From assembly GCA_020073485.1 (NCBI GenBank), contig JAIQFB010000003.1:124001-188000 (forward strand): a stretch of 64,000 bases of DNA. The letters run 5' to 3'. The position numbers were made by a program, and so were the translations under genes. Below, one piece after another: positions 1 to 64,000 of this stretch; positions within the stretch are counted from its first letter, which is position 1; the number at the start of each line of letters is the position of its first letter. The DNA comes from Terriglobia bacterium. Lineage in GTDB: Bacteria > Acidobacteriota > Terriglobia > Acidiferrales > UBA7541. Under the pieces are notes generated by a model. The model was not told where the DNA came from, did no database searches, and was given only the letters and a program-made list of their open reading frames with translations.

Positions 1-1
1 G

Positions 2-403
2 CAACTTGCGGCGGACCGCTATTTCGTGTTCACGCACGGGCGGTACCATCACGACCATGTATTTCTGAGTCCCGCGGCAACCAGCGTCATTGACCTCGAC
101 CGTTGCCGCTTCTCGGACCCCGCGAAAGACGCCGCCGAATTTATTCGTGTCCTGCGGCTCACGGCGTTCAAGGAAGGGTTTGACATGGAACGCGCGGAAC
201 GCGCCACCTCCGCGTTCCTTACGGCCTATCTGGCTAAAGTTCCCAGGGCTGTGGAAAGCCTGGGCTGCTACTGGGCCGTGTTTGTGTTTCACAGTTTGCT
301 GGGCGGTTTGAAGAAGTCGCGCAACAAAGGCGAAAAAAGCTGGGAACAGCTCGAGGAATTTTATCTGCAGGAAATGAAGCGGGCTCTGGAGTTCGGCCGG
401 TGA
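2..403 (+). CDS. Phosphotransferase-like protein, C-terminal part (runs off the left edge)
   Basis: The reading frame is open from the first bases, so the gene starts before the window and only about 133 C-terminal residues are seen. A motif HGRYHHDHV followed by VIDLDRCRFSDP has the layout of the catalytic loop and metal-binding loop of aminoglycoside/choline-kinase-like phosphotransferases (HGDxxxxx(N/Q) and IDxDxxxxGDP). The usual catalytic Asp of HGD is Arg here and the metal-ligand Asn/Gln position is His, while the IDLD aspartates are kept, so the protein may be an inactive or diverged kinase. The stop overlaps the start of the ABC exporter by 4 bases (GTGA), so the two are translationally coupled and probably act in one export or modification pathway. 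Substrate unknown. Confidence 0.7.
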   Translation, partial: QLAADRYFVFTHGRYHHDHVFLSPAATSVIDLDRCRFSDPAKDAAEFIRVLRLTAFKEGFDMERAERATSAFLTAYLAKVPRAVESLGCYWAVFVFHSLLGGLKKSRNKGEKSWEQLEEFYLQEMKRALEFGR

Positions 404-2262
404 GCAAGGAAAAGAACAACGAGAAAAAGGAAAGCGTGAAATACAGCCGGGCGTTTCTGCGTCCCACCGAACAATCCCGGAAAGGAACTTTCCTCCGGCT
501 GCTGGGATATGCCGCCGGCGTGTGGCCGATTCTGACGACGCTGGGCGTATGCATTGTGGGCAGCACGCTGCTCGATCTCGCGCGGCCGTGGATTTTCGGA
601 TTCATGCTGCTGGACCGAGTCATCCGGCACCAGGACCTGACGCGCCTGCCCACCGTGGTGTGGCTGCTGACGGGCGCGTTCATCGGCCAGCAGATTTTCG
701 ATTTCGGGTCCGACGTGCTGCAGGAACTGGCGAACCAGCGGCTGGTGAACCGCGTGCGCTGCGATTTGTATGAACACACGATGGCGTTGCCCGTGGAGTG
801 CTTCGACCGCGGGCGCACCGGGGACCTGCTCTCGCGGCTCTCGGGCGACATCGACACGGTGGAAAGCTTCCTGGATACGCTGATGCAAAACATCGGTTCG
901 GAAGCCGTGAAGCTGGTCGGCGCGCTGGTGGCCATGTTCGCGGTGAGCGTGAAGCTGACGCTGTTCCTGCTCCCGACGGTTGTGGCCTTGTCGTGTTCGG
1001 TGCTGTTTTTCCGCAAGCCGGTAAAGAAATTCTCGCGGAGGGTGCGAAACCTGGTGGGGGACATGTCCAGCTTGGCCGAGGAGGCCATCGGCGGCGTGCG
1101 CGTGGTCAAGACGTTTTGCGCGGAAAAGTTCGAGTTGTCGCGTTTCGCGAAAAAATCGGGAGAGCTGCTGCAAGGGCGCGTTCGGCTGAAGAAACTTTCG
1201 GCGCTGTATTCAACCAGCGTGGAACTCTGCATATTCGCCGGCACGTTGATCGTGATCAAGGTGGGCACGCCGTGGGTGGTGGTCGCGGGCACGGTCACCA
1301 TCGGCGGGCTGGTGGCATTCGTCACCTACCTGGACAAACTCTATGGCCCGGTGAAGACCCTGAGCAAAATGAACCTCTCGATCCAAAAGATTCTGGCGGC
1401 GGGCGACCGAGTTTTCGAGGTGATGGACGTTGCGCCGGAACCCACGGGCAGGGCGCGGGAACTGAAAAAGGCCTCATTCACCAGCCTGGCGATTTCCGAG
1501 GATCATTCCGCGCCGATCGTGGGAGACATCCAGTTTGAAAACGTAAGTTTCGGCTACGACCCGGAAAATCCGGTGCTCAAGAATATTTCCATGCACATCA
1601 AGGCCGGGGAAGTGGTGGCACTGGTCGGCCCGAGCGGCGGCGGAAAGACGACCATCGCCAACCTGCTGCTGCGTTTTTACAACCCGACCGCGGGCCAGAT
1701 TCTGCTTGATGGCAAGCCGCTGAATTACATCCCCATGGAAAACTTGCGCAAACAGATCGGGGTGGTCTCGCAGGAAACGTATCTGTTTTCCGGAACGGGC
1801 CGCGACAACATCGCGTATGCAAATACCAACTCGACGGACGCGCAAATCGTGGACGCCGCCATGGCCGCGCACGCGCACGGTTTCCTGTTCGAGTCACCGG
1901 ACGGATATTTCACCGAGGTGGGCGAGCGCGGCGTGCAGCTTTCCGGCGGGCAGCGCCAGCGCATCGCCATCGCCCGCGCCATTTTGCGAAATCCGCGCAT
2001 TTTGATTTTTGACGAGGCCACGTCGCACCTGGATTCGGAGTCGGAAGAGCTCATCCAGGAAGCCCTGGAAAAAATATCCCACGGGCGGACCGTGTTCGTG
2101 ATCGCGCACCGTCTTTCCTCGGTGCGGCGGGCCGATAAGATCGCGGTCATCGAAAACGGAAGTATCGTGCAGTTCGGGCGGCACGAGGAATTGATCGCAC
2201 GAGAGGGCGTGTATCGCAGGTTGTATTCGCTGCAAATGGAATCGCCGGACACGCGCCTATAG
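400..2262 (+). CDS. ABC exporter, fused membrane and ATPase domains (MsbA-like)
   Basis: A 620-residue half-transporter of the type that dimerises in the inner membrane to export lipids, peptides or drugs. The N-terminal half (about residues 35-330) is hydrophobic with about six membrane segments. The C-terminal half is a complete nucleotide-binding domain: Walker A GPSGGGKTT near residue 410, signature LSGGQRQRIAIARA near 512, Walker B ILIFDEATSHLD and the switch IAHRLSS. All ATPase motifs look intact. The GTG start sits in the last codons of the upstream phosphotransferase-like gene (4-base overlap). The family alone does not give the substrate; coupling to a kinase-like protein suggests a modified lipid, glycan or peptide. 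Confidence 0.9.
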   Translation: MSKEKNNEKKESVKYSRAFLRPTEQSRKGTFLRLLGYAAGVWPILTTLGVCIVGSTLLDLARPWIFGFMLLDRVIRHQDLTRLPTVVWLLTGAFIGQQIFDFGSDVLQELANQRLVNRVRCDLYEHTMALPVECFDRGRTGDLLSRLSGDIDTVESFLDTLMQNIGSEAVKLVGALVAMFAVSVKLTLFLLPTVVALSCSVLFFRKPVKKFSRRVRNLVGDMSSLAEEAIGGVRVVKTFCAEKFELSRFAKKSGELLQGRVRLKKLSALYSTSVELCIFAGTLIVIKVGTPWVVVAGTVTIGGLVAFVTYLDKLYGPVKTLSKMNLSIQKILAAGDRVFEVMDVAPEPTGRARELKKASFTSLAISEDHSAPIVGDIQFENVSFGYDPENPVLKNISMHIKAGEVVALVGPSGGGKTTIANLLLRFYNPTAGQILLDGKPLNYIPMENLRKQIGVVSQETYLFSGTGRDNIAYANTNSTDAQIVDAAMAAHAHGFLFESPDGYFTEVGERGVQLSGGQRQRIAIARAILRNPRILIFDEATSHLDSESEELIQEALEKISHGRTVFVIAHRLSSVRRADKIAVIENGSIVQFGRHEELIAREGVYRRLYSLQMESPDTRL

Positions 2263-2308
2263 CGGATGCAATGACGGCCTTGAGGCCGAGTGGAAATGGG
2301 AGGCAGCT

Positions 2309-5300
2309 ATGTTGAGCAAGCGGATGAAAATCAGCGGAATTCTGGGGCCGGCGGTGTTGCCACTGGTTTTGGTGTTCGCCAGTTGCGGCGCGTATGTTTC
2401 GCGCGCCGCCGCGCAGGATGCGGCGCCGGCGGTGGATGGCGCGGCTTCCTCCTCATCGCAGGATGCCGCTGCCAACGTGACGCTGCACGGAACGGTGCGG
2501 ACCGCGCGCGGCGCCGCCGTTCCCGGAGCGACTGTGCGCATCCGCCACGTGGCCTCTGGCAAAGGATGGGGAACGCTTACGGACGAGGACGGCCAATTCA
2601 CCGTGCCGGCCGTGCCCGCGGGCCAATATCACATCGAGGCGACGCAACTCGGATTGGGCACTGCCATTTGGGATAGCGAAATAAAGGTTGGGACCGTGCC
2701 CCAAGTCACGATGCCGGAGTCCATCGATCTGGTCTTGCGCCGCAAGTCCAGCGTCGAGCAGCCGGACACGGCCGGAGCAAAGCCCGCGGAAACCGCGACC
2801 GCGACACCCCAACAGGAATCGCCGCAGGCCGACCAGGCCGATTCCGCCGACGCTGCCACAACCCCGAAGAAACATCATAAGGCCGCTGCCGCCGGGGATA
2901 CCTCCGCGGCGCCTGTGAAATCCACCGAGGCGAGCGCTGCGCCCGCCGCAGCCGCAACGCCGAGTCCGAAACATGCTAAGACGGCGACCGCAACCGCTTC
3001 CGCGCAAAAATCATCGAAGTCGAAAAAGGGCGGCTTCGAGCAAGTGGAGCCCGACGGGATACTCACTGCGAACGCGGACACCGGCCAGCAATCGACGCCG
3101 GCGCCTCAAACGTCCACAGGCGGGAACGCGACGTATCAACCTTCGCCCTCCTCGTCGTCCGATGCCTATTTGATCAGCGGCGCGGTGGGGCGGGGTTCCA
3201 CCGCGGCGGGACTCGACGATGGGCAGGACGATTTGTCCGTTACCGACGGCTCATCGGGCTCTTCCGCGTCCGGCAAAGCGAAGAAACCAAAACACCAGGG
3301 AACGGGCCGCAGCGCAAAGGGCGGTTCCGCGCCCGCGGACAATCTCGCGGGCGGAGTTGCGGATCTTACGGTGCGCAACACCATCAAGCATCTGGGCTCC
3401 AACCAGATGCATGCAACGTTTTACAATTATTACGACAATTCCTCGTGGGACGCGCGTCCCTACGCCATCAATGGTCCCGTCACCGAAAAAGTTCCCCACT
3501 ATGGCGAGAGGTTTGGCGCAAACGTCGGCGGGCCGCTGACCATTCCGAAAATCTACAACGGGAACGACCGCACCTTCTGGTTCGCCAACTATGAAATGAC
3601 GCGCAGGACGAATGCGACGGATCTGTTCGGAAACATGCCGAACGATGCCGAGCGCAGCGGCAATTTCTGCGGCCTGCTGGACGCCAACGGAAACCCGCTG
3701 CAGCTGTTCGACCCGCTCACCAATATTGGGGGGCCACGTCAACTCTTCCCGGACCTGGGCAACGGCGCCGGGTGCCAGATCCCGAGCAACCGCCTCGACA
3801 GCGCCGCGAAAAAACTGATCGGACTGTTTCCCGAGCCGAACTTGACCGGCCTCGCCACCGCGAACGGTTCGACGACCACGGACAACTATCAATTGCTGAC
3901 GCGCAGCCCGCAATCGATCGACGTGGGAAACTTCCGGATCCTGCATACCATTTCGCAAAAGCTCAGCGTCTCCGGAGTGGTGAACTTTGTTTCCGCCAGG
4001 GGCCAACTTCTGACTCCATTCCCTTCGCTCTACACCAATACGGACACGTTCGATCAGAACACCACGTTCACATTCACGCAGAACTGGACGCCCCGCCTGC
4101 TCAATGAAACCAGGGTCAACTTCAACCGCAGCCGCGTCCAGTCCCTCAGCAACAATGCGTACCTGAACAACATCGCCGCCGCAGCCGGAATTACGGGCGT
4201 TTCGTCGGCACCCATCGATTTCGGGTCTCCTGAACTTGCGCTGACCAACTTCGAGCCCCTGGCCGATCCATCGCCGTCGCTGGTGCGCAATCAGACCCTG
4301 CGGCTCATGGACGATATTTCCGTCACGCTTCCGCACGACACCCTCCGCTTCGGCGCGGAAATCCGGCGCAGGCAACTCAATCCGTACACGGATCCATCTT
4401 CGCGCGGCGTTTTCCAATTCACCGGACTCATGACCGGGCAACTGGACGCGTCCGGCAACCCCGTCGCCAATCTCCCCGGCTCCGATTTCGCAGATTTCCT
4501 GCTTGGGCTGCCGCAGCAGACCACGGTGCAGTTCGGATCCGCCAGTTACGGCCGGCAATGGCAATTTGACGCGTACGCGCAGGACGATTGGCGGGTGAGC
4601 TCCCGATTCTCGATCAACTACGGGGTGCGCTACGAACGGTACACGCCGTTTACCGAGAAATACAATCACCTGGCGACAGTCATCATAAATCCCGCCATCA
4701 CGAGCGCAGCCGTGGTTCAGCCCGGGAACACGAATCCGTTCACCGGAAACGCGCTGCCCAATTCGCTGGTCTACCCCAAGAATGACGAATTTGCCCCGCG
4801 CATTGGCATTGCCTGGAGACCTCTCCGACGCGGTGGCCCGGTCATCCGCGCAGGGTACGGCGTGTTTTACAACGGGTCGATTCTCGACCAGATCTTCGAG
4901 GAAATGATCAACCAGCCGCCGACGCCCGGGGCGGTCGCGACCACGCTCAATACTTCCGCTGCGCAACTGCTCACACTGGAGAACGGATTTCCGGCCGCGC
5001 CCGCGCAGACCACGAACGGCCTGGTTACCAACACGATTGCCGTGGACCCGCGGTACAAGATCGGCTACGCGCAAATCTGGAACTTATCGCTCGAGCATCA
5101 GTTCGGAAATCAGTACGTCATGGAAATTCTCTACACGGGAACCAAAGGCACGCACCTCGATCTGGTTTCCGATCCGAACCAGCCTACGCCCGGCAGCCAG
5201 ATCGGTTCCGACCAGCGGCGCAGGATCACGAACGCTCAGGACTTCACGTACGAAACGTCGGGCGGCGATTCGATTTACAACGGCCTGCAGGTTCGCGTGC

Positions 5301-5998
5301 AAAGAAGAATGTCCAACGGCTTGCGCATGTTGTTCCTGTACACGCTCGGGCATTCCATCGACGATGCCAGCGTGGTCGGCGCCGGACACATCAGCGGGCT
5401 GGTGCAGGATTACAACAACCTGGCGGCGGAACGCGGAAACTCGTTCTTCGATATCCGCCACGATATCCGCTCGACGTTCGGCTACGACCTGCCGTTCGGC
5501 GACCGCCGGCACTGGCTGCGTAGCGGCGCGGGCGCGAAGCTGTTCGGCAACTGGGAGCTGATCGGCACGACGCAATACAATAGCGGGAGCCATCTCACGC
5601 CGTATATCTCGGCTTCGTTCACCAACAGCGTCGGCCCGCTGCTCTCGCAGCGCCCCGACCGCATCGGCGACCCGAATCTTCCGTCCGGCCAGCAGACCAC
5701 GACGCAATTTTTCAACGTCAAGGCCTTCCAATTGCCCGCCACCGGAACGTTCGGCAACGCCTCGCGCGGCATCATCGTCGGCCCATCGACATTTAACGTG
5801 AACCTGGCGCTGGAACGCCGCATGCACTTCGGGCCGGACGGAAAATACACGTTCCAGCTTCGCTGGGAAACGCAGAACCTGACCAATTCGCCGAATTTTT
5901 CCAACGTGATTACCGTGATTGACGCGGTGGATGCGGGACTTCTCACCGGCCCCAAGTCCATGCGTTCGATGGATCTCCTGATGAGGGTACATTTCTAA
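2309..5998 (+). CDS. TonB-dependent receptor-like (Oar-type) outer-membrane protein with carboxypeptidase-regulatory-like domain
   Basis: 1229 residues. A signal peptide (about residues 1-35, ending near AAAQD) is followed by a carboxypeptidase-regulatory-like beta-sandwich (about 58-145, GTVRTARGAAVPGATVRI). Residues about 150-345 are low complexity, rich in Ala, Ser, Thr, Lys and Pro. The rest is an outer-membrane beta-barrel typical of acidobacterial receptors (FGANVGGPLTIPKIYNG, WRPLRRGGPVIRAGYG) ending in a terminal Phe (MRVHF), as expected for barrel insertion. The stretch where a TonB plug usually lies is largely replaced by the low-complexity linker. An AG-rich ribosome site (GGGAGG) lies about 8 bases before the ATG. 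The next gene starts on the last base of its stop codon. Probable role: uptake or binding of a large substrate; ligand unknown. Confidence 0.88.
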   Translation: MLSKRMKISGILGPAVLPLVLVFASCGAYVSRAAAQDAAPAVDGAASSSSQDAAANVTLHGTVRTARGAAVPGATVRIRHVASGKGWGTLTDEDGQFTVPAVPAGQYHIEATQLGLGTAIWDSEIKVGTVPQVTMPESIDLVLRRKSSVEQPDTAGAKPAETATATPQQESPQADQADSADAATTPKKHHKAAAAGDTSAAPVKSTEASAAPAAAATPSPKHAKTATATASAQKSSKSKKGGFEQVEPDGILTANADTGQQSTPAPQTSTGGNATYQPSPSSSSDAYLISGAVGRGSTAAGLDDGQDDLSVTDGSSGSSASGKAKKPKHQGTGRSAKGGSAPADNLAGGVADLTVRNTIKHLGSNQMHATFYNYYDNSSWDARPYAINGPVTEKVPHYGERFGANVGGPLTIPKIYNGNDRTFWFANYEMTRRTNATDLFGNMPNDAERSGNFCGLLDANGNPLQLFDPLTNIGGPRQLFPDLGNGAGCQIPSNRLDSAAKKLIGLFPEPNLTGLATANGSTTTDNYQLLTRSPQSIDVGNFRILHTISQKLSVSGVVNFVSARGQLLTPFPSLYTNTDTFDQNTTFTFTQNWTPRLLNETRVNFNRSRVQSLSNNAYLNNIAAAAGITGVSSAPIDFGSPELALTNFEPLADPSPSLVRNQTLRLMDDISVTLPHDTLRFGAEIRRRQLNPYTDPSSRGVFQFTGLMTGQLDASGNPVANLPGSDFADFLLGLPQQTTVQFGSASYGRQWQFDAYAQDDWRVSSRFSINYGVRYERYTPFTEKYNHLATVIINPAITSAAVVQPGNTNPFTGNALPNSLVYPKNDEFAPRIGIAWRPLRRGGPVIRAGYGVFYNGSILDQIFEEMINQPPTPGAVATTLNTSAAQLLTLENGFPAAPAQTTNGLVTNTIAVDPRYKIGYAQIWNLSLEHQFGNQYVMEILYTGTKGTHLDLVSDPNQPTPGSQIGSDQRRRITNAQDFTYETSGGDSIYNGLQVRVQRRMSNGLRMLFLYTLGHSIDDASVVGAGHISGLVQDYNNLAAERGNSFFDIRHDIRSTFGYDLPFGDRRHWLRSGAGAKLFGNWELIGTTQYNSGSHLTPYISASFTNSVGPLLSQRPDRIGDPNLPSGQQTTTQFFNVKAFQLPATGTFGNASRGIIVGPSTFNVNLALERRMHFGPDGKYTFQLRWETQNLTNSPNFSNVITVIDAVDAGLLTGPKSMRSMDLLMRVHF

Positions 5999-8226
5999 TG
6001 CGCAGACTGATTGCATTACTCGCCGCAATTTCCGTCGTCATCCCCGCGGTTCCGGCGCAGCCTGCCGGACAGCAGTCCCAGCAGGCGCCCGTCAATCCAA
6101 GGCGCGAGCCAGCGAAGCCGGCGGCCGCGCCCGCCGACGTGGCCCTGCCCGAAAAGGGCACGATCCGGACCACGGTGGACCTGGTGCTGGTCGACGTTCG
6201 CGTCACGGACAAAAGCGGGAATCCGATCAAAGGGCTGAAGCCCGAGCAATTCTCGATTACGGAGGAGAATCAGGCGCAGAAAATTTCTTCCTTCGAGTAC
6301 AACGACATTGAAGGAGTCGAACGAGCGCACGTCACCAACCCCGGACCCATCGTCGTGCCCATGGGCACCCTTCCGCCGCCCAAGCCCGAGTATGTCCACG
6401 CCGCCGTGCGCGACCACCGCCTCATCGTTCTCTATTTCGATCTCACTTCGCTGCACAACGAAGATCTCCTGCGCTCCCAGCAGGCCGCGCAAAAATATAT
6501 CAACGAACAGATTTCGCCGGCGGACCTGGTGGCCGTGGCTACGTTTGGAAACCAGGTCAAGGTTCCCGTCCATTTCACCAATGACCACGCCGTGCTGCTT
6601 CGCGCCATCAAGTCTCTTCTCCCCGGAAAAGATGCGCAACTGGCGGACATGGCGGAAGCCGCGGCACTGCCCGGCGAGGATACGACCAGCCAGGATACCG
6701 GAGCGGCGTTCACGGCGGACGATACCGAGTTCAACATTTTCAATACGGACCGCAAACTTGCCGCGCTCGAATCGCTCTCCAGCCTGCTTCGCGATATTCC
6801 TGGAAGAAAATCCGTGGTGCAATTCACCAGCGGGATCACGCAAACCGGCGAGGAAAACAGATCTCAGCTGGAGGCGACCACCGACGCCGCCAATCGCGCC
6901 AACGTTTCCTTCTACGCTGTGGATGCGCGGGGACTTCTGCCCGAACCGGCGGGCGGCGAAGCCCGCGAAGGATCCTCGGCCGGGTCGGCGATGTTCATCA
7001 GCAGCGCGAAGGCCACGGTGGCCCACAAGGCCAGCCGGGCCATGTTCTCCGGTTCCGAAGTGATGGCCGAAAGCGCGGCGCGGCACGATTCACGCGAGAC
7101 GCTCTCCACACTGGCCGCCGATACCGGCGGTCGGTCGTTCTTCGATCTGGGCGATTTCAGCGACGTATTCCACCAGGTGCAGGCGGATTCCACCGGGTAC
7201 TACCTGGTGGGCTACTACAGCACCGACGGGCGAAGGAACGGGGCCTGGCGCCGCATCAAAGTGAGCGTGAATGTTCCGGGCGCGCGCGTGCGCTTCCGGG
7301 AAGGCTACTACGCGCCGCGGAATTCCAATCTGGCCACCGTGCAGGACCGCGAAAAACTCTTCATGGACGCGCTGCGGGATGACGCGCCGCACGTCGAATT
7401 ACCGATCGCGCTGGAGACTTCCTATTTCCGGCTCGACGACAAGGATGTGTTCGTGCCCATCACCGCGAAACTTCCCTCCAGCGTGTTGAATTGGGCCGAG
7501 CAGCGCAACCGCCACCAGGCGGTCTTCGATTTTGCCGCCGAGGTTCATGACGCGGCGTCAAACAAAGTAGTGGCCGCGCTGCGCGATCAGATCACCGTTA
7601 TGCTCGCCTCCGACCGTTACACGCAATTGCAGAAGCAATCGCTGGTCTACCAGGGCGGCGTGGTCCTCGGTCCGGGAAACTACAAGCTGAAATTTCTGGC
7701 CCGGGAAAATGAGAGCGGACGCATCGGTTCGTTCGAGGAAGATCTGAACCTGCCCAAACCGCAGCCGGAAGCTCTGGAGCTCAGCCCCATGCTTTTGTCC
7801 GGACAACTCCAGACCATTGAAGCGACGAAAGAAGTGCTGAAGAAGACGCTGGGCCAGGCAGTGAAACTGAAATCCTCGCCGCTGGAATTTTCCGGGCAGA
7901 GAATCGTGCCCAGCGTCACTCACGTTTTCAACACAAAGCAGGAGTTATACGTCTTCTTCCAGGCATATGTTCCCGAAAATACGGACGGCGCGAAACTGCG
8001 CGCGGGCCTTGTGTTTTTCTGCAATGGGCAAAAAGTGAACGAGACGCCGCTTGTCGAGCCCGCGGAAGTGGATGCAAAGAGCCGCACGGCTTCCTTCCGG
8101 ATCAATCTGCCATTCGGAAAATTTGTTCCGGGCGGATACACCGTGCAGGCGGTCGTCGTGGAAGACGGTGGAGACCTTGCTGCGTTCGCGCGAAACAATT
8201 TCGCGCTGATGCCGCCAACGCCCTGA
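5998..8226 (+). CDS. Secreted VWFA-related (acidobacterial type) protein
   Basis: 742 residues with a signal peptide (residues 1-20, cleavage near VPAQP). Residues about 57-105 (TTVDLVLVDVRVTDKSGNPIKGL) match the conserved opening of the VWFA-related domain common in Acidobacteria, followed by a von Willebrand A-like fold (about 140-390, LIVLYFDLTSLHNEDLL). The metal site DxSxS reads D148-L-T-S-L, so the MIDAS is altered. The C-terminal half is beta-rich without a recognised domain. It starts on the last base of the upstream receptor stop (TAATG), so the two are co-translated. Likely an adhesion or protein-interaction partner in the periplasm or at the surface; exact role unknown. Confidence 0.85.
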   Translation: MRRLIALLAAISVVIPAVPAQPAGQQSQQAPVNPRREPAKPAAAPADVALPEKGTIRTTVDLVLVDVRVTDKSGNPIKGLKPEQFSITEENQAQKISSFEYNDIEGVERAHVTNPGPIVVPMGTLPPPKPEYVHAAVRDHRLIVLYFDLTSLHNEDLLRSQQAAQKYINEQISPADLVAVATFGNQVKVPVHFTNDHAVLLRAIKSLLPGKDAQLADMAEAAALPGEDTTSQDTGAAFTADDTEFNIFNTDRKLAALESLSSLLRDIPGRKSVVQFTSGITQTGEENRSQLEATTDAANRANVSFYAVDARGLLPEPAGGEAREGSSAGSAMFISSAKATVAHKASRAMFSGSEVMAESAARHDSRETLSTLAADTGGRSFFDLGDFSDVFHQVQADSTGYYLVGYYSTDGRRNGAWRRIKVSVNVPGARVRFREGYYAPRNSNLATVQDREKLFMDALRDDAPHVELPIALETSYFRLDDKDVFVPITAKLPSSVLNWAEQRNRHQAVFDFAAEVHDAASNKVVAALRDQITVMLASDRYTQLQKQSLVYQGGVVLGPGNYKLKFLARENESGRIGSFEEDLNLPKPQPEALELSPMLLSGQLQTIEATKEVLKKTLGQAVKLKSSPLEFSGQRIVPSVTHVFNTKQELYVFFQAYVPENTDGAKLRAGLVFFCNGQKVNETPLVEPAEVDAKSRTASFRINLPFGKFVPGGYTVQAVVVEDGGDLAAFARNNFALMPPTP

Positions 8227-8314
8227 TTTTGATTTGATAGCCGGGATTTCGCGGATACGCGCCGCGCCAGGAGCCTCCCAGCCCCGATGCGCGAAACCCG
8301 TGCGGGAGGAATCA

Positions 8315-9757
8315 ATGCGAAAAGAAAAGTTGCTGGGAATCGCAGTCTTATCGGCTTCGCTTTTTCTCGGGGGTTGCTCCGCAACGCAAAGTCTTTCCAC
8401 GGGCGGCGGCATCGCGCCCCAACCCCAGCCATCCGCCGGCACATCGCAACTTAGTGTCACGTTGAGCGACGCGCCTCCGGCGGGTGTTTCGGTTCTTTCT
8501 TTCGAGGTGAACATTGCCGGCGCCCTGCTCCAGCCGATGGTCGGAGCGGATGTCTCGCTGCTTCCGGGCGGAGCCCCGGTGGAAATAGAGGTCAAGAAAC
8601 TCGAGACCGAAGCCGCGGTTCTGAGCACGCTGAGCGCGCCCGCGGGAACCTACAAGGGATTGCAGCTCACGCTGGCTCATCCGGCGCTCACCATATTTAA
8701 CGGTAGCCCCAGCGATATCGGCGCGTGCAAGGTGAACACCACGTGCCAGTTCAAGCCCGCTGCCGCAGGGCCGATCACCTACACGGCTGCGCCGTTTCCG
8801 CTGACGCTGGTCGCAGGCACGCCCGTGGGCCTCAAAATCGATATCCTCCTGGGCAAGATCATCGCTGCGGATTTGTCGGTCAGTTTGAATGATCCCTCGG
8901 ACTTCGTGGTTACGGAACTCACATCGGTGCCTGTGAGCGGGCAGCCCGGAAAACTCGACGACAACGAATTCGCGGGCCTGATCACCTCGATCGATACCGT
9001 TAACAACAAATTCGTAGTCCAAAATTCCAATAGCGCGATGAGCGAGACCATCCTCGCCGGCGCGCACACCAAGTTTGAGGATTTCGACGATCACGGCTGC
9101 AAGAGCGAAAATTTCACCTGCCTGTCAGTGTCTCAATTGGTGGAGGTCGAAACCATTCTGCAATCCGACGGCTCTCTCATTGCCAAAGAGGTGAAGCTCG
9201 AGGAATCGAAGGGGGCAAAGTCCGTGGAGGGCACACTCGTTTCCGTAACGGGCAACCCGCCAACCCAATTGCAGATGGTCATCCTCGATCAAGAGGGGGA
9301 AGATGGGGGCCCTCATCTGGGTGACTCGCTGCTTGTGACGATCACACCCACGACAACATTCGATATCAATCTCGGCGGGCTTGCTGTGCCGGCCGGCGGA
9401 GCGTTTGCAGGACCCACCGACCTGATCCCCGGCCAGGATTTGCAAATTGAGCCCGGAACCATTAATCCCGGGCCTCCACCCTCCACTTCCACCGCACATG
9501 TTCATTTGCACACTTCGCAATTCACCGCCACCGTTTCCGGCGTGAATGGATCGGCGATCACCGTCACCAAATTGCCGGCCATCTTCGGCTTGAATACGCT
9601 CACCGTGCAGACCTCTTCCGCCACGGAATTTGAGGACCTTCTTGGGCCATCGAGTTTGACGAACGGCGCGGTCATCTCCGTTCGCGGACTTCTGTTCAAG
9701 ACGGCCAGCGGACCCGTAGTGGTGGCGGCTAAGGTTCGCAAACGCGACAACGACTAG
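8315..9757 (+). CDS. Lipoprotein with DUF4382-like and DUF5666-like domains
   Basis: 480 residues. The ATG at 8315 is chosen because GGGAGGA lies 4 bases upstream and because it begins a lipoprotein signal (MRKEKLLGIAVLSASLFLGGC, lipidated Cys21); an earlier in-frame TTG at 8234 would put a non-hydrophobic stretch in front. Residues about 50-215 (LSVTLSDAPPAGVSVLSFEV) resemble DUF4382 carbohydrate-binding-like domains; the later repeats (FAGLITSIDTVNNKFVVQ, and another around 400-475) resemble DUF5666 beta-barrels. It follows the VWFA gene after 88 bases on the same strand and may belong to the same surface cluster. Function unknown. Confidence 0.83.
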   Translation: MRKEKLLGIAVLSASLFLGGCSATQSLSTGGGIAPQPQPSAGTSQLSVTLSDAPPAGVSVLSFEVNIAGALLQPMVGADVSLLPGGAPVEIEVKKLETEAAVLSTLSAPAGTYKGLQLTLAHPALTIFNGSPSDIGACKVNTTCQFKPAAAGPITYTAAPFPLTLVAGTPVGLKIDILLGKIIAADLSVSLNDPSDFVVTELTSVPVSGQPGKLDDNEFAGLITSIDTVNNKFVVQNSNSAMSETILAGAHTKFEDFDDHGCKSENFTCLSVSQLVEVETILQSDGSLIAKEVKLEESKGAKSVEGTLVSVTGNPPTQLQMVILDQEGEDGGPHLGDSLLVTITPTTTFDINLGGLAVPAGGAFAGPTDLIPGQDLQIEPGTINPGPPPSTSTAHVHLHTSQFTATVSGVNGSAITVTKLPAIFGLNTLTVQTSSATEFEDLLGPSSLTNGAVISVRGLLFKTASGPVVVAAKVRKRDND

Positions 9758-9868
9758 CTTTCGCACAAATCAGGTTGGATCGCGCTATCGGCGAATGGAT
9801 GCGAGGAACGATCTTTACAGATCCATTTGTGGCGGAATAAAACAAAAAAGGCCGCAAAGCGCGGGCGA

Positions 9869-10060
9869 TTAGACTTTTCCGTCTTCTCTGTAATCGGCGC
9901 ACAGGTGTGCCGCAAACTCTTCGTCGCGCCGCACAACATCGAAATATTTGTTTAATGACTGGTCGCCGAAAAGCGCGTGCGGCTCGAAGGCCCACGCGCA
10001 CTCGGAGCAGGTCCACTGCTGGGATTCTGCGTCCCAGGCCAGCTTGCGGGTCACCGGCAT
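9869..10060 (-). CDS. Small CxxC...HxC protein, putative zinc binding
   Basis: 63 residues from the ATG at 10060, which has GGAG about 7 bases upstream; a TTG at 10099 would add 13 residues. The protein contains WTCSECAW near residue 17 and FAAHLCADY near the end, so Cys-x2-Cys plus His-x-Cys could bind one zinc ion. Aromatic residues around the cysteines (W, F, Y) look conserved-protein-like rather than random. No membrane segment or signal. No function can be given; related short CxxC proteins are common in this kind of genome, but that is from memory and not checked here. Confidence 0.6.
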   Translation of the reverse strand: MPVTRKLAWDAESQQWTCSECAWAFEPHALFGDQSLNKYFDVVRRDEEFAAHLCADYREDGKV

Positions 10061-10396
10061 ATCCGTTCTCCGAAGCAACTCGTCGGGCGCAACGATCAAG
10101 GCAGCTCACCCCTTCTCCGCTTGTGGCGCGGATGCTTTTCATTGGGATGATAAGACGACTATATGACAGAACGGGGAGCGTGAGCTTACTGGATTGTTAA
10201 AAAGTTGGAATTGCCATAACGTGCTGCTGACAGGGGAGCGCCAGCGGAAGGGGCAGCGGCCGACCGACCGTCTCTGGTCCGTGCGCGAAGGCAGGCGGCA
10301 CCCACCCGTGCGGCGACCTGGCGGCTTCGCTCGACCGCGAGGAAACGCAAACTTCCGGCGGACCTGGCGAGTTTCCGCTGCCTTAGCTCCCCAGAT
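10061..10396. other. Gene-free spacer (336 bases)
   Basis: Lies between two minus-strand genes. Open frames here are overlaps or antisense frames with arginine/alanine-rich products and no credible start. Nothing recognisable (no RNA, repeat or terminator with a clear T-run) was seen. Confidence 0.5.
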
Positions 10397-10777
10397 TCAG
10401 GAAGCCTTCGGCTTGACCATTTTTCTGGCCATGAAGAGAAGCAGGCGCCGGTCGCTCTCATCGGCGCGGCTGAGCAGGCTGCGGAACTTTGCAAGCGTGC
10501 GTGCGTCCTTGCCGGAGTCGCCCCAGATGATTGCGGTTCCCGTCCGCCGTTTCGGGGTAGTGTGCATTTGGGGAGGTTCCTCGCCGTCATAAAAGATCTG
10601 GTAGAGAGGGACCTCCAGGGCGCGGGCAAACTTTTCCAGGGTTTCAACGGCGGGCACGGTGTGCCCGTTTTCGACGCGCGAGATATAGCAACGCAGCAAT
10701 CCGGTCCGCTTCTCGATCTCGCCTTGAGAGAACTGCTTTTGCTCCCGCAGGAGCCGCAATCGGTCGCCGATAATCAT
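10397..10777 (-). CDS. XRE-family helix-turn-helix regulator
   Basis: 126 residues. Residues 5-62 form a Cro/C1-type helix-turn-helix (IGDRLRLLREQKQFSQGEIEKRTG ... YISRVENGHTVPAVETLEKFARALEVPLYQIF), with the typical Ser-Gln of helix 2 and the recognition helix around CYISRVENG. The C-terminal 60 residues are short, charged and unassigned (RTLAKFRSLLSRADESDRRLLLFMARKM), probably a dimerisation tail. A GA-rich ribosome site precedes the ATG at 10777. It is a stand-alone regulator; no target can be read from the sequence, though the molybdenum hydroxylase genes upstream lie on the same strand. Confidence 0.85.
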   Translation of the reverse strand: MIIGDRLRLLREQKQFSQGEIEKRTGLLRCYISRVENGHTVPAVETLEKFARALEVPLYQIFYDGEEPPQMHTTPKRRTGTAIIWGDSGKDARTLAKFRSLLSRADESDRRLLLFMARKMVKPKAS

Positions 10778-10957
10778 CGCCTTTATCCCCCTATGGAATG
10801 ATCTAGATAGTTAATTGCAGCGAGGACTGGATAAGCACGGAGTATATAACAGACGCGCATGGCATGGTAGAGCTTTTGCACGTTTTGGCGGGCGTTGGCA
10901 TTAAACATGACAGGCTGGCCGGAATTGGTACTTGTGAAATTGGCGCTCTCGGCACGC

Positions 10958-13222
10958 TTACGCTTTGAGCGCGCCGAGCACACGCTGGGGCGTGTACGGA
11001 ACCTGCCGCAAACGCGCTCCCACCGCATCGAAGATAGCGTTGCCGATCGCCGCTGTGATCGGAACGATCGACGCTTCGCCTCCGCCCAGCGCGGGCATTT
11101 CGGGACGGTCGATCAGCACGATCTCGACGTCGGGAATCTGTTCGTAGGAAACGACCGGATAGCTGCCCCAGTCGAGATTCTTGACCCCGTTTTCATCCCA
11201 CAGAACCTCTTCGAGCAGTGCGCGGCTTACTCCCTGCATGATGTTACCTTCGATCTGATTCTTCAGCCCGTCGGGATTGACGATCAGGCCGCAGTCGTGG
11301 GCCAGGGTAATGCGCTGGACGGCGACCTGCCCGGTGGCCTTATCGACTTCCACTTCGGCCACCGCAGCGATCATGGTGTTGGCACGGTTGGCCAGGGCCA
11401 CGCCTCTGCCCGTCGCCTTTTGTTTGCCGGAGGAGAGCGTGGGGGATGGCCGTTCGACCCAGCCGGATTTTTTCGCCGCCGCGAGCAGGACTTCGGCGGG
11501 CCGCTTATCGCCAGTGATATAACGCAGACGATATTGCACCGGATCCATTCCCAGGCTCGAAGCCACTTCGTCCAGGAAGCACTCGCTGGCAAACACGCGC
11601 GCCAAATCTCCCGGGGCGCGCAGATTGCTGGTGCGCAGCGGCCATTCGTCTTCCTGCACCCAGGGAATGGACGCGGCCACCACTTTCTGGTTTTCGATGG
11701 TGTAGACCTGTCCGCCGCCCGAGGCCCCGTTCAGGAATCCGGGATTGGTGGCCCGAAGGCCGGTTTGATTAGAGGCGAGGAGCGCGTTGCCTTCCGCGGC
11801 CGTCCAGGGAAAACTCCGGTCCATAAAATCCCAGGCGATTAGATTGCCCTGCGCGTCTGCGCCGGCGCGGATCGTCAAGTACTGTGACGGGCCTTTGGGA
11901 TCCCAGGCGTGCTCGTTCTCGCGCATCCACTGCACACGCACGGGCTTGCCGACAGCGCGCGACATCAGCGCTGCGTCCTCGGCCACGTCGTCGGCCTCGA
12001 GTCTCCCATAGCTGCCGGACGATTCGCGGTAGAGCAGGTGGACGTTCCCTTTGGGAATCGAGAGCAGTTTGGCCACGGCATCGCGCGTGCGGAACGGCCC
12101 TTGCGTTCCGGTCCAGATTGTTGCTTTGTCTCCTTGCACATCGGCCACCGCGCAGGACGGGGCCATCATTCCATGCAATTGGAACGGCCAATGATAGTTG
12201 GCTTCGAATTTTTTGCTGGCCTGGGAAAAACCGGCATCCAGGTTTCCCCGGTTTACAGGGATTGTATCCTTGAAGCTTTTTGTGTCTCTTAGGTAGTTGA
12301 AAACTTCGTCCGGCCCGGCGGGCAATTTCTTTGACGGGGCGGACCAGGTCACCTTCAGGGTCCTTGCCGCCTGGATGGCCGCCCATTCGGTCTTGGCCAC
12401 CACGCCGACGAAGCTGCCTTCCTTCACCACTTTCACAATGTCCGGAATCTGGCGAATCGAGCTCTCATCCACGCTCACGGGTTTCGAAACCGTGGTCGTT
12501 GGGCGCACAACGCGCCCGTGCAGCATTCCCGGCACGCGCACATCCTGCGTGAAGGTGAATTCTCCGGTGAATTTTTCGGGCAGGTCAATGCGGGGAACGG
12601 AGGTGCCGACGATCTTGTAGTCCTTCGGATTCTTCGCCGGAATCCCCGGGGCGACTTTCATGTCCCAGCCGACGCCCGCCGCCACGATTTTTACGTTGAA
12701 GCGCTTGCCGCCGAGCAGATTGCCGTAGGAAATCTTTCTTGCCGGATTGTCCACGACGCTCACGACGCCGTCCGTAACCGTCAGTTTATCGACCGGAGCA
12801 TCGAGGCGGCCGGAGGCAAGTTTCAAAAGTTCCTGCCGCGCCGCCGCCGAGGCTTGCCGGAGCTGCGGGCCTCCGCGCTCGACGGTGCGGCTTGCCGCGG
12901 TGACTCCCTGATCGATGGTCTTGGCCGTGTCGCCCATGTCCATGTGAACTTTGTTGAAGGGCACGTCCAGTTCCTCGGCCACAATCTGCGCCAGGGCGGT
13001 CACCACGCCCGTGCCGAGTTCCACTTTGCCGGTGAAAACCGTAATGTTTCCGTCCTGGGCCACGGCAATCCAGGAATCGAGCGAAGTCGGGTCCAGGCCG
13101 TCGTCCGAAAGGCCCGTGGATTGAGCCAGCAGTTGCGAGGCGGTCCCGAAAAAGCTGAAGCTGACGATCAGCGCCCCGGAACCTTTTAAAAGATCTCTCC
13201 GGGAGATGGTTTTCGTGTTCAT
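10958..13222 (-). CDS. Molybdenum hydroxylase large subunit (isoquinoline 1-oxidoreductase beta / aldehyde oxidase type)
   Basis: 754 residues. The start at 13222 is chosen because AAAGGAG lies just upstream and because it opens a twin-arginine signal (SRRDLLKGSG), so the enzyme is exported folded to the periplasm. The remainder is a xanthine-oxidase-family molybdopterin-binding subunit; the C-terminal GGGEAS carries the expected catalytic Glu, followed by AIGNAIFDAVGARLRQVPYTP, the usual end of the family. It pairs with the [2Fe-2S] subunit 13 bases upstream. It hydroxylates aldehydes or N-heterocycles using water; substrate unknown. No FAD subunit or cytochrome c partner and no cofactor-insertion gene is next to it, so electrons may go to a c-type cytochrome elsewhere. 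Confidence 0.88.
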   Translation of the reverse strand: MNTKTISRRDLLKGSGALIVSFSFFGTASQLLAQSTGLSDDGLDPTSLDSWIAVAQDGNITVFTGKVELGTGVVTALAQIVAEELDVPFNKVHMDMGDTAKTIDQGVTAASRTVERGGPQLRQASAAARQELLKLASGRLDAPVDKLTVTDGVVSVVDNPARKISYGNLLGGKRFNVKIVAAGVGWDMKVAPGIPAKNPKDYKIVGTSVPRIDLPEKFTGEFTFTQDVRVPGMLHGRVVRPTTTVSKPVSVDESSIRQIPDIVKVVKEGSFVGVVAKTEWAAIQAARTLKVTWSAPSKKLPAGPDEVFNYLRDTKSFKDTIPVNRGNLDAGFSQASKKFEANYHWPFQLHGMMAPSCAVADVQGDKATIWTGTQGPFRTRDAVAKLLSIPKGNVHLLYRESSGSYGRLEADDVAEDAALMSRAVGKPVRVQWMRENEHAWDPKGPSQYLTIRAGADAQGNLIAWDFMDRSFPWTAAEGNALLASNQTGLRATNPGFLNGASGGGQVYTIENQKVVAASIPWVQEDEWPLRTSNLRAPGDLARVFASECFLDEVASSLGMDPVQYRLRYITGDKRPAEVLLAAAKKSGWVERPSPTLSSGKQKATGRGVALANRANTMIAAVAEVEVDKATGQVAVQRITLAHDCGLIVNPDGLKNQIEGNIMQGVSRALLEEVLWDENGVKNLDWGSYPVVSYEQIPDVEIVLIDRPEMPALGGGEASIVPITAAIGNAIFDAVGARLRQVPYTPQRVLGALKA

Positions 13223-13235
13223 GCTCGGCTCTCCT

Positions 13236-13745
13236 TTACCCCCGCGAACTGGAAGTAGAGACCGCACCCGTGATCAATTTTCCGGGCTGTGAGCCGGAGG
13301 CGCGCTGTATGGCGCGGATCACGCGAAGGTGGCTGCCGCAGCGGCAGATGTAATTGTTCAGCGCGTGCTTGATTTCCGCCGGCGTGGGATGAGGATTTTT
13401 ATCCAGCAGGGCCTTGGCGCCCATGACCATGCCGTTCATGCAGTAGCCGCATTGCGCCGCCTGTTCCTCGATGAAGGCCGCCTGGAGCGGGTGGGGACGG
13501 GCCACGCTTCCCAATCCCTCAAGCGTGGTAATGCTGCGTTTTTGCGCGGCGCTAACGGGGAGGATGCAGGAGCGTACGGCGTTGCCATCCATCAGCACGG
13601 TACACGCGCCGCACTGCCCGAGGCCGCAGCCGAATCGAGGCCCGTGGAGTTCCAGGTCGTCGCGCAACACGTACAGCAGCGGTGTGCCGGGATCGGTGTT
13701 GACGACTCGATTCTTGCCGTTTACGTGGAGCGAAATTTGCGCCAT
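13236..13745 (-). CDS. Molybdenum hydroxylase [2Fe-2S] subunit (isoquinoline 1-oxidoreductase alpha type)
   Basis: 169 residues. The N-terminal half is a plant-type ferredoxin domain (CGLGQCGACTVLMDG), the C-terminal half the second [2Fe-2S] helical domain (AAQCGYCMNGMVM ... YICRCGSH). All eight expected cysteines appear present. It carries electrons from the molybdenum subunit encoded immediately downstream. It has no signal peptide of its own and is expected to be carried through the Tat pathway by the large subunit. ATG at 13745. Confidence 0.92.
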   Translation of the reverse strand: MAQISLHVNGKNRVVNTDPGTPLLYVLRDDLELHGPRFGCGLGQCGACTVLMDGNAVRSCILPVSAAQKRSITTLEGLGSVARPHPLQAAFIEEQAAQCGYCMNGMVMGAKALLDKNPHPTPAEIKHALNNYICRCGSHLRVIRAIQRASGSQPGKLITGAVSTSSSRG

Positions 13746-13884
13746 GGGAACGTTCCTTTCTCAGAGAGCCGGAGGGTGCCAACCAGATGCGTTATCAAGA
13801 TCCAAAATTCGGTCAACGGATACCGGAATAAAATTGTAATATACACCCGCCTATTTTCATTTGAAATGGGCGTTTATGCGGCGT

Positions 13885-13913
13885 GCGCCGGTTGGAAAGC
13901 CGGCGCGGTTTTT
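13885..13913 (+). terminator. Hairpin followed by a T-run in the divergent spacer
   Basis: A 7-bp stem (13885-13891 with 13900-13906, GCGCCGG/CCGGCGC), an 8-base loop and then GGTTTTT. It has the form of an intrinsic terminator reading rightwards, yet it lies about 57 bases before the start of the hydroxyacyl-CoA dehydrogenase gene, so it could end leftover transcription or act as an attenuator in that leader. No T-run exists for the other strand. Confidence 0.4.
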
Positions 13914-13969
13914 GGGCTATGATGCTGCCGGCTGGGTTCGCAACTCGCTGGTGAGGAGAGGTTCTCGGA

Positions 13970-14872
13970 ATGACCATCAAAAAAGTGGGAGTGCTGGGAT
14001 GCGGGCTGATGGGTTCGGGTATTGCGCAAGTGTCCGCTACGGCGGGATTCGATGTGATCTCGCTGGAGGTCGATGAGAAATATATCGAGCGGGGATTCGC
14101 CGGAATCCGGAAGTCGCTTGAAAAACTGGCCTCGAAGGGCAAGCTGGGCGAGCCCGTGGACGCGATCCTCGCGCGCCTGAAGGGCACGACCCGCAAGGAA
14201 GACCTCGCCGATTGCGACATCATCGTCGAAGCCATCATCGAAAACCTGGCCGAGAAGCGCAAGATGTTTGCCGCACTCGATCCCATCGTAAAGCCCGAGG
14301 CGATTTTCGCGAGTAATACATCCTCAATTTCCATTACGGAGACGATGACGGCCACGCGGCGCGCCGACCGGTTCGTGGGGATGCATTTTTTCAATCCCGT
14401 GCCGCTGATGAATCTGGTGGAAGTTGCGCGCACGATCGTGACATCCCCGGAGGTGCTGGATACGGTCTGCGAGTTCGGCAAAAAGCTGGGAAAAACGCCT
14501 GTGCGCACGAACGACATGCCGGGATTTATCGTCAACCGTTTGCTGGTGCCGTACCTGTTGGATGCCGTCCGCGCGTTTGAAGAGGGCGTCGGGTCGGTGT
14601 CCGACATCGACGCGTCCATGAAGCTGGGCTGCGGATATCCCATGGGACCGTTCACGCTGCTGGATTTCGTGGGCCTCGATACGACGTATTACATCAGCAT
14701 TGTGATGTTCGACGAGTTCAAGGAGAAGCGATTCGCGTCGCCTTCCTTGCTCAAGCGGATGGTCCTGGCCGGGTGGCACGGAAAAAAGAGCGGCAAGGGA
14801 TTTTACGACTGGGCGGACCCAAATGCGCCGGTGCCGCAGGATGCGGCGCTGCGAGGTTTGCATAAAGCGTAG
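13970..14872 (+). CDS. hbd: 3-hydroxybutyryl-CoA / 3-hydroxyacyl-CoA dehydrogenase
   Basis: 300 residues, the full length of single-function family members. The N-terminal Rossmann fold begins VGVLGCGLMGSGIAQ (NAD binding, with an acidic residue at the end of strand 2). The catalytic pair is visible as His139 (GMHFFNPVPLM) and Glu151 (NLVEV). The C-terminal helical domain includes GFIVNRLLVPYLLDA and ends GKGFYDW. It oxidises (S)-3-hydroxyacyl-CoA with NAD+ in the cytoplasm, in fatty-acid or aromatic degradation or butyrate-type metabolism. It converges on the Fe-S oxidoreductase gene, separated by 70 bases. Confidence 0.92.
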   Translation: MTIKKVGVLGCGLMGSGIAQVSATAGFDVISLEVDEKYIERGFAGIRKSLEKLASKGKLGEPVDAILARLKGTTRKEDLADCDIIVEAIIENLAEKRKMFAALDPIVKPEAIFASNTSSISITETMTATRRADRFVGMHFFNPVPLMNLVEVARTIVTSPEVLDTVCEFGKKLGKTPVRTNDMPGFIVNRLLVPYLLDAVRAFEEGVGSVSDIDASMKLGCGYPMGPFTLLDFVGLDTTYYISIVMFDEFKEKRFASPSLLKRMVLAGWHGKKSGKGFYDWADPNAPVPQDAALRGLHKA

Positions 14873-14942
14873 CGGGGACGAACGATATTTGATGAGCGTG
14901 AGTGGGACGCAGGCGGCCTCCGCCATTAAGGCTTTGCCACTC

Positions 14943-16886
14943 TTAGCCAGAGGTCTTCAGTTGACCATCGCTTCCATTTATACGGCTGGCAACGATTTCC
15001 GCGAGATCAAGAATGGCAATGTCATCGCGCTTGGCGTGCCCTGCTGCGTCGCGCAGCATGATGGGGCAGTAGGGGCAGGCAACCGCGATCGTGGGCGCCT
15101 TTGTTTCCGCAAGCTGTGCGAATCGTCTTTGGTTCACTCGCTCTGATGATTGCTCACGACGGTCGTCCGCTATAAAAAGCTGCGCGCCCCCGGCCCCGCA
15201 GCATTGGGTGTTTTCTCCGTGATGTCCCGCTTCCGTGATGGATACTCCACAGCTCTGGAGGATCTGCCTCGGCGCATTGGTGATGCCTCGTCCGCGCGCG
15301 AGATAACAAGGGTCGTGATACGTCATCGACTCATGAGCAGGCTTGAGGGGTAGCTTGGGAAGCAGCTCCTCGATGATTTCGGAATGATGTACCACGCGGA
15401 TACCGAGCGCCGCATAGGAACCGATTTGCCGGTAATCCTTATCCAGCATCGTCGTGCAGTGAGGACAGCACGAAACAATATTCTTCACGCCATGTTCGGC
15501 AAGGGTTCCCGTGAGTTCTTCCGCCAATTGTTGGTAAAGATATTCATTGCCGGCGCGTCGCGCGGGTTCTCCGCAGCAAGTTTCCCGGGGAAGTACGCCC
15601 CAGGAAATACCTGCTGTATTAAGAATCTGCTTCATAGCCAAACCCACGGCCTGACCGTGAGGATCGAAATTCAAATTGCAACCCAGCCAGAAAAGCCATT
15701 CCTGTTTTCCGTCGAAAATCGGGAACTCCTTGCCTTCGATGAATTTCTTGCGCGTGTCCTGCATGATCCCCCAGGGATTGTGCGGCGCGCGCTCCATGGT
15801 GGTGAAGAGCTTCACCACTTTTTCGTTCGAGACGCGGCCCTCGCTGACCAATCCCCGCCGAAGGTCCAGAATCTTACTTCCCACGTGCTCGATGCCGACC
15901 GGGCAGACGTACTCGCACGCCCCGCAGGACAGGCACTGAAATAGATCCTTCTCGTCAATCCACACGGATCCCATTTTTTTCTCTTCGGAAGTTCCGGCGA
16001 CAAGATCCCCGCCGTGAAGAAGCCCGTGCTGCATATCCAGGATGATTTCCTTGGGGCTGAGAGATCCGCCAATCTGGTTTACGGGACAAAATTGCGTACA
16101 GCGGCCGCACTCGACGCACGTGTTTACGTCGAGCACGTCCTTCCAGGCCAGATCCTTGAAATGCACCATGCCCAAGTCTTCGCCGTCTTCGCGAAGCGGG
16201 CGCATGCGGCTGGTGGTTTCCGGGCGGAAGAAAACGGCGAACGGCGAGAGCAGGAGATGCAAATGCTTCGATTGCGGAATGACCACAAGCAAGGCGAAAA
16301 ATGACAGCGTGTGTGCCCACCAGTTGATGATCCACGCCGTGCTGGGCGGGGAAAGTGATTTCCACTCGAGCAGATACGTCACCATCAGGGTAGAGATCAG
16401 GATGGCCACCACGCCCGAGGTGGCCGAAAGCTTTCCGAGTGCCTTTGGCCTCATGACGAATCGTCGGAACGACAGCGCGCAGATTCCCAAAAGGACCGCA
16501 AGAGCCCACACGCCGGCGAATGCGTCGTAGAAGCCTGGTGATTCCTCAGCGTGGTCGAAGCCTAGAATCCCGAGTGAAAGATGCTTGGTGCTCACCCAGG
16601 CAAAAGCAAGAAAGCCCCAGAAAACGAGGGCATGAAATATCCCGGCGGCCGGGCGGTCGCGTATGACGCGGGATTGCAGGAAGACTTCGGAAAATGTTCG
16701 CCACAGCCGCTTGCCGAGAGGTCCCGGAGGGAGGACCCACGGCTTGGGGAAGTGCGCGAACAGGCGCCGGTTCAGCGTTCTGTAGAAGAGCCAGACGCTG
16801 GCGATCGCCAGCGCCAAAAATACGACCCTCTGTGCTGCCTCGGGCAAAAAGACAGCACCGGGGTAGGCCGGCAAAAGCGCACTCAC
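14943..16886 (-). CDS. Membrane Fe-S/CCG-domain oxidoreductase, candidate ETF:menaquinone oxidoreductase
   Basis: 647 residues. About six membrane segments fill residues 1-225 (NarI/cytochrome-b-like, with several His). Then come two 4Fe-4S motifs, CVECGRCTQFCPV near residue 255 and CLSCGACEYVCPV near 320, and two CCG motifs as in HdrB/HdrD (first set GCNLNF, TCCGEPARR, SCCPHC; second DPCYLARG, QCCGAGG, ACPYC), which hold noncubane or cubane clusters. The same domain order occurs in membrane oxidoreductases that pass electrons from electron-transfer flavoprotein to menaquinone during beta-oxidation. The facing hydroxyacyl-CoA dehydrogenase supports this but no etf gene is in the window. GTG start at 16886 with GGAGAG upstream. 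Other options: heterodisulfide-reductase-like or lactate/glycolate-oxidase Fe-S partner. Confidence 0.75.
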   Translation of the reverse strand: MSALLPAYPGAVFLPEAAQRVVFLALAIASVWLFYRTLNRRLFAHFPKPWVLPPGPLGKRLWRTFSEVFLQSRVIRDRPAAGIFHALVFWGFLAFAWVSTKHLSLGILGFDHAEESPGFYDAFAGVWALAVLLGICALSFRRFVMRPKALGKLSATSGVVAILISTLMVTYLLEWKSLSPPSTAWIINWWAHTLSFFALLVVIPQSKHLHLLLSPFAVFFRPETTSRMRPLREDGEDLGMVHFKDLAWKDVLDVNTCVECGRCTQFCPVNQIGGSLSPKEIILDMQHGLLHGGDLVAGTSEEKKMGSVWIDEKDLFQCLSCGACEYVCPVGIEHVGSKILDLRRGLVSEGRVSNEKVVKLFTTMERAPHNPWGIMQDTRKKFIEGKEFPIFDGKQEWLFWLGCNLNFDPHGQAVGLAMKQILNTAGISWGVLPRETCCGEPARRAGNEYLYQQLAEELTGTLAEHGVKNIVSCCPHCTTMLDKDYRQIGSYAALGIRVVHHSEIIEELLPKLPLKPAHESMTYHDPCYLARGRGITNAPRQILQSCGVSITEAGHHGENTQCCGAGGAQLFIADDRREQSSERVNQRRFAQLAETKAPTIAVACPYCPIMLRDAAGHAKRDDIAILDLAEIVASRINGSDGQLKTSG

Positions 16887-17091
16887 ATAGCTCTCCTCTG
16901 CAGCCGATTCAATAGGGTCCGACGGTTCATCTTAACAAAGCTGGGGACCCCCGCCATCATTATTGCCCTACAGCTGTTTATGAAATGGTTGCAGCGAAGT
17001 GCAAGTTCCTCCGGGACTTCGGGGAGAACACGAGTTGATCACTGTGGAATAATTGTACTGGGAGTTCCCGGGAAAAATGTCTCCCAACGCG

Positions 17092-19326
17092 TCAGTGCAG
17101 CAGACCGTAGACATCTAGTTCCGTCTGAGTTCCGACGTACACTTTTCCGTTGGCCACGGTGGGCACCGTGAATTTCACGGCCAGGCCGGCGGTGTCGCGG
17201 GACGCGACCTGGACGCTATTGTAAATCTCATTCGAAAGGTTATTCGGATCGAAGGCCCGCAGAATCGCGGCGGTATTGGGCAGGGGAGCCGTGGCTAGAC
17301 CGCCGCTGGAATCGATCAACCAGAGAATCGCGCCGCTGGTGCCGTTAACCGCGCCGTTGAAGGAGATGACGGGCGTTGCGCCCTGCGGGCCGAAACTTTC
17401 CAGCGACTGGGAAACCGGCGAAGAGGCAAGCACGCCGCCCTGCAGGGGAAACGCCTTGAGTTTTCCGTTTCCAGCGGCCACGAAGATCGTGTTGTTCCAG
17501 AACAGCGGAGTGCTGAGAATCATGGAGTCGCCCACGGGCATGGCTTGCACTCGCGGCAGCGAATCCGCTGTACAGGCTGAATTGAATCCGCCGAGACTCT
17601 CACGATTCATGATGTATAGGGAACCGCTTTTCGAGGCGCCTACCAGCAAGTGCGGCTCCGACGCGGGGCCTGCGGGATCAACCAGGAGCGGTGCGCTGGC
17701 TTCGAAGTCCATGGTTCCGAGCGTGGGGTTATCGCAGGGCGAAAAATAGTCGGCGACAGTAAGTCCCCCGGACGTATTGAGCCGCAAGGCGCTATTGCCG
17801 TAACTCGTCCCTCCCGGGCGATTGGCATTGAACGGCCCATCGCCGGTCAGAACATATACATTGTTGTTTGGATCCGCCGATGGCCCTCCCCCGCTTTGCC
17901 AAATGCCGCCTTGCGTCAGATCGGGCACATCGCTGAATGCGCTCGTTTGCGCCAGCGTTGAGGCGCTGTACGCGGGCAACCAGCCGCGGTAATCGCCCTG
18001 CCCGCCATGCGATCCAAATCCGACGTACAAAATGCCGTTATCCAGAAGCAGGGCCGGCCGCTGATTCTTCAGCGGGCTGAAAGGGACAGACGGCAATTCC
18101 GGAAATGAGATTACAGCCCCCGTCGGGAGGATCTTCGGCTGTCCGGTCGCCAGATCCAAAGCATAAAGCTGCTGGGAATATTTTTTCGTGTCCGCCTTGG
18201 ATCTCGTTTTGGCGACCACGTACAAATTGGACAAATCCAGGTCGATTGCGGGAGTGCCCGTGATGCCGATGAACGGCCCGAGGTCGGTGCTGGTGATATC
18301 CAGGTTGGGAGCCGGAATGGCCTCGGATCCTGCCGGGATGAGGCTGGCCTGCCATAACTGTTTGCAGGGGCTCTGGTCCGCGTCGAATGCATAGACGCTG
18401 TCCTTCTCAGTAGCCACGAAAACGACGTTGTGGAAACTGCCGTCGCCCATTGCGAGCCTGGGCACGTAGAGAGGCTGCGCGTAGGCATAGCCATCGAGCG
18501 GGCAGGAAAAAAGCTTGCCGAACGTGGAAGAGTTGACCGTTGCTGGAGCGAGCGCCATCTCGCGGTTGTTCACCCCGGAGCGCGCATTGTCATTGCGCCA
18601 GGTGAGCGTGCCGGGGAAATTGGTGACGTACACCGCGGCCGAGCCGCCCGTACTGGGGTTTGTGGCCAATTTTGCGGTGATGGCGTGAAACCCCGGGGAA
18701 GCGGGAGCAGTGTACATCCCGGTGGCGGTGATCGTGCCGGTCGTCGCGTTGGTATTTGCGCTGGGAACGCCGTCGACCGCCCAGGCGACATCGCCGTTGG
18801 AAAATCCCGGCGTGGATACCTCGAATTGCCACGATTGCGACGGTGTGAAACTCGCCAGGGCCGGCGAAATGGAAAGCGAGATGTCTGGTTGAATCGTGAC
18901 CGAAGAGGAGGCGGTTTTGGTCGGGTCCATTTGCAGGATGGCGGAGACGGTGACCGTCGGCTGGCTTGGCACCGTTCTGGGCGCTTTATACATGCCCGAC
19001 GAATCGATCGTTCCCACGGTTGTGTTCCCGCCTGGAATCGTATTCACCTGCCAATTGACTGCCGGGTTCGCCGCATTCTGCACGACCGCGCTGAACTGCA
19101 CCGCGGCCCCCGCAAAAGGCTGAGCCGATCCGGGCAGCACGCTGACGCTGACCGGAGGAGGCGGCGGATCGACAGCCACGCTTCCGCACGAACTGCACAA
19201 TGCCGCGAGCAAAACGACGGAGAAAAAAAACGGCGCGCGGGCCCGGCGCGCGAGTGCGCTGGCGAGTGATGGGAGTCCACCACGCGCGGCCTGCTTTGAG
19301 GAATGAAAATCCAAAGGATTGAACAT
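17092..19326 (-). CDS. Surface protein with Ig-like domains and a PQQ-type beta-propeller
   Basis: 744 residues. The N-terminus has a hydrophobic export segment (FFFSVVLLAALCSSC) after a charged region; the Cys after it may be lipidated, though the lipobox is not canonical. About residues 58-240 contain two bacterial Ig-like repeats (VSVSVLPGSAQPFAGAAVQFSAVV; GTIDSSGMYKAP and GTITATGMYTAPA close each). Residues about 245-744 look like a PQQ-enzyme-like beta-propeller (LYVPRLAMGDGSFHNVVFVATEKDSVYAFDAD; IFVAAGNGKLKAF; KVYVGTQTELDVYGL). No catalytic residues of quinoprotein dehydrogenases are evident, so a binding or adhesive role is more likely than an enzyme. Confidence 0.78.
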   Translation of the reverse strand: MFNPLDFHSSKQAARGGLPSLASALARRARAPFFFSVVLLAALCSSCGSVAVDPPPPPVSVSVLPGSAQPFAGAAVQFSAVVQNAANPAVNWQVNTIPGGNTTVGTIDSSGMYKAPRTVPSQPTVTVSAILQMDPTKTASSSVTIQPDISLSISPALASFTPSQSWQFEVSTPGFSNGDVAWAVDGVPSANTNATTGTITATGMYTAPASPGFHAITAKLATNPSTGGSAAVYVTNFPGTLTWRNDNARSGVNNREMALAPATVNSSTFGKLFSCPLDGYAYAQPLYVPRLAMGDGSFHNVVFVATEKDSVYAFDADQSPCKQLWQASLIPAGSEAIPAPNLDITSTDLGPFIGITGTPAIDLDLSNLYVVAKTRSKADTKKYSQQLYALDLATGQPKILPTGAVISFPELPSVPFSPLKNQRPALLLDNGILYVGFGSHGGQGDYRGWLPAYSASTLAQTSAFSDVPDLTQGGIWQSGGGPSADPNNNVYVLTGDGPFNANRPGGTSYGNSALRLNTSGGLTVADYFSPCDNPTLGTMDFEASAPLLVDPAGPASEPHLLVGASKSGSLYIMNRESLGGFNSACTADSLPRVQAMPVGDSMILSTPLFWNNTIFVAAGNGKLKAFPLQGGVLASSPVSQSLESFGPQGATPVISFNGAVNGTSGAILWLIDSSGGLATAPLPNTAAILRAFDPNNLSNEIYNSVQVASRDTAGLAVKFTVPTVANGKVYVGTQTELDVYGLLH

Positions 19327-19424
19327 GGCAGCTGCCGTCTGCCGTACTCATCGAGGGAACGGTGGGAAACTATCACAGGCCGGATGGAGGGTCAATCGAA
19401 ATTGTCACCAACAATGACAAGCGG

Positions 19425-20516
19425 CTAGCCATTGCAGCCCGCGCCGGCGCAGGGGGCCCGGCCCGTAAGTTTGCGGAAGAAATTGCGCACGCGGTCGAAA
19501 AATCCGGGCGTCGGCTCGCTGGTCCGGTCTTCGTCAGACCTTTGCGGAGCTGGGGCGGAGGGGGGCGTGATGGAAGCCTGCACCGGAGCGGGATTCACGT
19601 GTCCGCGAAAAACGGCCGAGGATCGCGCGCGCACTTCACGGACAAGCATGATGGTCTGGGGATCGGGGTCGGGAGGAGGCGTGGGAGAACTGGCGTCAAA
19701 ATTGAGCGCCGGCATGAGGACCGTATAAACTGGCTCTTCTTTCGGTACCGGCGGCGTCGCATTTTCCGGCTTCTTCTGTTCGGGCTCGCGCGGGCGGCTC
19801 AGCGTGCCGATCTCACGGGGCGGCGGCGCGGGCTTCTCGCGTTCCAGGCTGGCGCGCGGGAAATCGCAGGAGCACGCGGAGGGATCGCCGCGCAGCGAAT
19901 CGATCTGCCCGCCGGACATCGTTACGTTGCCGCCTTGCGGCACAATCAAACTTTGATCCGAGAATTGCGTCTCGACGCGCATGGCTCCCTGCGCGGTGAG
20001 CACGCACATTTCTCCCCCCTGGCCTAGGCCCACGGTCAGGTCGCGCGTCGCTCCCGCGATCGCAATCGGCGTGGCGACGATGGTCGGGGTATAAATCGTG
20101 AAGATATCGGAGGATTCCAGAGTGGGATGGACGCGGCCGTAATCCAGCGCCAGAGTCACGGCTCCGGCAGCCTTCACCAGCTTGAAATGCGCGGGACCGC
20201 AAACGCTGATCGCGCCTCCCGAATTGAGCATCACAAACGCGTGCCCGGAGCGCAGCGTGACATCGCTACCGCTCGCCACCACCGTGGGCGCGGCATTGGT
20301 CTCCACTCCCGTGGGGGTTGTCGTCACCACTTCCACGTCGTCGCCTTCGATGCGGCCGACCAGGGCGGGAAAATTCTGCGCGGAAGTCTTGCCGCCTCGA
20401 AAAGACATTACCGCAAGAATGGCCAGAGAAAGGCTCGCGAAGATCCTGAGCCAGTATCGAAGCCGATTCGCGGGCCGGGGTGTGGGATTGATCGACGAAA
20501 GCACGTTTACCTGCAA
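19425..20516 (-). CDS. FecR-domain membrane protein
   Basis: 363 residues. A single membrane segment (about 21-42, YWLRIFASLSLAILAVMSF) anchors a FecR-like beta domain (about 50-215; ASGSDVTLRSGHAFVMLNSGGAISV) facing the periplasm. The C-terminal third is Pro/Glu-rich and probably unstructured (PPPREIGTL, TPPPDPDP) and ends with a basic, cysteine-containing tail (CAGAGCNG). FecR proteins usually act as anti-sigma factors or sensors, but no sigma factor or siderophore receptor of that pathway is adjacent. It is transcribed divergently from the acyltransferase gene, 59 bases away. Confidence 0.75.
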   Translation of the reverse strand: MQVNVLSSINPTPRPANRLRYWLRIFASLSLAILAVMSFRGGKTSAQNFPALVGRIEGDDVEVVTTTPTGVETNAAPTVVASGSDVTLRSGHAFVMLNSGGAISVCGPAHFKLVKAAGAVTLALDYGRVHPTLESSDIFTIYTPTIVATPIAIAGATRDLTVGLGQGGEMCVLTAQGAMRVETQFSDQSLIVPQGGNVTMSGGQIDSLRGDPSACSCDFPRASLEREKPAPPPREIGTLSRPREPEQKKPENATPPVPKEEPVYTVLMPALNFDASSPTPPPDPDPQTIMLVREVRARSSAVFRGHVNPAPVQASITPPSAPAPQRSDEDRTSEPTPGFFDRVRNFFRKLTGRAPCAGAGCNG

Positions 20517-20575
20517 TTTCCCGAATATTTCGACGAGGCTATGCTATCTCCCTCTTCGACTTATACTATACGCGC

Positions 20576-21358
20576 ATGACGGAACAAGCCAAAACGCCGA
20601 TCCAGCAGGAGGAGCAGCCCCTGCTGGTTCATTTTGACACACGACTGCCAAAGCTCACTTTCCTGCAGCGCAGGCTGATCCCCGTCATCGGGTGGACCGT
20701 CTGGGCTGTGATCCGCGCTCTGGGGCCGACCATTCGTTTTGAAGTCTTGGGAGGGCAGAAAGCGGGGCGCGAATACCGGCCGGATTTGCCTCCGCACATT
20801 TATGCGTTTTGGCACCGCTGCATTCTTGCGGGAGCGTGGTATTTCCGCAATCGCAATGGCGTGCTGATGAACACCACGAATTTCGACGGGCAGTGGACGC
20901 GGCGCGTGATCGAGCGCCTGGGCTTTCTGACGGCGCAAGGGAGTTCCACGCGGGGGGGGTTGCGCGGACTTGCTGTGATGGCGCAGCGGTTGGAAGAAGG
21001 ATTCGATGCTGCATTTACCATCGATGGTCCGCGCGGCCCGCGGTATGTGGCCAAGCCCGGTCCGGTGATGTTGGCGCGCCGCACCGGCCGGCCCATTCTG
21101 CTTTTTCATATCGGTGTGGAACGCGCGTGGACGCTGCGAAAAACCTGGGACCTGTTTCAAATTCCGAAACCGTTCACGAGGGCCATACTGGTGATAGCCC
21201 CGCCGCTGGAAGTTCCGCAAGGCATCGACCGGGAAGGGCTGGAACAAAAACATCAGGAGATGCAGAAAATTCTCGAGCGCGTGCGCGATGTGGCGGAAGG
21301 CTGGTTTTCCCTAAGCGAAGCAGAGCGAGAGCACGAACGCGCGATTTGGAACGCGTAG
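20576..21358 (+). CDS. Lysophospholipid/lipid A acyltransferase-like protein (DUF374)
   Basis: 260 residues. Family motifs of DUF374 acyltransferases are present: HIYAFWHRCILAGAWYF (HxxxxxG-like), FTIDGPRGPRYVAKPGPVMLARRTGRPI, and the two-histidine/aspartate layout expected for acyl transfer. It probably acylates a lipid A or phospholipid precursor at the inner face of the cytoplasmic membrane, consistent with a Gram-negative envelope. ATG at 20576; an AT-rich TATACT lies 9 bases upstream, so the leader is very short. The end is only 6 bases from the convergent htrA gene. A 230-residue antisense frame over the same bases is not credible. Confidence 0.85.
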   Translation: MTEQAKTPIQQEEQPLLVHFDTRLPKLTFLQRRLIPVIGWTVWAVIRALGPTIRFEVLGGQKAGREYRPDLPPHIYAFWHRCILAGAWYFRNRNGVLMNTTNFDGQWTRRVIERLGFLTAQGSSTRGGLRGLAVMAQRLEEGFDAAFTIDGPRGPRYVAKPGPVMLARRTGRPILLFHIGVERAWTLRKTWDLFQIPKPFTRAILVIAPPLEVPQGIDREGLEQKHQEMQKILERVRDVAEGWFSLSEAEREHERAIWNA

Positions 21359-21364
21359 ATCGTC

Positions 21365-22516
21365 TCATCGCCCGCTGTCGGTCAGCGTCACCTGCGTTTC
21401 CATTTTTTGCCCGCCGCGGTAGAACTCCACCTTAATCGTGTCGCCGGGCCGCTTGCGGTTGAGCGCCAGGTTCAAATCCATTTGGCCGGTGAGGGCACGG
21501 CCGTCGATGGCGGTGAGAACGTCGCCGCCGAGGAGCACGCGGCGCATGCCCAGAATCGCCTGCTGATTTCCGCCGCGAAGTCCGGCGCGCTCGGCCGGCC
21601 CGCCCGGCGTGACGCGTTCAATCAGGAGGCCTTCCTGCACGGGCAACTTCAGCGCCTCGGCAATCGGAGGAGAAATCACGCGCGCCTCGACGCCCATGGT
21701 GGCGCGCCGCACACGGCCTTCGGTGATCAGGTCCTGCGCGATTTGCCGCGCCGTGCTGATGGGAATCGCGAAGCCGATTCCCGCGGTCGTGCCGGACGGC
21801 GTATAAATCGCCGAGTTGATGCCGATCACTTCTCCGTGGGAGTTCAGCAACGGGCCGCCGGAATTTCCCTGGTTGATGGCCGCGTCGGTTTGGATCGCGC
21901 CGTCAATGACGGTGGTCTGGCTGGTCTGCACCGTGCGGCCCAGCGCGCTCACTACGCCCGTGGTCAGCGTGCTCTGAAATCCGAACGGGTTGCCGATCGC
22001 AAGCACGTGCTGCCCGACTTGCAGGCTGTCGGAATCGCCCATGGTCAGCGTCGGAAGCTTGCGGTCCTTGGGGTCGATTTTCACCAGGGCGATGTCGTTG
22101 CGTTCATCTGCGCCGATAAATTTCGCATCGTAGTGCGAGCGGTCGCCCAGCGTCACGGAAATGGCCTGCGCGCCCTGAACCACGTGATAATTCGTGAGGA
22201 TGTAGCCGCGCGGATCGATTACGAAACCCGAACCCGCGCCTTCCACCGGCACCGGCTCCATGAACACGTCGTATTCCAGCGTGCGCGTCACGATGTTGGC
22301 CACGGCGGGCGCCGACTGGCTATAGATCTTCACGTAGATCGCTTCGTCGCCCACCAGTTCCGTCGCTTTGGGTTCGGGGAAAGACGCCGGCACGGCGCCC
22401 ACGTTTTGCGGCTGCCGCTGGCCCCAGCGGCTTCCCGCCCAGTACGCTCCCAGGACCAGCACCAGGCCCAGCGCCAGAAGGCGCAGAAAGTCGCGGCTGT
22501 TTTTTTGTTCTTTCAT
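21365..22516 (-). CDS. HtrA/Deg-type serine protease with one PDZ domain
   Basis: 383 residues from the ATG at 22516 (GAGGAAAA upstream; the start overlaps the coaE stop by 4 bases). A membrane anchor (residues 10-28) is followed by a trypsin-like domain with the full triad: His111 (TNYHVVQ), Asp141 (NDIALVKID) and Ser219 (QGNSGGPLL). One PDZ domain ends the protein (EGLLIERVTPGGPAERAGLRGGN). One PDZ and an anchor point to the DegS/HtrA-like class, which degrades misfolded periplasmic proteins or cuts a signalling substrate. It is the last gene of the folD-coaE-htrA operon. Confidence 0.92.
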   Translation of the reverse strand: MKEQKNSRDFLRLLALGLVLVLGAYWAGSRWGQRQPQNVGAVPASFPEPKATELVGDEAIYVKIYSQSAPAVANIVTRTLEYDVFMEPVPVEGAGSGFVIDPRGYILTNYHVVQGAQAISVTLGDRSHYDAKFIGADERNDIALVKIDPKDRKLPTLTMGDSDSLQVGQHVLAIGNPFGFQSTLTTGVVSALGRTVQTSQTTVIDGAIQTDAAINQGNSGGPLLNSHGEVIGINSAIYTPSGTTAGIGFAIPISTARQIAQDLITEGRVRRATMGVEARVISPPIAEALKLPVQEGLLIERVTPGGPAERAGLRGGNQQAILGMRRVLLGGDVLTAIDGRALTGQMDLNLALNRKRPGDTIKVEFYRGGQKMETQVTLTDSGR

Positions 22517-23166
22517 GACGATTTTCCTCTCAATCCAAATTTCAGGGATCGCTCGGTCTCCATCTTCCTTAATCTGGCGAGCAGCGCGACCACTTGTTCG
22601 CGCGTGTGCTCGAGCGAGCCCGAGCAATCAATTTCTTCATCGGCCAGGCGGCGCTTTTCCTCGACGGGCATTTGCGCGGCGATGCGCTGCCGGGCTTGTT
22701 CCACAGTGAGGCCGCGGCCCGCGCCCTGCTGGGTGAGCCGCGCGATCTGCTGTTCGGGCGTGCACCAGGTGACCACCAGGCAATCCAGCTTCTTATCGTA
22801 ACCCGCTTCCACCAGCAGCGCGGCTTCAACCACGGCGATGGCGTGCGGCTCGGCTTGCTCAATCTCGGCAAGTTCCCGATCCTGCGCGGCGAGCGTGGGC
22901 GGGTGGACGATGGAGTTCAATCGCGCAAGTTTCTTGGGATCGCCAAAAACAATCGCGCCGAGTTTCGGCCGGTCCACGCGGCCATCCGGCTGCAGGATGC
23001 CACGCCCGAATTCGCGGACCACTTCATCGTAGGCCGCCGCGCCGGGCTCGATCATGCGGTGCGCGATCTTGTCGGCTTCGAGCACGTGGCAGCCGAGTTC
23101 GCGCAGCATCGCGACCACCGTGCTTTTCCCGGTAGCGATTCCCCCGGTCAGGCCGACGCGCAGCAT
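22513..23166 (-). CDS. coaE: Dephospho-CoA kinase
   Basis: 217 residues. The start at 23166 gives MLRVGLTGGIATGKSTV, the P-loop (GGIATGKST) that opens all CoaE proteins; longer in-frame extension upstream is antisense/overlap of folD and is rejected. Later family motifs include LEADKIAHRMI (substrate-binding Asp) and VEAALLVEAG. It phosphorylates the 3'-hydroxyl of dephospho-CoA, the last step of coenzyme A synthesis, in the cytoplasm. Start and folD stop share one base; its own end overlaps the htrA start by 4 bases. A C-terminal basic tail (about 15 residues) is slightly longer than usual. Confidence 0.93.
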   Translation of the reverse strand: MLRVGLTGGIATGKSTVVAMLRELGCHVLEADKIAHRMIEPGAAAYDEVVREFGRGILQPDGRVDRPKLGAIVFGDPKKLARLNSIVHPPTLAAQDRELAEIEQAEPHAIAVVEAALLVEAGYDKKLDCLVVTWCTPEQQIARLTQQGAGRGLTVEQARQRIAAQMPVEEKRRLADEEIDCSGSLEHTREQVVALLARLRKMETERSLKFGLRGKSS

Positions 23167-24098
23167 CAGGGCTTTCCCGCCACCGCCGCGCGGCGCAGGC
23201 GAGCGGCCCTTACCGTGTTGCTCATCAGCATCGCAATGGTCAGCGGGCCCACGCCGCCCGGCACCGGCGTCATCGCTCCGGCTACTTCCGCGACGCCCGG
23301 ATGCACGTCGCCCACGAGCACGGAACCTTTTTCCGTAAATTGCGCGAGCTTGGTGGGAAAATTCGCGAAGATGCGCCGCGCTTCGACAGCATCGGTAATG
23401 CGATTGATGCCCACGTCGATCACCGTAGCGCCGGGCCGCACCCATCCGGGCTCGACCATCGCCGCTCGACCGATCGCCGCCACCACGATGTCGGCGCCGC
23501 GCACCACCCCAGGCAGATCGCGCGTTTTCGAGTGGCAGATCGTCACCGTCGCGTTGGCGTGCATCAGCAGCAGCGCCATCGGCTTGCCCACAATGTCGCT
23601 GCGCCCCACGACTACGGCGTTTGCCCCTTCAAGAGCAATGCCGCTGCGCCGCAGAATTTCCATGCAGCCCGCGGGAGTGCATGCCACCAGGCCGGCGCGG
23701 CCCGAAACCAGCCGCCCCAGATTCACGGGATGAAATCCGTCCACGTCTTTCGCCGGGTCCACCGCTTCCAGGACTCGTTTGGAATCGACTTGCGGCGGAA
23801 GAGGAAGCTGCACTAAGATTCCGTCCACATCGTCTCGCGCGTTCAGCAGCGCAACCCGCGCGAGCATTTCATCGGTGGTCACCGTCGCGGGCGGCGTTTC
23901 CATCCAGCTGCCAAGGCCCAGTTGCTCGCACGCCGCGATCTTGCTGCGCACGTAAATCTGCGACGCGGGATTTTCGCCCACCAGCACCGCCGCCAGGCCC
24001 GGACGAATTCCCGCGGCCGCCAGAGCAGCGATTTCCTGCTTCAGCTCGGTGTAAATCTGGTCGCGAATTGCGTTACCGCTGAGAATGCGCGCCGGCAC
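23166..24098 (-). CDS. folD: Bifunctional methylene-tetrahydrofolate dehydrogenase / cyclohydrolase
   Basis: 310 residues from the GTG at 24098, chosen because CAGGAG lies 6-7 bases upstream and because MPARILSGNAIRDQI matches the usual N-terminus; other in-frame starts further upstream are not preceded by conserved sequence. Family motifs: YVRSKIAACEQLG (with the catalytic Lys of YVxxK), VDGILVQLPLP, KDVDGFHP, the Rossmann motif VVVGRSDIVGKPMA and the closing TPVPGGVGPLTIAML. It interconverts methylene-, methenyl- and formyl-tetrahydrofolate for one-carbon metabolism. First gene of a tight operon with coaE and htrA. Confidence 0.94.
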   Translation of the reverse strand: MPARILSGNAIRDQIYTELKQEIAALAAAGIRPGLAAVLVGENPASQIYVRSKIAACEQLGLGSWMETPPATVTTDEMLARVALLNARDDVDGILVQLPLPPQVDSKRVLEAVDPAKDVDGFHPVNLGRLVSGRAGLVACTPAGCMEILRRSGIALEGANAVVVGRSDIVGKPMALLLMHANATVTICHSKTRDLPGVVRGADIVVAAIGRAAMVEPGWVRPGATVIDVGINRITDAVEARRIFANFPTKLAQFTEKGSVLVGDVHPGVAEVAGAMTPVPGGVGPLTIAMLMSNTVRAARLRRAAVAGKP

Positions 24099-24172
24099 GA
24101 TGGCTCCTGATGCGAGGATGAATGCGTGTTTCACAATTATGGTAGCACAGGCGACGGAGCGAGTTGCGTAGG

Positions 24173-24190
24173 ACAGGCACTCTTGCCTGT
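24173..24190. repeat. Short palindrome, ACAGGCA/TGCCTGT family
   Basis: Arms 24173-24179 and 24184-24190 are perfect complements around a CTCT loop, preceded by TAGG. It is one of three copies of a GGACAGGC-type inverted repeat within 900 bases (others at 24265-24296 and 24990-25032), all between genes. Confidence 0.7.
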
Positions 24191-24264
24191 TCCCGATGGG
24201 ATGGCAGGCATTGAGGAATTTCTCATGAACATCGTTATCGGGACGCGTATCGCCCCGAATTAAG

Positions 24265-24296
24265 GGACAGGCATCCGCCGTGGCGGATGCCTGTCC
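24265..24296. repeat. Perfect 15-bp palindrome, GGACAGGC family
   Basis: Arms 24265-24279 and 24282-24296 are perfectly complementary, separated by GT. The arm reads GGACAGGCATCCGCC. No T-run follows, so it is not a standard terminator. It lies in the 241-base spacer between folD and the molybdoenzyme gene, close to the latter's start. Confidence 0.85.
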
Positions 24297-24339
24297 TACA
24301 AAACGCATGTACAATCGCAATCTGTGCTTGGGGGCGAAC

Positions 24340-24990
24340 ATGCTTTTCGGCGAAAACACAGAACGCAAAAGACTCGAGCGCGAGCGGCGCGCCGACGGCC
24401 GCCTGCCGCCCGGACAATCGCTCACGCTCAAGTGGCCCGTCCTGCATGAGGGATCCGTCCCGCGCGTCGACCTGCGCACGTGGGATTTCCGCATCGATGG
24501 CTTTGTGGAAAAGCCGGTGCGGCTCACGTGGGAAGAGTTCACGGGTGCGGGCTCTACTTGGAGCCCGAAGGAACACAGACTGCCGCAGACCGAAATCGAG
24601 TGTGACATGCACTGCGTGACGCGCTGGAGCCGCTTCGACAACCGCTTTCGGGGCGTCCTGTTCACCGAAGTCATGAAACTGGTGACGCCCAAACCTGAGG
24701 CGCGCTTCGCCATGCTGCGCGGCGAGAACGGTTACACCACAAATCTTCCGCTCGCCGATCTGATGATGCCCAACGTCATTTTCGCGTTTAAGCATGACGG
24801 TGAAGAACTCACCGGCGAGCACGGCTATCCTGTGCGCCTGATCGTGCCGCACCTCTACCTCTGGAAAAGCGTGAAATGGGTGCGCGGATTTGAATTGACC
24901 GCCGAGGATGCCCCCGGCTTTTGGGAACAGAACGGCTACCACATGCGCGGCGATCCGTGGAAAGAGCAAAGGTTCGATACGGACCAGTAG
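24340..24990 (+). CDS. Sulfite-oxidase-like molybdopterin oxidoreductase
   Basis: 216 residues from the ATG at 24340 (GGGGGCG just upstream); an in-frame start at 24280 would lie inside the palindromic repeat and is rejected. It is a compact oxidoreductase-molybdopterin-binding domain: the Cys in IECDMHCVTRWSRFDNRF is the expected molybdenum ligand, and FRGVLFTEVMKLV, LPLADLMMPNVI and GYPVRLIVPHLYLWKSVKWV follow the family order. No signal peptide, so it should be cytoplasmic, like YuiH-type proteins, unlike the exported MsrP. Substrate unknown. It converges on the multicopper oxidase gene. Confidence 0.85.
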   Translation: MLFGENTERKRLERERRADGRLPPGQSLTLKWPVLHEGSVPRVDLRTWDFRIDGFVEKPVRLTWEEFTGAGSTWSPKEHRLPQTEIECDMHCVTRWSRFDNRFRGVLFTEVMKLVTPKPEARFAMLRGENGYTTNLPLADLMMPNVIFAFKHDGEELTGEHGYPVRLIVPHLYLWKSVKWVRGFELTAEDAPGFWEQNGYHMRGDPWKEQRFDTDQ

Positions 24991-25032
24991 GACAGGCTTT
25001 TCACCCTGAGCAAAGCGAAGGGCAGCCTGTCC
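24990..25032. repeat. Inverted repeat of the GGACAGGC family between convergent genes
   Basis: Arms 24990-24998 (GGACAGGCT) and 25024-25032 (AGCCTGTCC) enclose CACCCTGAGCAAAGCGAAGG, itself partly palindromic. It overlaps the last base of the molybdoenzyme stop codon and may serve as a transcript end for both convergent genes. Confidence 0.75.
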
Positions 25033-25042
25033 TCCGAAACCC

Positions 25043-26557
25043 CTACACGTAATCAAACAGCGTCATAAATCCAAAATCCATGTGCAATTGCTGGTGGCAG
25101 TGAAATAGGGTTAGCCCCGGATTATCCGCAACGAAATCGATTTCGGCGCTCTGGTAGCCCCCCAGCATCACCACGTCCTTCAGCACTCCCGTGGTCGGTG
25201 TTTCCAGTATGCGAGTCAGCTCGAAGCTGTGGCGGTGCAGATGAATCGGATGAATATCGTCGCTCGCGTTGCGCATGCGAATGCGGTAGCGCTTGCCTTC
25301 CTTCAAATGAAACGAAGCCGGGACCGGCTCGCCGGTCATCGGGAAAGCCGTGCCATTGATCGTCCAGCGATTAAAGCCTTCCTCGGCGGCGTTGTCCTTT
25401 ACAAACGTCATGTCGAACGTTTCGTCCGGAGCGGCCGCCGTGGCGCCGGCTTTTGCAAAGCGCATGTAGTTCCACTTGAACGCCGGCGGAGCAACCCATT
25501 CTCCGCGCCCCTTCTGTCCGGCATATTCCACGACAATGCCCATTCCATGCCGCCGGTCATCGTCCGCCAGATCCCCCAGAATCCACACCCCCGGATGATT
25601 CATCTCCACGATCGCGGAGATGCGCTCGGCCGTCCCCAGCCACAGCACGGGCACCCGCGCCGGATTCGGCACCGGATTGCCGTCGAGCGCCACAACCTGA
25701 AACGTGTGCCCCGGCAACGCCAGGCTGCGAATTTCCGTGGCGCTCCCATTTAATACATGAAAAAGTACGCGTTCCCCCTGCTTCACGCGCACCGGCTCTC
25801 CGTGGCCGAGCTTCCGCCCGTTAATTGTGAACGATTCGTAGCCGACTTCATATCCGTGCGGCACGCCCTTGGCGAGCGACGCTTTCATCGCGGACTCGCC
25901 CTGCTCTTCGAGCGGCTTGACGCGTGTGGCAGGGTAAAGAAAATCCTGCGCCATGTCCCCGCCCTTGCTGAGCGTCGGCTCGAATTCCTTCAGCACCAGA
26001 AACACTTCGCGGTCGTACCGGCCGGGTTCTTGTTTGGGCTCGATGTACACCGGCCCCCCCTGGCCGCTATATTGCCCGACGGACAAATCGGCGCCCGCGC
26101 GGTTGTGCGTGTGATAAAAACGAAAACCCGCGGGTCGCGGCGTGAACACAATCCGGCGCTTGCCGTGCGCGGGAATAAACGGCGTGCCTTCCTCGCCGGC
26201 TCCGTCCACGTCGGCGGGCACCCTCTGGCCATGCCAGTGCACCTGCTCAGGCGTGTCCGTGTCGTTAAAGACGTCGACGGTGGCCTGCCGCCCTTCCTTG
26301 AAACGCAGCAGCGGCCCGGGGAATTGGCCGTTATAGGTGACTGCCGAGACGATTCGGTTGTGCGCGATCTCCACGGGAGACGCTTTGATGTGCAACGTGT
26401 AATCGGCGGTGGTGGTGTCGTCGGGCGCAGCGGCCAAGTCGCCGAGCCGCATCGGGATCTCCGCCGCAATCCCTGCCTTCGAAGTGAGTAATAATCCGCC
26501 CGCCGCCAGGCTCATTTGTTTCGCGAATTCCCGCCTGGATTGCGCGAATTTTTTCAT
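25043..26557 (-). CDS. Tat-exported multicopper oxidase
   Basis: 504 residues from the ATG at 26557, with GAGGAG 6 bases upstream; the open frame continues 5' but that part crosses a palindromic repeat. A twin-arginine-like signal (SRREFAKQMSLAAGGLLL) precedes three cupredoxin domains. Copper ligands are complete: HWHG (107-109), HTHN (149-151), HPIHLHRH and HCHQQLH, giving the type 1, type 2 and type 3 sites. It oxidises a phenol, metal ion or amine with reduction of O2 to water in the periplasm; substrate not predictable. No methionine-rich copper-resistance loop is seen, so CopA/CueO function is not indicated. Confidence 0.9.
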   Translation of the reverse strand: MKKFAQSRREFAKQMSLAAGGLLLTSKAGIAAEIPMRLGDLAAAPDDTTTADYTLHIKASPVEIAHNRIVSAVTYNGQFPGPLLRFKEGRQATVDVFNDTDTPEQVHWHGQRVPADVDGAGEEGTPFIPAHGKRRIVFTPRPAGFRFYHTHNRAGADLSVGQYSGQGGPVYIEPKQEPGRYDREVFLVLKEFEPTLSKGGDMAQDFLYPATRVKPLEEQGESAMKASLAKGVPHGYEVGYESFTINGRKLGHGEPVRVKQGERVLFHVLNGSATEIRSLALPGHTFQVVALDGNPVPNPARVPVLWLGTAERISAIVEMNHPGVWILGDLADDDRRHGMGIVVEYAGQKGRGEWVAPPAFKWNYMRFAKAGATAAAPDETFDMTFVKDNAAEEGFNRWTINGTAFPMTGEPVPASFHLKEGKRYRIRMRNASDDIHPIHLHRHSFELTRILETPTTGVLKDVVMLGGYQSAEIDFVADNPGLTLFHCHQQLHMDFGFMTLFDYV

Positions 26558-26618
26558 GAGCTTCTCCTCGAAGCATCTGCGGCGATCAATGGAAAGAGCA
26601 GTGACATGATCCGGAGAA

Positions 26619-26689
26619 GTGGCGCAGGCTTCAGCCTGTGGATTTTTGTGTGAGACGGTCCAAAACCCACAGGCTGAAGCCTGCGCCAC
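26619..26689. repeat. Perfect 23-bp inverted repeat (GGCTTCAGCC family)
   Basis: Arms 26619-26641 and 26667-26689 are perfect complements across 23 bases, with a 25-base loop. The arm starts GTGGCGCAGGCTTCAGCC. The same core recurs at 41183-41259. It lies between the multicopper oxidase and NmrA genes, both minus strand. Confidence 0.9.
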
Positions 26690-26721
26690 CAAAAGCCAAC
26701 CGAATTTCCGTGGAGCCGCCG

Positions 26722-27690
26722 CTAGGCGCTCGTCGCAGCGCCCTCCATCGGAATGGCATTTTTGTTTTGCGTCAGCCACGTTTTGAAATCCTGCAGCGCG
26801 GGATTCAGAGTGCGAGCAAAGTCGGGTTTACGCACTCCGGAAAAATAATCCTCGAAATCGCGCTTGAACTGAAACATGTTGCCCAGATCGTCGGCGCCGG
26901 GGAAGCCGAAACTGCGATACACCTCCGGCGGCACGCTGTTGTAGACGACCGGCTTGCCCAGCACTTCGCTGAAAATGGCCGCCATCTGCGCGCCCGTCAG
27001 ATTTTCCCCGGAAATCGCCACGGTCTTGCCGATGAACTCCGCGCCCCTCTTGAAAATCCCGTAGGCGCACTTGCCGATGTCCTCGGCCGCGATGCCCGGC
27101 AGCTTCTTGTCGCCCATCGGGAAGGTGATGGCCAGCTTTCCGTCCGGACCTTTTTTCGGTCCCATTCCGAAATGAATAAAATTATCCCAATAAAAAGAAG
27201 TGAGCAGGAACGTGGTCGGAACTCCCGCATCGGTAAAGAAGTGGTCGGACTCGCCCTTGCCGTCAAAGTGCGGCACCTTGTACTTGCCCTGCAGCGTGGG
27301 CATGCGATTGTCGCTGAGCGGCACCCACTTCCGCGTGTCTTCCAGCGTGGACCAGATCACGTGCTTCAGTCCCGCGGCCTTGGCTGCCTCGGCCATGGAT
27401 TTCGCTTCCGCCATTTCTTTCTCCACCGAAAAATGCGCCCAGAAAAATGTCACGCAATAGGCGCCGTACGCGCCCTGGAACGCTTTCCTCAGGCTCTCGG
27501 GATTATCTACGTCCGCGGCCACCACTTCCGCGCCAAGTTTCGCGAGTTCCCTGGCCTTGGCTCCGTTCACATCTCGCGTGATGACGCGCGCCGCGAAACC
27601 TCCGCTCGGGTCGGCAAGAATGGCGCGAACCAGCCCGCCGCCCTGCGCTCCGGTTGCTCCCAGCACTGCGATTATTTTTTTGTCAGCCAT
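26722..27690 (-). CDS. NmrA-like NAD(P)-binding protein
   Basis: 322 residues from the ATG at 27690 (GAAGGAG upstream). The N-terminal Rossmann motif is GATGAQGGGLVRAIL, with an Arg after strand 2 (VITRDVNGAKA) that usually means NADP preference. DVDNPESLRKAFQGAYGAYCVT and HVIWSTLEDTRKW are typical of the NmrA/isoflavone-reductase-like atypical short-chain dehydrogenases, many of which act as redox sensors or bind NADP without a catalytic Tyr-Lys pair. No catalytic YxxxK is obvious. Role unknown. Confidence 0.85.
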   Translation of the reverse strand: MADKKIIAVLGATGAQGGGLVRAILADPSGGFAARVITRDVNGAKARELAKLGAEVVAADVDNPESLRKAFQGAYGAYCVTFFWAHFSVEKEMAEAKSMAEAAKAAGLKHVIWSTLEDTRKWVPLSDNRMPTLQGKYKVPHFDGKGESDHFFTDAGVPTTFLLTSFYWDNFIHFGMGPKKGPDGKLAITFPMGDKKLPGIAAEDIGKCAYGIFKRGAEFIGKTVAISGENLTGAQMAAIFSEVLGKPVVYNSVPPEVYRSFGFPGADDLGNMFQFKRDFEDYFSGVRKPDFARTLNPALQDFKTWLTQNKNAIPMEGAATSA

Positions 27691-28334
27691 AATTGTTCTC
27701 CTTCGCGAAATTCGGGGATGATTACCGTCCGCATCATCTGGAACTTCGGCTCTTTCCATTCGAGGGATGGAACTCTGACGTGGATTCTATCAGACGATCC
27801 CCCCTTTTTGATCCATTAGCAAGATTGGGGTCCCGCACTCTTCGCGGCTTTCGCGAAGGGCGCGGGTTTTCTATTTACGGAAAGGCTTTCGCTCGCGAAG
27901 AAACCTCGGATCGGAAACGCACGGCAGCAGATGGGAATCGAGGATCAGAAGATCCGCACCCTTGAACCCCGCAAGGGTGCGCCACCCGAAAAGTCCGAAT
28001 CAAAGGCTGGGCCACCCGCCCTAATCCTGTTGGAAATGACGCAGTGGGCGTTCCATGGAACCTTCAAAACAATAGAGAGAACCTTGGCCCTGGTGGGGAA
28101 ACTCACCGATATAGTTGCGAGTGTGCGCAAACAAGAGGCTGGCAGATAAGGCCGGGTGGCCCTGTTTTTTACTGAATTTGAATTTGTGGGTGCCCCTAGA
28201 CGCTTTTCAAGGACGAGTTCCTAGTTTGAAATTTCGTTCGCGGACGAGCGGCGCGCCAACAAAAGTCCCGCCCTTCAGACAACAAGGGACGGGGCACCAC
28301 AAAATTCCAAATCAGAGGCCGGGCCACCCGGACA
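27691..28334. other. Repeat-rich spacer (644 bases) flanking the SIR2 gene
   Basis: No convincing gene. It holds a hairpin repeat at 27834-27871, then short G/C-rich inverted pieces (GCACCCTTG...CAAGGGTGC around 27957-27982; GGGCCACCC variants near 28010, 28153 and 28320). A 72-residue plus-strand frame at 27931-28149 has an odd mixture of repeat-derived and amphipathic sequence and is not supported further. Base composition falls towards the SIR2 gene. Confidence 0.6.
27834..27871. repeat. Dispersed hairpin repeat (CCGCACTCTTC...GAAGGGCGCGG family)
   Basis: CCCGCACTCTTCGCGG and TTTCGCGAAGGGCGCGGG form an imperfect hairpin, followed by TTTTCT. A second copy at 45239-45283 differs at a few paired positions (CACTCTTCACGCTCTTCGTGAAGGGTGCGGGG), so the stem is kept. 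The T-run means it may also work as a terminator reading rightwards. Confidence 0.75.
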
Positions 28335-29330
28335 CTATAAGCTCAACGCAATTTGGGCGGCGAGATCTGAGAGATATTCGGACTCTTGGACCCCAATAGC
28401 ATAGGGACTTGGGGTGCTCTGAATCCCGTTGGAAGCCAAGAAGTTGACGAGGTAATTAGCCTTGGGGTCCATGACAAAGATGTTCAACTTCGGATTCTCA
28501 ATTTTGGCTGCCTTGAACCTTGTTAGAGCATCGTAGTCACGGAAGGAGTACCCAACTACCAAGCACAGTTTTGCACTCGCCAAACATCTGCCGAGATAGT
28601 CATAACAAGTAAAGTACGGGTCTTCGATCGCAATCTTCCGGGTAGCTGGGAAAATCAATACGTTCTTGTGTAGAGCATCTTCACCCCCAAACAACGGAAC
28701 GCTCTTCACAATACGAGCGTCGCGCTTAACCCAGTCAGTCGATCCATGGAGCTTAAAAAGCACGAGCGAATTAGTTCCGGGGACGAATGAAGTGTTGTCG
28801 AAAATCTCTCGATCCCAAAAATATTCCTGTCGGAGCGCGTCATGTCGGAAACCATCCACCAACGTACATTTAATTCTCTCACGACACAGTATTTCAACTG
28901 CTGGGTCATAATTTGTAGTGAACACAATAAGAGGGTGTGATGCTTGGAGCAGAGGGTTTAAGATGTTTGCAAGGAGGGACAGGTTCTTGTTGTCTTCGTC
29001 TACGTGTCGATAGTGCAAGAACACTTGCTCTCGTAACCAAGAATTCAACCTCTGGGCCGAAGTCTTTATTCCAAAACCAAGCGTCACCTTCCGAGGCTCA
29101 GCTTGGAATGTCAAATAGTCCTTTGATTCTAGCTCTGCGAACTGCTCGAACAGATACTCCAGGTCCTCATTTTGTGTACAGATCGCGTCGAATAACTCTC
29201 TGCTGGGAGGGTCGGAATTCTTTACAGTTTCAATAAACTCCCGCATTAACATCAAGCCGAGGGGCCTACTCGCTCCCGCACCCAAGAAAACTACGCACGG
29301 TGCATTTACGATAGCTCTTGAGACCGGCAC
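28335..29330 (-). CDS. SIR2-like domain protein, possible defence NADase
   Basis: 331 residues from the GTG at 29330 (GGAGGG 7 bases upstream). Residues about 10-30 (CVVFLGAGASRPLGLML) form the NAD-binding loop of SIR2_2 domains; VFTTNYDPAVEIL, FKLHGSTDW and LVVGYSFRDYDALTRF complete the family pattern. The sirtuin catalytic His and zinc finger are absent, as in defence-type SIR2 NADases. The gene is visibly AT-richer than its neighbours and sits beside a repeat-rich spacer, which suggests horizontal transfer. No partner gene (Argonaute, HerA, TIR) is adjacent; it appears alone between the NmrA and ribonuclease genes. It could consume NAD+ upon phage infection, but this is inference. Confidence 0.82.
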   Translation of the reverse strand: MPVSRAIVNAPCVVFLGAGASRPLGLMLMREFIETVKNSDPPSRELFDAICTQNEDLEYLFEQFAELESKDYLTFQAEPRKVTLGFGIKTSAQRLNSWLREQVFLHYRHVDEDNKNLSLLANILNPLLQASHPLIVFTTNYDPAVEILCRERIKCTLVDGFRHDALRQEYFWDREIFDNTSFVPGTNSLVLFKLHGSTDWVKRDARIVKSVPLFGGEDALHKNVLIFPATRKIAIEDPYFTCYDYLGRCLASAKLCLVVGYSFRDYDALTRFKAAKIENPKLNIFVMDPKANYLVNFLASNGIQSTPSPYAIGVQESEYLSDLAAQIALSL

Positions 29331-29408
29331 AAATAGGCCCTCCCAATGTTGATTGCACTGCGGTTATCGATGCGATGTATTGGGCTTTTGGGGTTCTATT
29401 ACATAACC

Positions 29409-32330
29409 CTAATAAATATCGTACTGCTCCCAATGCAGCGTAGGATCCGACTGAATGATCACGCTCTTCCGCGTAGTCTGCTCAAGCTCGTCAATCAGCG
29501 AAGACTCGCGCGTCTTCAGCGCCTTGGCGATCTCGGGGTTGACGCGCAGCGTCAGGCTGCGCGCGTCCATGTCGACGGACATTTTGCGGGCCTCGGCCTG
29601 GAGTTCGTAGCAGATCGTGGGAATGGATTTCACCATGCCGGAGCCGGTGCAATAGGGGCAGGGCTGGCAGAGCACGCGTTCGAGAGACTGCTTGGTGCGC
29701 TTGCGCGTGATGCAGACCAGGCCGAATTCATTGAAGGAAAGCGCCTTGGAGGGGGCGCGATCCTGGGCCAGGGCCTGATCGAGCGCGGCCATGACTTTGT
29801 CGCGGTTGCGGCGCTCCTCCATGTCGATAAGATCGCACACGATGATGCCGCCGAGATCGCGCAGGCGGATCTGGCGCACGATTTCCTTCACGGCTTCGAG
29901 GTTGGTCTTGACGATGGTGTCCTCGAGGCGCGTGGAACCGCGGCCCACGTATTTTCCGGTGTTGACGTCGATCGCAACCAGCGCTTCGGTGTGGTTGATG
30001 ACGATGTAGCCGCCGGACTTGAGCCACACTTTCGGGCGCAAGGCCTTGTCCAGTTCCTGCTGGATGCCGAACTCCTCGAAGATGGGCGCTTCCTTGGTGT
30101 AGAGCTTCACGCGCGGGACCATCTTAGGCTGGAAACGGCCGACGAATTCGACGACCTTGGCGAATTCCTCTTCGTTGTCGAGCCAGATGGCGACGTAGTC
30201 GTCGCTGAGGTAGTCGCGCAGGATGCGCTCGATCAGGTTCAGGTCGCGGTGGAGCAGGGAAGGCGCGCGGCGCTGTTCGCTGGTGGCGCGAATGGTGTCC
30301 CAGGTTTTGCCAAGGAAATTCACGTCCTCGCGAATTTCGTCGTCGCTGGCCCCGGCGGCCGCGGTGCGCACGATGAAACCTCCGGGAAATGTTCCCTTGG
30401 CTTCGGTGACGACGCGCCGCAGGCGCGAGCGGTCTTCCGCCGAGCCGATGCGCCGCGACACGCCGATGTGCTCGACCGTGGGCATGTAGACCAGGAAACG
30501 TCCGGGCAAGGCGACGTGGCTGGTGATGCGCGCGCCCTTCTTGCCCAGGGGTTCCTTGGCGATCTGGACGATGATTTCCTCGCCCGCCTTCAGCATTTCG
30601 GAAATCAGCTGCGGGCGCTTGTGCGCCTCATGGCGCGGGTGTCCGTGCTGCGTGTGCTGGTGCGGACGGCGGTTGTCGGGACGCCCTCCGCGGCGGCCTC
30701 CGCGCTGCGGACGCCCTCCGCGGCGCATGGGCCGCTGGAAACGCGCGCGAGGCTGATCGGAAACGCGCGCGCTGGTCGGCTGCTGCTCGCCGTGCGATTC
30801 GGGGCCGGCGTGCATGGTCTCATGGGCTTCGTGTTCTCCTTCGAGTCCTGGCTGGCGCTCGCCTTCTTGCCCTTCCTCATGAAACCCGGCGTGCTCTTCC
30901 TCCGATTCTTCTCCGTGCTCTTCGCCATGCAACTCCGCGTGTTCTCCCTCGTGCAATCCTGCTTGCTCGGGAGAACCCTCTTCGGCGGCCAGGGCTTCGT
31001 CGTGCATCTCGTCGGCTTCCGCTTCGGCTTCTTCGGCGGCGTCCACGTGGTCCTGATGCAGCGCGTCCTGCAAATCCTCCAGCTCGGCCGCATCGACGAA
31101 TGGTTCGAGGGATGTGTCCGCGGCTTCTTCGCGGTCCTCGGCTTCGGCTTGCGCTTCCTCGTGCTTGGCTTCGGCGAGCTGTTCGGCCAGCGCGCTGACG
31201 TCCTCGTCCGTAAGGCTCACGCCGTTGCCGCGCAAAATTTCCTGGGGTTCGGTAATGGGTTCGGCACTCGGTCCGGTAAATTCCGGTTTCAAAATTTCTT
31301 CCGCCGCGGGTGCTCCGCTGAAAATTTCCGTTGGCGCCGGAGCAGCGTCGATGGCCTCCGGACCTCCCTCAAACACCGGTGCGGAGGGAGCGGCATAGAG
31401 AGAACTGGGCAAGCCGGAGGAAAATTGCGCGCGCGAAGTTTCTCCGGATTGCGTTTGCGGTTCGCTTTGCGCCGCAGCCGGAGTTTCCGCCGTTGCAGCT
31501 TCCGAAGCAGACGGTGACGGGGCAACAGGCGGGCGATTCTTGTATTTCGCCAGCGACTCGCCGGGCAGAATGATCGGCTCAAATCCGGGGGGTAAAGTCT
31601 CCGCGGGCTCTGCTTCGCGCGGCCTGGAATCGAAGGGTTTCGGCTCAAAGGGCCTGGGCGAAGCGTACTTGGACGGCGGCAAATCGCGGCGCGGCCCGCG
31701 GTCGCGTCCTCCGCCGCCATGGCGTCCAAAGCGGCGGTTGCGCCCGCCGCGTCCTCCGCGGTCCCCACGATCAAAGCCGCGCGGTCCGCGATTGCGGTTC
31801 TGTTCGAACGGCGGCCGGGTGGGTTGGCCCATACCCGCACCAGGCGCACCGGATTCGGAGCGCTGACCAGCGCCCGCCGAAGCGCCCTGCAGGACTTCGC
31901 CCTCAAGAGGAATAATCGCCGGCGTAATCTCGGTAGCAATCTCAGGCGCGAAGGCAGCAGCCTCCGGGGCCGGTTCGGTGACGGCTGCGGGCTCGGTAAT
32001 GCCGCCATTGATGGTCGACGGCGGAAACACTTCGCCGCCCTGCTGCTGCATCTTCTGGACCTTGGCCTCGGCCGGAGCGGCCACATGGTCGTAGTCTTCC
32101 AGATGCTCGAGGAAATCGCTGACGTACAGGAAGGCGTCGCTATCGAGGCCAATATCCACAAAGGCCGACTGCATACCGGGGAGAACTCGTGTTACGCGTC
32201 CTTTGTAGAGGCTTCCGACTAAGGCAAATTCTTTTTCCCGTTCGATATAAATTTCACAAAGCTGGCCGTCTTCCACGATCGCGACCCGGGTCTCGTGCGG
32301 GGTCGCAGAAATCACTAGCTCCTTCGACAT
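29409..32330 (-). CDS. Ribonuclease E/G with a very long insertion in the S1 domain
   Basis: 973 residues, about twice the length of ribonuclease G. The S1 RNA-binding fold starts at residue 38 (VGSLYKGRVTRVLPGMQSAFVDIG) and is interrupted after about residue 83; it resumes near 575 (LKAGEEIIVQIAKEPLGKKGARIT). The roughly 490 residues between are low complexity: Pro/Ala/Glu-rich, then Arg/Gly/Asp-rich (RGDRGGRGGRNRR), then Glu/His/Ala-rich, then Arg/Gly-rich. The catalytic core is intact: metal ligands in AIDVNTG and CDLIDM, and the zinc-link motif CPYCTGSG. It starts mRNA decay and processes rRNA. It lies downstream of rodA on the same strand, after 253 bases, the usual place of rng after the mre operon. 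Confidence 0.92.
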   Translation of the reverse strand: MSKELVISATPHETRVAIVEDGQLCEIYIEREKEFALVGSLYKGRVTRVLPGMQSAFVDIGLDSDAFLYVSDFLEHLEDYDHVAAPAEAKVQKMQQQGGEVFPPSTINGGITEPAAVTEPAPEAAAFAPEIATEITPAIIPLEGEVLQGASAGAGQRSESGAPGAGMGQPTRPPFEQNRNRGPRGFDRGDRGGRGGRNRRFGRHGGGGRDRGPRRDLPPSKYASPRPFEPKPFDSRPREAEPAETLPPGFEPIILPGESLAKYKNRPPVAPSPSASEAATAETPAAAQSEPQTQSGETSRAQFSSGLPSSLYAAPSAPVFEGGPEAIDAAPAPTEIFSGAPAAEEILKPEFTGPSAEPITEPQEILRGNGVSLTDEDVSALAEQLAEAKHEEAQAEAEDREEAADTSLEPFVDAAELEDLQDALHQDHVDAAEEAEAEADEMHDEALAAEEGSPEQAGLHEGEHAELHGEEHGEESEEEHAGFHEEGQEGERQPGLEGEHEAHETMHAGPESHGEQQPTSARVSDQPRARFQRPMRRGGRPQRGGRRGGRPDNRRPHQHTQHGHPRHEAHKRPQLISEMLKAGEEIIVQIAKEPLGKKGARITSHVALPGRFLVYMPTVEHIGVSRRIGSAEDRSRLRRVVTEAKGTFPGGFIVRTAAAGASDDEIREDVNFLGKTWDTIRATSEQRRAPSLLHRDLNLIERILRDYLSDDYVAIWLDNEEEFAKVVEFVGRFQPKMVPRVKLYTKEAPIFEEFGIQQELDKALRPKVWLKSGGYIVINHTEALVAIDVNTGKYVGRGSTRLEDTIVKTNLEAVKEIVRQIRLRDLGGIIVCDLIDMEERRNRDKVMAALDQALAQDRAPSKALSFNEFGLVCITRKRTKQSLERVLCQPCPYCTGSGMVKSIPTICYELQAEARKMSVDMDARSLTLRVNPEIAKALKTRESSLIDELEQTTRKSVIIQSDPTLHWEQYDIY

Positions 32331-32583
32331 GAAAACTCCTCGGAGGGCATCGGCGCAATACGGCTGCGCGCACCGGGTGCGGGCTCCACTGGGAACCCGC
32401 GGGAATCGGGGTGCGCTGGGTCCCGCGGAGCGGGACGGCCGGGGAAGCTGATTGTACGTTTGATCTTCCGCTGGGCACGCGATGCTGCCTCGCCATCAAT
32501 TTTAAATTCTTTTTTAATTTCTTTCCGCCGGGCCGTTTGCTTGCTTCACATTGCGGCGCGGGCCGGAAAGCATTGCCACCGGC

Positions 32584-33672
32584 TTAGTTGACGAAACGCC
32601 GGATGCGGACGTTCATCACCAGCCCTATTGCCAGAAAGACGAACAATGTGGCCGAGCCGCCGTAACTCATCAGCGGCAGCGGAATCCCGGTAACCGGCAT
32701 CATCCCGATCACCATGGCCACATTCACCAATACGTGAAACCCCAGGACTGCCGCCACGCCCATGACCAGAAACATCCCCGCCCGATCGTTCGCGCGCTGG
32801 GCGTTCTGAACCAATCGCAGCAGCAGGAACATATACAGCAGCAGCGCCACGAAGACTCCGGCAAACCCAAGCTCTTCGGCGAGCGCCGCCAATATAAAAT
32901 CCGAATACCGCACCGGCACGAAGCCTAATTGATTCTGGCTCCCGTGTCCAAGTCCCTTGCCCCAGAACCCACCGGAACCCACGGCGATCTTCGATTGCAG
33001 AATCTGATAGCCCGCGCCGCGCGGATCATCTTCCGGCCGTAGGAATGTTGTAACACGTTCCTTTTGATAAGGCTTCAGGAAATGATAGCCCACGGGAACC
33101 ATAACCGCGGCTAGCGCCAGTATGGCTAAAGCGTGCTTCCATTGCAAGCCGGCGAGGAAGGCGCCCACGGCCACCAGCGGCAGCAGCACCAGCGCGGTTC
33201 CCAAATCCGGCTGCTTCATGATCAGCGCGATCGGCAATCCCACAATCGCGGCCGCTTTCAGCAAATCCCCCAGGCCCAGTTGGTCGGAGCGCACTTCGGA
33301 AAAAAAACGCGCCATCACCACGATGATAATCAGCTTGACCAGTTCCGATACCTGCAAAAGTCCGCCCAGGATGGGGAGCCAGCGCTTGGCCCCGAATCGC
33401 GAATGCCCCATGGCCAGCACCGAGATCAGCGCGATGATGGAAATCAGGTACAAGACGGGCGCCTGGTCCATGATCAGGTGGTAGTCCAGCCGCGAAAGCA
33501 GCAGCATCAGGACGACGCCCAGGCCAATCCATTCGATCTGGTGTTTGTGCATCCCGGCCAGGTAGCTGGCGTGCGTCGCCGACCAGATTTCCAGCGTGCC
33601 CACGCCGCAAATGGCGAAGGCGATGGCCAGCAGCCACCAGTCGTAATCTTGAATGCTTCCGCTCTTGTGCAT
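32584..33672 (-). CDS. rodA: Rod-shape peptidoglycan polymerase RodA
   Basis: 362 residues with about ten membrane segments, SEDS family. Motifs include the conserved periplasmic loop with Asp (KQPDLGTALVLLPL), FLRPEDDPRGAGYQILQSKIAVGSGGFWGKGLGHG, and the C-terminal GIPLPLMSYGGSATLFVFLAIGLV. It polymerises lipid II glycan strands for cell elongation, paired with penicillin-binding protein 2 encoded 6 bases upstream. ATG at 33672. Confidence 0.95.
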   Translation of the reverse strand: MHKSGSIQDYDWWLLAIAFAICGVGTLEIWSATHASYLAGMHKHQIEWIGLGVVLMLLLSRLDYHLIMDQAPVLYLISIIALISVLAMGHSRFGAKRWLPILGGLLQVSELVKLIIIVVMARFFSEVRSDQLGLGDLLKAAAIVGLPIALIMKQPDLGTALVLLPLVAVGAFLAGLQWKHALAILALAAVMVPVGYHFLKPYQKERVTTFLRPEDDPRGAGYQILQSKIAVGSGGFWGKGLGHGSQNQLGFVPVRYSDFILAALAEELGFAGVFVALLLYMFLLLRLVQNAQRANDRAGMFLVMGVAAVLGFHVLVNVAMVIGMMPVTGIPLPLMSYGGSATLFVFLAIGLVMNVRIRRFVN

Positions 33673-33678
33673 CGGGTA

Positions 33679-35586
33679 TTAGCGCTCCGGTTGCGTTACG
33701 GCGACCGCTGCATCTTTTTTCGAGATGGACAGAACTTCGGGCTGCGCGGCCTTGGTCGTGTACTGGCGATCGATCGGCCCGGCCTTCTTATCGTAATAAG
33801 CCTTGACGACGTCGCGCACGATGGGCGCTGCCGAGGTGCTGCCCCAGCCTCCACGCTGCACGAGAGCGGCCACAACGATTTCCGGGTTCCGGCGGGGAGC
33901 AAGGCCGACGAACCAACCGTTTTCCTTCAATTTCTTGCCGAGCTTCCTCTGTAGGTCGAAGCCCTCCACTTGGGCAGTACCAGTCTTGCCAGAGAAGTCT
34001 ATGTTTTCGAGTTTTACCAGGCCGGAAGTGGTGCCGTCCGGCTCGTTCACGACTCCCCACATGCCGTCCGTGACCTGTTGGACGGTGTCGTCTGAGATCG
34101 GGAAATAGGTGGGTTTCAGGCCGGTGTCATTTTTCAACAGGTGCGGCTGAACCAATGTGCCACCGCTGGCGACCGCGTCGATCATTCGCGCAAGCTGAAT
34201 GGGCGTGACCATCACCGCGCCCTGGCCGATCGAGACGGAGATCGTCGAGCCCGGATACCACTTGTGATGGTAGACGCGCTGTACCCAGTCCTCCGACGGA
34301 ACGAGGCCGGGCTCCTCGCCTGGTAGATCGATGCCCGTGCGGCGGCCTAGTCCTAGGCCGGTGGAGTACTTATCGATGAGATCAATCCCAAGAAGCTTGC
34401 CGACGTTATAGAAGAAAACGTCGCAGGAAGCGACGATCCCCTTGTGCAGGTCGACGCTGCCATGGGGGTGGTCGCAATGGAAGGTTCGGCCGTAAAAGTT
34501 TGCGAAGCCGGGGCAATACACCGAGTAGTTCGCGGGTATTGCTTTGGACTCGAGCATGGCCGTGGCCATCACAATTTTGAAGACGGAACCGGGGGCGAGT
34601 TGCGCTTGAATTGCCCGGTTGATCAGAGGCGTTTCAGGGTCGGAGTTGAGTGCCGCCCATTCCGCGTTTGGAATTCGCACCGCAAAATCTTTGGGATCGA
34701 AAGTGGGCCGGCTGACCATCGCCAGAATTTCGCCGGTGCGTCCATCCATGGCGACGAGAGCACCTTCTTTGTTGGCGAAATCGGCTTCAGCAATGGCCTG
34801 CAGATCGTAATCAATCGTCAATTGAATGGGCTTGCCCGGAATGGCGTCTTGCTGTTCGAGCCGGCCCACTTCCTTGCCGACGCTGTTGACAATCACGCGC
34901 CGCATGCCATCGATGCCCATCAAGGTTTCGTTATATTCCCGTTCCAGACCGGTCTTACCGACCGTGTCTCCGGGCTTCAGTTTGGAATCCGACGCTTCCA
35001 CCTGTTCCGCACTGACTTCCCCCACGTATCCAATCCCGCTGGCCAGCAGATCGCCGTGCGGATAGCGGCGCCGGTGCACCATGAGCATTTCCAGCACGGG
35101 AATGTCGGATCGATGCGATTCGATAAAGGCGATGTCGGAGGGGCTGGCCTCGGGCTTGATGACGATGGGCTGAAACTTGGGCATGCCCTTGGAGGCGTCA
35201 ATCTGCTGTTTCAGTTCATCAGAGGTCATGCCCAGGCCGTCGGCGATTTGCGGCAGAAATTTTTCGACCAGCGCGGGATCGTCGCGCAACAGCAGGACGC
35301 TGAACGATGGATAATTGTCCACCAGGACGCGGCCTTCGCGATCCAGCATGGAGCCGCGCGGCGCAATGATCGGAATCGACCGCACGCGGTTGCGCTCGGC
35401 CATTTGCGCGTAGCGTTCGGAATCGACAATTTGCAGCTTCCAGAAGCCGAACAGAAGCAGCGCAACCATTCCAACAATTACGTAGGAAACAACGGCGAGG
35501 CGCCCCTGCGGCAGCCGCTTTTCATTTTGAAGTGAGATCGCCAAATCCGCTCCGGAACCCGCGGCACTCCACCCGTTGCCGCTCAC
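33679..35586 (-). CDS. mrdA: Penicillin-binding protein 2 (elongation transpeptidase)
   Basis: 635 residues. One N-terminal membrane segment (about 31-52) is followed by the dimerisation/pedestal domain (NRVRSIPIIAPRGSMLDREGRVLV) and the transpeptidase domain with SVFK (active Ser, APGSVFKIVMA), SCD (ASCDVFFYNVG) and KTGTAQ. It cross-links peptidoglycan in the elongasome with RodA. The start is GTG at 35586. The C-terminus after KTGTAQ keeps the usual WFVGLAPRRNPEIVVAALV. Part of mreBCD-mrdA-rodA. Confidence 0.95.
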   Translation of the reverse strand: MSGNGWSAAGSGADLAISLQNEKRLPQGRLAVVSYVIVGMVALLLFGFWKLQIVDSERYAQMAERNRVRSIPIIAPRGSMLDREGRVLVDNYPSFSVLLLRDDPALVEKFLPQIADGLGMTSDELKQQIDASKGMPKFQPIVIKPEASPSDIAFIESHRSDIPVLEMLMVHRRRYPHGDLLASGIGYVGEVSAEQVEASDSKLKPGDTVGKTGLEREYNETLMGIDGMRRVIVNSVGKEVGRLEQQDAIPGKPIQLTIDYDLQAIAEADFANKEGALVAMDGRTGEILAMVSRPTFDPKDFAVRIPNAEWAALNSDPETPLINRAIQAQLAPGSVFKIVMATAMLESKAIPANYSVYCPGFANFYGRTFHCDHPHGSVDLHKGIVASCDVFFYNVGKLLGIDLIDKYSTGLGLGRRTGIDLPGEEPGLVPSEDWVQRVYHHKWYPGSTISVSIGQGAVMVTPIQLARMIDAVASGGTLVQPHLLKNDTGLKPTYFPISDDTVQQVTDGMWGVVNEPDGTTSGLVKLENIDFSGKTGTAQVEGFDLQRKLGKKLKENGWFVGLAPRRNPEIVVAALVQRGGWGSTSAAPIVRDVVKAYYDKKAGPIDRQYTTKAAQPEVLSISKKDAAVAVTQPER

Positions 35587-35711
35587 AGCTAACCATCATC
35601 CACACTAGCATTTGCAATATAGGTGTGCAAGGCGTTGCACATCGTATCGGATAACAGTGTGCCGGGACGGATCGGGTTAGGGAAACCTCCGTAGTCGAGC
35701 GGCCTACTACA

Positions 35712-36242
35712 TCACGACGGTTTTCGGAATTTATCCAGCAGCGGGAACAGCCCCATGGCGATTACGGCGTTGACCAGTGCAGCGATCAGCAAGGGAATGT
35801 TGAAATATGTCTCGTTGTGCTGCGCCAGCAGCAGGCCCCTGCTGAACGTGAATATCGCATGGTGGAACCACACGAAACCTATGGTGAGCAGGAAGCGCGC
35901 AATCGGGTGTTCGACGTCCACGCGCGCGCCGATCGAGGAGCCCAGATATCCCGTCAGCGTTTTCGCGATGCCGTAGAGGCCCAGCGGCGTTCGGCTCAGG
36001 CTGTCCTGCAACAGGCCCACCACCATCCCCAGCAACAGGCCCGACGACGGGTTGCGCTTGCTCAGCGCAAAATACACGGTCACCAGCAGGGGCAACTCCA
36101 GATAACTCGCCCACCGGAAATGGACCGGGAAAAACGCCTGCAGCACCAGCGCCAGCAGCACGGCGACGGGAACCACGCCGCCGTAATACTTGTGCACTTC
36201 GATGTGGGGCTCGGGCCCGATGTAAACTTCAGTGCTTTCCAT
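35712..36242 (-). CDS. mreD: Rod-shape-determining membrane protein MreD
   Basis: 176 residues with about five hydrophobic segments (VVPVAVLLALVLQAF, ASYLELPLLVTVYFAL, LLLGMVVGLLQDSL). The motif GLLQDSLSRTPLGLYGIAKTLTGYLGS is the usual MreD signature. Position between mreC and mrdA confirms it. It links MreBC to the peptidoglycan synthases in the inner membrane. Confidence 0.92.
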   Translation of the reverse strand: MESTEVYIGPEPHIEVHKYYGGVVPVAVLLALVLQAFFPVHFRWASYLELPLLVTVYFALSKRNPSSGLLLGMVVGLLQDSLSRTPLGLYGIAKTLTGYLGSSIGARVDVEHPIARFLLTIGFVWFHHAIFTFSRGLLLAQHNETYFNIPLLIAALVNAVIAMGLFPLLDKFRKPS

Positions 36243-36305
36243 AATCTTGCGGTTCGGACCTCTAGGAGTTATTTCGGCGGGCTTTCCGTAATGCCCGTGT
36301 CCGAT

Positions 36306-37340
36306 TTACTGCGCCACCGGCGGTGTTTCCGCAGGAGATTGCGCCGGTGTCACCACCGGTGTCTCCGCTGGCGCCTTTGCCGGAGCCTTTGCAATCGGCT
36401 TGGCCGGCGCTTTCGCCGGAGGCTTTGCCGCTGTCTCCGCCGGCGCGCTAGCCGCTTTCACTGCCGGTTTGGCGGGCAAGGGTGCCACGCTGGCGTCGGA
36501 TTCTTTTTTCAGGTTCAGTTCGTCCCGTGTCATCAGAACGAGGACTTCCTCGAGCCGGTCCAGGTGCGCCGCGGGTTTCACGCGAATTTTCATGAACGGC
36601 GTTTTGCGATCCGGCGAAACATCCGCCACCGTGCCGACGGGAAGGTCCTTGGGAAAGATGCGATCCTGTCCGGAGGTCAGGACAGCCTCTCCCGGAGTAA
36701 CCTTTTCATCGTTGCTGATGTATTCCAGATCCAGCAGGGGTTCGCCGGTTCCCTTTACCGGGCCTTGCGTGCGCGTATCCGCCAGCAGGGCGCCCACGCC
36801 GCTGTCTTTATCGCCCAGCAGCAAGACTTGCGAAGTATCGGGGAAAACGGCAATCACTTTTCCGACCACGCCGTCGGGCGTGATCACGCCCATATCGCGG
36901 CGAATGCCGTCGCGCGAGCCGCGGCTGATGTACACCAATTGGCTGTTGGAATCCGGGCTTCCGCCAATCACGTGGGCGGCCATCATGGAAACTTCCGTGT
37001 GCGCGTTGCGGAAATTGAGCAGCGCAGCCAGGCGGTCAGCTTCCAGCGCGCGGCCCTCAAGTTCCGCGTTGCGCACTTTCAACCGGTCGAGTTCGGTGCG
37101 CAGGGCCTCGTTATCATCCCGGGCGTGGCGCAAGCCGACGTAGCCGCCCCAACTGTGCCCGACGCCGTTGATTGCCCAGGACGACAAGCGCTGTAGCGGA
37201 GAAACCATTTCCACGGCCCACACGCGGATCAGCCGCACCTGGCCTTCGCGCTTGATCTGCACGGCCAGCAGCAGCAACTGCAGGATCACCGTGCCCGCCA
37301 GCAGCGTCAGGGATTTGTGTCTTGCGGGAAGCGCCATCAT
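36306..37340 (-). CDS. mreC: Rod-shape-determining protein MreC
   Basis: 344 residues. N-terminal membrane anchor (about 10-28), coiled coil (about 60-100, LRTELDRLKVRNAELEGRALEADRLAALL) and the double beta-barrel core (VIGGSPDSNSQLVYISRGSRDGIRRDMGVITPDGVVGKV ... VLTSGQDRIFPKDLPVGTV). The last 60 residues are an Ala/Pro/Lys-rich tail with PAETP-type repeats, longer than the core needs and likely disordered in the periplasm. Scaffold of the elongasome. Confidence 0.94.
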   Translation of the reverse strand: MMALPARHKSLTLLAGTVILQLLLLAVQIKREGQVRLIRVWAVEMVSPLQRLSSWAINGVGHSWGGYVGLRHARDDNEALRTELDRLKVRNAELEGRALEADRLAALLNFRNAHTEVSMMAAHVIGGSPDSNSQLVYISRGSRDGIRRDMGVITPDGVVGKVIAVFPDTSQVLLLGDKDSGVGALLADTRTQGPVKGTGEPLLDLEYISNDEKVTPGEAVLTSGQDRIFPKDLPVGTVADVSPDRKTPFMKIRVKPAAHLDRLEEVLVLMTRDELNLKKESDASVAPLPAKPAVKAASAPAETAAKPPAKAPAKPIAKAPAKAPAETPVVTPAQSPAETPPVAQ

Positions 37341-37407
37341 GGGAGAAAACGACCAGCCTTCTTGAATTCTATTTGGAAGCGCGCGCCCATCTCAGTCATT
37401 CCCGGAA

Positions 37408-38619
<1,212 letters not shown>

Positions 38620-38646
38620 TTAGAAAATTTCGCGCCGGTGTTCCGG

Positions 38647-39933
38647 CTACGGAATCACAATCTCGACGCGCTTGATGGCCGTGCCGCCCCGGCGATTCTG
38701 CCCGGTGATGACCACGGTCTGGCTGCCGCGCGCCAGAGACGACGTAAAATATTTGAACGAGCCGTCGGGGCGTATGTCCGCCACCGGTTCTCCGTTCACG
38801 ATCAGCGCCGCGCCCGGCTCGGTGCGCCCGCTGATCTCTACCACGTTACCATGTAACTCGGGATTGGCAATTTCCAGCATCATCTCCTGGCCCTTGCCTT
38901 GTGTCGCGAGCGTAAACTTGAACGTATCGCTCGGCGCGCTCACGCGCTTCTCCGCGTCGGTCGCCAGCACGTCCCAGAAGTAGTCCCCGGGGTCCAGCCC
39001 GGTCAGATCCGCCGAGGTTCCCGTAAGCTTCCGGTCTTCCACGATACGCGAAAACATGGATGTCGTGCTCACGCGCAATTCGTAGCTGGCCGCATTCGAT
39101 ACCGGCTTCCATTCGAAATGCACTGGGGCGTGTTTTGGATCGGGCACGATCAAGGGCTGCAAGTTCATGGGCTGAGCCAGGTCCGGCGGCGCGAGTACGT
39201 CGGTCTTGACGACCGGACCTCCGCTCGGGGGGACGGTCACGCGTTCCCAGCGTCCGATTTCCACGTGCTGGCGGCCGTCGGTCGTGGCCAGTGAGGCGGA
39301 TCCGGCGGACACCGTAATCTCAGACTGGCTCGTCGCTGGATCGCTGCGCACGGCCGCGCGGCTGTTCTGCTTCACCGAAGCCACGGCATTGGAAAACGAA
39401 ACTTCGGCGTTGGATTTCGGGGAATCCCACGTGCCGGTGGCCAGGTCCACGGCGCCCGAAGTGATGTGCATTCCGACTCGCGTTTCGCTGTCCCGGCCGA
39501 CCGAATTTTCTTCCACGGTCACCAGCGTTTCGGCCTGCACCGTGTACGTGGTGCCGTCGGCAAACGTGATGCGCGCCGCGCCGTCGCCGCTGGTCTGGAT
39601 CAAGTCGCCCTTATCGAGCGCCATGCGGTAATCGGCCGTGACCCAATTCACCGAGTTCGCTTTCTTCACTTGCACGCGCCCGTCCAGGTTCACGAACTTC
39701 GCCTGTTTCGGCGTCAGGTCGGCGCCCGCGGTGGCGCCGCCGCCCAACTCCTGCGAAACCTTGGCCAGGGCCGCGCTGAATGGTTCCGGATAAATCATGT
39801 ATAGGATGGCCAGCATGATCGCGAAGACCAACAGTACATAGACCGCCACCGTACGGTAGGTAACAGTTTTCCAATAGACCTCGACGTGCGAGGTCTTTTG
39901 CCGAGGCAGATTCGGTGGTCGTTGGTTCAGCAT
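38647..39933 (-). CDS. Membrane-anchored FecR-domain protein with C-terminal Ig-like domains
   Basis: 428 residues from the ATG at 39933. One membrane segment (about 29-50, VAVYVLLVFAIMLAILYMIY) is followed by a FecR-like beta domain (about 80-230; ALDKGDLIQTSGDGAARITFADGTTYTV). About 250-345 resembles a fibronectin-like domain (PVHFEWKPVSNAASYELRVSTTSMF) and the last 90 residues a second beta-sandwich (EPGAALIVNGEPVADIRPDGSF). No sigma factor lies near, so it is unlikely to be a classical FecR anti-sigma factor; an envelope structural or sensing role is possible. Confidence 0.8.
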   Translation of the reverse strand: MLNQRPPNLPRQKTSHVEVYWKTVTYRTVAVYVLLVFAIMLAILYMIYPEPFSAALAKVSQELGGGATAGADLTPKQAKFVNLDGRVQVKKANSVNWVTADYRMALDKGDLIQTSGDGAARITFADGTTYTVQAETLVTVEENSVGRDSETRVGMHITSGAVDLATGTWDSPKSNAEVSFSNAVASVKQNSRAAVRSDPATSQSEITVSAGSASLATTDGRQHVEIGRWERVTVPPSGGPVVKTDVLAPPDLAQPMNLQPLIVPDPKHAPVHFEWKPVSNAASYELRVSTTSMFSRIVEDRKLTGTSADLTGLDPGDYFWDVLATDAEKRVSAPSDTFKFTLATQGKGQEMMLEIANPELHGNVVEISGRTEPGAALIVNGEPVADIRPDGSFKYFTSSLARGSQTVVITGQNRRGGTAIKRVEIVIP

Positions 39934-40202
39934 CAATCAATATTAACTGCTGGAAATTCAGTCAATCACAAAACTAGCATAGCGGTCTGTGCCCCGCAAA
40001 CGTGCCAGGTGCGGTCAGTTTCCCGCAGTGCAATACGGGGGTGGCTTGCCGGAGGCTGTCGCCTTGGCTTATCTTCCGGGTGTGCGGGATCGGGGCTTGC
40101 GCTTTTGGAGTAGAGGTGGAAACAGGGAGATCGGCAGGCGGCACAACTCCGTGATCGGTTCGATTCTTCGGGTGGTCCGGTGGGCCCTCAGGCCCCCCGG
40201 CT

Positions 40203-41114
40203 TCACATCACCCCCGCCTGCCGCATCACAGCTTCCGACTTCCCCCGGATTTCGCGGGCCACCTCGTAAGGATCGCCCTGCTGGAATTTCGGCAGAAAAA
40301 GTTCCACCGAGAGCGGCCCGGCGTATCCTTTTTCGGCAAGCTTTCCTAATATCCTGGTTAGCGGGCTGATGCCGTCGCCGGGAATGAACCGGGTGGAAGT
40401 ATCGAGCAGCTCTCTCGGCATGTCCGGCACATCCTGGAAATGGACGTGGGCGATTTCCCCGGCGCGGATCATGTCCAGATCCTCGAATTTGTTCAGGCCG
40501 GACCAGAAATGGTAGCAGTCCAGCATGGGTTCGATGTTGGGATGCGCGGCGGCGCGCGTCATTTTCAACAGCGTGGGCAGCGTGGAAATGAAAGTCGATG
40601 AGCGCAGGAATTCGATGCGCAGCGACATATTGAACTGCTTGGCGACGTCTCCCGCCTCGTAGATGTTGTCAACGCCGGCCTTGTAGTCGTCTTCGGTGAT
40701 TTTCTGGGTGCAGGTGGTGGGCGAGTACACGCGATTGAGGCCCATGTTCGCGTACATTTCGCAGCGTTTCTTGAGATTTTCTAGGGCCATGGCGCGATCG
40801 GGATTCGGCTCCCAGAGCCCGGTCACGCCGGTCGCGGCCTGCACCAGCGTCAGGCCCAGGTCGCTGATCACGCGGCGCGCGGCGGCCAGGTCGTCGGTTT
40901 TCAGAAACTCATCGAGCAGGACATTTGTAATCTCGACGTTCTTGATCCCCGCGCGCGCCCAGCCTTCCAGCGATTTCCGGTAGCCCGCCCCGGCGGACGT
41001 GTTCTGGTGAATGGCCAGCGTCATCTTCTTTTCGGGCGCAGCGGCGGACACGGCAGTGGCGGCGGCCAGCGCAACCGGAGTCAGAAGCATTTCTCTCCTG
41101 GAGAGTGTGGTCAT
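40203..41114 (-). CDS. Secreted sugar-phosphate isomerase/epimerase-like TIM barrel
   Basis: 303 residues from the ATG at 41114 (AAAGGA about 8 bases upstream); a TTG one codon earlier is possible. A twin-arginine-like signal (LSRREMLLTPVALAAATAVSAAA) precedes an AP-endonuclease-2-type TIM barrel: ALENLKKRCEMYANMGLNRVY, SLRIEFLRSS (metal-binding Glu), PMLDCYHFWSG (Asp/His), VHFQDVPD and LSVELFLP (final Glu). The metal ligands appear complete. Likely isomerises or epimerises a sugar or small hydroxy acid in the periplasm. First of three consecutive Tat-exported genes. Confidence 0.83.
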   Translation of the reverse strand: MTTLSRREMLLTPVALAAATAVSAAAPEKKMTLAIHQNTSAGAGYRKSLEGWARAGIKNVEITNVLLDEFLKTDDLAAARRVISDLGLTLVQAATGVTGLWEPNPDRAMALENLKKRCEMYANMGLNRVYSPTTCTQKITEDDYKAGVDNIYEAGDVAKQFNMSLRIEFLRSSTFISTLPTLLKMTRAAAHPNIEPMLDCYHFWSGLNKFEDLDMIRAGEIAHVHFQDVPDMPRELLDTSTRFIPGDGISPLTRILGKLAEKGYAGPLSVELFLPKFQQGDPYEVAREIRGKSEAVMRQAGVM

Positions 41115-41182
41115 CAATTCGATCCTTTCCTGCCTATGATCTCTAACTTTGGATTCTAAGATTGATCGCGGTGACGCGGTTT

Positions 41183-41259
41183 GGTGGCACGGGCTTCAGC
41201 CTTTGCGGTTCTGATTTTCAGTAGCCGGGGACAGCGCACAGGCTGAAGGCTGTGCCACC
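41183..41259. repeat. Inverted repeat of the GGCTTCAGCC family
   Basis: Arms 41183-41201 (GGTGGCACGGGCTTCAGCC) and 41241-41259 pair with two mismatches across 19 bases, loop 39 bases. Same core as the perfect repeat at 26619-26689. It sits between two minus-strand genes for Tat-exported proteins. Confidence 0.85.
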
Positions 41260-41269
41260 AAGTTCCAGG

Positions 41270-42160
41270 CTACGCTTTTGGAACCGGAGGCCAAATTCGC
41301 AGCGCGCTGTTGGGCCCGTTGGGCGCGTGGATCAGGTTGGGCACCACGGAATGCGCCCCGAAGCCCAGGGGCGAATTCGCAACCGCCGGGGCGTAGTCCC
41401 GGTCAAAACCTTCCTTCGATGCGAACTCATACACGATACCGTGCTTGGCCCATCCTGCCACCGAATTCAGTTTCCGCACGCGGACGCAAGACGGCGTCGC
41501 GCACATTTTCGGCAGCCGCTGCAGCACGTACCCGGCATGCATTTCTTCCTCGAATTCCAACTCGCAGTCGAAGCTCCCCACCTGGATGCACGGCGCACCC
41601 AGCATCCCTTCTTTATAGGCTGCTGACGCTTGGCCCTCGCGCCGGCCCGTTTCGGTGAACAGGTTCACGCGCTCGCCCATCCGCATCGCCAGCATTTTCT
41701 TGCCTTGCTCGGGCAGCGCCGCGTGAAGAACGCTGGGGACCGGATCGCCGAACACGTTGGCATCGGTCGCGGCAATCAGCAGCATGTAATGAAAACCCTT
41801 GCCCACCCTGGGATCGTCCACATGATGATACCGCGTGGCGTTCGCCGCGCCGCCTTCCAGATCCATCGACGCGTAATGCGCCGCCCACAAATATCCGGGG
41901 CGCTTCAAGATGGCCGGGAGATAGGTAGCGTGCAGCCAGGAAAAGTAATCTTCCCGCCCGTTCGCCGGCAGGTCGTACCACGTAATCCACAATCCCCGGT
42001 CGGGCGGCGCGGCCGGCAGATGATCCTTCCGCATCGTCGATTTTAATTGCGCGCTCTTGCCGAACGAATCTTTCGCGGCGATCAGGCCCGCCGCCGCTCC
42101 GCCCGCGGCCTTCAAAAAATTGCGGCGAGCCTGGCGCGAATCAATGTCGTGCTTTTTCAT
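41270..42160 (-). CDS. Tat-exported protein of unknown function, possibly ferredoxin-like barrel
   Basis: 296 residues. The N-terminus has a twin-arginine-like signal (RQARRNFLKAAGGAAAGLIAA). After it, LWITWYDLPANGREDYFSWLHATYLPAILKRPGYLWAAHYAS looks like the opening strand-helix of dimeric alpha/beta-barrel (EthD-like) proteins, and the pattern may repeat in the second half (GSFDCELEFEEEMHAGYVLQRLP). No catalytic motif is recognised. It lies between the TIM-barrel isomerase and the amidohydrolase, both also Tat-exported, so it may belong to one degradation pathway. Confidence 0.75.
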   Translation of the reverse strand: MKKHDIDSRQARRNFLKAAGGAAAGLIAAKDSFGKSAQLKSTMRKDHLPAAPPDRGLWITWYDLPANGREDYFSWLHATYLPAILKRPGYLWAAHYASMDLEGGAANATRYHHVDDPRVGKGFHYMLLIAATDANVFGDPVPSVLHAALPEQGKKMLAMRMGERVNLFTETGRREGQASAAYKEGMLGAPCIQVGSFDCELEFEEEMHAGYVLQRLPKMCATPSCVRVRKLNSVAGWAKHGIVYEFASKEGFDRDYAPAVANSPLGFGAHSVVPNLIHAPNGPNSALRIWPPVPKA

Positions 42161-42243
42161 GCCGTCTCCTTCACTGCGCCAACTTCAAAAAACTGAACGC
42201 GTTTCATCCCCCCACCGCCCAAGTTTCAAGAAAACGAACACGC

Positions 42244-42293
42244 GTCATTCCGAGGCATGTTTTTCGCCGAGGAATCCCTCTTTTTTTCATGAC
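42244..42293. repeat. Dispersed repeat, GTCATTCCGAGG / GAGGAATCCCTC family
   Basis: GTCATTCCGAGG is followed by TTCGCCGAGGAATCCCTC and a run of T. The same blocks occur in a longer inverted copy at 60109-60200. It is located just upstream of the unknown Tat-exported gene and downstream of the amidohydrolase stop; the T-run could end rightward transcripts only. Confidence 0.8.
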
Positions 42294-42297
42294 TACT

Positions 42298-43443
42298 TCA
42301 AACGCTCATCTTCAGAAGCTTCGCCGCGGTCCCGCCGAAAATTCCGATGCGCTGCGCGTCGTTCAGCCCGGGAACGGCGAGAATCCGGTCCACGGGAGTG
42401 CGATTCCAAAGCGTGGGATAGTCGGTGCCCACGACCACCTGGCTCGCGCCCACGACGGCGATCAGGTGCCGCATGTCCTCCGGCGTGAACAGCACGGAAT
42501 CGTAGTACAGCTGTTTCAGATATTCTGTCGGAAGTTTTTTCAGTGGCTTGCAAAGATTGGGAAAGGCGATCTGGCACTGATCGCTGCGGCTTGCGTACGA
42601 GGGCAGGTAGCCGCCGCCGTGCGCCGCGCAGATTTTCAACCGCGGAAAAAGATCGAGCGTTCCATCTTCGATCAAATGCGTGAGCGCGAGCGTGGTTTCC
42701 AGCGGATGCCCGACCACGTTGTCCAGAAATCCGTTTCCTTTCAATCTTTTTTCATCGATCGGAGCGCCCGCCGATTGCGGATGAATGAAGATGAGCGTCT
42801 GCAACTCCTCGGCCTTGGCCCAAAAGGGGTGAAACTTCGGGTCAGAAAGATCGTCCCCATTCACGCTGCCGCCGATGGCGAAGCCGCGCATCCCCAGATT
42901 CTTCACGCCCTCTTCCATCTGCTCCGCGGCCAACGAAGGGTGCTGCAGGGCCACCGAGCCCAGGCCGGCGAAACGCTTCGGGTACGCGGCGGACAACTCG
43001 GCAATTTTTTCGTTCTGAATCCGGACAATTTTGCTGGCCAGATCCTCATCCGCCCAATACCAGAACGGATTTACCGAAACGGCCTGCACATCGATTCCCA
43101 TTTCGTCCAGATCCGCGAGGCGTTTTTCCGCGTCGTTGTGAATGTTGGCCGGGCCCTCGGGGTTGGCGAGCGCCACGTCGCCCGGGCGGCCTTCGCGCGC
43201 GATGCGGTCCTTCACCAGGTCCCAGGCCTCGGGCACGCGAACGTGCGCGTGAATGTCGATAACCGGCACGCGCTGGCCATTCATGACAACTTCGCGGCGC
43301 TTGCGATTGACGGCAGGCGGCGAGGCGGATTGCGGCAAGCTTCGTGCAAATCCCAGCGAGGAACCGGCGCAGCAGCAATTCGCGAAAACAATTCCCGCGG
43401 CCGTGCTGGATGCTTTTTTCAGGAATTCCCTGCGCGTCGGCAT
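42298..43443 (-). CDS. Tat-exported amidohydrolase (ACMSD-like)
   Basis: 381 residues. Signal TRREFLKKASSTAAGIVFANCCC is twin-arginine type; three consecutive Cys at its end are unusual and could allow lipidation. The amidohydrolase-2 barrel shows metal ligands DIHAH (63-67), FIHPQ, AAHGGGYLP and the final Asp of GTDYP. The family includes decarboxylases of aminocarboxymuconate and related aromatic acids, and other hydrolases. An exported member is uncommon but recurrent. With the two Tat genes downstream it may form a periplasmic or cell-surface degradation set; substrate unknown. Confidence 0.87.
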   Translation of the reverse strand: MPTRREFLKKASSTAAGIVFANCCCAGSSLGFARSLPQSASPPAVNRKRREVVMNGQRVPVIDIHAHVRVPEAWDLVKDRIAREGRPGDVALANPEGPANIHNDAEKRLADLDEMGIDVQAVSVNPFWYWADEDLASKIVRIQNEKIAELSAAYPKRFAGLGSVALQHPSLAAEQMEEGVKNLGMRGFAIGGSVNGDDLSDPKFHPFWAKAEELQTLIFIHPQSAGAPIDEKRLKGNGFLDNVVGHPLETTLALTHLIEDGTLDLFPRLKICAAHGGGYLPSYASRSDQCQIAFPNLCKPLKKLPTEYLKQLYYDSVLFTPEDMRHLIAVVGASQVVVGTDYPTLWNRTPVDRILAVPGLNDAQRIGIFGGTAAKLLKMSV

Positions 43444-43592
43444 GACTGATTTTTATTGCTTACGGATTTCGATTTCCGTTCTGACGACTCGGATGGGCCC
43501 ACTTATACACCCAAGGCCGCGCCGATGGAACGAAGTTGTTCTTGAGGCGAGGCACACTAGACTTGACTTTGATGGACGGGCCAACCGATCGG

Positions 43593-44390
43593 CTACGGGT
43601 GATCCTGGTCGGTGAATGTGAGGGAAACCTTCTGCTCCTGTTTCGGCTGGACGACCACGGTCTGTTTCTTTGTGCCGAACGTTTCGTGCCAGGCCGTGAG
43701 CATGTAGGTTCCCGGCGGCACGTTGCGCAGCGCGAACTGGCCGTCTTTTCCCGTGACTTGAAAATAGGGATGGTCCACCACGGCCAGGTAGAAGCGCATC
43801 CACGGGTGCATGTTGCATTTGACGATCATGGGAATTTCTTGCGTGGCGAATCGCCGCATGATCGGCGGCCCGGCCGAAATTTGCGTTTCGTTCCAGCCCT
43901 GCCGCAGCTGCGACATGGCATTGATATTGTGCGTGACCGCGTCCTTGTTGGTCACTTCGAGCGCGTCGCCCGTCATCGTGGCCACTACGTGTGGAGTGTA
44001 GATGCACCCCTGCTGATTGACCTCCACAGGCGCGCTGGCCGGCGGAAACGAATACGCGCTGAAATCTCCCTGCAGGTAGACCACCACGTTTTGCAGCGTG
44101 CCGTTGTCGCCCGGCACAAAGCCTTCGGTCATTACCGGCGCGGAATGCGTCTTGGCGCAATTGGGCACGTCGATCATGTTGATGGTCTTGTTTTGCGGCG
44201 GCGTGCCGGTGAACAGGATTGTTCCGGTCACCGAACCCGACGTGGCGGCGTCCACCGGCTTTCCACCTGTGTGCGCGGCCGGTGGGGTTTCGCTCGGATT
44301 CGTGGCCGTCTGCTTGCCCCCGCAACCCGCGAGCCAGACGGCCAGAATGGCCACCGCCGCAGTTCCCCAAAACGATGTGTGGTTCTTCAC
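43593..44390 (-). CDS. Lipoprotein with cupredoxin-like copper site and carboxypeptidase-regulatory-like domain
   Basis: 265 residues from the GTG at 44390, chosen because GGGAG lies 6 bases upstream and because it starts a lipoprotein signal (FWGTAAVAILAVWLAGC, Cys23); a longer in-frame start is not supported. VTHNINAMS and KCNMHPWMR give His, Cys, His and Met in the order of an amicyanin-like type 1 copper site (C-x2-H-x2-M). The last 60 residues (GKDGQFALRNVPPGTYMLTAWHETFG) are a carboxypeptidase-regulatory-like beta-sandwich. Likely a membrane-tethered electron carrier, or a copper-binding protein. Confidence 0.8.
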   Translation of the reverse strand: MKNHTSFWGTAAVAILAVWLAGCGGKQTATNPSETPPAAHTGGKPVDAATSGSVTGTILFTGTPPQNKTINMIDVPNCAKTHSAPVMTEGFVPGDNGTLQNVVVYLQGDFSAYSFPPASAPVEVNQQGCIYTPHVVATMTGDALEVTNKDAVTHNINAMSQLRQGWNETQISAGPPIMRRFATQEIPMIVKCNMHPWMRFYLAVVDHPYFQVTGKDGQFALRNVPPGTYMLTAWHETFGTKKQTVVVQPKQEQKVSLTFTDQDHP

Positions 44391-44477
44391 GTAATCTCCC
44401 GGATGGATCCCTGCGCCTTTCCCGGACAAGTGTTTTCCTTGTTGGATTGCGCTGGCGAAGAAAGGTGGCCCCACCTC

Positions 44478-44540
44478 GAATTTTAAATTTTAAATTTCAA
44501 ATTCCAGTTTTCAAATCTCAAATGTGACATTTCAAATCTC
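44478..44540. repeat. AT-rich low-complexity tract
   Basis: A 60-base run of near-repeats of TTTAAATTT, TTTCAAAT and TTTCAAATCTC, in a GC-rich genome, in the spacer upstream of the cupredoxin lipoprotein gene. It may act as an UP-element or curved DNA for that gene or be slippage debris. Confidence 0.6.
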
Positions 44541-44552
44541 CAACCTCAAACC

Positions 44553-45104
44553 TCAAGCTTCCAGCCTCAATACGTACGTGCGCACTCGTTTTGTGTCGTC
44601 CTCCACCGACCATACCTGCAATCCCTTTTTTCGCAGAATATCGATCCCGGGAGCGGGCAGGAACGTGGTGATCAGCTCCAGCATTTCTCCGGGTTTCAGG
44701 GTGGCCGCCCGCTGCAGCAGCGTAACCACCGGCATCTTGTTCGGGTCGGACATTTGCTCGTCGATCGAGGCCACAATCCTGGAAGGGTCAAACCATTCCG
44801 GCCGGGGCGAAAAATAGGAAACCGCGTCGGCGCTCGCCGCCTCGCCTGGCAAGTTCTCTTGTCCAACCGACGCGCGCAGCCGGTTGACCAGATCGCGAAC
44901 GTCCATGCGCGCCGCAGCGGCCGCCTGCCGCAGAGAAGCGACTCGGGCCACGCTCTTGCGCAGAATCGGATTCTTCAATTTTCGGAACGGAGGAGCCAGG
45001 CCGATCAGCACATCCTCCAGCTCCGGAAAATGGTCGAGCAGAACCGCAACCTTGGTCGACGGCAGGATCGGGAATGCGCGCTCGCTCATTTCTTTCTCAG
45101 GCAT
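44553..45104 (-). CDS. DUF1858-type protein with a second alpha/beta (DUF2249/TusA-like) domain
   Basis: 183 residues from the ATG at 45104, with GAGGG 5 bases upstream. Residues 10-75 (ILPSTKVAVLLDHFPELEDVLIGLAPPF ... MDVRDLVNRLR) match the DUF1858 helical fold found in anaerobic, nitric-oxide-linked proteins. Residues about 120-183 (LQRAATLKPGEMLELITTFLPAPGIDILRKKGLQVWSVEDDTKRVRTYVLRL) have the strand-helix pattern of DUF2249/TusA-like domains. The DUF1858 Cys motif is absent. A perfect 14-bp palindrome of CRP/FNR type lies 57 bases upstream, which suggests control by oxygen, NO or cAMP. Confidence 0.75.
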   Translation of the reverse strand: MPEKEMSERAFPILPSTKVAVLLDHFPELEDVLIGLAPPFRKLKNPILRKSVARVASLRQAAAAARMDVRDLVNRLRASVGQENLPGEAASADAVSYFSPRPEWFDPSRIVASIDEQMSDPNKMPVVTLLQRAATLKPGEMLELITTFLPAPGIDILRKKGLQVWSVEDDTKRVRTYVLRLEA

Positions 45105-45160
45105 CGCGGCCCTCAATATTCGCAACGAATGATTTATAGGCCCCGATTGCCTTTGTAGAT

Positions 45161-45174
45161 GTGATCCGGATCAC
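45161..45174. promoter_or_regulatory. CRP/FNR-family operator (perfect palindrome)
   Basis: GTGATCCGGATCAC is a perfect 14-bp palindrome; with flanking bases it reads TGTGA-N6-TCACG, the CRP/FNR-family consensus. Its centre is about 63 bases upstream of the DUF1858-type gene start and about 270 bases from the divergent nitrilase gene, so it is best placed to control the former. Confidence 0.6.
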
Positions 45175-45238
45175 GCCCGCCGGGTTGCGATCCGCGCGGC
45201 GCTAGCCTTGGACGTTCCGAACGGTGGTTTGAATTTTC

Positions 45239-45283
45239 GGGTGCCGCACTCTTCACGCTCTTCGTGAAGGGTGCGGGGTTTTC
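45239..45283. repeat. Dispersed hairpin repeat, second copy
   Basis: GGTGCCGCACTCTTCACGC and TTCGTGAAGGGTGCGGGG form a hairpin followed by TTTTCTTCC. It matches the repeat at 27834-27871, with compensating changes in the stem. A second hairpin-like piece (CCGACCCTTGC...AAAGGGTCGAGC) follows at 45329-45355. Confidence 0.75.
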
Positions 45284-45435
45284 TTCCACGCAAGATAGAA
45301 GTGACGGAGCATCTAAACCCCGACCCTTGCAAACCAAAGGGTCGAGCACCCGGAAAACCCAAACCACTCACTCAGCGCAGCCGCACCGCGGTGGTATCAT
45401 TTGCCGGTGAGCGCGGATCAGTAGAATGCACGCGG

Positions 45436-46239
45436 ATGGATGTGCCGCCGCAAATGAATAATTTTCGAATCGCACTCGCCAATCTCCGCTTCCCGGCCTC
45501 TCCCGAGCAGTCGGTCACGCTGGCCGAACAAGCCATCGCTCAGGCGTCCGTCGAGTGCGCCGACCTCATCTGCTTTCCGGAATGTTTTGTTCCCGGGTAC
45601 CGGGCAAAGGAGAAGCGGATACCGCCGCCCGATCCCGCGTTCCTTCAGCGCGCATGGTCCGCCGTTGCGGCAGCGGCGGCGAAGGCCAACATCGCGGTGA
45701 TTCTCGGCACCGAACGCGTCGCCGATGGCGCCCTCTTAATCACCGCACTGGTTGTCAATCGGGATGGAACGATCGCCGGTTTTCAGGACAAAGTCCAGCT
45801 GGACCCTTCCGAGGAAGGCATCTATTCGTTCGGTTCCGGCAGGCGCGTTTTCCAGGCCGGTCCCGTGAGGTTCGGCATCGCCATCTGCCATGAAGGCTGG
45901 CGTTACCCGGAAACGGTTCGCTGGGCCGCGCGGCACGGCGCACAAATCGTATTCCACCCTCATTTCCATGAAGCCGAACCCGGCGGTTATGTGCCCTCAG
46001 CCTTCGCAGATCCCGCAAATACATTCCACGAGAAAGCCGTCTTATGCCGCGCCGCCGAGAACACCTGCTATTTCGCCACCGTAAATTGCGCGAGCGCCGG
46101 ATCGCCAACAACTTCCGCCGTGGCGTGCCCCGATGGAACGCTGCTCAGCTATCAGCCTTACGGCAAGGAAGGGTTGCTCATCGCGGACATTGACTTCTCT
46201 GCTGCAACAGGCCTACTGGCCTCGCGCTGCAAATCTTGA
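45436..46239 (+). CDS. Carbon-nitrogen hydrolase (nitrilase superfamily)
   Basis: 267 residues from the ATG at 45436; a second ATG at 45454 would give 261 and neither has a strong ribosome site. The frame is open further upstream, but that part is repeat sequence. The catalytic triad is Glu (ICFPECFVPGY), Lys (FQDKVQLDP) and Cys (IAICHEGWRYPE). It hydrolyses an amide or nitrile (omega-amidase, beta-ureidopropionase or similar). It is divergent from the DUF1858 gene. No pathway partner is adjacent. Confidence 0.88.
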   Translation: MDVPPQMNNFRIALANLRFPASPEQSVTLAEQAIAQASVECADLICFPECFVPGYRAKEKRIPPPDPAFLQRAWSAVAAAAAKANIAVILGTERVADGALLITALVVNRDGTIAGFQDKVQLDPSEEGIYSFGSGRRVFQAGPVRFGIAICHEGWRYPETVRWAARHGAQIVFHPHFHEAEPGGYVPSAFADPANTFHEKAVLCRAAENTCYFATVNCASAGSPTTSAVACPDGTLLSYQPYGKEGLLIADIDFSAATGLLASRCKS

Positions 46240-46341
46240 CCGGGGAAGAGGTTTTGTTCTCCCCTCATCTCGCGCCCCGACCATTCTTCTCGGATCACGT
46301 TTACGTTGGGGGCTCGCTGTCTCGCCTCACAACAATAGACA

Positions 46342-46371
46342 TTGAGTGTATGCGCTCGGCTCCACTATAAT
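46342..46371 (+). promoter_or_regulatory. Sigma-70-type promoter for the foldase gene
   Basis: TTGAGT (46342-46347) and TATAAT (46366-46371) are separated by 18 bases. The start codon of the PpiD/SurA-like gene lies 105 bases downstream and nothing else on the plus strand begins between them. It is the clearest promoter seen in the window. Confidence 0.6.
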
Positions 46372-46475
46372 GTCTCGTTTTGCTAGGTGTGCGGTGGCTG
46401 GCCCGTTTTCCGAGAACGCTTTAATCTTCGGTTACCGGAAAACGCGGGCAGCGCTGTGCGGGAGGCTTTGCGGAC

Positions 46476-48395
46476 GTGCTTGACGCTCTTCGTGGTAAAA
46501 AAATGGGTGTGCGGATCATGCTCGGCGTGATCCTGGGAATTCTGTGTATTGGAATGCTGCTGTATCTGGTGCCGCAAGATACGGGCACGGAGCTAACCGG
46601 TACGGACGTGGTCGCGCAAGTGGGCGATCAGAAGATCACCATGGCGGACGTGCAGGAGCAATTGGACCGCATCTCGCGCAACGGCCAGATTCCCGCCAGC
46701 ATCCGCGGACTGTACACGCAGCAGGTGCTCGACAACCTGATTTTTGAAAAGAGCTTGGTGCTGGAGGCGGACCGGCTGGGCCTGCGGGTCACCGATGAAG
46801 AGCATGCCGACTTCCTGAAGAAACTCGTGCCCACGGCGTTTCAGGGCGATACGTTCATCGGCATGGACCGCTACACCGCCGAAGTTCAGGCGCGCTATCA
46901 AATGGCCGTGCCCGAGTTCGAGACGGCCATCAAGAACGAGCTGCTGCAGCAGAAATTCCAGCAACTAGTGACCGACGGTATCACGGCCAGCGACGCGGAA
47001 GTCCACGCCGAATTCCAGCGGCAAAATGAGAAGGTCAAGCTCGACTACGTGGTCGTCAAGCCGGACGATCTGCAAGCCAAGATTGAGGTCTCGGACGCCG
47101 ACCTGGCCGCATACTTTGAGAAAAACAAGGGTGCCTACGTGGTCCCCGAACGCCGGACCGTGGACTACGCCCTGTTGGACCTGGCGCAGCTCAAACAGCG
47201 TGCCCAGGTGACCGAGGACGAGGAAAAAGTCTATTATCAGGGCCACATCAACCAGTACAAACTGGAAGACCGCGCGCACGTCGCGCACATTCTCTTTAAA
47301 ACCGTCGGAAAGACCGACGCCGAGGTCGCCGAAATCAAGAAAAAGGCGGATGACGTTCTCAACAAGGCCAAGCACGGCGGGAATTTCGCCGATCTAGCCA
47401 AGCAATACTCCGAGGACACGTCCAAGGACAAGGGCGGCGACCTGGACTGGATCGTTCGGGGGCAGACCGTCCCGGAATTTGAGGCTGCGGCGTTCAGCCT
47501 CCCCAAAGGGGCCATCTCGGACCTGGTCAAGACGCAGTACGGCTTCCACATCATTCAAGTGATCGATCGCCAGACAGCCCGCACGCAAACCTTTGACGAG
47601 GTCAAGGCAGGCATCCTGACGCAGTTGCAGCAGGAAAAGGCCGAGCAGTTGGGCGAGACGCTTTCCGGCCAGATCGCCGAGGAAATCCGGCGCGCCGGGC
47701 GTGTCCCCATCGAAGAAATCGCGAAGAAGTTCGAGATGACCACGGGAGAGGCCAAGCTGGTCGAGGCCAATCAGCCCCTGCCCGAGCTTGGCAGTTCGCC
47801 AGCCCTGCTGGACGCCATCTTCCACCAGCGCGTGGGCGACCTGAGCGCTCCAATCCACACCGACAAGGGTTACGTGGTCCTGGCCGTAAAAGATATCCAG
47901 ACGACGCATCCAGCAACCCTGGCCGAAGTTCGCGACCGCGTAGCCGGAGACCTGCGCCATGAGAAGGCCATCGATCTGGCCAAGACTCGCGCCGAGGACC
48001 TCGCCAAGCGCGCCAAAGGCGGCGAAAACTTCGCCGCTGCTGCGAAGGCCCTGGGCTTCGAGGTGAAAACAAGCGAGCCCATCACTCGGGCTGGCAACGT
48101 GCCGGATGCAGGCAGCGCCAAGCAATTCGCCGCCGCCTTCACTCTGGCCGCCGGCCAGGCAGGCGATCCGGTCCCGCTGGGAGCAAACTGGGCCGTCTAT
48201 CGCGTGGCCCAGCACGATCCGGTGAATCAGGCCGACTTCGAGACGCAAAAAGCGAAGCTGGAAGAGACCGTTTTGCAACAAAAACGCCAGACGGCGTTCG
48301 ATTTGTTCCGGACTTCGCTCCGAACGCGCCTGCAGCAAGAGGGTAAACTGCAGCTAAATGCGGACAATTTGAAGCGCTTGACCACTCCTGCTTAG
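46476..48395 (+). CDS. Peptidyl-prolyl isomerase / periplasmic foldase (PpiD/SurA-like)
   Basis: 639 residues. A membrane anchor at residues 11-31 (VRIMLGVILGILCIGMLLYLV) precedes a SurA_N-like helical chaperone domain (about 45-250). One parvulin domain is clear (about 265-370: AHVAHILFK ... GGNFADLAKQYSEDTSKDKGGDLDWIVRG ... GFHIIQVIDRQ), followed by a PpiD-like second segment (about 430-620) with a further parvulin-like stretch (LLDAIFHQRVGDLSAPIHTDKGYVVLAVKD). It folds outer-membrane or secreted proteins near the inner membrane. The GTG start has GGGAGG 11 bases upstream. Preceded by a sigma-70-like promoter. Confidence 0.88.
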   Translation: MLDALRGKKMGVRIMLGVILGILCIGMLLYLVPQDTGTELTGTDVVAQVGDQKITMADVQEQLDRISRNGQIPASIRGLYTQQVLDNLIFEKSLVLEADRLGLRVTDEEHADFLKKLVPTAFQGDTFIGMDRYTAEVQARYQMAVPEFETAIKNELLQQKFQQLVTDGITASDAEVHAEFQRQNEKVKLDYVVVKPDDLQAKIEVSDADLAAYFEKNKGAYVVPERRTVDYALLDLAQLKQRAQVTEDEEKVYYQGHINQYKLEDRAHVAHILFKTVGKTDAEVAEIKKKADDVLNKAKHGGNFADLAKQYSEDTSKDKGGDLDWIVRGQTVPEFEAAAFSLPKGAISDLVKTQYGFHIIQVIDRQTARTQTFDEVKAGILTQLQQEKAEQLGETLSGQIAEEIRRAGRVPIEEIAKKFEMTTGEAKLVEANQPLPELGSSPALLDAIFHQRVGDLSAPIHTDKGYVVLAVKDIQTTHPATLAEVRDRVAGDLRHEKAIDLAKTRAEDLAKRAKGGENFAAAAKALGFEVKTSEPITRAGNVPDAGSAKQFAAAFTLAAGQAGDPVPLGANWAVYRVAQHDPVNQADFETQKAKLEETVLQQKRQTAFDLFRTSLRTRLQQEGKLQLNADNLKRLTTPA

Positions 48396-48434
48396 CACTT
48401 AACTTACAGAAAACACATATGTTATAAACTTTCG

Positions 48435-48459
48435 GGCGAGGCTTGCATTCGGCCTCGCC
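48435..48459 (+). terminator. GC-rich hairpin after the foldase gene
   Basis: A perfect 8-bp stem (48435-48442 GGCGAGGC with 48452-48459 GCCTCGCC) around a 9-base loop, 40 bases after the stop. No T-run follows, so it may be a transcript-stabilising hairpin or a weak terminator. Confidence 0.4.
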
Positions 48460-48633
48460 GTGGGCTAGCATATTTGTGGTACTAGTTTTGAGCCTCACGC
48501 CAGGGGGCTAGAAATTCGACGCTGACACCTTCCCAGCGCTTAATACCTTTCGGCAGACTTCCGACTCGGTTCATCCCGGCAGCGGTTTTTCAAAACTCGG
48601 CCCTATTCACGAAACGTTCTGGTGAGGTGCACG

Positions 48634-49056
48634 ATGCCGTTGAAGACAAATCATCGCAATGAATATCAATGCTCGATCGAAGTGAATCATAACGGAAAGT
48701 ATTGCGTCCGCGTGCGGGCCACGTATACGCGCAAAGGATGGGTCCTGCCCGTCTATTTCCTTGCCTCGACGTTTGACCGCGCCATGAGAAAGCTGGAAGA
48801 AACCCTGCAATTCCTGCAGCAAAAGGAAGAGCGCCTGTGGTTCTGGGGCGTCGAGCACTCCGACGACCCCCAAATCTCCCAGGAAATGGTCCAGGAAGCC
48901 GGGCTGCGCCTCGACCGCCGCATGGAATTCCCGCGCCGCTCGGCCAACGTCATCCTGTCGCCGGAAAAGCGCGTCCCGGCCGTTCTGCTGGCCCCGGTTC
49001 GCCGCGGGCTGGCGGATTCGATCGATACGGCGCGCATCAGCGCCGCAGGGAATTGA
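48634..49056 (+). CDS. Conserved-looking protein of unknown function (140 residues)
   Basis: ATG at 48634 with GAGGT 6 bases upstream; a GTG at 48622 is also in frame. The protein begins with a beta-rich, aromatic stretch (YQCSIEVNHNGKYCVRVRATYTRKGWVLPVYFLAS) followed by a long charged helix (DRAMRKLEETLQFLQQKEERLWFWGV) and a Pro/Arg-rich tail. No membrane segment, signal or known motif. Codon use matches the neighbours, and the antisense frame is poor in acidic residues. Function not known. Confidence 0.65.
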   Translation: MPLKTNHRNEYQCSIEVNHNGKYCVRVRATYTRKGWVLPVYFLASTFDRAMRKLEETLQFLQQKEERLWFWGVEHSDDPQISQEMVQEAGLRLDRRMEFPRRSANVILSPEKRVPAVLLAPVRRGLADSIDTARISAAGN

Positions 49057-49179
49057 ACGACAGGTTGGGGTTACGACTTCTTGCTTGAAACTGCTTCTCC
49101 GATGAGTGTAATTCGTTTCGTCCAACCGCAAGCAGACTGAATCTTTTCATTTTCAAGGCCTAGAGGGGGATGGCCACTG

Positions 49180-50361
49180 CTATTTGGTCCGGACGCGCAC
49201 CCCGTCGCCCACCTCGTTCGATGGGTGCAGAATGACTTCTTCACCATCGGCGAGACCTCGAAGAATCTGCGCTTCCGATTCATTGCGCTGTCCGATCTCG
49301 ACTTCGCGCTTTTTGGCGCGCCCACCCTCGATGGCAAATACGCTCCAGCCCTGACCTTGGCGAAACAGTGCGCTTTGCGGAACCTTCAGCGCTTTATCAG
49401 CCGACCAGATCACCGTTCGAGTTTCCACCCGGTAGCCGTCTCCCAAAGGTCCGGGAGGATCCACGAAGTCGGAAATGACGTTGACCCGCTTCTCTTCGAT
49501 ACCAAGTGCGGAAACCTTCGTGAAACCTCCGGGCTCGACCAGCCTGACGCGGGCCCGGATCGGGTGATCGCCACCCCATCCTTCCAACAGGACTGGCATA
49601 CCGGGCTGAACTTTCACGGCGTCCGTCGAGAGAACATCGGCGACGATTTCCAGGTGTTTGGCGTCACCCAGTGTCAGGATTGGAGTGCCCGCCGGAAGCA
49701 CGCGCTCGCTTTTTTCGATCACGCGCAGCACGCGGCCCGAGACAGGCGACCGCAACAGGATCAGAGGCCCCGATTTACTGGTATCTTCGCCCAGTCCGAC
49801 AAGGCCTGCTCGCGCGACTTTCACTTCCGAGTCGGCCACCTGGACACTGTATATGGCTGCGTCGAGTTCGGCCGCTGCGGTGATGTCCGCATTTCTAGCC
49901 TGTTCGAGGGCCTGCGTGGGAATGAGGCCATTGCGCGCCAATTGTTCGGCGCGCTCCCGATCCCGCCGGGTTTGCTCCCGGTCTTCCCGGGCATGCGTTT
50001 CGCGGGCGTGCGCCTGCCGCAGCGCCGCTTCCGAAGCTCCGACCCGTCCTAAAATTTCCTGGCGTTCGCGCTGGCTCAATGGGAGCGGATCAATGCGGGC
50101 AATGATTTCATCCCGTGCAACGGTGTCGCCGTCTTCCAGTTCGACGCGCAGCAGGCGGCCCGGAACCGGAGCCGACATGATGAAGCGGTCGTGGGCGCGG
50201 GTCTCCCCTTCCTGGTCAATCGTGACCTGAAGCGGTCCAGACTCGACACGCCCGGTTTCCACCAGCAGACGCGAGGGCATCAGGGCAAGAACGACGATCG
50301 CTCCAACTCCGACCGCTACCAGGAGCCAGAGCAAACGCCGCCGGTTTTTCTTGGCCTCCAA
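49180..50361 (-). CDS. Membrane-fusion (periplasmic adaptor) subunit of an ABC efflux system
   Basis: 393 residues, HlyD/MacA-like. N-terminal anchor (about 11-30, LLWLLVAVGVGAIVVLALM), lipoyl/barrel-sandwich half (SGPLQVTIDQEGETRAHDRFIMSAPVPGRLLRV), coiled coil (about 105-185), second lipoyl half (RSPVSGRVLRV) and beta-barrel. It starts with TTG at 50361, one base after the permease stop, with GAGGG 6 bases upstream, so the two are translationally coupled. It links the inner-membrane pump to an outer-membrane channel not encoded here. Confidence 0.87.
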   Translation of the reverse strand: MEAKKNRRRLLWLLVAVGVGAIVVLALMPSRLLVETGRVESGPLQVTIDQEGETRAHDRFIMSAPVPGRLLRVELEDGDTVARDEIIARIDPLPLSQRERQEILGRVGASEAALRQAHARETHAREDREQTRRDRERAEQLARNGLIPTQALEQARNADITAAAELDAAIYSVQVADSEVKVARAGLVGLGEDTSKSGPLILLRSPVSGRVLRVIEKSERVLPAGTPILTLGDAKHLEIVADVLSTDAVKVQPGMPVLLEGWGGDHPIRARVRLVEPGGFTKVSALGIEEKRVNVISDFVDPPGPLGDGYRVETRTVIWSADKALKVPQSALFRQGQGWSVFAIEGGRAKKREVEIGQRNESEAQILRGLADGEEVILHPSNEVGDGVRVRTK

Positions 50362-50362
50362 T

Positions 50363-52726
50363 TCATTCCCTCGCTTTCAAAACCGCCACCAGATCGAGAT
50401 TGCGAATCTTCCGTGCGATCAACAGGCCGGAGATGGCCGACGCCAGCGTGATCGTAATGAACGCGAACGCATACGTGCGGCCGCTGATCACCAGCGGCAT
50501 GCGGTACAGCTCCGACTGCATGGCGTACACCAGCAAGCCGCAGATTGAATAGCCCAACAGAAATCCCATCGGGATCGAGACTCCGGCAAGGATAGCCTGT
50601 TCGCCGAGCAGCATCCATCCAATCTCCGTGCGCGTGAAGCCCAGCACGCGCAAGGAAGCCAATTCGTGCGCGCGTTCCGACAGCGCGATAAGGGCGCCAT
50701 TGTAAACAATGCCGAAGGCGATGACACAGGCAAAGGCGATGAGCGCGCCCGTCGAGAGGTTGAGACTTTCCGCGATGGTGTTCCGGAAGCTCTGGAGCAT
50801 CGCTTCGCGGACGTTGACGCCGCTTACGGCCGGGGTCTTTTTCAGGAAGGAATACAATCCAGGCGCAACCAGAGAGTCCACCGACAAAAAGGCTCCGGAA
50901 ATGGTCTCGCCCTCCCGCATCAGCCGGTTCAACGCACTGATATCCATATAGGCGGAAGTCCCGATCAGATCCTGGACGGTCCCTGCTACCATTACCCGGC
51001 GCACAGGACGCTGCCCTTCCAGGACTTCGATCGTGATGGTATCTCCGGGCGACACGCCGAGAATACGGGCCAGGCTTTCAGACAAGACAATGCCCTCGGG
51101 GGGCAGGTCAATCACGCGCAAATTCTGATCGACGATGCGCCGCAAGTCCCTGTCATCGGAGAGGCCAAGGATGCCAACGCGCCGGGACCGATGCTCGAAT
51201 CGCAGCCTGGCGGGGACGGCGCGGAAAGGCTCCGCCCGGAGTACGCCGGGAAGTCTCTCCACCGAGTAACGCGCGGACGATCCGTGCGGCTCGTTGAACG
51301 TGATTCCGACGTCTTCGCGGGCTGCCCTTTGAAATTCCACCCGCACCAGATACTCGATGGCATCGTAAAAGTAGAAGCCCACGATGAGGATCGCGCCGGC
51401 AAACGCAAGGCCAACAACGGAAAGCGTCGCCTTCCAGGGGCGCCTTTCAAGATTTCGGAGAATCATTCGGGCGCTCAAGGATACAAAGCGCTGCAAACCA
51501 AGTCTTTCTGCAAATCCGGGCCGGAACCGCGCGGGTGCTTCGGGCCGCATCGCTTCAGCGGGAGGCAATGCCGCGACGGAGCGCAAGGCGTTCAGAGCGC
51601 CAAAGCAGGCCGCCCCGCCACTGATCGCGACCGCCGAAACAATCATGTTCACAGTGGGAGCAAAACGCAGTTCCGGGAAACGGAAAAAATCCTGGTACAA
51701 CCTGGACAGGCCGCGGCCCAGCCAGATGCCGAGCGGTACTCCCAGCAGAGTTCCCAGAAGAACAGCAAAGATGGAAAATCCCAGGAAGTGCAGTCCGATT
51801 GACGTATTGCTGAATCCGAATGCCTTCAGCAGTCCGATGGCGCTGCGCTGGGTATGAACCAGCCGCGAAAGCACCACGTGAATCAGGAAGGCCGCCACCG
51901 CCAGAAAGATCGCGGGGATGAAAATACCGGTAATTCTATCCTGCACGATCTCGTCGGAAAGAAAGCGGTTTGAAACCTGGTCATAGCGGCCGTAGGCGCC
52001 AAGCCCGCCGTAAGGTTCCAGCAGGTTGTCCAGCCTCGAAATCACGCCGGCTTCGCTTCCTCCCGGAGACAGGGAAATGGAGACGTCGTTGAATCCGCCT
52101 TCCATATTGAAGGCGGGTCCCAGGGCTTCCCGGCTCATCCAGAACACGCCGAAGCGCTTGTTGTCCGGGAACACTTCGGCGCCACGAATTTCGTACACAT
52201 ACTCGGGAGAAAGCGCGATGCCCACGATCCGCAGAGGTTCCCAGCGGCCGTTGATGACGGCCCCAATCGTGGCGCCGACATCCAGCCGGTTGGCATTGGC
52301 AAAGGCTTCGCTGACGAGGACCTCGTCACGCCGTCCCGGCTCGATCGAGCGTCCGCGGCGAAGGCACAAATCATTCAAGGCTGGCGCGCCGCGCTCGGGA
52401 ATGGAGACCAACCGGCCCAGAGCAGGCTCCGGCAGACCAGGGACATCGAGTGTCACTTCGACGACGATTCTCGTTTGGATTTTGGAGACACCGGGAATCG
52501 CCGCGATGGACGTTTCCAGGGAATCGGGGGCGCGTTTCAGCGAGGCGAAGACGTCGGCAAACCGGTACTTGGCATAATAGTCCCGCTGGGCATTGGCGAT
52601 CGATTCGTAGGACCCGCGCATCGTCACGTACGTAGCGATTCCGCATGCCACGACCAGGGCGACCGTGATCAGTTGCCCCCGCATGCGCCACAGATCGCGC
52701 AGGAGTTTTTTGTTCAGCGCGGTCAT
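50363..52726 (-). CDS. ABC transporter permease (FtsX/MacB-like, large)
   Basis: 787 residues, the size of a permease with two FtsX units. An N-terminal membrane segment (about 17-35), a periplasmic domain, then three segments around 270-400 ([45 protein letters not shown]), a second periplasmic region, and three more near the C-terminus ([26 protein letters not shown]). It resembles the DevC/MacB-type machines that use mechanotransmission rather than substrate channels. It overlaps no neighbour but lies 1 base from the adaptor and 7 from the ATPase. Confidence 0.88.
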
Positions 52727-52733
52727 GTTCGGG

Positions 52734-53441
52734 TCACCAAGTCAATTCAGATGGCGCGACCTTCTTCTCGTTCTTATGGATGTCGATAATCTCGCCGCTG
52801 CTGATACGAATCACTCGATCGGCCATATCGGCGATCACGACGTTATGCGTGATGACCACGGTGATCGTTCCGAGTTCGCGGTTCACGCGTTCGAGAACCT
52901 CCAGCACGAGCTTTCCTGTCGGGTAATCGAGTGCGCCGGTCGGTTCGTCGCACAGGAGCACTTCCGGCCGCTTGGCAATGGCCCGCGCAATGGCCACCCT
53001 TTGCTGCTCCCCTCCGGACATTTGCGCGGGAAAATGATTCAGCCTTTCCTCCAGGCCGACCAGGCGCAGGCATTCGCGCGGGTCCAGCGGATTCTCGGCG
53101 ATTTCCGTGACAAGAGCGGTATTCTCAAGCGCGGTGAGACTCGGAATCAAATTATAGAATTGGAAAACGAACCCAACGTGCTCGCGCCTGTACCGGGTTA
53201 ATTCTGCGGGCGCAGCGGCGGTCAGGTTGTGGTCCAGGTAAAACACCTCGCCCGACGTGGGCACGTCCAGGCCGCCAAGAATGTTCAGCAGGGTTGACTT
53301 GCCGCTTCCGGAGGGACCGAGCAACACCACAAACTCACCGGGGAAGAGCTCAAGGTCCACCCCGCGGAGTGCGTGAACTTCAACTTCGCCCATGTGGTAG
53401 ACCTTGCTGACTTTCCGGACGTGAAAAACTGTATCCGGCAT
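52734..53441 (-). CDS. ABC transporter ATP-binding subunit (LolD/MacB type)
   Basis: 235 residues. Walker [10 protein letters not shown], signature [14 protein letters not shown], Walker [13 protein letters not shown] and the H-loop VVITHN are all intact. Sequence around [18 protein letters not shown] and [16 protein letters not shown] is characteristic of LolD/MacB-type ATPases. First gene of a three-gene operon (ATPase, permease, adaptor) for lipoprotein-like, antibiotic or peptide efflux; the outer-membrane partner is missing from the window. Confidence 0.93.
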
Positions 53442-53630
53442 TTCACGCCTCCGCCACAGGTCTTACGCTACTCGCATTCTTTCAAGTGGGCACCAAAAAA
53501 TACGCTGGTCAATCCGACCGGATGAATCCGTGGGGCTTTTTGGAAGTTCTCGTCGCAGGGAACGCTGATCGATTCGGCGTTTCTCCCATTCATTCGCTCA
53601 TTCTGTAAAGCCAACCCGGGAGCAGTTCCC

Positions 53631-53906
53631 CTACTTCTCGCGCAGAATCACTTCGCCCTGACCGACCGGATGGTCGTTCATCCACAAGCGATATTTATAG
53701 GCGCCCGGATTTACACCCGGGCGCGGGGGGCCGCTTTGCAGCTGGCGTCCCGGGGGCGCCTGGAAGACGTTGGATTGGAACGGGCACCGGTTGGGGTCAA
53801 ATTCGATCTTGAGATTGGCCGTGTCGGACAGCCAGACGACCTGGTCGCCTGAGCCGATCACGACAATTTCGGGAATCACGCCTACCAGAACAAGTTTCTC
53901 CGACAT
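53631..53906 (-). CDS. Small beta-rich protein of unknown function (91 residues)
   Basis: ATG at 53906 (GGAGG about 11 bases upstream). A longer in-frame extension to 54083 runs into a repeat-like stretch and is rejected. The sequence alternates hydrophobic strands (VLVGVIPEIVVIGSGDQVVWLSDTANLKIEF) with Pro/Gly turns (APPGRQLQSGPPRPGVNPGAYKYRLWMN), like a small cupredoxin-type beta-sandwich, but it lacks the copper ligands. No signal peptide. Unknown. Confidence 0.6.
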   Translation of the reverse strand: MSEKLVLVGVIPEIVVIGSGDQVVWLSDTANLKIEFDPNRCPFQSNVFQAPPGRQLQSGPPRPGVNPGAYKYRLWMNDHPVGQGEVILREK

Positions 53907-54388
53907 CGCTGCGCGCCCCTCCGGCGCATCGCGAAGATAACACAGCGGGCTGCATTCGCGCTCGAAGAATGAGAGGCCACTCGTCTCTGTGCTCTCTGTG
54001 TTCGCCGTGTTCACTGTGCAAAAGCCTTGCAGCAACCTTGAAAAAGCCTGTAGCACAGAGGGCCCAGAGTACACAGATGCCAAAGAGAAAACCGGGAGAG
54101 AATCAATTTGCCCCTACCGATCTCCCCTTGCCGATTGAGTAAGCGCGGCCATATTGGCGGTTGCGCGCGGGGGAGGATTCGCGCAAACTAGAGCATGCTG
54201 GTGTTCTTGCTTTCGATGGAGAATCCCGGCGCCCGCAGCGGGCAAGGGTGTTACCCGCCGGAGCGCTTCAAGCAATCATAGCGGCCGCCCCGCACTTTGC
54301 CGCAGAAGACAAAAGCCGGCTCTGCTCATACCCCGGTCGCCCCTGCAAGCAAGGGCGAGGAGCCCGCCAAGAATGAGGTTTTGACGTC
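53907..54388. other. Gene-free leader (482 bases) before the aminotransferase
   Basis: The left part (53975-54080) carries CTCTGTG/CACAGAG-type repeats (CTCTGTGCTCTCTGTG, and AGCACAGAGGGCCCAGAG near 54053) that pair into a long imperfect hairpin. The right part has several GC-rich inverted pieces (CGCCCGCAGCGGGC around 54230). Two overlapping frames of about 75 residues are basic and unlikely to be genes. No known riboswitch pattern was recognised. Confidence 0.5.
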
Positions 54389-55600
54389 ATGATTAACCCG
54401 ATGGATGAATTGCGTCCGCCAACCAGGCTCATGCTGACCCCTGGTCCTTCCTGCGTCAGCCAGCGGGTGTACCGCGCGCTGGCCTCCCCGCTGGTCGGGC
54501 ACGTCGATCCGTGGTTCACGGAATTCATGGGTGGCGTGCAGGTGCTGATGCGCCGCGTATTTCAAACCCAGAATCACATTACGTTTCCGATTTCCGCGTC
54601 GGGCACGGCCGGGATCGAAACCGCCGTCGTGAACGTGCTGGAACCGGGCGACGAAGCCATTGTGTGCGTGAACGGCGCCTTCTCCTCGCGCATGGCCGAA
54701 ATCGCCGAGCGCACTGGAGCGAAGATTCTTCGCGTGACAGCCCCATTCGGGCGGCCCGTTGATCCCCAGGACGTGCGCAACGCCGGGCAGGGCCGCAAGA
54801 TCAAGTTTGTGGGACTGGCGCACGGGGAAACTTCGACCGGCGTTTTGAGTAAGCTCGAACCGTTCCGCCAGGTTGCCGACGAACTCGGCGCTCTGCTGAT
54901 CGTCGATAGCGTGGCTACGCTTGCGGGCGTGCCTCTCGACGTGGACCGCCAGCGCATCGATATCTGCTTCAGCGGCTCGCAGAAGGCCATCAGCGCGCCT
55001 CCGGGAATGTCGCCCATCACGGTGAATACGCGCATCGAGGATCTGCTGCGCAACCGGAAAACCAAAGTGCAGAGCTGGTATTTCGATCTGACCACGGTGA
55101 TGAATTACTGGGGCAAGGAACGTACTTATCACCATACGCCCCCGGTTTCCCTTATCTATGCGCTGCACGAAGCCATGCGTATCGTGCTGGAAGAGGGCCT
55201 GGAAGCCAGCTGGGAGCGGCACCGCCAGAATCAAGCGGCGCTAATCGCCGGCCTGGAAGCGATGGGCGTCGAGCTGTTCGTCCGGAATCCGGCGGACCGC
55301 CTGCCAACGGTCACCTCCGTGGTCATTCCTGCTGGGATCGATGGAGCCAAAGCGCGCTCCAGAATGCTCAATGAGTTCAACATCGAAATAGCGGGCGGGC
55401 TGGGAGATTTCAAAGCGACGATGTGGCGCATCGGGTTAATGGGCTATTCGAGCCAGCGCGCCAATGTGCTACTGTTTTTGGACGTGCTGGAGCGCGTCCT
55501 GCTCGATCAGGGCATGAAGCTTGCGGTGGGAGCGGGAATCGCCGCAGCCGCGGAAAGTTATGCGCACGCCGAGCCGGTGCCAGTGGGTCACGGAGACTAA
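54389..55600 (+). CDS. Class-V pyridoxal-phosphate aminotransferase (serine/alanine-glyoxylate type)
   Basis: 403 residues. MLTPGPSCVSQRV and the PLP-binding stretch SGTAGIETAVVNVL, VDSVATLAGVPLDVD (Asp for pyridine N), and FSGSQKAISAPPGM (Schiff-base Lys) are the standard family motifs. It transfers amino groups between serine, alanine, phosphonate-type donors and glyoxylate or related acceptors. ATG at 54389; an alternative ATG 12 bases later. The next gene starts 3 bases after its stop. The spacer before it is long and repeat-rich. Confidence 0.9.
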   Translation: MINPMDELRPPTRLMLTPGPSCVSQRVYRALASPLVGHVDPWFTEFMGGVQVLMRRVFQTQNHITFPISASGTAGIETAVVNVLEPGDEAIVCVNGAFSSRMAEIAERTGAKILRVTAPFGRPVDPQDVRNAGQGRKIKFVGLAHGETSTGVLSKLEPFRQVADELGALLIVDSVATLAGVPLDVDRQRIDICFSGSQKAISAPPGMSPITVNTRIEDLLRNRKTKVQSWYFDLTTVMNYWGKERTYHHTPPVSLIYALHEAMRIVLEEGLEASWERHRQNQAALIAGLEAMGVELFVRNPADRLPTVTSVVIPAGIDGAKARSRMLNEFNIEIAGGLGDFKATMWRIGLMGYSSQRANVLLFLDVLERVLLDQGMKLAVGAGIAAAAESYAHAEPVPVGHGD

Positions 55601-55603
55601 AGA

Positions 55604-55984
55604 ATGAGCACTAGTTCCTCCATGGGAATGTCGAATCTCGGCGCGATGAGCGAATTCGTCGGAGAATTTGACGTCACCTCGCGGCTGACCGATCACGCCT
55701 ATCATTGCCGTTTTTCGCACCTTTGGAACGGTGTGGCCACGCGGCACAGCGACACTGTGGACACAAAATTCCTGGTGGATGGCAACGGCGCCGTTGTCGG
55801 CCTGGCGCACACCGGATTTATCCAGTTCCTGGAAAAATCCGGCCGCGGCCTCAGCGATCGCGAAGCCAGCTACATCGCCGCGCAATACCTGCGCGAGCAG
55901 CTCGAGCAGGAAGACGAACGGCCACTGTATGACGTCTCGGCGGCGGACGTGACGCGCATTATTGCCATGCTTGGAATTCAGTGA
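55604..55984 (+). CDS. Conserved-looking unknown protein, coupled to the aminotransferase
   Basis: 126 residues starting 3 bases after the aminotransferase stop. No recognised domain. Features: FVGEFDVTSRLTDHAYHCRFSHLWNGVATRHSDTVDTKFLVDG, then an alpha-helical tail (SDREASYIAAQYLREQLEQEDERPLYDVSAADVTRIIAML). Several conserved-looking His/Asp/Cys residues in the first third could bind metal. Its coupling suggests a partner or accessory role to the aminotransferase. Confidence 0.65.
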   Translation: MSTSSSMGMSNLGAMSEFVGEFDVTSRLTDHAYHCRFSHLWNGVATRHSDTVDTKFLVDGNGAVVGLAHTGFIQFLEKSGRGLSDREASYIAAQYLREQLEQEDERPLYDVSAADVTRIIAMLGIQ

Positions 55985-56122
55985 TTCGGGGCTTTTGATT
56001 TGTAATTCGTGACTTGCGACAGGTGGATCCCTTACCACAGTTGAATTGATCCCGCGTTTTCTCGGCTTTTCTCTGTGTACTTTGCGTTGAAGCCTTCGAT
56101 TTTTGGCAGCTGGGGGCGAGGC

Positions 56123-56281
56123 CTACGCGTCTGAGAGCGACTCGTCAAATCCGGACGGCGATTCGGTCCGCTCGGCGGCTTCCAGGATGGCGCCGCAGTC
56201 CAGGCATTCGACGTACTCCGTGTCGGAATCCTTGGCGATGAGTTGCGTACGCAGATGGCGGCAGGGTGTAGGGTCGTTCAC
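56123..56281 (-). CDS. Tiny zinc-ribbon-like protein (52 residues)
   Basis: Too short to be listed by usual gene finders. GTG start at 56281 with GGGAGA 7 bases upstream. The protein contains CRHL near residue 7 and YVECLDCGAIL near residue 24, so Cys-x-His plus Cys-x2-Cys could hold one zinc ion. The tail (SPSGFDESLSDA) is acidic. It lies in a 450-base plus-strand gap between the aminotransferase pair and the AI-2E permease. Function unknown; small zinc ribbons often bind nucleic acid or modulate another protein. Confidence 0.6.
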   Translation of the reverse strand: MNDPTPCRHLRTQLIAKDSDTEYVECLDCGAILEAAERTESPSGFDESLSDA

Positions 56282-56437
56282 GCAAGGTCTCCCCGGGAAA
56301 GCGGATCATACCACGGGGCGTCATTCCCCGATCCGCAGTTCAGCGCCGAATGAAATCCACCCAAAAGGATCGTCCTGAGTTATAAGGGATGGTTGTTGAT
56401 TTCCGCAGGGCAAGGCAAAGGGAGACGCGGCCGAACC

Positions 56438-57502
56438 GTGGCGCAAAAATCAGACGATCGTTTCAGCAACGTCGTGTTCTACGGCGTGGTGTTGTGCCTC
56501 GCCTACTTCGTGTTCCGGATTTTCGAGCCTTTTCTGGTGCCGCTGGGATGGGCGGGCGTTTTCGCGGTGGTTTTCTATTCCCTGAACCGGCGATTCGAGC
56601 GTAAATGGGGCCGCACGCCGGCGGCATCGGCGACCACGGCCGGCGTGACCCTGATTCTGATCGTGCCCGTGCTCTTGCTGGCCGCGCTGTTTGTGCGCGA
56701 GGGAATTGACGCGACGCACGGCCTGCAGGCGGCTATCGCTTCGGGAGATTTCGGGATATTCAGCCGCGCGTGGGAATGGTTTGCTTCCCACGTGGAGGCG
56801 CTGACCGGACCAATGGATTTGGCGGGACTGGTCCATCAATATGCCAGCCGGTTCGGGGAATCCATGGCCTCGGAGCTGGGCCGGGTGGTCCGGAACATCG
56901 TCGTATTTGTCTTTGAACTGTTTGTCATGCTGTTCGCGCTGTTTTATTTTCTTCTTGACGGGGATGCCATTATCGACCGCTTCCGTTTTTTTCTTCCTTT
57001 CGAGGAAGGGATGAGGGAACGAATGCTGGCCGAGGCGCGCGAATTAATCTTCGCGAGCGTCACCACCAGCCTGGTGATCGCGGCGGTGCAGGGATTGATC
57101 TGCGGCGGAGCGTTTGCCATCGCGGGCCTGGGCTCGCCGGTGTTCTGGGGCGTGGTGATGGCGTTTCTTTCGCTTCTCCCGGTTGTGGGCGCGTGGCCCG
57201 TCTGGATTCCCGCAACGATCTGGCTATTTTCGACCGGGCACGCCGGGCGCGCGGTGATGCTGATCGTCATCTGTGGAGGGATCGGCTCGACGATCGACAA
57301 TATCTTGCGTCCCGTGCTGCTCGGCGGGCGCTCCTCGCTGAACGGTTTGCTGGTTTTCATCAGCGTGCTCGGAGGAATCGCCGTGTTCGGCATTCTGGGA
57401 GTTGTCCTCGGACCCATTGTCGTGGCCACCGCCGTCGGCATCCTGGACGTGTATTCCGGGAAGGATAAGACACATAAGGCTGCCGGGGCCGTGAAGTCCT
57501 GA
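56438..57502 (+). CDS. AI-2E family transporter
   Basis: 354 residues from the GTG at 56438; TTG starts further upstream are possible, so the N-terminus is uncertain. About seven to eight membrane segments and the family blocks LVPLGWAGVFAVVFYSLNRRFER, AGVTLILIVPVLLLAALFV, PIVVATAVGIL and the C-terminal GGIAVFGILGVVLGPI. Family members export autoinducer-2-like or other small compounds, or act as sodium/proton antiporters; the substrate is not known. Stand-alone gene. Confidence 0.86.
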   Translation: MAQKSDDRFSNVVFYGVVLCLAYFVFRIFEPFLVPLGWAGVFAVVFYSLNRRFERKWGRTPAASATTAGVTLILIVPVLLLAALFVREGIDATHGLQAAIASGDFGIFSRAWEWFASHVEALTGPMDLAGLVHQYASRFGESMASELGRVVRNIVVFVFELFVMLFALFYFLLDGDAIIDRFRFFLPFEEGMRERMLAEARELIFASVTTSLVIAAVQGLICGGAFAIAGLGSPVFWGVVMAFLSLLPVVGAWPVWIPATIWLFSTGHAGRAVMLIVICGGIGSTIDNILRPVLLGGRSSLNGLLVFISVLGGIAVFGILGVVLGPIVVATAVGILDVYSGKDKTHKAAGAVKS

Positions 57503-57595
57503 TGTGCGGAACATGGAAATTCCCCCGGCGCGGAAAATGCGCCGCCCGTCGCGGCTGTGCTAGAGTAGCGCGCCGGGGGACACAAAGGTTGACTG

Positions 57596-60049
57596 ATGGC
57601 CGTTAAACCCATGCACTTGCTTGCTGGATTGCCGCCGGAAAAACTGCGGTGGAACTGCGATCCGGCGAAGATTCCGTTTGAAACCACGGCCGAGGCCGAA
57701 CTGGTCACCGATCTGGTGGGCCAGGAACGCGCTTTCCGCGCGTTGAAAATGGGCGTCGAACTCAGCGCGCCCGGATACAACATTTTTGTCTGCGGCCTGG
57801 CGGGAACCAGCCGCGGCGGTACGATCACGCACGTCATCGACCAGATCCATCCCGCGGCGAAACTTTCGCTGGACCGCTGTTACGTCAATAATTTCAAGAG
57901 TCCGGACCGCCCGCGCCTGCTGGCCCTGCCGCGCGGCCAGGCCAACAATTTCAAGAAGGATATGCAGAGCGGCATCGAATTCCTGCGCCGCCGCATTCCC
58001 CAGGTGTTCGAGGGCGAACCGTTCCAGCGGCAAAAGGGGCGCATCGTGGACCGCTTCACGGTCCGCGAAAAGGAATTGATGGACGATTTCACGCGGCGCA
58101 TCGCGCGTGACCAGTTCGCGCTGGGGCACATGCAGGTGGGCGCGGTGGCGCTCCCCGAGATTTTTCCGGTCCTCGAGGGACAAATGGTGCCCATCGAGGA
58201 CATCCCCAAGATGGTGCACGAGGGCAAGCTGGACACGCCCGTGGCCGAGGACATCGAACGCAAGTACGAACAGTTCCGCCAGGAATTCACTGTGGTGTAC
58301 CGGAAAACCCTGACGCTTTCCCGCGAACTGGCCAGTGAGTTGAGTTACCTCGAGCAGGAAGCGGCCTCCGTGCTGGTTGACGGGTTCATCGAGGAATTGA
58401 AGGAAAAATATTCCGGCGATCTGGTCACCGAGTATCTGGAAGAGGTGCGCCACAATATTCTCGACAACCTCGATCCGTTCAAGGAGCGCGAGGGGGAAGA
58501 GGAGCCCGGCGGCCCGCCCCCGGAAATCGGCTCGAAATCGGGCCCGGTGGAACGCGATCCGTTCCGCGTGTACGGCGTGAACGTGCTGCTGGCGCACAAC
58601 GACGAAGACGGCTCTCCGGTGATTTTTGAAACCACGCCGACCTACACGAATCTGTTCGGCACCATTCAGCGCAGCTACGATTCGCGCGGGGGATGGAATT
58701 CGGACTTCATGGATTTGCGCGCGGGCTCGACGCTGCGCGCCGACGGCGGCTTCCTGGTGATGTACGCGCTGGACGCGCTGAGCGAGGCCGGCGTATGGCG
58801 CACGCTCAAGCGCATGCTGAATCACAACCGCCTGGAGATTCAGCCGCTGGAAATGTTTTTTCCGTTCGGAACTTCCGTGCTCAAGCCCGAGCCCATCGAT
58901 ATCGACGTGAAGATCATCCTGATCGGCGACCGGCACATGTACGAAATGCTTTATGAGTACGAGGAAGACTTCCGCAAGATTTTCAAGGTGCGCGTGGAAT
59001 TCGACGAGGAAATGGTGATGAGCGACCAGGTCGTGCGGCAGTACGGCGGACGCCTGCGCCAGCTTTCCGAGCAGGAAAAGATCGGCCCGTTTGACCGCAC
59101 CGCCGTCGCCAGCATGATGGAGTTCGGAGTGCGCCAGGCCGGGCGCCGCAACAAGGTGACGGCGCGGTTCGCGGAACTTGCGGACCTGGCGCGCGAAGCC
59201 GCCTACATCGCCCGCCAGGAAAGCGCGCCGATTGTGGGCGCCTCCCACGTCCGGCGCGCGCGCGAGGCGCGCGTCGAGCGGCACAACCTCACGGAAACCA
59301 AAATCCGCGAGATGATCGAAGAGGGCACTCTGTTCATCGACACCGACAGCGCCAAAGTCGGGCAAGTCAACGGCCTGAGCGTTCTGGAAATCGGCGGCTA
59401 TGCCTTCGGCAAGCCAGTGCGCATCACGGCTTCGGCGTCGCTCGGCAAGGCCGGCCTGATCAACGTGGAGCGCGAAGCCAATTTAAGCGGACGCTTCCAC
59501 GACAAGGGCATGCAGATCATCGCCGGATATTTGCGGTCGAAATTTGCTCAGAATAAGCCGCTCTCGCTGGCGGCCAGCATCTGTTTCGAGCAGTCCTACA
59601 GTGGAGTCGATGGAGACAGCGCCAGCTCCACGGAAATTTATGCGCTGCTTTCGGCTCTTTCGGGATTGCCGATCCGCCAGGACATCGCCGTGACCGGCTC
59701 GGTCAGCCAGCAGGGCGACATCCAGCCGATTGGCGGCGTGAACCAGAAGATCGAAGGATTCTTCGACGTCTGCCGCGTGAAATCGGGATTGACGGGCCGT
59801 CAGGGCGTGATGATCCCCTCGGAAAATGTCGAGGACCTGATGCTTCGGGACGACGTGATCGACGCGGTTGCCGCCGGAAAGTTTCACATCTTGCCCATCA
59901 CCACCGTCGAAGAGGGAATTGAAGTGTTAACGGGCGTGAGAGCCGGGAGGCGCGATTCCGACGGGGTCTTCGAGCCCGACACGGTCTTCGCGCTGGTCGA
60001 CCGGCGCCTGCATGAGATGGCCAATATCCTCAAGAGCTTTGAATCGTAA
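57596..60049 (+). CDS. Lon-related ATP-dependent protease (AAA_32 / LonB-like)
   Basis: 817 residues, with AAA-type N-terminal half and C-terminal S16 protease. The nucleotide loop is FVCGLAGTSRGGTITHVI, where the family usually has G-x-x-G-T-G-(K/R)-T; the Lys is replaced by Arg, as in part of this family. The protease dyad is Ser675 (DGDSASS) and Lys718 (NQKIEGF), 43 residues apart, as in Lon. RQYGGRLRQLSEQEKIGPFDRTAVA and QSYSGVDGDSASSTEIYALLSAL are typical. AAAGG lies 7 bases before the ATG. It degrades misfolded cytoplasmic or DNA-associated proteins. Confidence 0.88.
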   Translation: MAVKPMHLLAGLPPEKLRWNCDPAKIPFETTAEAELVTDLVGQERAFRALKMGVELSAPGYNIFVCGLAGTSRGGTITHVIDQIHPAAKLSLDRCYVNNFKSPDRPRLLALPRGQANNFKKDMQSGIEFLRRRIPQVFEGEPFQRQKGRIVDRFTVREKELMDDFTRRIARDQFALGHMQVGAVALPEIFPVLEGQMVPIEDIPKMVHEGKLDTPVAEDIERKYEQFRQEFTVVYRKTLTLSRELASELSYLEQEAASVLVDGFIEELKEKYSGDLVTEYLEEVRHNILDNLDPFKEREGEEEPGGPPPEIGSKSGPVERDPFRVYGVNVLLAHNDEDGSPVIFETTPTYTNLFGTIQRSYDSRGGWNSDFMDLRAGSTLRADGGFLVMYALDALSEAGVWRTLKRMLNHNRLEIQPLEMFFPFGTSVLKPEPIDIDVKIILIGDRHMYEMLYEYEEDFRKIFKVRVEFDEEMVMSDQVVRQYGGRLRQLSEQEKIGPFDRTAVASMMEFGVRQAGRRNKVTARFAELADLAREAAYIARQESAPIVGASHVRRAREARVERHNLTETKIREMIEEGTLFIDTDSAKVGQVNGLSVLEIGGYAFGKPVRITASASLGKAGLINVEREANLSGRFHDKGMQIIAGYLRSKFAQNKPLSLAASICFEQSYSGVDGDSASSTEIYALLSALSGLPIRQDIAVTGSVSQQGDIQPIGGVNQKIEGFFDVCRVKSGLTGRQGVMIPSENVEDLMLRDDVIDAVAAGKFHILPITTVEEGIEVLTGVRAGRRDSDGVFEPDTVFALVDRRLHEMANILKSFES

Positions 60050-60108
60050 ACACGAATTTCTCAATTTGTATTTCTTCGCAAGGATAAAAATCGCAAAGAT
60101 ATTGTCGT

Positions 60109-60200
60109 TCCGAACCCGCACCTGCGGGTGAGGAATCCCTCTTTCTTTTGACCTTAAAAATCAGAGGGATTCCTCGGCGAGAAGCGCGCCTCGGAATGAC
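60109..60200. repeat. Dispersed inverted repeat, GAGGAATCCCTCT family (full copy)
   Basis: A 13-bp perfect arm GAGGAATCCCTCT (60130-60142) pairs with AGAGGGATTCCTC (60163-60175); outer parts GTTCCGA and TCGGAATGAC also pair. A half copy is at 42244-42293. It occupies the spacer between the convergent Lon-like and coiled-coil genes, so it could end both transcripts. Confidence 0.85.
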
Positions 60201-60241
60201 GGTGTTTTAATTTTTTCCGCAGTTTGTGAAGTTGTTCTGCT

Positions 60242-61096
60242 TTACTGCGCGCGCGCCGTGCCGACGTCTTTCGGCGTCGAAAGGTAGCCGTTGACCTTGT
60301 CCTTGGTCACGTCGAAGACCACGATTTCGTAGGGCTTCGGCACGTTGTGAATGTAGAACTGGATCGGCTCGTCCGCCGTCTTGTCTTTTTTCTCGATGGT
60401 CTTGTCGTCAGCGATGACCATCAGCGTGTATTTGTATTTCTTCGGATCGGTTTTCGTGAGCGTCACCTGAATGGGGCCGACGTGCGTCGGGGTCTTGGAC
60501 TTGGTCAAGTGCAGTTCAAAGATATTTCGCTCACCGGAGCGCTTCAGCTGGTCCAGTTCCTCCTGGTTGCGCGCGATCAAACCGCTCTGCACGCCCAGGT
60601 CGCCGACCGTGCTGGTCAGCTTGGCTTTGGTGGCTTCCAGGTCCTGCTTGGTCGCGCTGATGTCGCCCTTCGCGCCCGTAAGATCGGTGCTCACCTGTCC
60701 GATCTTGGTATCCGTGTCCTGTTTCACCTGTCCGATCTGCGCGGTCAGTTTTGCGTCGGATTCTTTTTGCGTCTCACGGATGTTTTGGGCCAGGGTGCGC
60801 GCCTGCGCCAGTTCGGCCTGTGTGAATCCGAGCTTTTGCGTGGTCACTTCCAGCTGGCCCTTCAAATCGGCCACGCGTGAATTCACTTGATCGAGTTGCA
60901 CGGCCAGGACCGCCTGCTTGGAATTGGCTTGCGCCAATTCATTTTCGAGCGCGGTTCGCGCGGCGTTGCCGGCATAGAGTAGGTACCCGATGAGAGCGAA
61001 AGCCGCGACAAACACCACTATGATCCATCGCGGAGTGCTGGCGGCTTCGTACTCGAAAGATTCTTTCGGTTCGGGAACATTCGGGGAAATACTCAT
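60242..61096 (-). CDS. Membrane-anchored coiled-coil protein of unknown function
   Basis: 284 residues. A single membrane segment (about 24-43, WIIVVFVAAFALIGYLLYAG) is followed by about 150 residues of heptad repeats (AQANSKQAVLAVQLDQVNSRVADLKGQLEVTTQKL; QVSTDLTGAKGDISATKQDLEATKAKLTS) and a C-terminal beta-rich domain (EKKDKTADEPIQFYIHNVPKPYEIVVFDVTKDKV). GAGGAG lies just before the ATG. Likely a periplasmic scaffold or sensor; no known domain is recognised. Confidence 0.75.
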   Translation of the reverse strand: MSISPNVPEPKESFEYEAASTPRWIIVVFVAAFALIGYLLYAGNAARTALENELAQANSKQAVLAVQLDQVNSRVADLKGQLEVTTQKLGFTQAELAQARTLAQNIRETQKESDAKLTAQIGQVKQDTDTKIGQVSTDLTGAKGDISATKQDLEATKAKLTSTVGDLGVQSGLIARNQEELDQLKRSGERNIFELHLTKSKTPTHVGPIQVTLTKTDPKKYKYTLMVIADDKTIEKKDKTADEPIQFYIHNVPKPYEIVVFDVTKDKVNGYLSTPKDVGTARAQ

Positions 61097-61174
61097 GATC
61101 GCTCCTCGGTGGCCAGGGCTGCTGCGGCTGCACCGTTCGTTGTGTTTGATTATCGCCGAGCCGCCCGGAGTTGT

Positions 61175-61576
61175 CTACGATTTGTGGGCGCGAACACTCC
61201 TGGGCCAGCGCGCTTCCACCGTCGTGGTCAGCCCGCCGCGCGGGGTGAACTCGCCCCGGACGACGCACCAGGCCGGGTGAATGGCGTCCACGATATCGCG
61301 GAGCATGCGATTGACGGCGTTTTCATAAAAAATGCCGAGATCGCGGTAGGCCAGCAGGTACATCTTCAGGGCCTTGAGCTCGATACAGGCCTTTTTCGGC
61401 TCATATTCGATGATGATTGTGCCGTAATCGGGCAATCCGGTTTTGGGACAGACCGAAGTGTATTCGGGGAAGCGCGTCACGATCCGGTAGCCGGGAAACT
61501 GATTGGGCCAGGTATCCAGGCGTGGCAGTTTCGTTTTGATTCCCGCGCGCGCATGCTCGTTTGTATAGTCCGCCAT
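61175..61576 (-). CDS. queF: NADPH-dependent 7-cyano-7-deazaguanine (preQ0) reductase
   Basis: 133 residues, the size of single-domain QueF. Catalytic Cys43 (EYTSVCPKTGLPDYG) and Asp50 are present, followed by the substrate-binding motif ELKALKMYLLAYRDLGIFYEN. It reduces preQ0 to preQ1 in queuosine synthesis for tRNA. No other que gene is near. ATG at 61576. Confidence 0.92.
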   Translation of the reverse strand: MADYTNEHARAGIKTKLPRLDTWPNQFPGYRIVTRFPEYTSVCPKTGLPDYGTIIIEYEPKKACIELKALKMYLLAYRDLGIFYENAVNRMLRDIVDAIHPAWCVVRGEFTPRGGLTTTVEARWPRSVRAHKS

Positions 61577-61629
61577 CCAGCACCTCGGTTTGTTTCTCTT
61601 TTGGGCTCCACGTCCAGATCCAATCGGGA

Positions 61630-61745
61630 CGTTCAGCGCAAAAGTAGAGCCCAGACTATTTACTGATGGGCTCTCCTTCCCGCGTCAGAACAAGCAAGTA
61701 GAGCCCAGACTTTCTCGCGCTGGGCTCCAAGTAGAGCCCAGACCC
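61630..61745. repeat. Tandem/dispersed AGAGCCCAGA repeat upstream of a zinc-ribbon gene
   Basis: CGTTCAGCGCAAAA at 61629-61642 is followed by three copies of TAGAGCCCAGAC-type units (61645, 61703, 61733), one paired with GGGCTC copies to form short hairpins (for example GGGCTCCAAGTAGAGCCC). The same first block and AGAGCCC units recur at 38489-38560. A related GGCTCCAAGCGGAGCC hairpin is found inside the fluoride riboswitch arm. Region 61577-61844 holds no gene. Confidence 0.7.
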
Positions 61746-61844
61746 AATATTGTACACAGCATATCAAACGCGAGTAGATGGAACTTGCCTTGCCAATGAG
61801 GCTTCGCGTATCCTTTCTTCAGAATTAACTAGGGGTTAACGAGT

Positions 61845-62225
61845 TTGATATGTCCCGCGTGCCATAGCGACAGTCCACGCCGCTCCCGAAGGCGCAGCGT
61901 TGTCGATTATCTGGTGGGGGTAACGCTGTTGCGGCCCTGGCGGTGCCGAGGCTGCGATCTGCGGTTTTATGCCTGGGCGGCGCCCATACGCTACGTTTTT
62001 TACGTGCATTGCGGGATGTGCGGCAACATGGATCTGCAGCGCATTTCCAGCGAGCATGGGTCGGGCACCATGGCCTGGCTCTTCCGCCTGCTCCGTTTTC
62101 CCACCTATCGCTGCGCTCCGTGCCGAAATCGTTTTTTTTCCGTTCGCATCTTCCACCGCATCGTGCCGCGGCAGCATCCGATCGACCAGAGATCGGAATC
62201 GCATCATCCTGTGACTCATACCTGA
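61845..62225 (+). CDS. Zinc-ribbon-like protein with three CxxC pairs
   Basis: 126 residues from the TTG at 61845, the only start that keeps the opening MICPACHS; AGGGG lies about 9 bases upstream. Pairs CPAC, CRGC, CGMC and CAPC (four Cys-x2-Cys) could form two zinc ribbons. A hydrophobic, aromatic middle (YVFYVHCGMCGNMDL; MAWLFRLLRFPTYRCAPCRNRFFSVRIF) suggests membrane association or a folded core. The tail is basic. Unrecognised; similar in style to the small Cys proteins elsewhere in the window. Confidence 0.65.
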   Translation: MICPACHSDSPRRSRRRSVVDYLVGVTLLRPWRCRGCDLRFYAWAAPIRYVFYVHCGMCGNMDLQRISSEHGSGTMAWLFRLLRFPTYRCAPCRNRFFSVRIFHRIVPRQHPIDQRSESHHPVTHT

Positions 62226-62292
62226 GTTTGCTGCCGCGGAACAAGCGGGATTCAAATCAAGTTGACTTTTTTTGGCCTCGCCGTAGGATGAG

Positions 62293-62390
62293 AAAGGCGA
62301 TGGAGTTCGCCTCACAACCGCTGTCCTTAAATGGGGCAGGCTCCAAGCGGAGCCCACACCCGGTAGTCCGGACAGATGATGACTCCTGAC
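62293..62390 (+). promoter_or_regulatory. Fluoride riboswitch (crcB motif) aptamer
   Basis: The 5' part GGCGATGGAGTTCGCC (62296-62311) with ACAACCGC, and the 3' part GATGATGACTCCT (62375-62387), match the two conserved halves of the fluoride aptamer, including the P1/P2 hairpin and the TGATGACTCCT pseudoknot strand. The closing stem between them pairs CTGTCC (62321-62326) with GGACAG (62370-62375). The arm they enclose is long and contains the hairpin GGCTCC-AAGC-GGAGCC (62339-62354). It lies about 180 bases upstream of crcB, the known target of this riboswitch, so the assignment is strong. Fluoride binding should raise expression of crcB and the DUF190 genes. Confidence 0.9.
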
Positions 62391-62410
62391 AAGGACCTTG
62401 TCGCGGAGTC
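62381..62410 (+). promoter_or_regulatory. Expression-platform hairpin overlapping the aptamer
   Basis: GACTCC (62381-62386), the last conserved aptamer strand, can pair with GGAGTC (62405-62410), with the inner palindrome GACAAGG/CCTTGTC (62388-62402). This competes with the ligand-bound fold, as a switching hairpin should. No T-run follows, so termination would have to be rho-dependent or the effect lie elsewhere. Confidence 0.55.
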
Positions 62411-62568
62411 ATGCATCCGGCAACGATCCTTGAAGAAATGAGTCACCGAAGAGTTTGCCAGCACCGGGCGAAATTTGCGTCCTTGTGATGATTTTTATTT
62501 GCGGTTCAGAATCGGTTCCCAAAGACTCGCAACCGGAAGACAAGAATTAAAGATAGCGAGAACTCGAG

Positions 62569-62946
62569 ATGAATAAATACTGGGTAGTCGGCTTGGGGGG
62601 ATTCATCGGCGCCATCGCGCGATTCTGGCTGGGCGGCTATATTAGCAACCGGATGGGGACTCGCTTCCCATACGGGACGTTTGTGATTAACATTTCCGGG
62701 TCATTCCTGATCGGACTGGTGGTCACTCTACTGGCGGAGAGAACCCACTGGAACGCGAACTGGCGTTATCTGATCCCCATCGGATTCATTGGCGCCTACA
62801 CGACATTTTCGACATTCGAGTTGGAGACATTCCAGTCGTTCCGGGATGGTGAGCTTTTGTTCGCATTCCTGAATGTAATTCTAAGCGTTACGATCGGGTT
62901 CATCGCGGTCTGGTTGGGCGTGGTCACGGGGCGCAGCATCGGATGA
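62569..62946 (+). CDS. crcB: Fluoride channel CrcB/FluC
   Basis: 125 residues with four membrane segments. Family motifs: GGFIGAIARFWLGG, GTFVINISGSFLIGLV and GFIGAYTTFSTFELE, all intact, including the Asn of the pore and the Phe box. It exports fluoride passively as a dual-topology dimer. The fluoride riboswitch upstream supports the assignment. One copy only, so a homodimer. Confidence 0.96.
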   Translation: MNKYWVVGLGGFIGAIARFWLGGYISNRMGTRFPYGTFVINISGSFLIGLVVTLLAERTHWNANWRYLIPIGFIGAYTTFSTFELETFQSFRDGELLFAFLNVILSVTIGFIAVWLGVVTGRSIG

Positions 62947-63058
62947 TTGCCGACACGCCCATGCTGTGCGCCTCACAGCGCCCCGGCAGCGGGGTTTGCC
63001 GGGCAAGTTTTCCAGAACCTAGTTCGCGCCATCTCGACCGTGAAATTTAGGAGGGAAA

Positions 63059-63793
63059 ATGCTCAGAGCGGGGCCGGCCAGGAAAGTGACTATTTCCGTG
63101 GGCGAGGACCAGCAGTACCACGGTCACGCTCTATACGCCGCTATTCTGGACTTTCTGTTTTATCGGGGCGTTGCAGGCGCCACGGTGGTTCGCGGCATCG
63201 CCGGATTCGGCGCTGACCACAAGATGCACACGACGCGAATCCTGCGGCTTACTGAAAATCTGCCCGTCAAGATCGAGTTCATCGAATCGCCCGAGAAATG
63301 CGACGAAGTCCTCCCGAAGCTCCACGAAATGGTTGGATCGGGCTTGATCGAAGTACAGGAAACGCTGATCGTCAAGCCCGAAGAGACCCCTTCCAAGAGC
63401 GGGCCGCAGGCGCCCTTGCTGCCTGCCAGGCGGGAAGGGAAAGCGAAGTTGATGCGCATTTACATCGGCGAAAACGACAAGTGGCACGACAAGCCGTTGT
63501 ACCAGGCCCTGGTGGAAAGTTTGCGGGCCAACGATATTGCTGGAGTGACCGTTTACCAGGGAATTCTAGGCTATGGCGCCAACCGAAGAATTCATCAGCA
63601 GACGGCTTTAAATCTTTCTCACGACCGCCCCATCATGCTCTCGATTATTGAGATCGAAGAGAAGCTGCGCGCGTTCTTCCCTGTTTTGGATGACATGGTG
63701 AAACAGGGGCTTGTGGTCCTCTCCGACGTGGACATCATCAAGTACTCGCCCGAGATCCCGCCGGCCAGAACCGGGAAAGAGGCCGCGAAATGA
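63059..63793 (+). CDS. Tandem DUF190-domain protein (PII/CutA-like fold)
   Basis: 244 residues with AGGAGGG just before the ATG. Two DUF190 copies: about residues 8-105 (VTISVGEDQQYHGHALYAAILDFLFYRGVAGATVVRGIAGFG) and about 130-230 (MRIYIGENDKWHDKPLYQALVESLRANDIAGVTVYQGILGYG), joined by a short Lys/Pro linker. DUF190 domains fold like PII proteins and are often encoded beside crcB. It is 112 bases downstream of crcB and its stop overlaps the next DUF190 gene by 4 bases. It may sense or respond to fluoride or a nucleotide; the role is not established. Confidence 0.88.
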   Translation: MLRAGPARKVTISVGEDQQYHGHALYAAILDFLFYRGVAGATVVRGIAGFGADHKMHTTRILRLTENLPVKIEFIESPEKCDEVLPKLHEMVGSGLIEVQETLIVKPEETPSKSGPQAPLLPARREGKAKLMRIYIGENDKWHDKPLYQALVESLRANDIAGVTVYQGILGYGANRRIHQQTALNLSHDRPIMLSIIEIEEKLRAFFPVLDDMVKQGLVVLSDVDIIKYSPEIPPARTGKEAAK

Positions 63794-64000
63794 AACTGGA
63801 AGGGAAAGCCAAAATGGTACGTATCCATTTTGGAGAAAATGACACCTGGAGCGAAAAACCGCTCTACCGGGCCATCGTGGAAAAATGCAGGGAGCTGGAT
63901 ATTGCGGGTGCAACGGTGTTTCGCGGGATTGAAGGGTATGGCGCCAGCACATTGATCCACCGGTCGCATCTGTTGTCGTTTTCTTCCGATGCGCCGGTCA
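63790..64000 (+). CDS. DUF190-domain protein, partial at the right edge
   Basis: At least 70 residues, starting ATGA-overlapped with the previous gene. MVRIHFGENDTWSEKPLYRAIVEKCRELDIAGATVFRGIEGYGASTLIHRS repeats the DUF190 motif set (ENDxWxxKPLYxA, DIAGxTVxxGIxGYG). It is a third DUF190 unit in the fluoride-riboswitch operon. The end is outside the window. Confidence 0.88.
   Translation, partial: MKLEGKAKMVRIHFGENDTWSEKPLYRAIVEKCRELDIAGATVFRGIEGYGASTLIHRSHLLSFSSDAPV

Follow-up and report, generated by a model that had tools for sequence, protein, structure and literature searches.

In a soil acidobacterium, a fluoride riboswitch heads a row of genes encoding, in order, the fluoride channel CrcB, a protein with two DUF190 domains, a protein with one DUF190 domain and a dynamin-like GTPase (DLP). 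We give about even odds (roughly 50%) to the reading that this row is a fluoride-inducible detoxification operon made up of the riboswitch, CrcB, a PII-like DUF190 hetero-assembly of a two-domain and a one-domain chain (2+1), and the DLP. Fluoride likely induces the channel, the PII-like hetero-assembly and the membrane GTPase, although we infer their biochemical roles; the most cautious interpretation is that of a fluoride-inducible operon with products (a channel, a PII-like regulator and a membrane GTPase) that act at or near the membrane. The DNA analysed, referred to below as the window, is a 64 kb stretch (G000:C31:124001-188000) of a 5.05 Mb genome in 46 contigs, the nearest named matches of which are Terriglobia and Candidatus Acidiferrales metagenome genomes. 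The first-pass annotation had placed the gene cluster at 62293-64000; the features it described are present, but the aptamer begins slightly upstream of that interval and the row of genes continues past its end into the DLP gene (Table 1).

Table 1. Features of the riboswitch-headed gene row, in window coordinates
Feature	Position	Strand	Basis or detail
Sigma-70-like promoter candidate, TTGACT-16-TAGGAT	62262-62289	+	consensus scan
Fluoride riboswitch aptamer, RF01734	62287-62395	+	Rfam covariance match
Anti-aptamer hairpin	62379-62412	+	fold and covariation among relatives
crcB, fluoride channel (Fluc), 125 aa	62569-62946	+	profile matches
Ribosome-binding site AGGAGG, for the two-domain DUF190 gene	63049-63054	+	seen in sequence
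Two-domain DUF190 (PII-like) protein, 244 aa	63059-63793	+	domain 1 63083-63361, domain 2 63446-63736
One-domain DUF190 protein (domain 3), 111 aa	63790-64125, cut by the window at 64000	+	DUF190 profile
DLP, 618 aa	64184-66040 in window-equivalent numbering (L004:8185-10041), outside the window		Dynamin_N profile

A fluoride aptamer had been proposed to precede crcB, and the Rfam covariance search bears this out, with a forward-strand match to RF01734 that scores 41.2 bits against a gathering threshold of 34 and covers positions 1-64 of the 64 in the model. This is the only Rfam match within the 64 kb and the only fluoride riboswitch detected in the genome; our model R1, the E-values of which are rough, scores the same aptamer at 54 bits. 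The crcB gene starts 174 bases 3' of the aptamer on the same strand. At 109 bases, compared with approximately 60-90 in most relatives, the aptamer is unusually long owing to some 45 bases, an additional hairpin among them, that separate the two strands of its second helix (insert at 62322-62374, with its own hairpin GGCTCC-AAGC-GGAGCC). The promoter candidate directly upstream is the sole one in 4 kb around the operon, and is weak evidence since 1.7 such sites would be expected by chance. No forward terminator-like site was found by the consensus scan of the same 4 kb.

Conserved aptamer sequence ATGACTCC can pair with GGAGTCAT to form an anti-aptamer hairpin that competes with the aptamer, such that ATGACTCCT, the conserved 3' strand of the aptamer, doubles as the 5' arm of this long hairpin. 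In the 35 relatives that share the same platform type, to which this comparison was restricted, 96% of cells across the 14 pairs are paired, versus at most 56% for slid-partner controls, and one pair changes in a compensatory manner from A-U to G-C in 16 sequences. Among 66 relatives of all platform types, the minimum-energy fold sequesters the ATGACTCCT strand in 54, as against 42% of shuffled sequences. The full-length model match together with the covarying hairpin rules out an artefactual riboswitch. Terminators composed of a hairpin and a U-tract are frequent in fluoride riboswitches, and are not a defining requirement. Here, no T-run follows the hairpin, and by the test used only 4 of the 66 relatives have one; therefore, the platform is not a textbook intrinsic terminator, and it may instead work through factor-dependent termination, a paused complex or control of translation. 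Judging from the riboswitch family, fluoride would putatively switch the operon on in this organism. The operon shares its aptamer family and crcB target with known riboswitch-crcB operons, and in both a competing stem makes use of an aptamer strand (crcB RNA motif RF01734; Weinberg 2010, PMC2864571; Baker 2012). It differs from them by the addition of the 2+1 DUF190 pair and the DLP, and by a competing hairpin without a U-tract.

The crcB product matches Pfam CRCB with 103.5 bits and NCBIfam TIGR00494 with 107.9 bits (cut-off 80.45), carries the motifs GGFIGAIARF, TFSTF and the Asn of VINISGSF, and is present as a single copy in the genome. It is separated by 112 bases, containing a clear ribosome-binding site, from the two-domain DUF190 gene. 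As the first-pass annotation had described, a second DUF190 gene follows with an overlap of 4 bases, its start lying inside the preceding stop codon (ATGA). The annotation had counted at least three DUF190 (PF02641) domains; there are exactly three in the genome, all in this operon, each matched over the full domain with 105-121 bits (domain 3, 121 bits). No additional copy of the riboswitch, of crcB or of a DUF190 gene was detected in the rest of the genome, including the next 11 kb. The DLP reading frame begins 58 bases past the last DUF190 stop codon, at an uncertain TTG or GTG start, and folding places a hairpin in this gap of at least 58 bases. Therefore, the DLP may be expressed separately, and a single transcript running through to it is putative. 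Elsewhere in the window, the region 61640-61745, upstream of a queF gene on the minus strand, contains AGTAGAGCCCAGAC three times as well as GGGCTC segments in inverted orientation.

What had been taken for an array of three domains does contain three, but it is not a loose array; rather, it is a conserved 2+1 gene pair followed by the DLP. Using the two-domain protein as the query, we collected 80 named loci, 79 of which are labelled acidobacterial, with a same-strand riboswitch upstream in 64 of the 80. Domain 3 is a separate downstream gene, mostly with an ATGA overlap, in all 79 assessable loci (one being cut by a contig end), and none of the 79 has a natural fusion of all three domains; the choice of query partly accounts for domains 1 and 2 being fused at these loci, but not for domain 3 being present and separate. 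In a tree of 112 domains, domains 1, 2 and 3 and the single-domain proteins fall into four separate, strongly supported groups (100/100 for domain 1, 100/97 for domain 2 and 100/96 for domain 3), indicating that every one of the three positions is maintained in its own right, and the loop motif differs from group to group (GFGADHH, YGANRR and EGYGAST). Separate groups with their own loop motifs fit one assembly with three different seats, and the three domains appear to be three old lineages in a conserved 2+1 gene pair. The strongest competing explanation is gene dosage, whereby each chain would form homotrimers of its own with overlapping roles. Relatives with one or two DUF190 domains do exist, as this would allow; yet a distinct clade and conserved loop motif for every position, and a domain 3 that is present and separate in 79/79 loci, argue against it, and we regard dosage as unlikely while still the most serious rival. 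A relative from another class (L136) has the gene order 1+2, and four other loci (L139-L142) have solely the two-domain gene; thus, three domains are not always needed and the 2+1 rule is not universal. Together with the riboswitch, the conserved pair gives DUF190 a concrete and testable context.

A Foldseek search with the predicted model returned 2dcl and 1o51 first, followed by the PII-like proteins CPII and SbtB, and the DUF190 protein also has a weak P-II match in Pfam. In the AlphaFold model built from 77 sequences two PII-like domains fold, but their mutual packing is not fixed (single chain, pTM 0.43); a model from 11 sequences reached a pLDDT of 58. The predicted loops are of low confidence where PII proteins have the T-loop. 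TM0021 (1o51) and PH1503 (2dcl), which are DUF190/COG1993/UPF0166 proteins, share family and fold at approximately 35% identity, but these solved proteins are single-domain, whereas here two domains are fused and the third is encoded by a separate, coupled gene. SbtB-SbtA and GlnK-AmtB are similar in having a PII-like fold and a gene located beside that of an ion-transport protein. SbtB and GlnK are homotrimers with known ligands and a known target, unlike the putative hetero-assembly of DUF190 chains here. By analogy, the action of SbtB on its neighbouring anion transporter SbtA provides a model for the role of DUF190 (PMC8352866).

The DLP gene product matches Dynamin_N with 100 bits, retains intact G1, G3 and G4 motifs (GQFKRGKS, DTPG and NKAD) and has, as a possible membrane-binding paddle, one hydrophobic stretch at residues 483-501 that is weaker in relatives. 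Its best solved relatives are the bacterial dynamin-like proteins 5owv, 2j68 and IniA (6j72). Of 40 full DLP matches in the order, 37 have a fluoride riboswitch, crcB or DUF190 no more than 5 kb away. For 25 of the 46 DLP matches in the phylum sample, a fluoride riboswitch precedes the gene on the same strand at a distance of at most 1.2 kb, with a chance expectation of approximately 1e-4 per gene; for 10 more, one is found within 12 kb. At the level of genomes, 31 of the 36 that carry a DLP show the linkage and 32 contain a fluoride riboswitch (Fisher p = 3e-13, with kinship ignored). The DLP is also found as a lone gene behind a riboswitch in genomes of other families (L144-L147 and L151-L153), and was undetected in three genomes with the three-domain DUF190 array. 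These data suggest that DLPs take part in the fluoride response widely across the phylum, a role that has gone unrecognised. The triggers of bacterial dynamins are poorly known, and their placement under fluoride riboswitches connects them with a defined chemical cue and suggests that the membrane is one of the targets of fluoride stress.

Nostoc BDLP (2j68), Campylobacter jejuni DLP1/2 (5owv), IniA (6j72) and Bacillus subtilis DynA share Dynamin_N and intact GTPase motifs with the present DLPs, and in both sets several paralogues often occur in a row. The present DLPs differ in being under fluoride riboswitches, a control that we did not find for the known bacterial DLPs in the literature searched. 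We found nothing relevant on dynamin with fluoride or riboswitches in the literature searched, which did not include Baker 2012, the main source on genes under fluoride riboswitches; the word dynamin is absent from PMC11139923, and dynamin is unmentioned in the crcB-motif passages of PMC2864571 and PMC7266159. DynA, a bacterial dynamin in membrane surveillance, offers an analogy for the DLP (PMC8844932).

Under the detoxification reading favoured here, a rise in cytosolic fluoride would allow the aptamer to capture the ATGACTCCT strand, otherwise held in the anti-aptamer hairpin, and the operon would then be expressed, with CrcB serving as the fluoride exit route. The two DUF190 chains are translationally coupled and so, we propose, would be made in about equal numbers; they could form one PII-type ring in which three non-equivalent domains make a built-in heterotrimer. 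This ring might respond to the adenine-nucleotide or energy state and regulate its membrane partners in the operon, in the manner of SbtB with SbtA, and the DLP may tether or repair the inner membrane under fluoride/HF and acid stress. A wider proposal, that DLPs constitute a core riboswitch-controlled arm of fluoride resistance across Acidobacteriota, with a three-seat DUF190 ring coupling energy state to export and membrane protection, is put forward tentatively, and on balance we doubt it somewhat more than we credit it.

In relatives, these genes are clustered into islands, and a single genome may have as many as 13 fluoride riboswitches; a recurring order is riboswitch, DLP, riboswitch, DLP, crcB, a 201-aa protein, a two-domain DUF190, a DUF190, an AAA ATPase and a DLP, flanked by enolase, MutS-like pairs, a hydrogenase-type complex, a Na+/H+ exchanger and UspA; the genome of the window has a short form of this order. 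Methylobacterium DM4 and S. cattleya are known multi-riboswitch fluoride genomes (PMC11139923), and the relatives resemble them in the extent of riboswitch-based fluoride regulation per genome, but differ in that their riboswitches are clustered in islands around DLPs, DUF190, enolase, MutS-like and hydrogenase-type genes. Island gene content raises the alternative of target replacement, according to which the regulon mainly makes spare copies of Mg2+- or nucleotide-dependent enzymes inhibited by fluoride complexes (enolase, MetK, MutS-like, DnaB-like and the DLP NTPases), DUF190 is a bystander and the DLP is simply one more NTPase. Enolase, MetK, MutS_V pairs, DnaB_C, HolA and metallophosphoesterases do occur among the island riboswitches, and enolase and pyrophosphatase are known to be associated with fluoride riboswitches (PMC11139923). 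Nevertheless, there is no sign of the DLPs replacing housekeeping copies, nearly all DLPs of the order being in the fluoride regulon, and DUF190 is not known to catalyse anything that would need replacing, making target replacement rather improbable as an account of the operon.

The islands (L037-L055) list further candidate fluoride targets, namely MetK, HolA, a DnaB-like protein, a cyclopropane synthase and the unnamed 201-aa family. The island at G046:C163 (L037/L038), for example, has 9 riboswitches in 50 kb, together with DLPs, MutS-like pairs, enolase, DnaB-like, HolA, cyclopropane-fatty-acid synthase, a hydrogenase-type membrane complex and MetK. The 201-aa protein (L037:14324-14926 and homologues, cluster C4) is conserved between crcB and the DUF190 genes and has no Pfam match. 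DUF6062 segments are present in one type of island DLP and in L041:866-1669. At L149 (G297:C49), two divergent fluoride riboswitches are approximately 240 bases apart, with a DLP and an ATPase on one side and a DLP and enolase on the other.

DUF190 is a widespread family for which, to our knowledge, no role is established, and we found nothing relevant in the literature on DUF190 with crcB or fluoride. The suggestion that DUF190 is more than a chance neighbour of crcB is upheld by gene linkage, given here as raw counts in which kinship is ignored: crcB is no more than 2 kb away for 71 of 77 DUF190 loci in 95 genomes of the order and for 81 of 102 in a sample of 297 genomes from the phylum, and a riboswitch is found within 1.5 kb of 58 of the 77 crcB genes in the order. 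Many of the surveyed genomes are fragmented metagenome bins, and the 80 named loci overlap with these genomes (L058 is G062:C7, for example), so that the survey of named loci and the genome survey are not independent. The crcB-DUF190 pair is also found on plasmids of Streptomyces, Methylocystis and Chroococcidiopsis. Fluoride-type operons that lack crcB carry DUF190 beside a Na+/H+ exchanger and UspA (L137 and L142), and a second, divergent DUF190 group adjoins RND (CzcA-type) metal-efflux genes (L157 and L159). Therefore, the family is not fluoride-specific and CrcB cannot be its sole partner; the RND loci suggest a general role beside ion exporters, and a PII-like protein neighbouring ion exporters is the common theme of DUF190 loci. 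Riboswitch-headed operons, with or without crcB, support DUF190 being tied to the fluoride response; the role of effector or sensor that the first-pass annotation suggested for it is putative. Its target could conceivably be the DLP or the AAA ATPase and not CrcB, as the array adjoins a DLP at many loci and one locus (L143) reads riboswitch, DLP, DUF190 and ATPase with no crcB; most DUF190 loci, on the other hand, are crcB-DUF190 pairs in genomes without a DLP, so the DLP cannot be a general partner, and we consider such a target decidedly improbable. A chance grouping of functionally unrelated genes, for which nothing speaks except the short intergenic distances usual in bacteria, is contradicted by the order and phylum surveys and can be discounted almost entirely. 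On the Streptomyces plasmid pFRL5 (L155, 2513-3716), DUF190 lies between two CrcB genes in the order crcB-DUF190-crcB, with 4-base overlaps.
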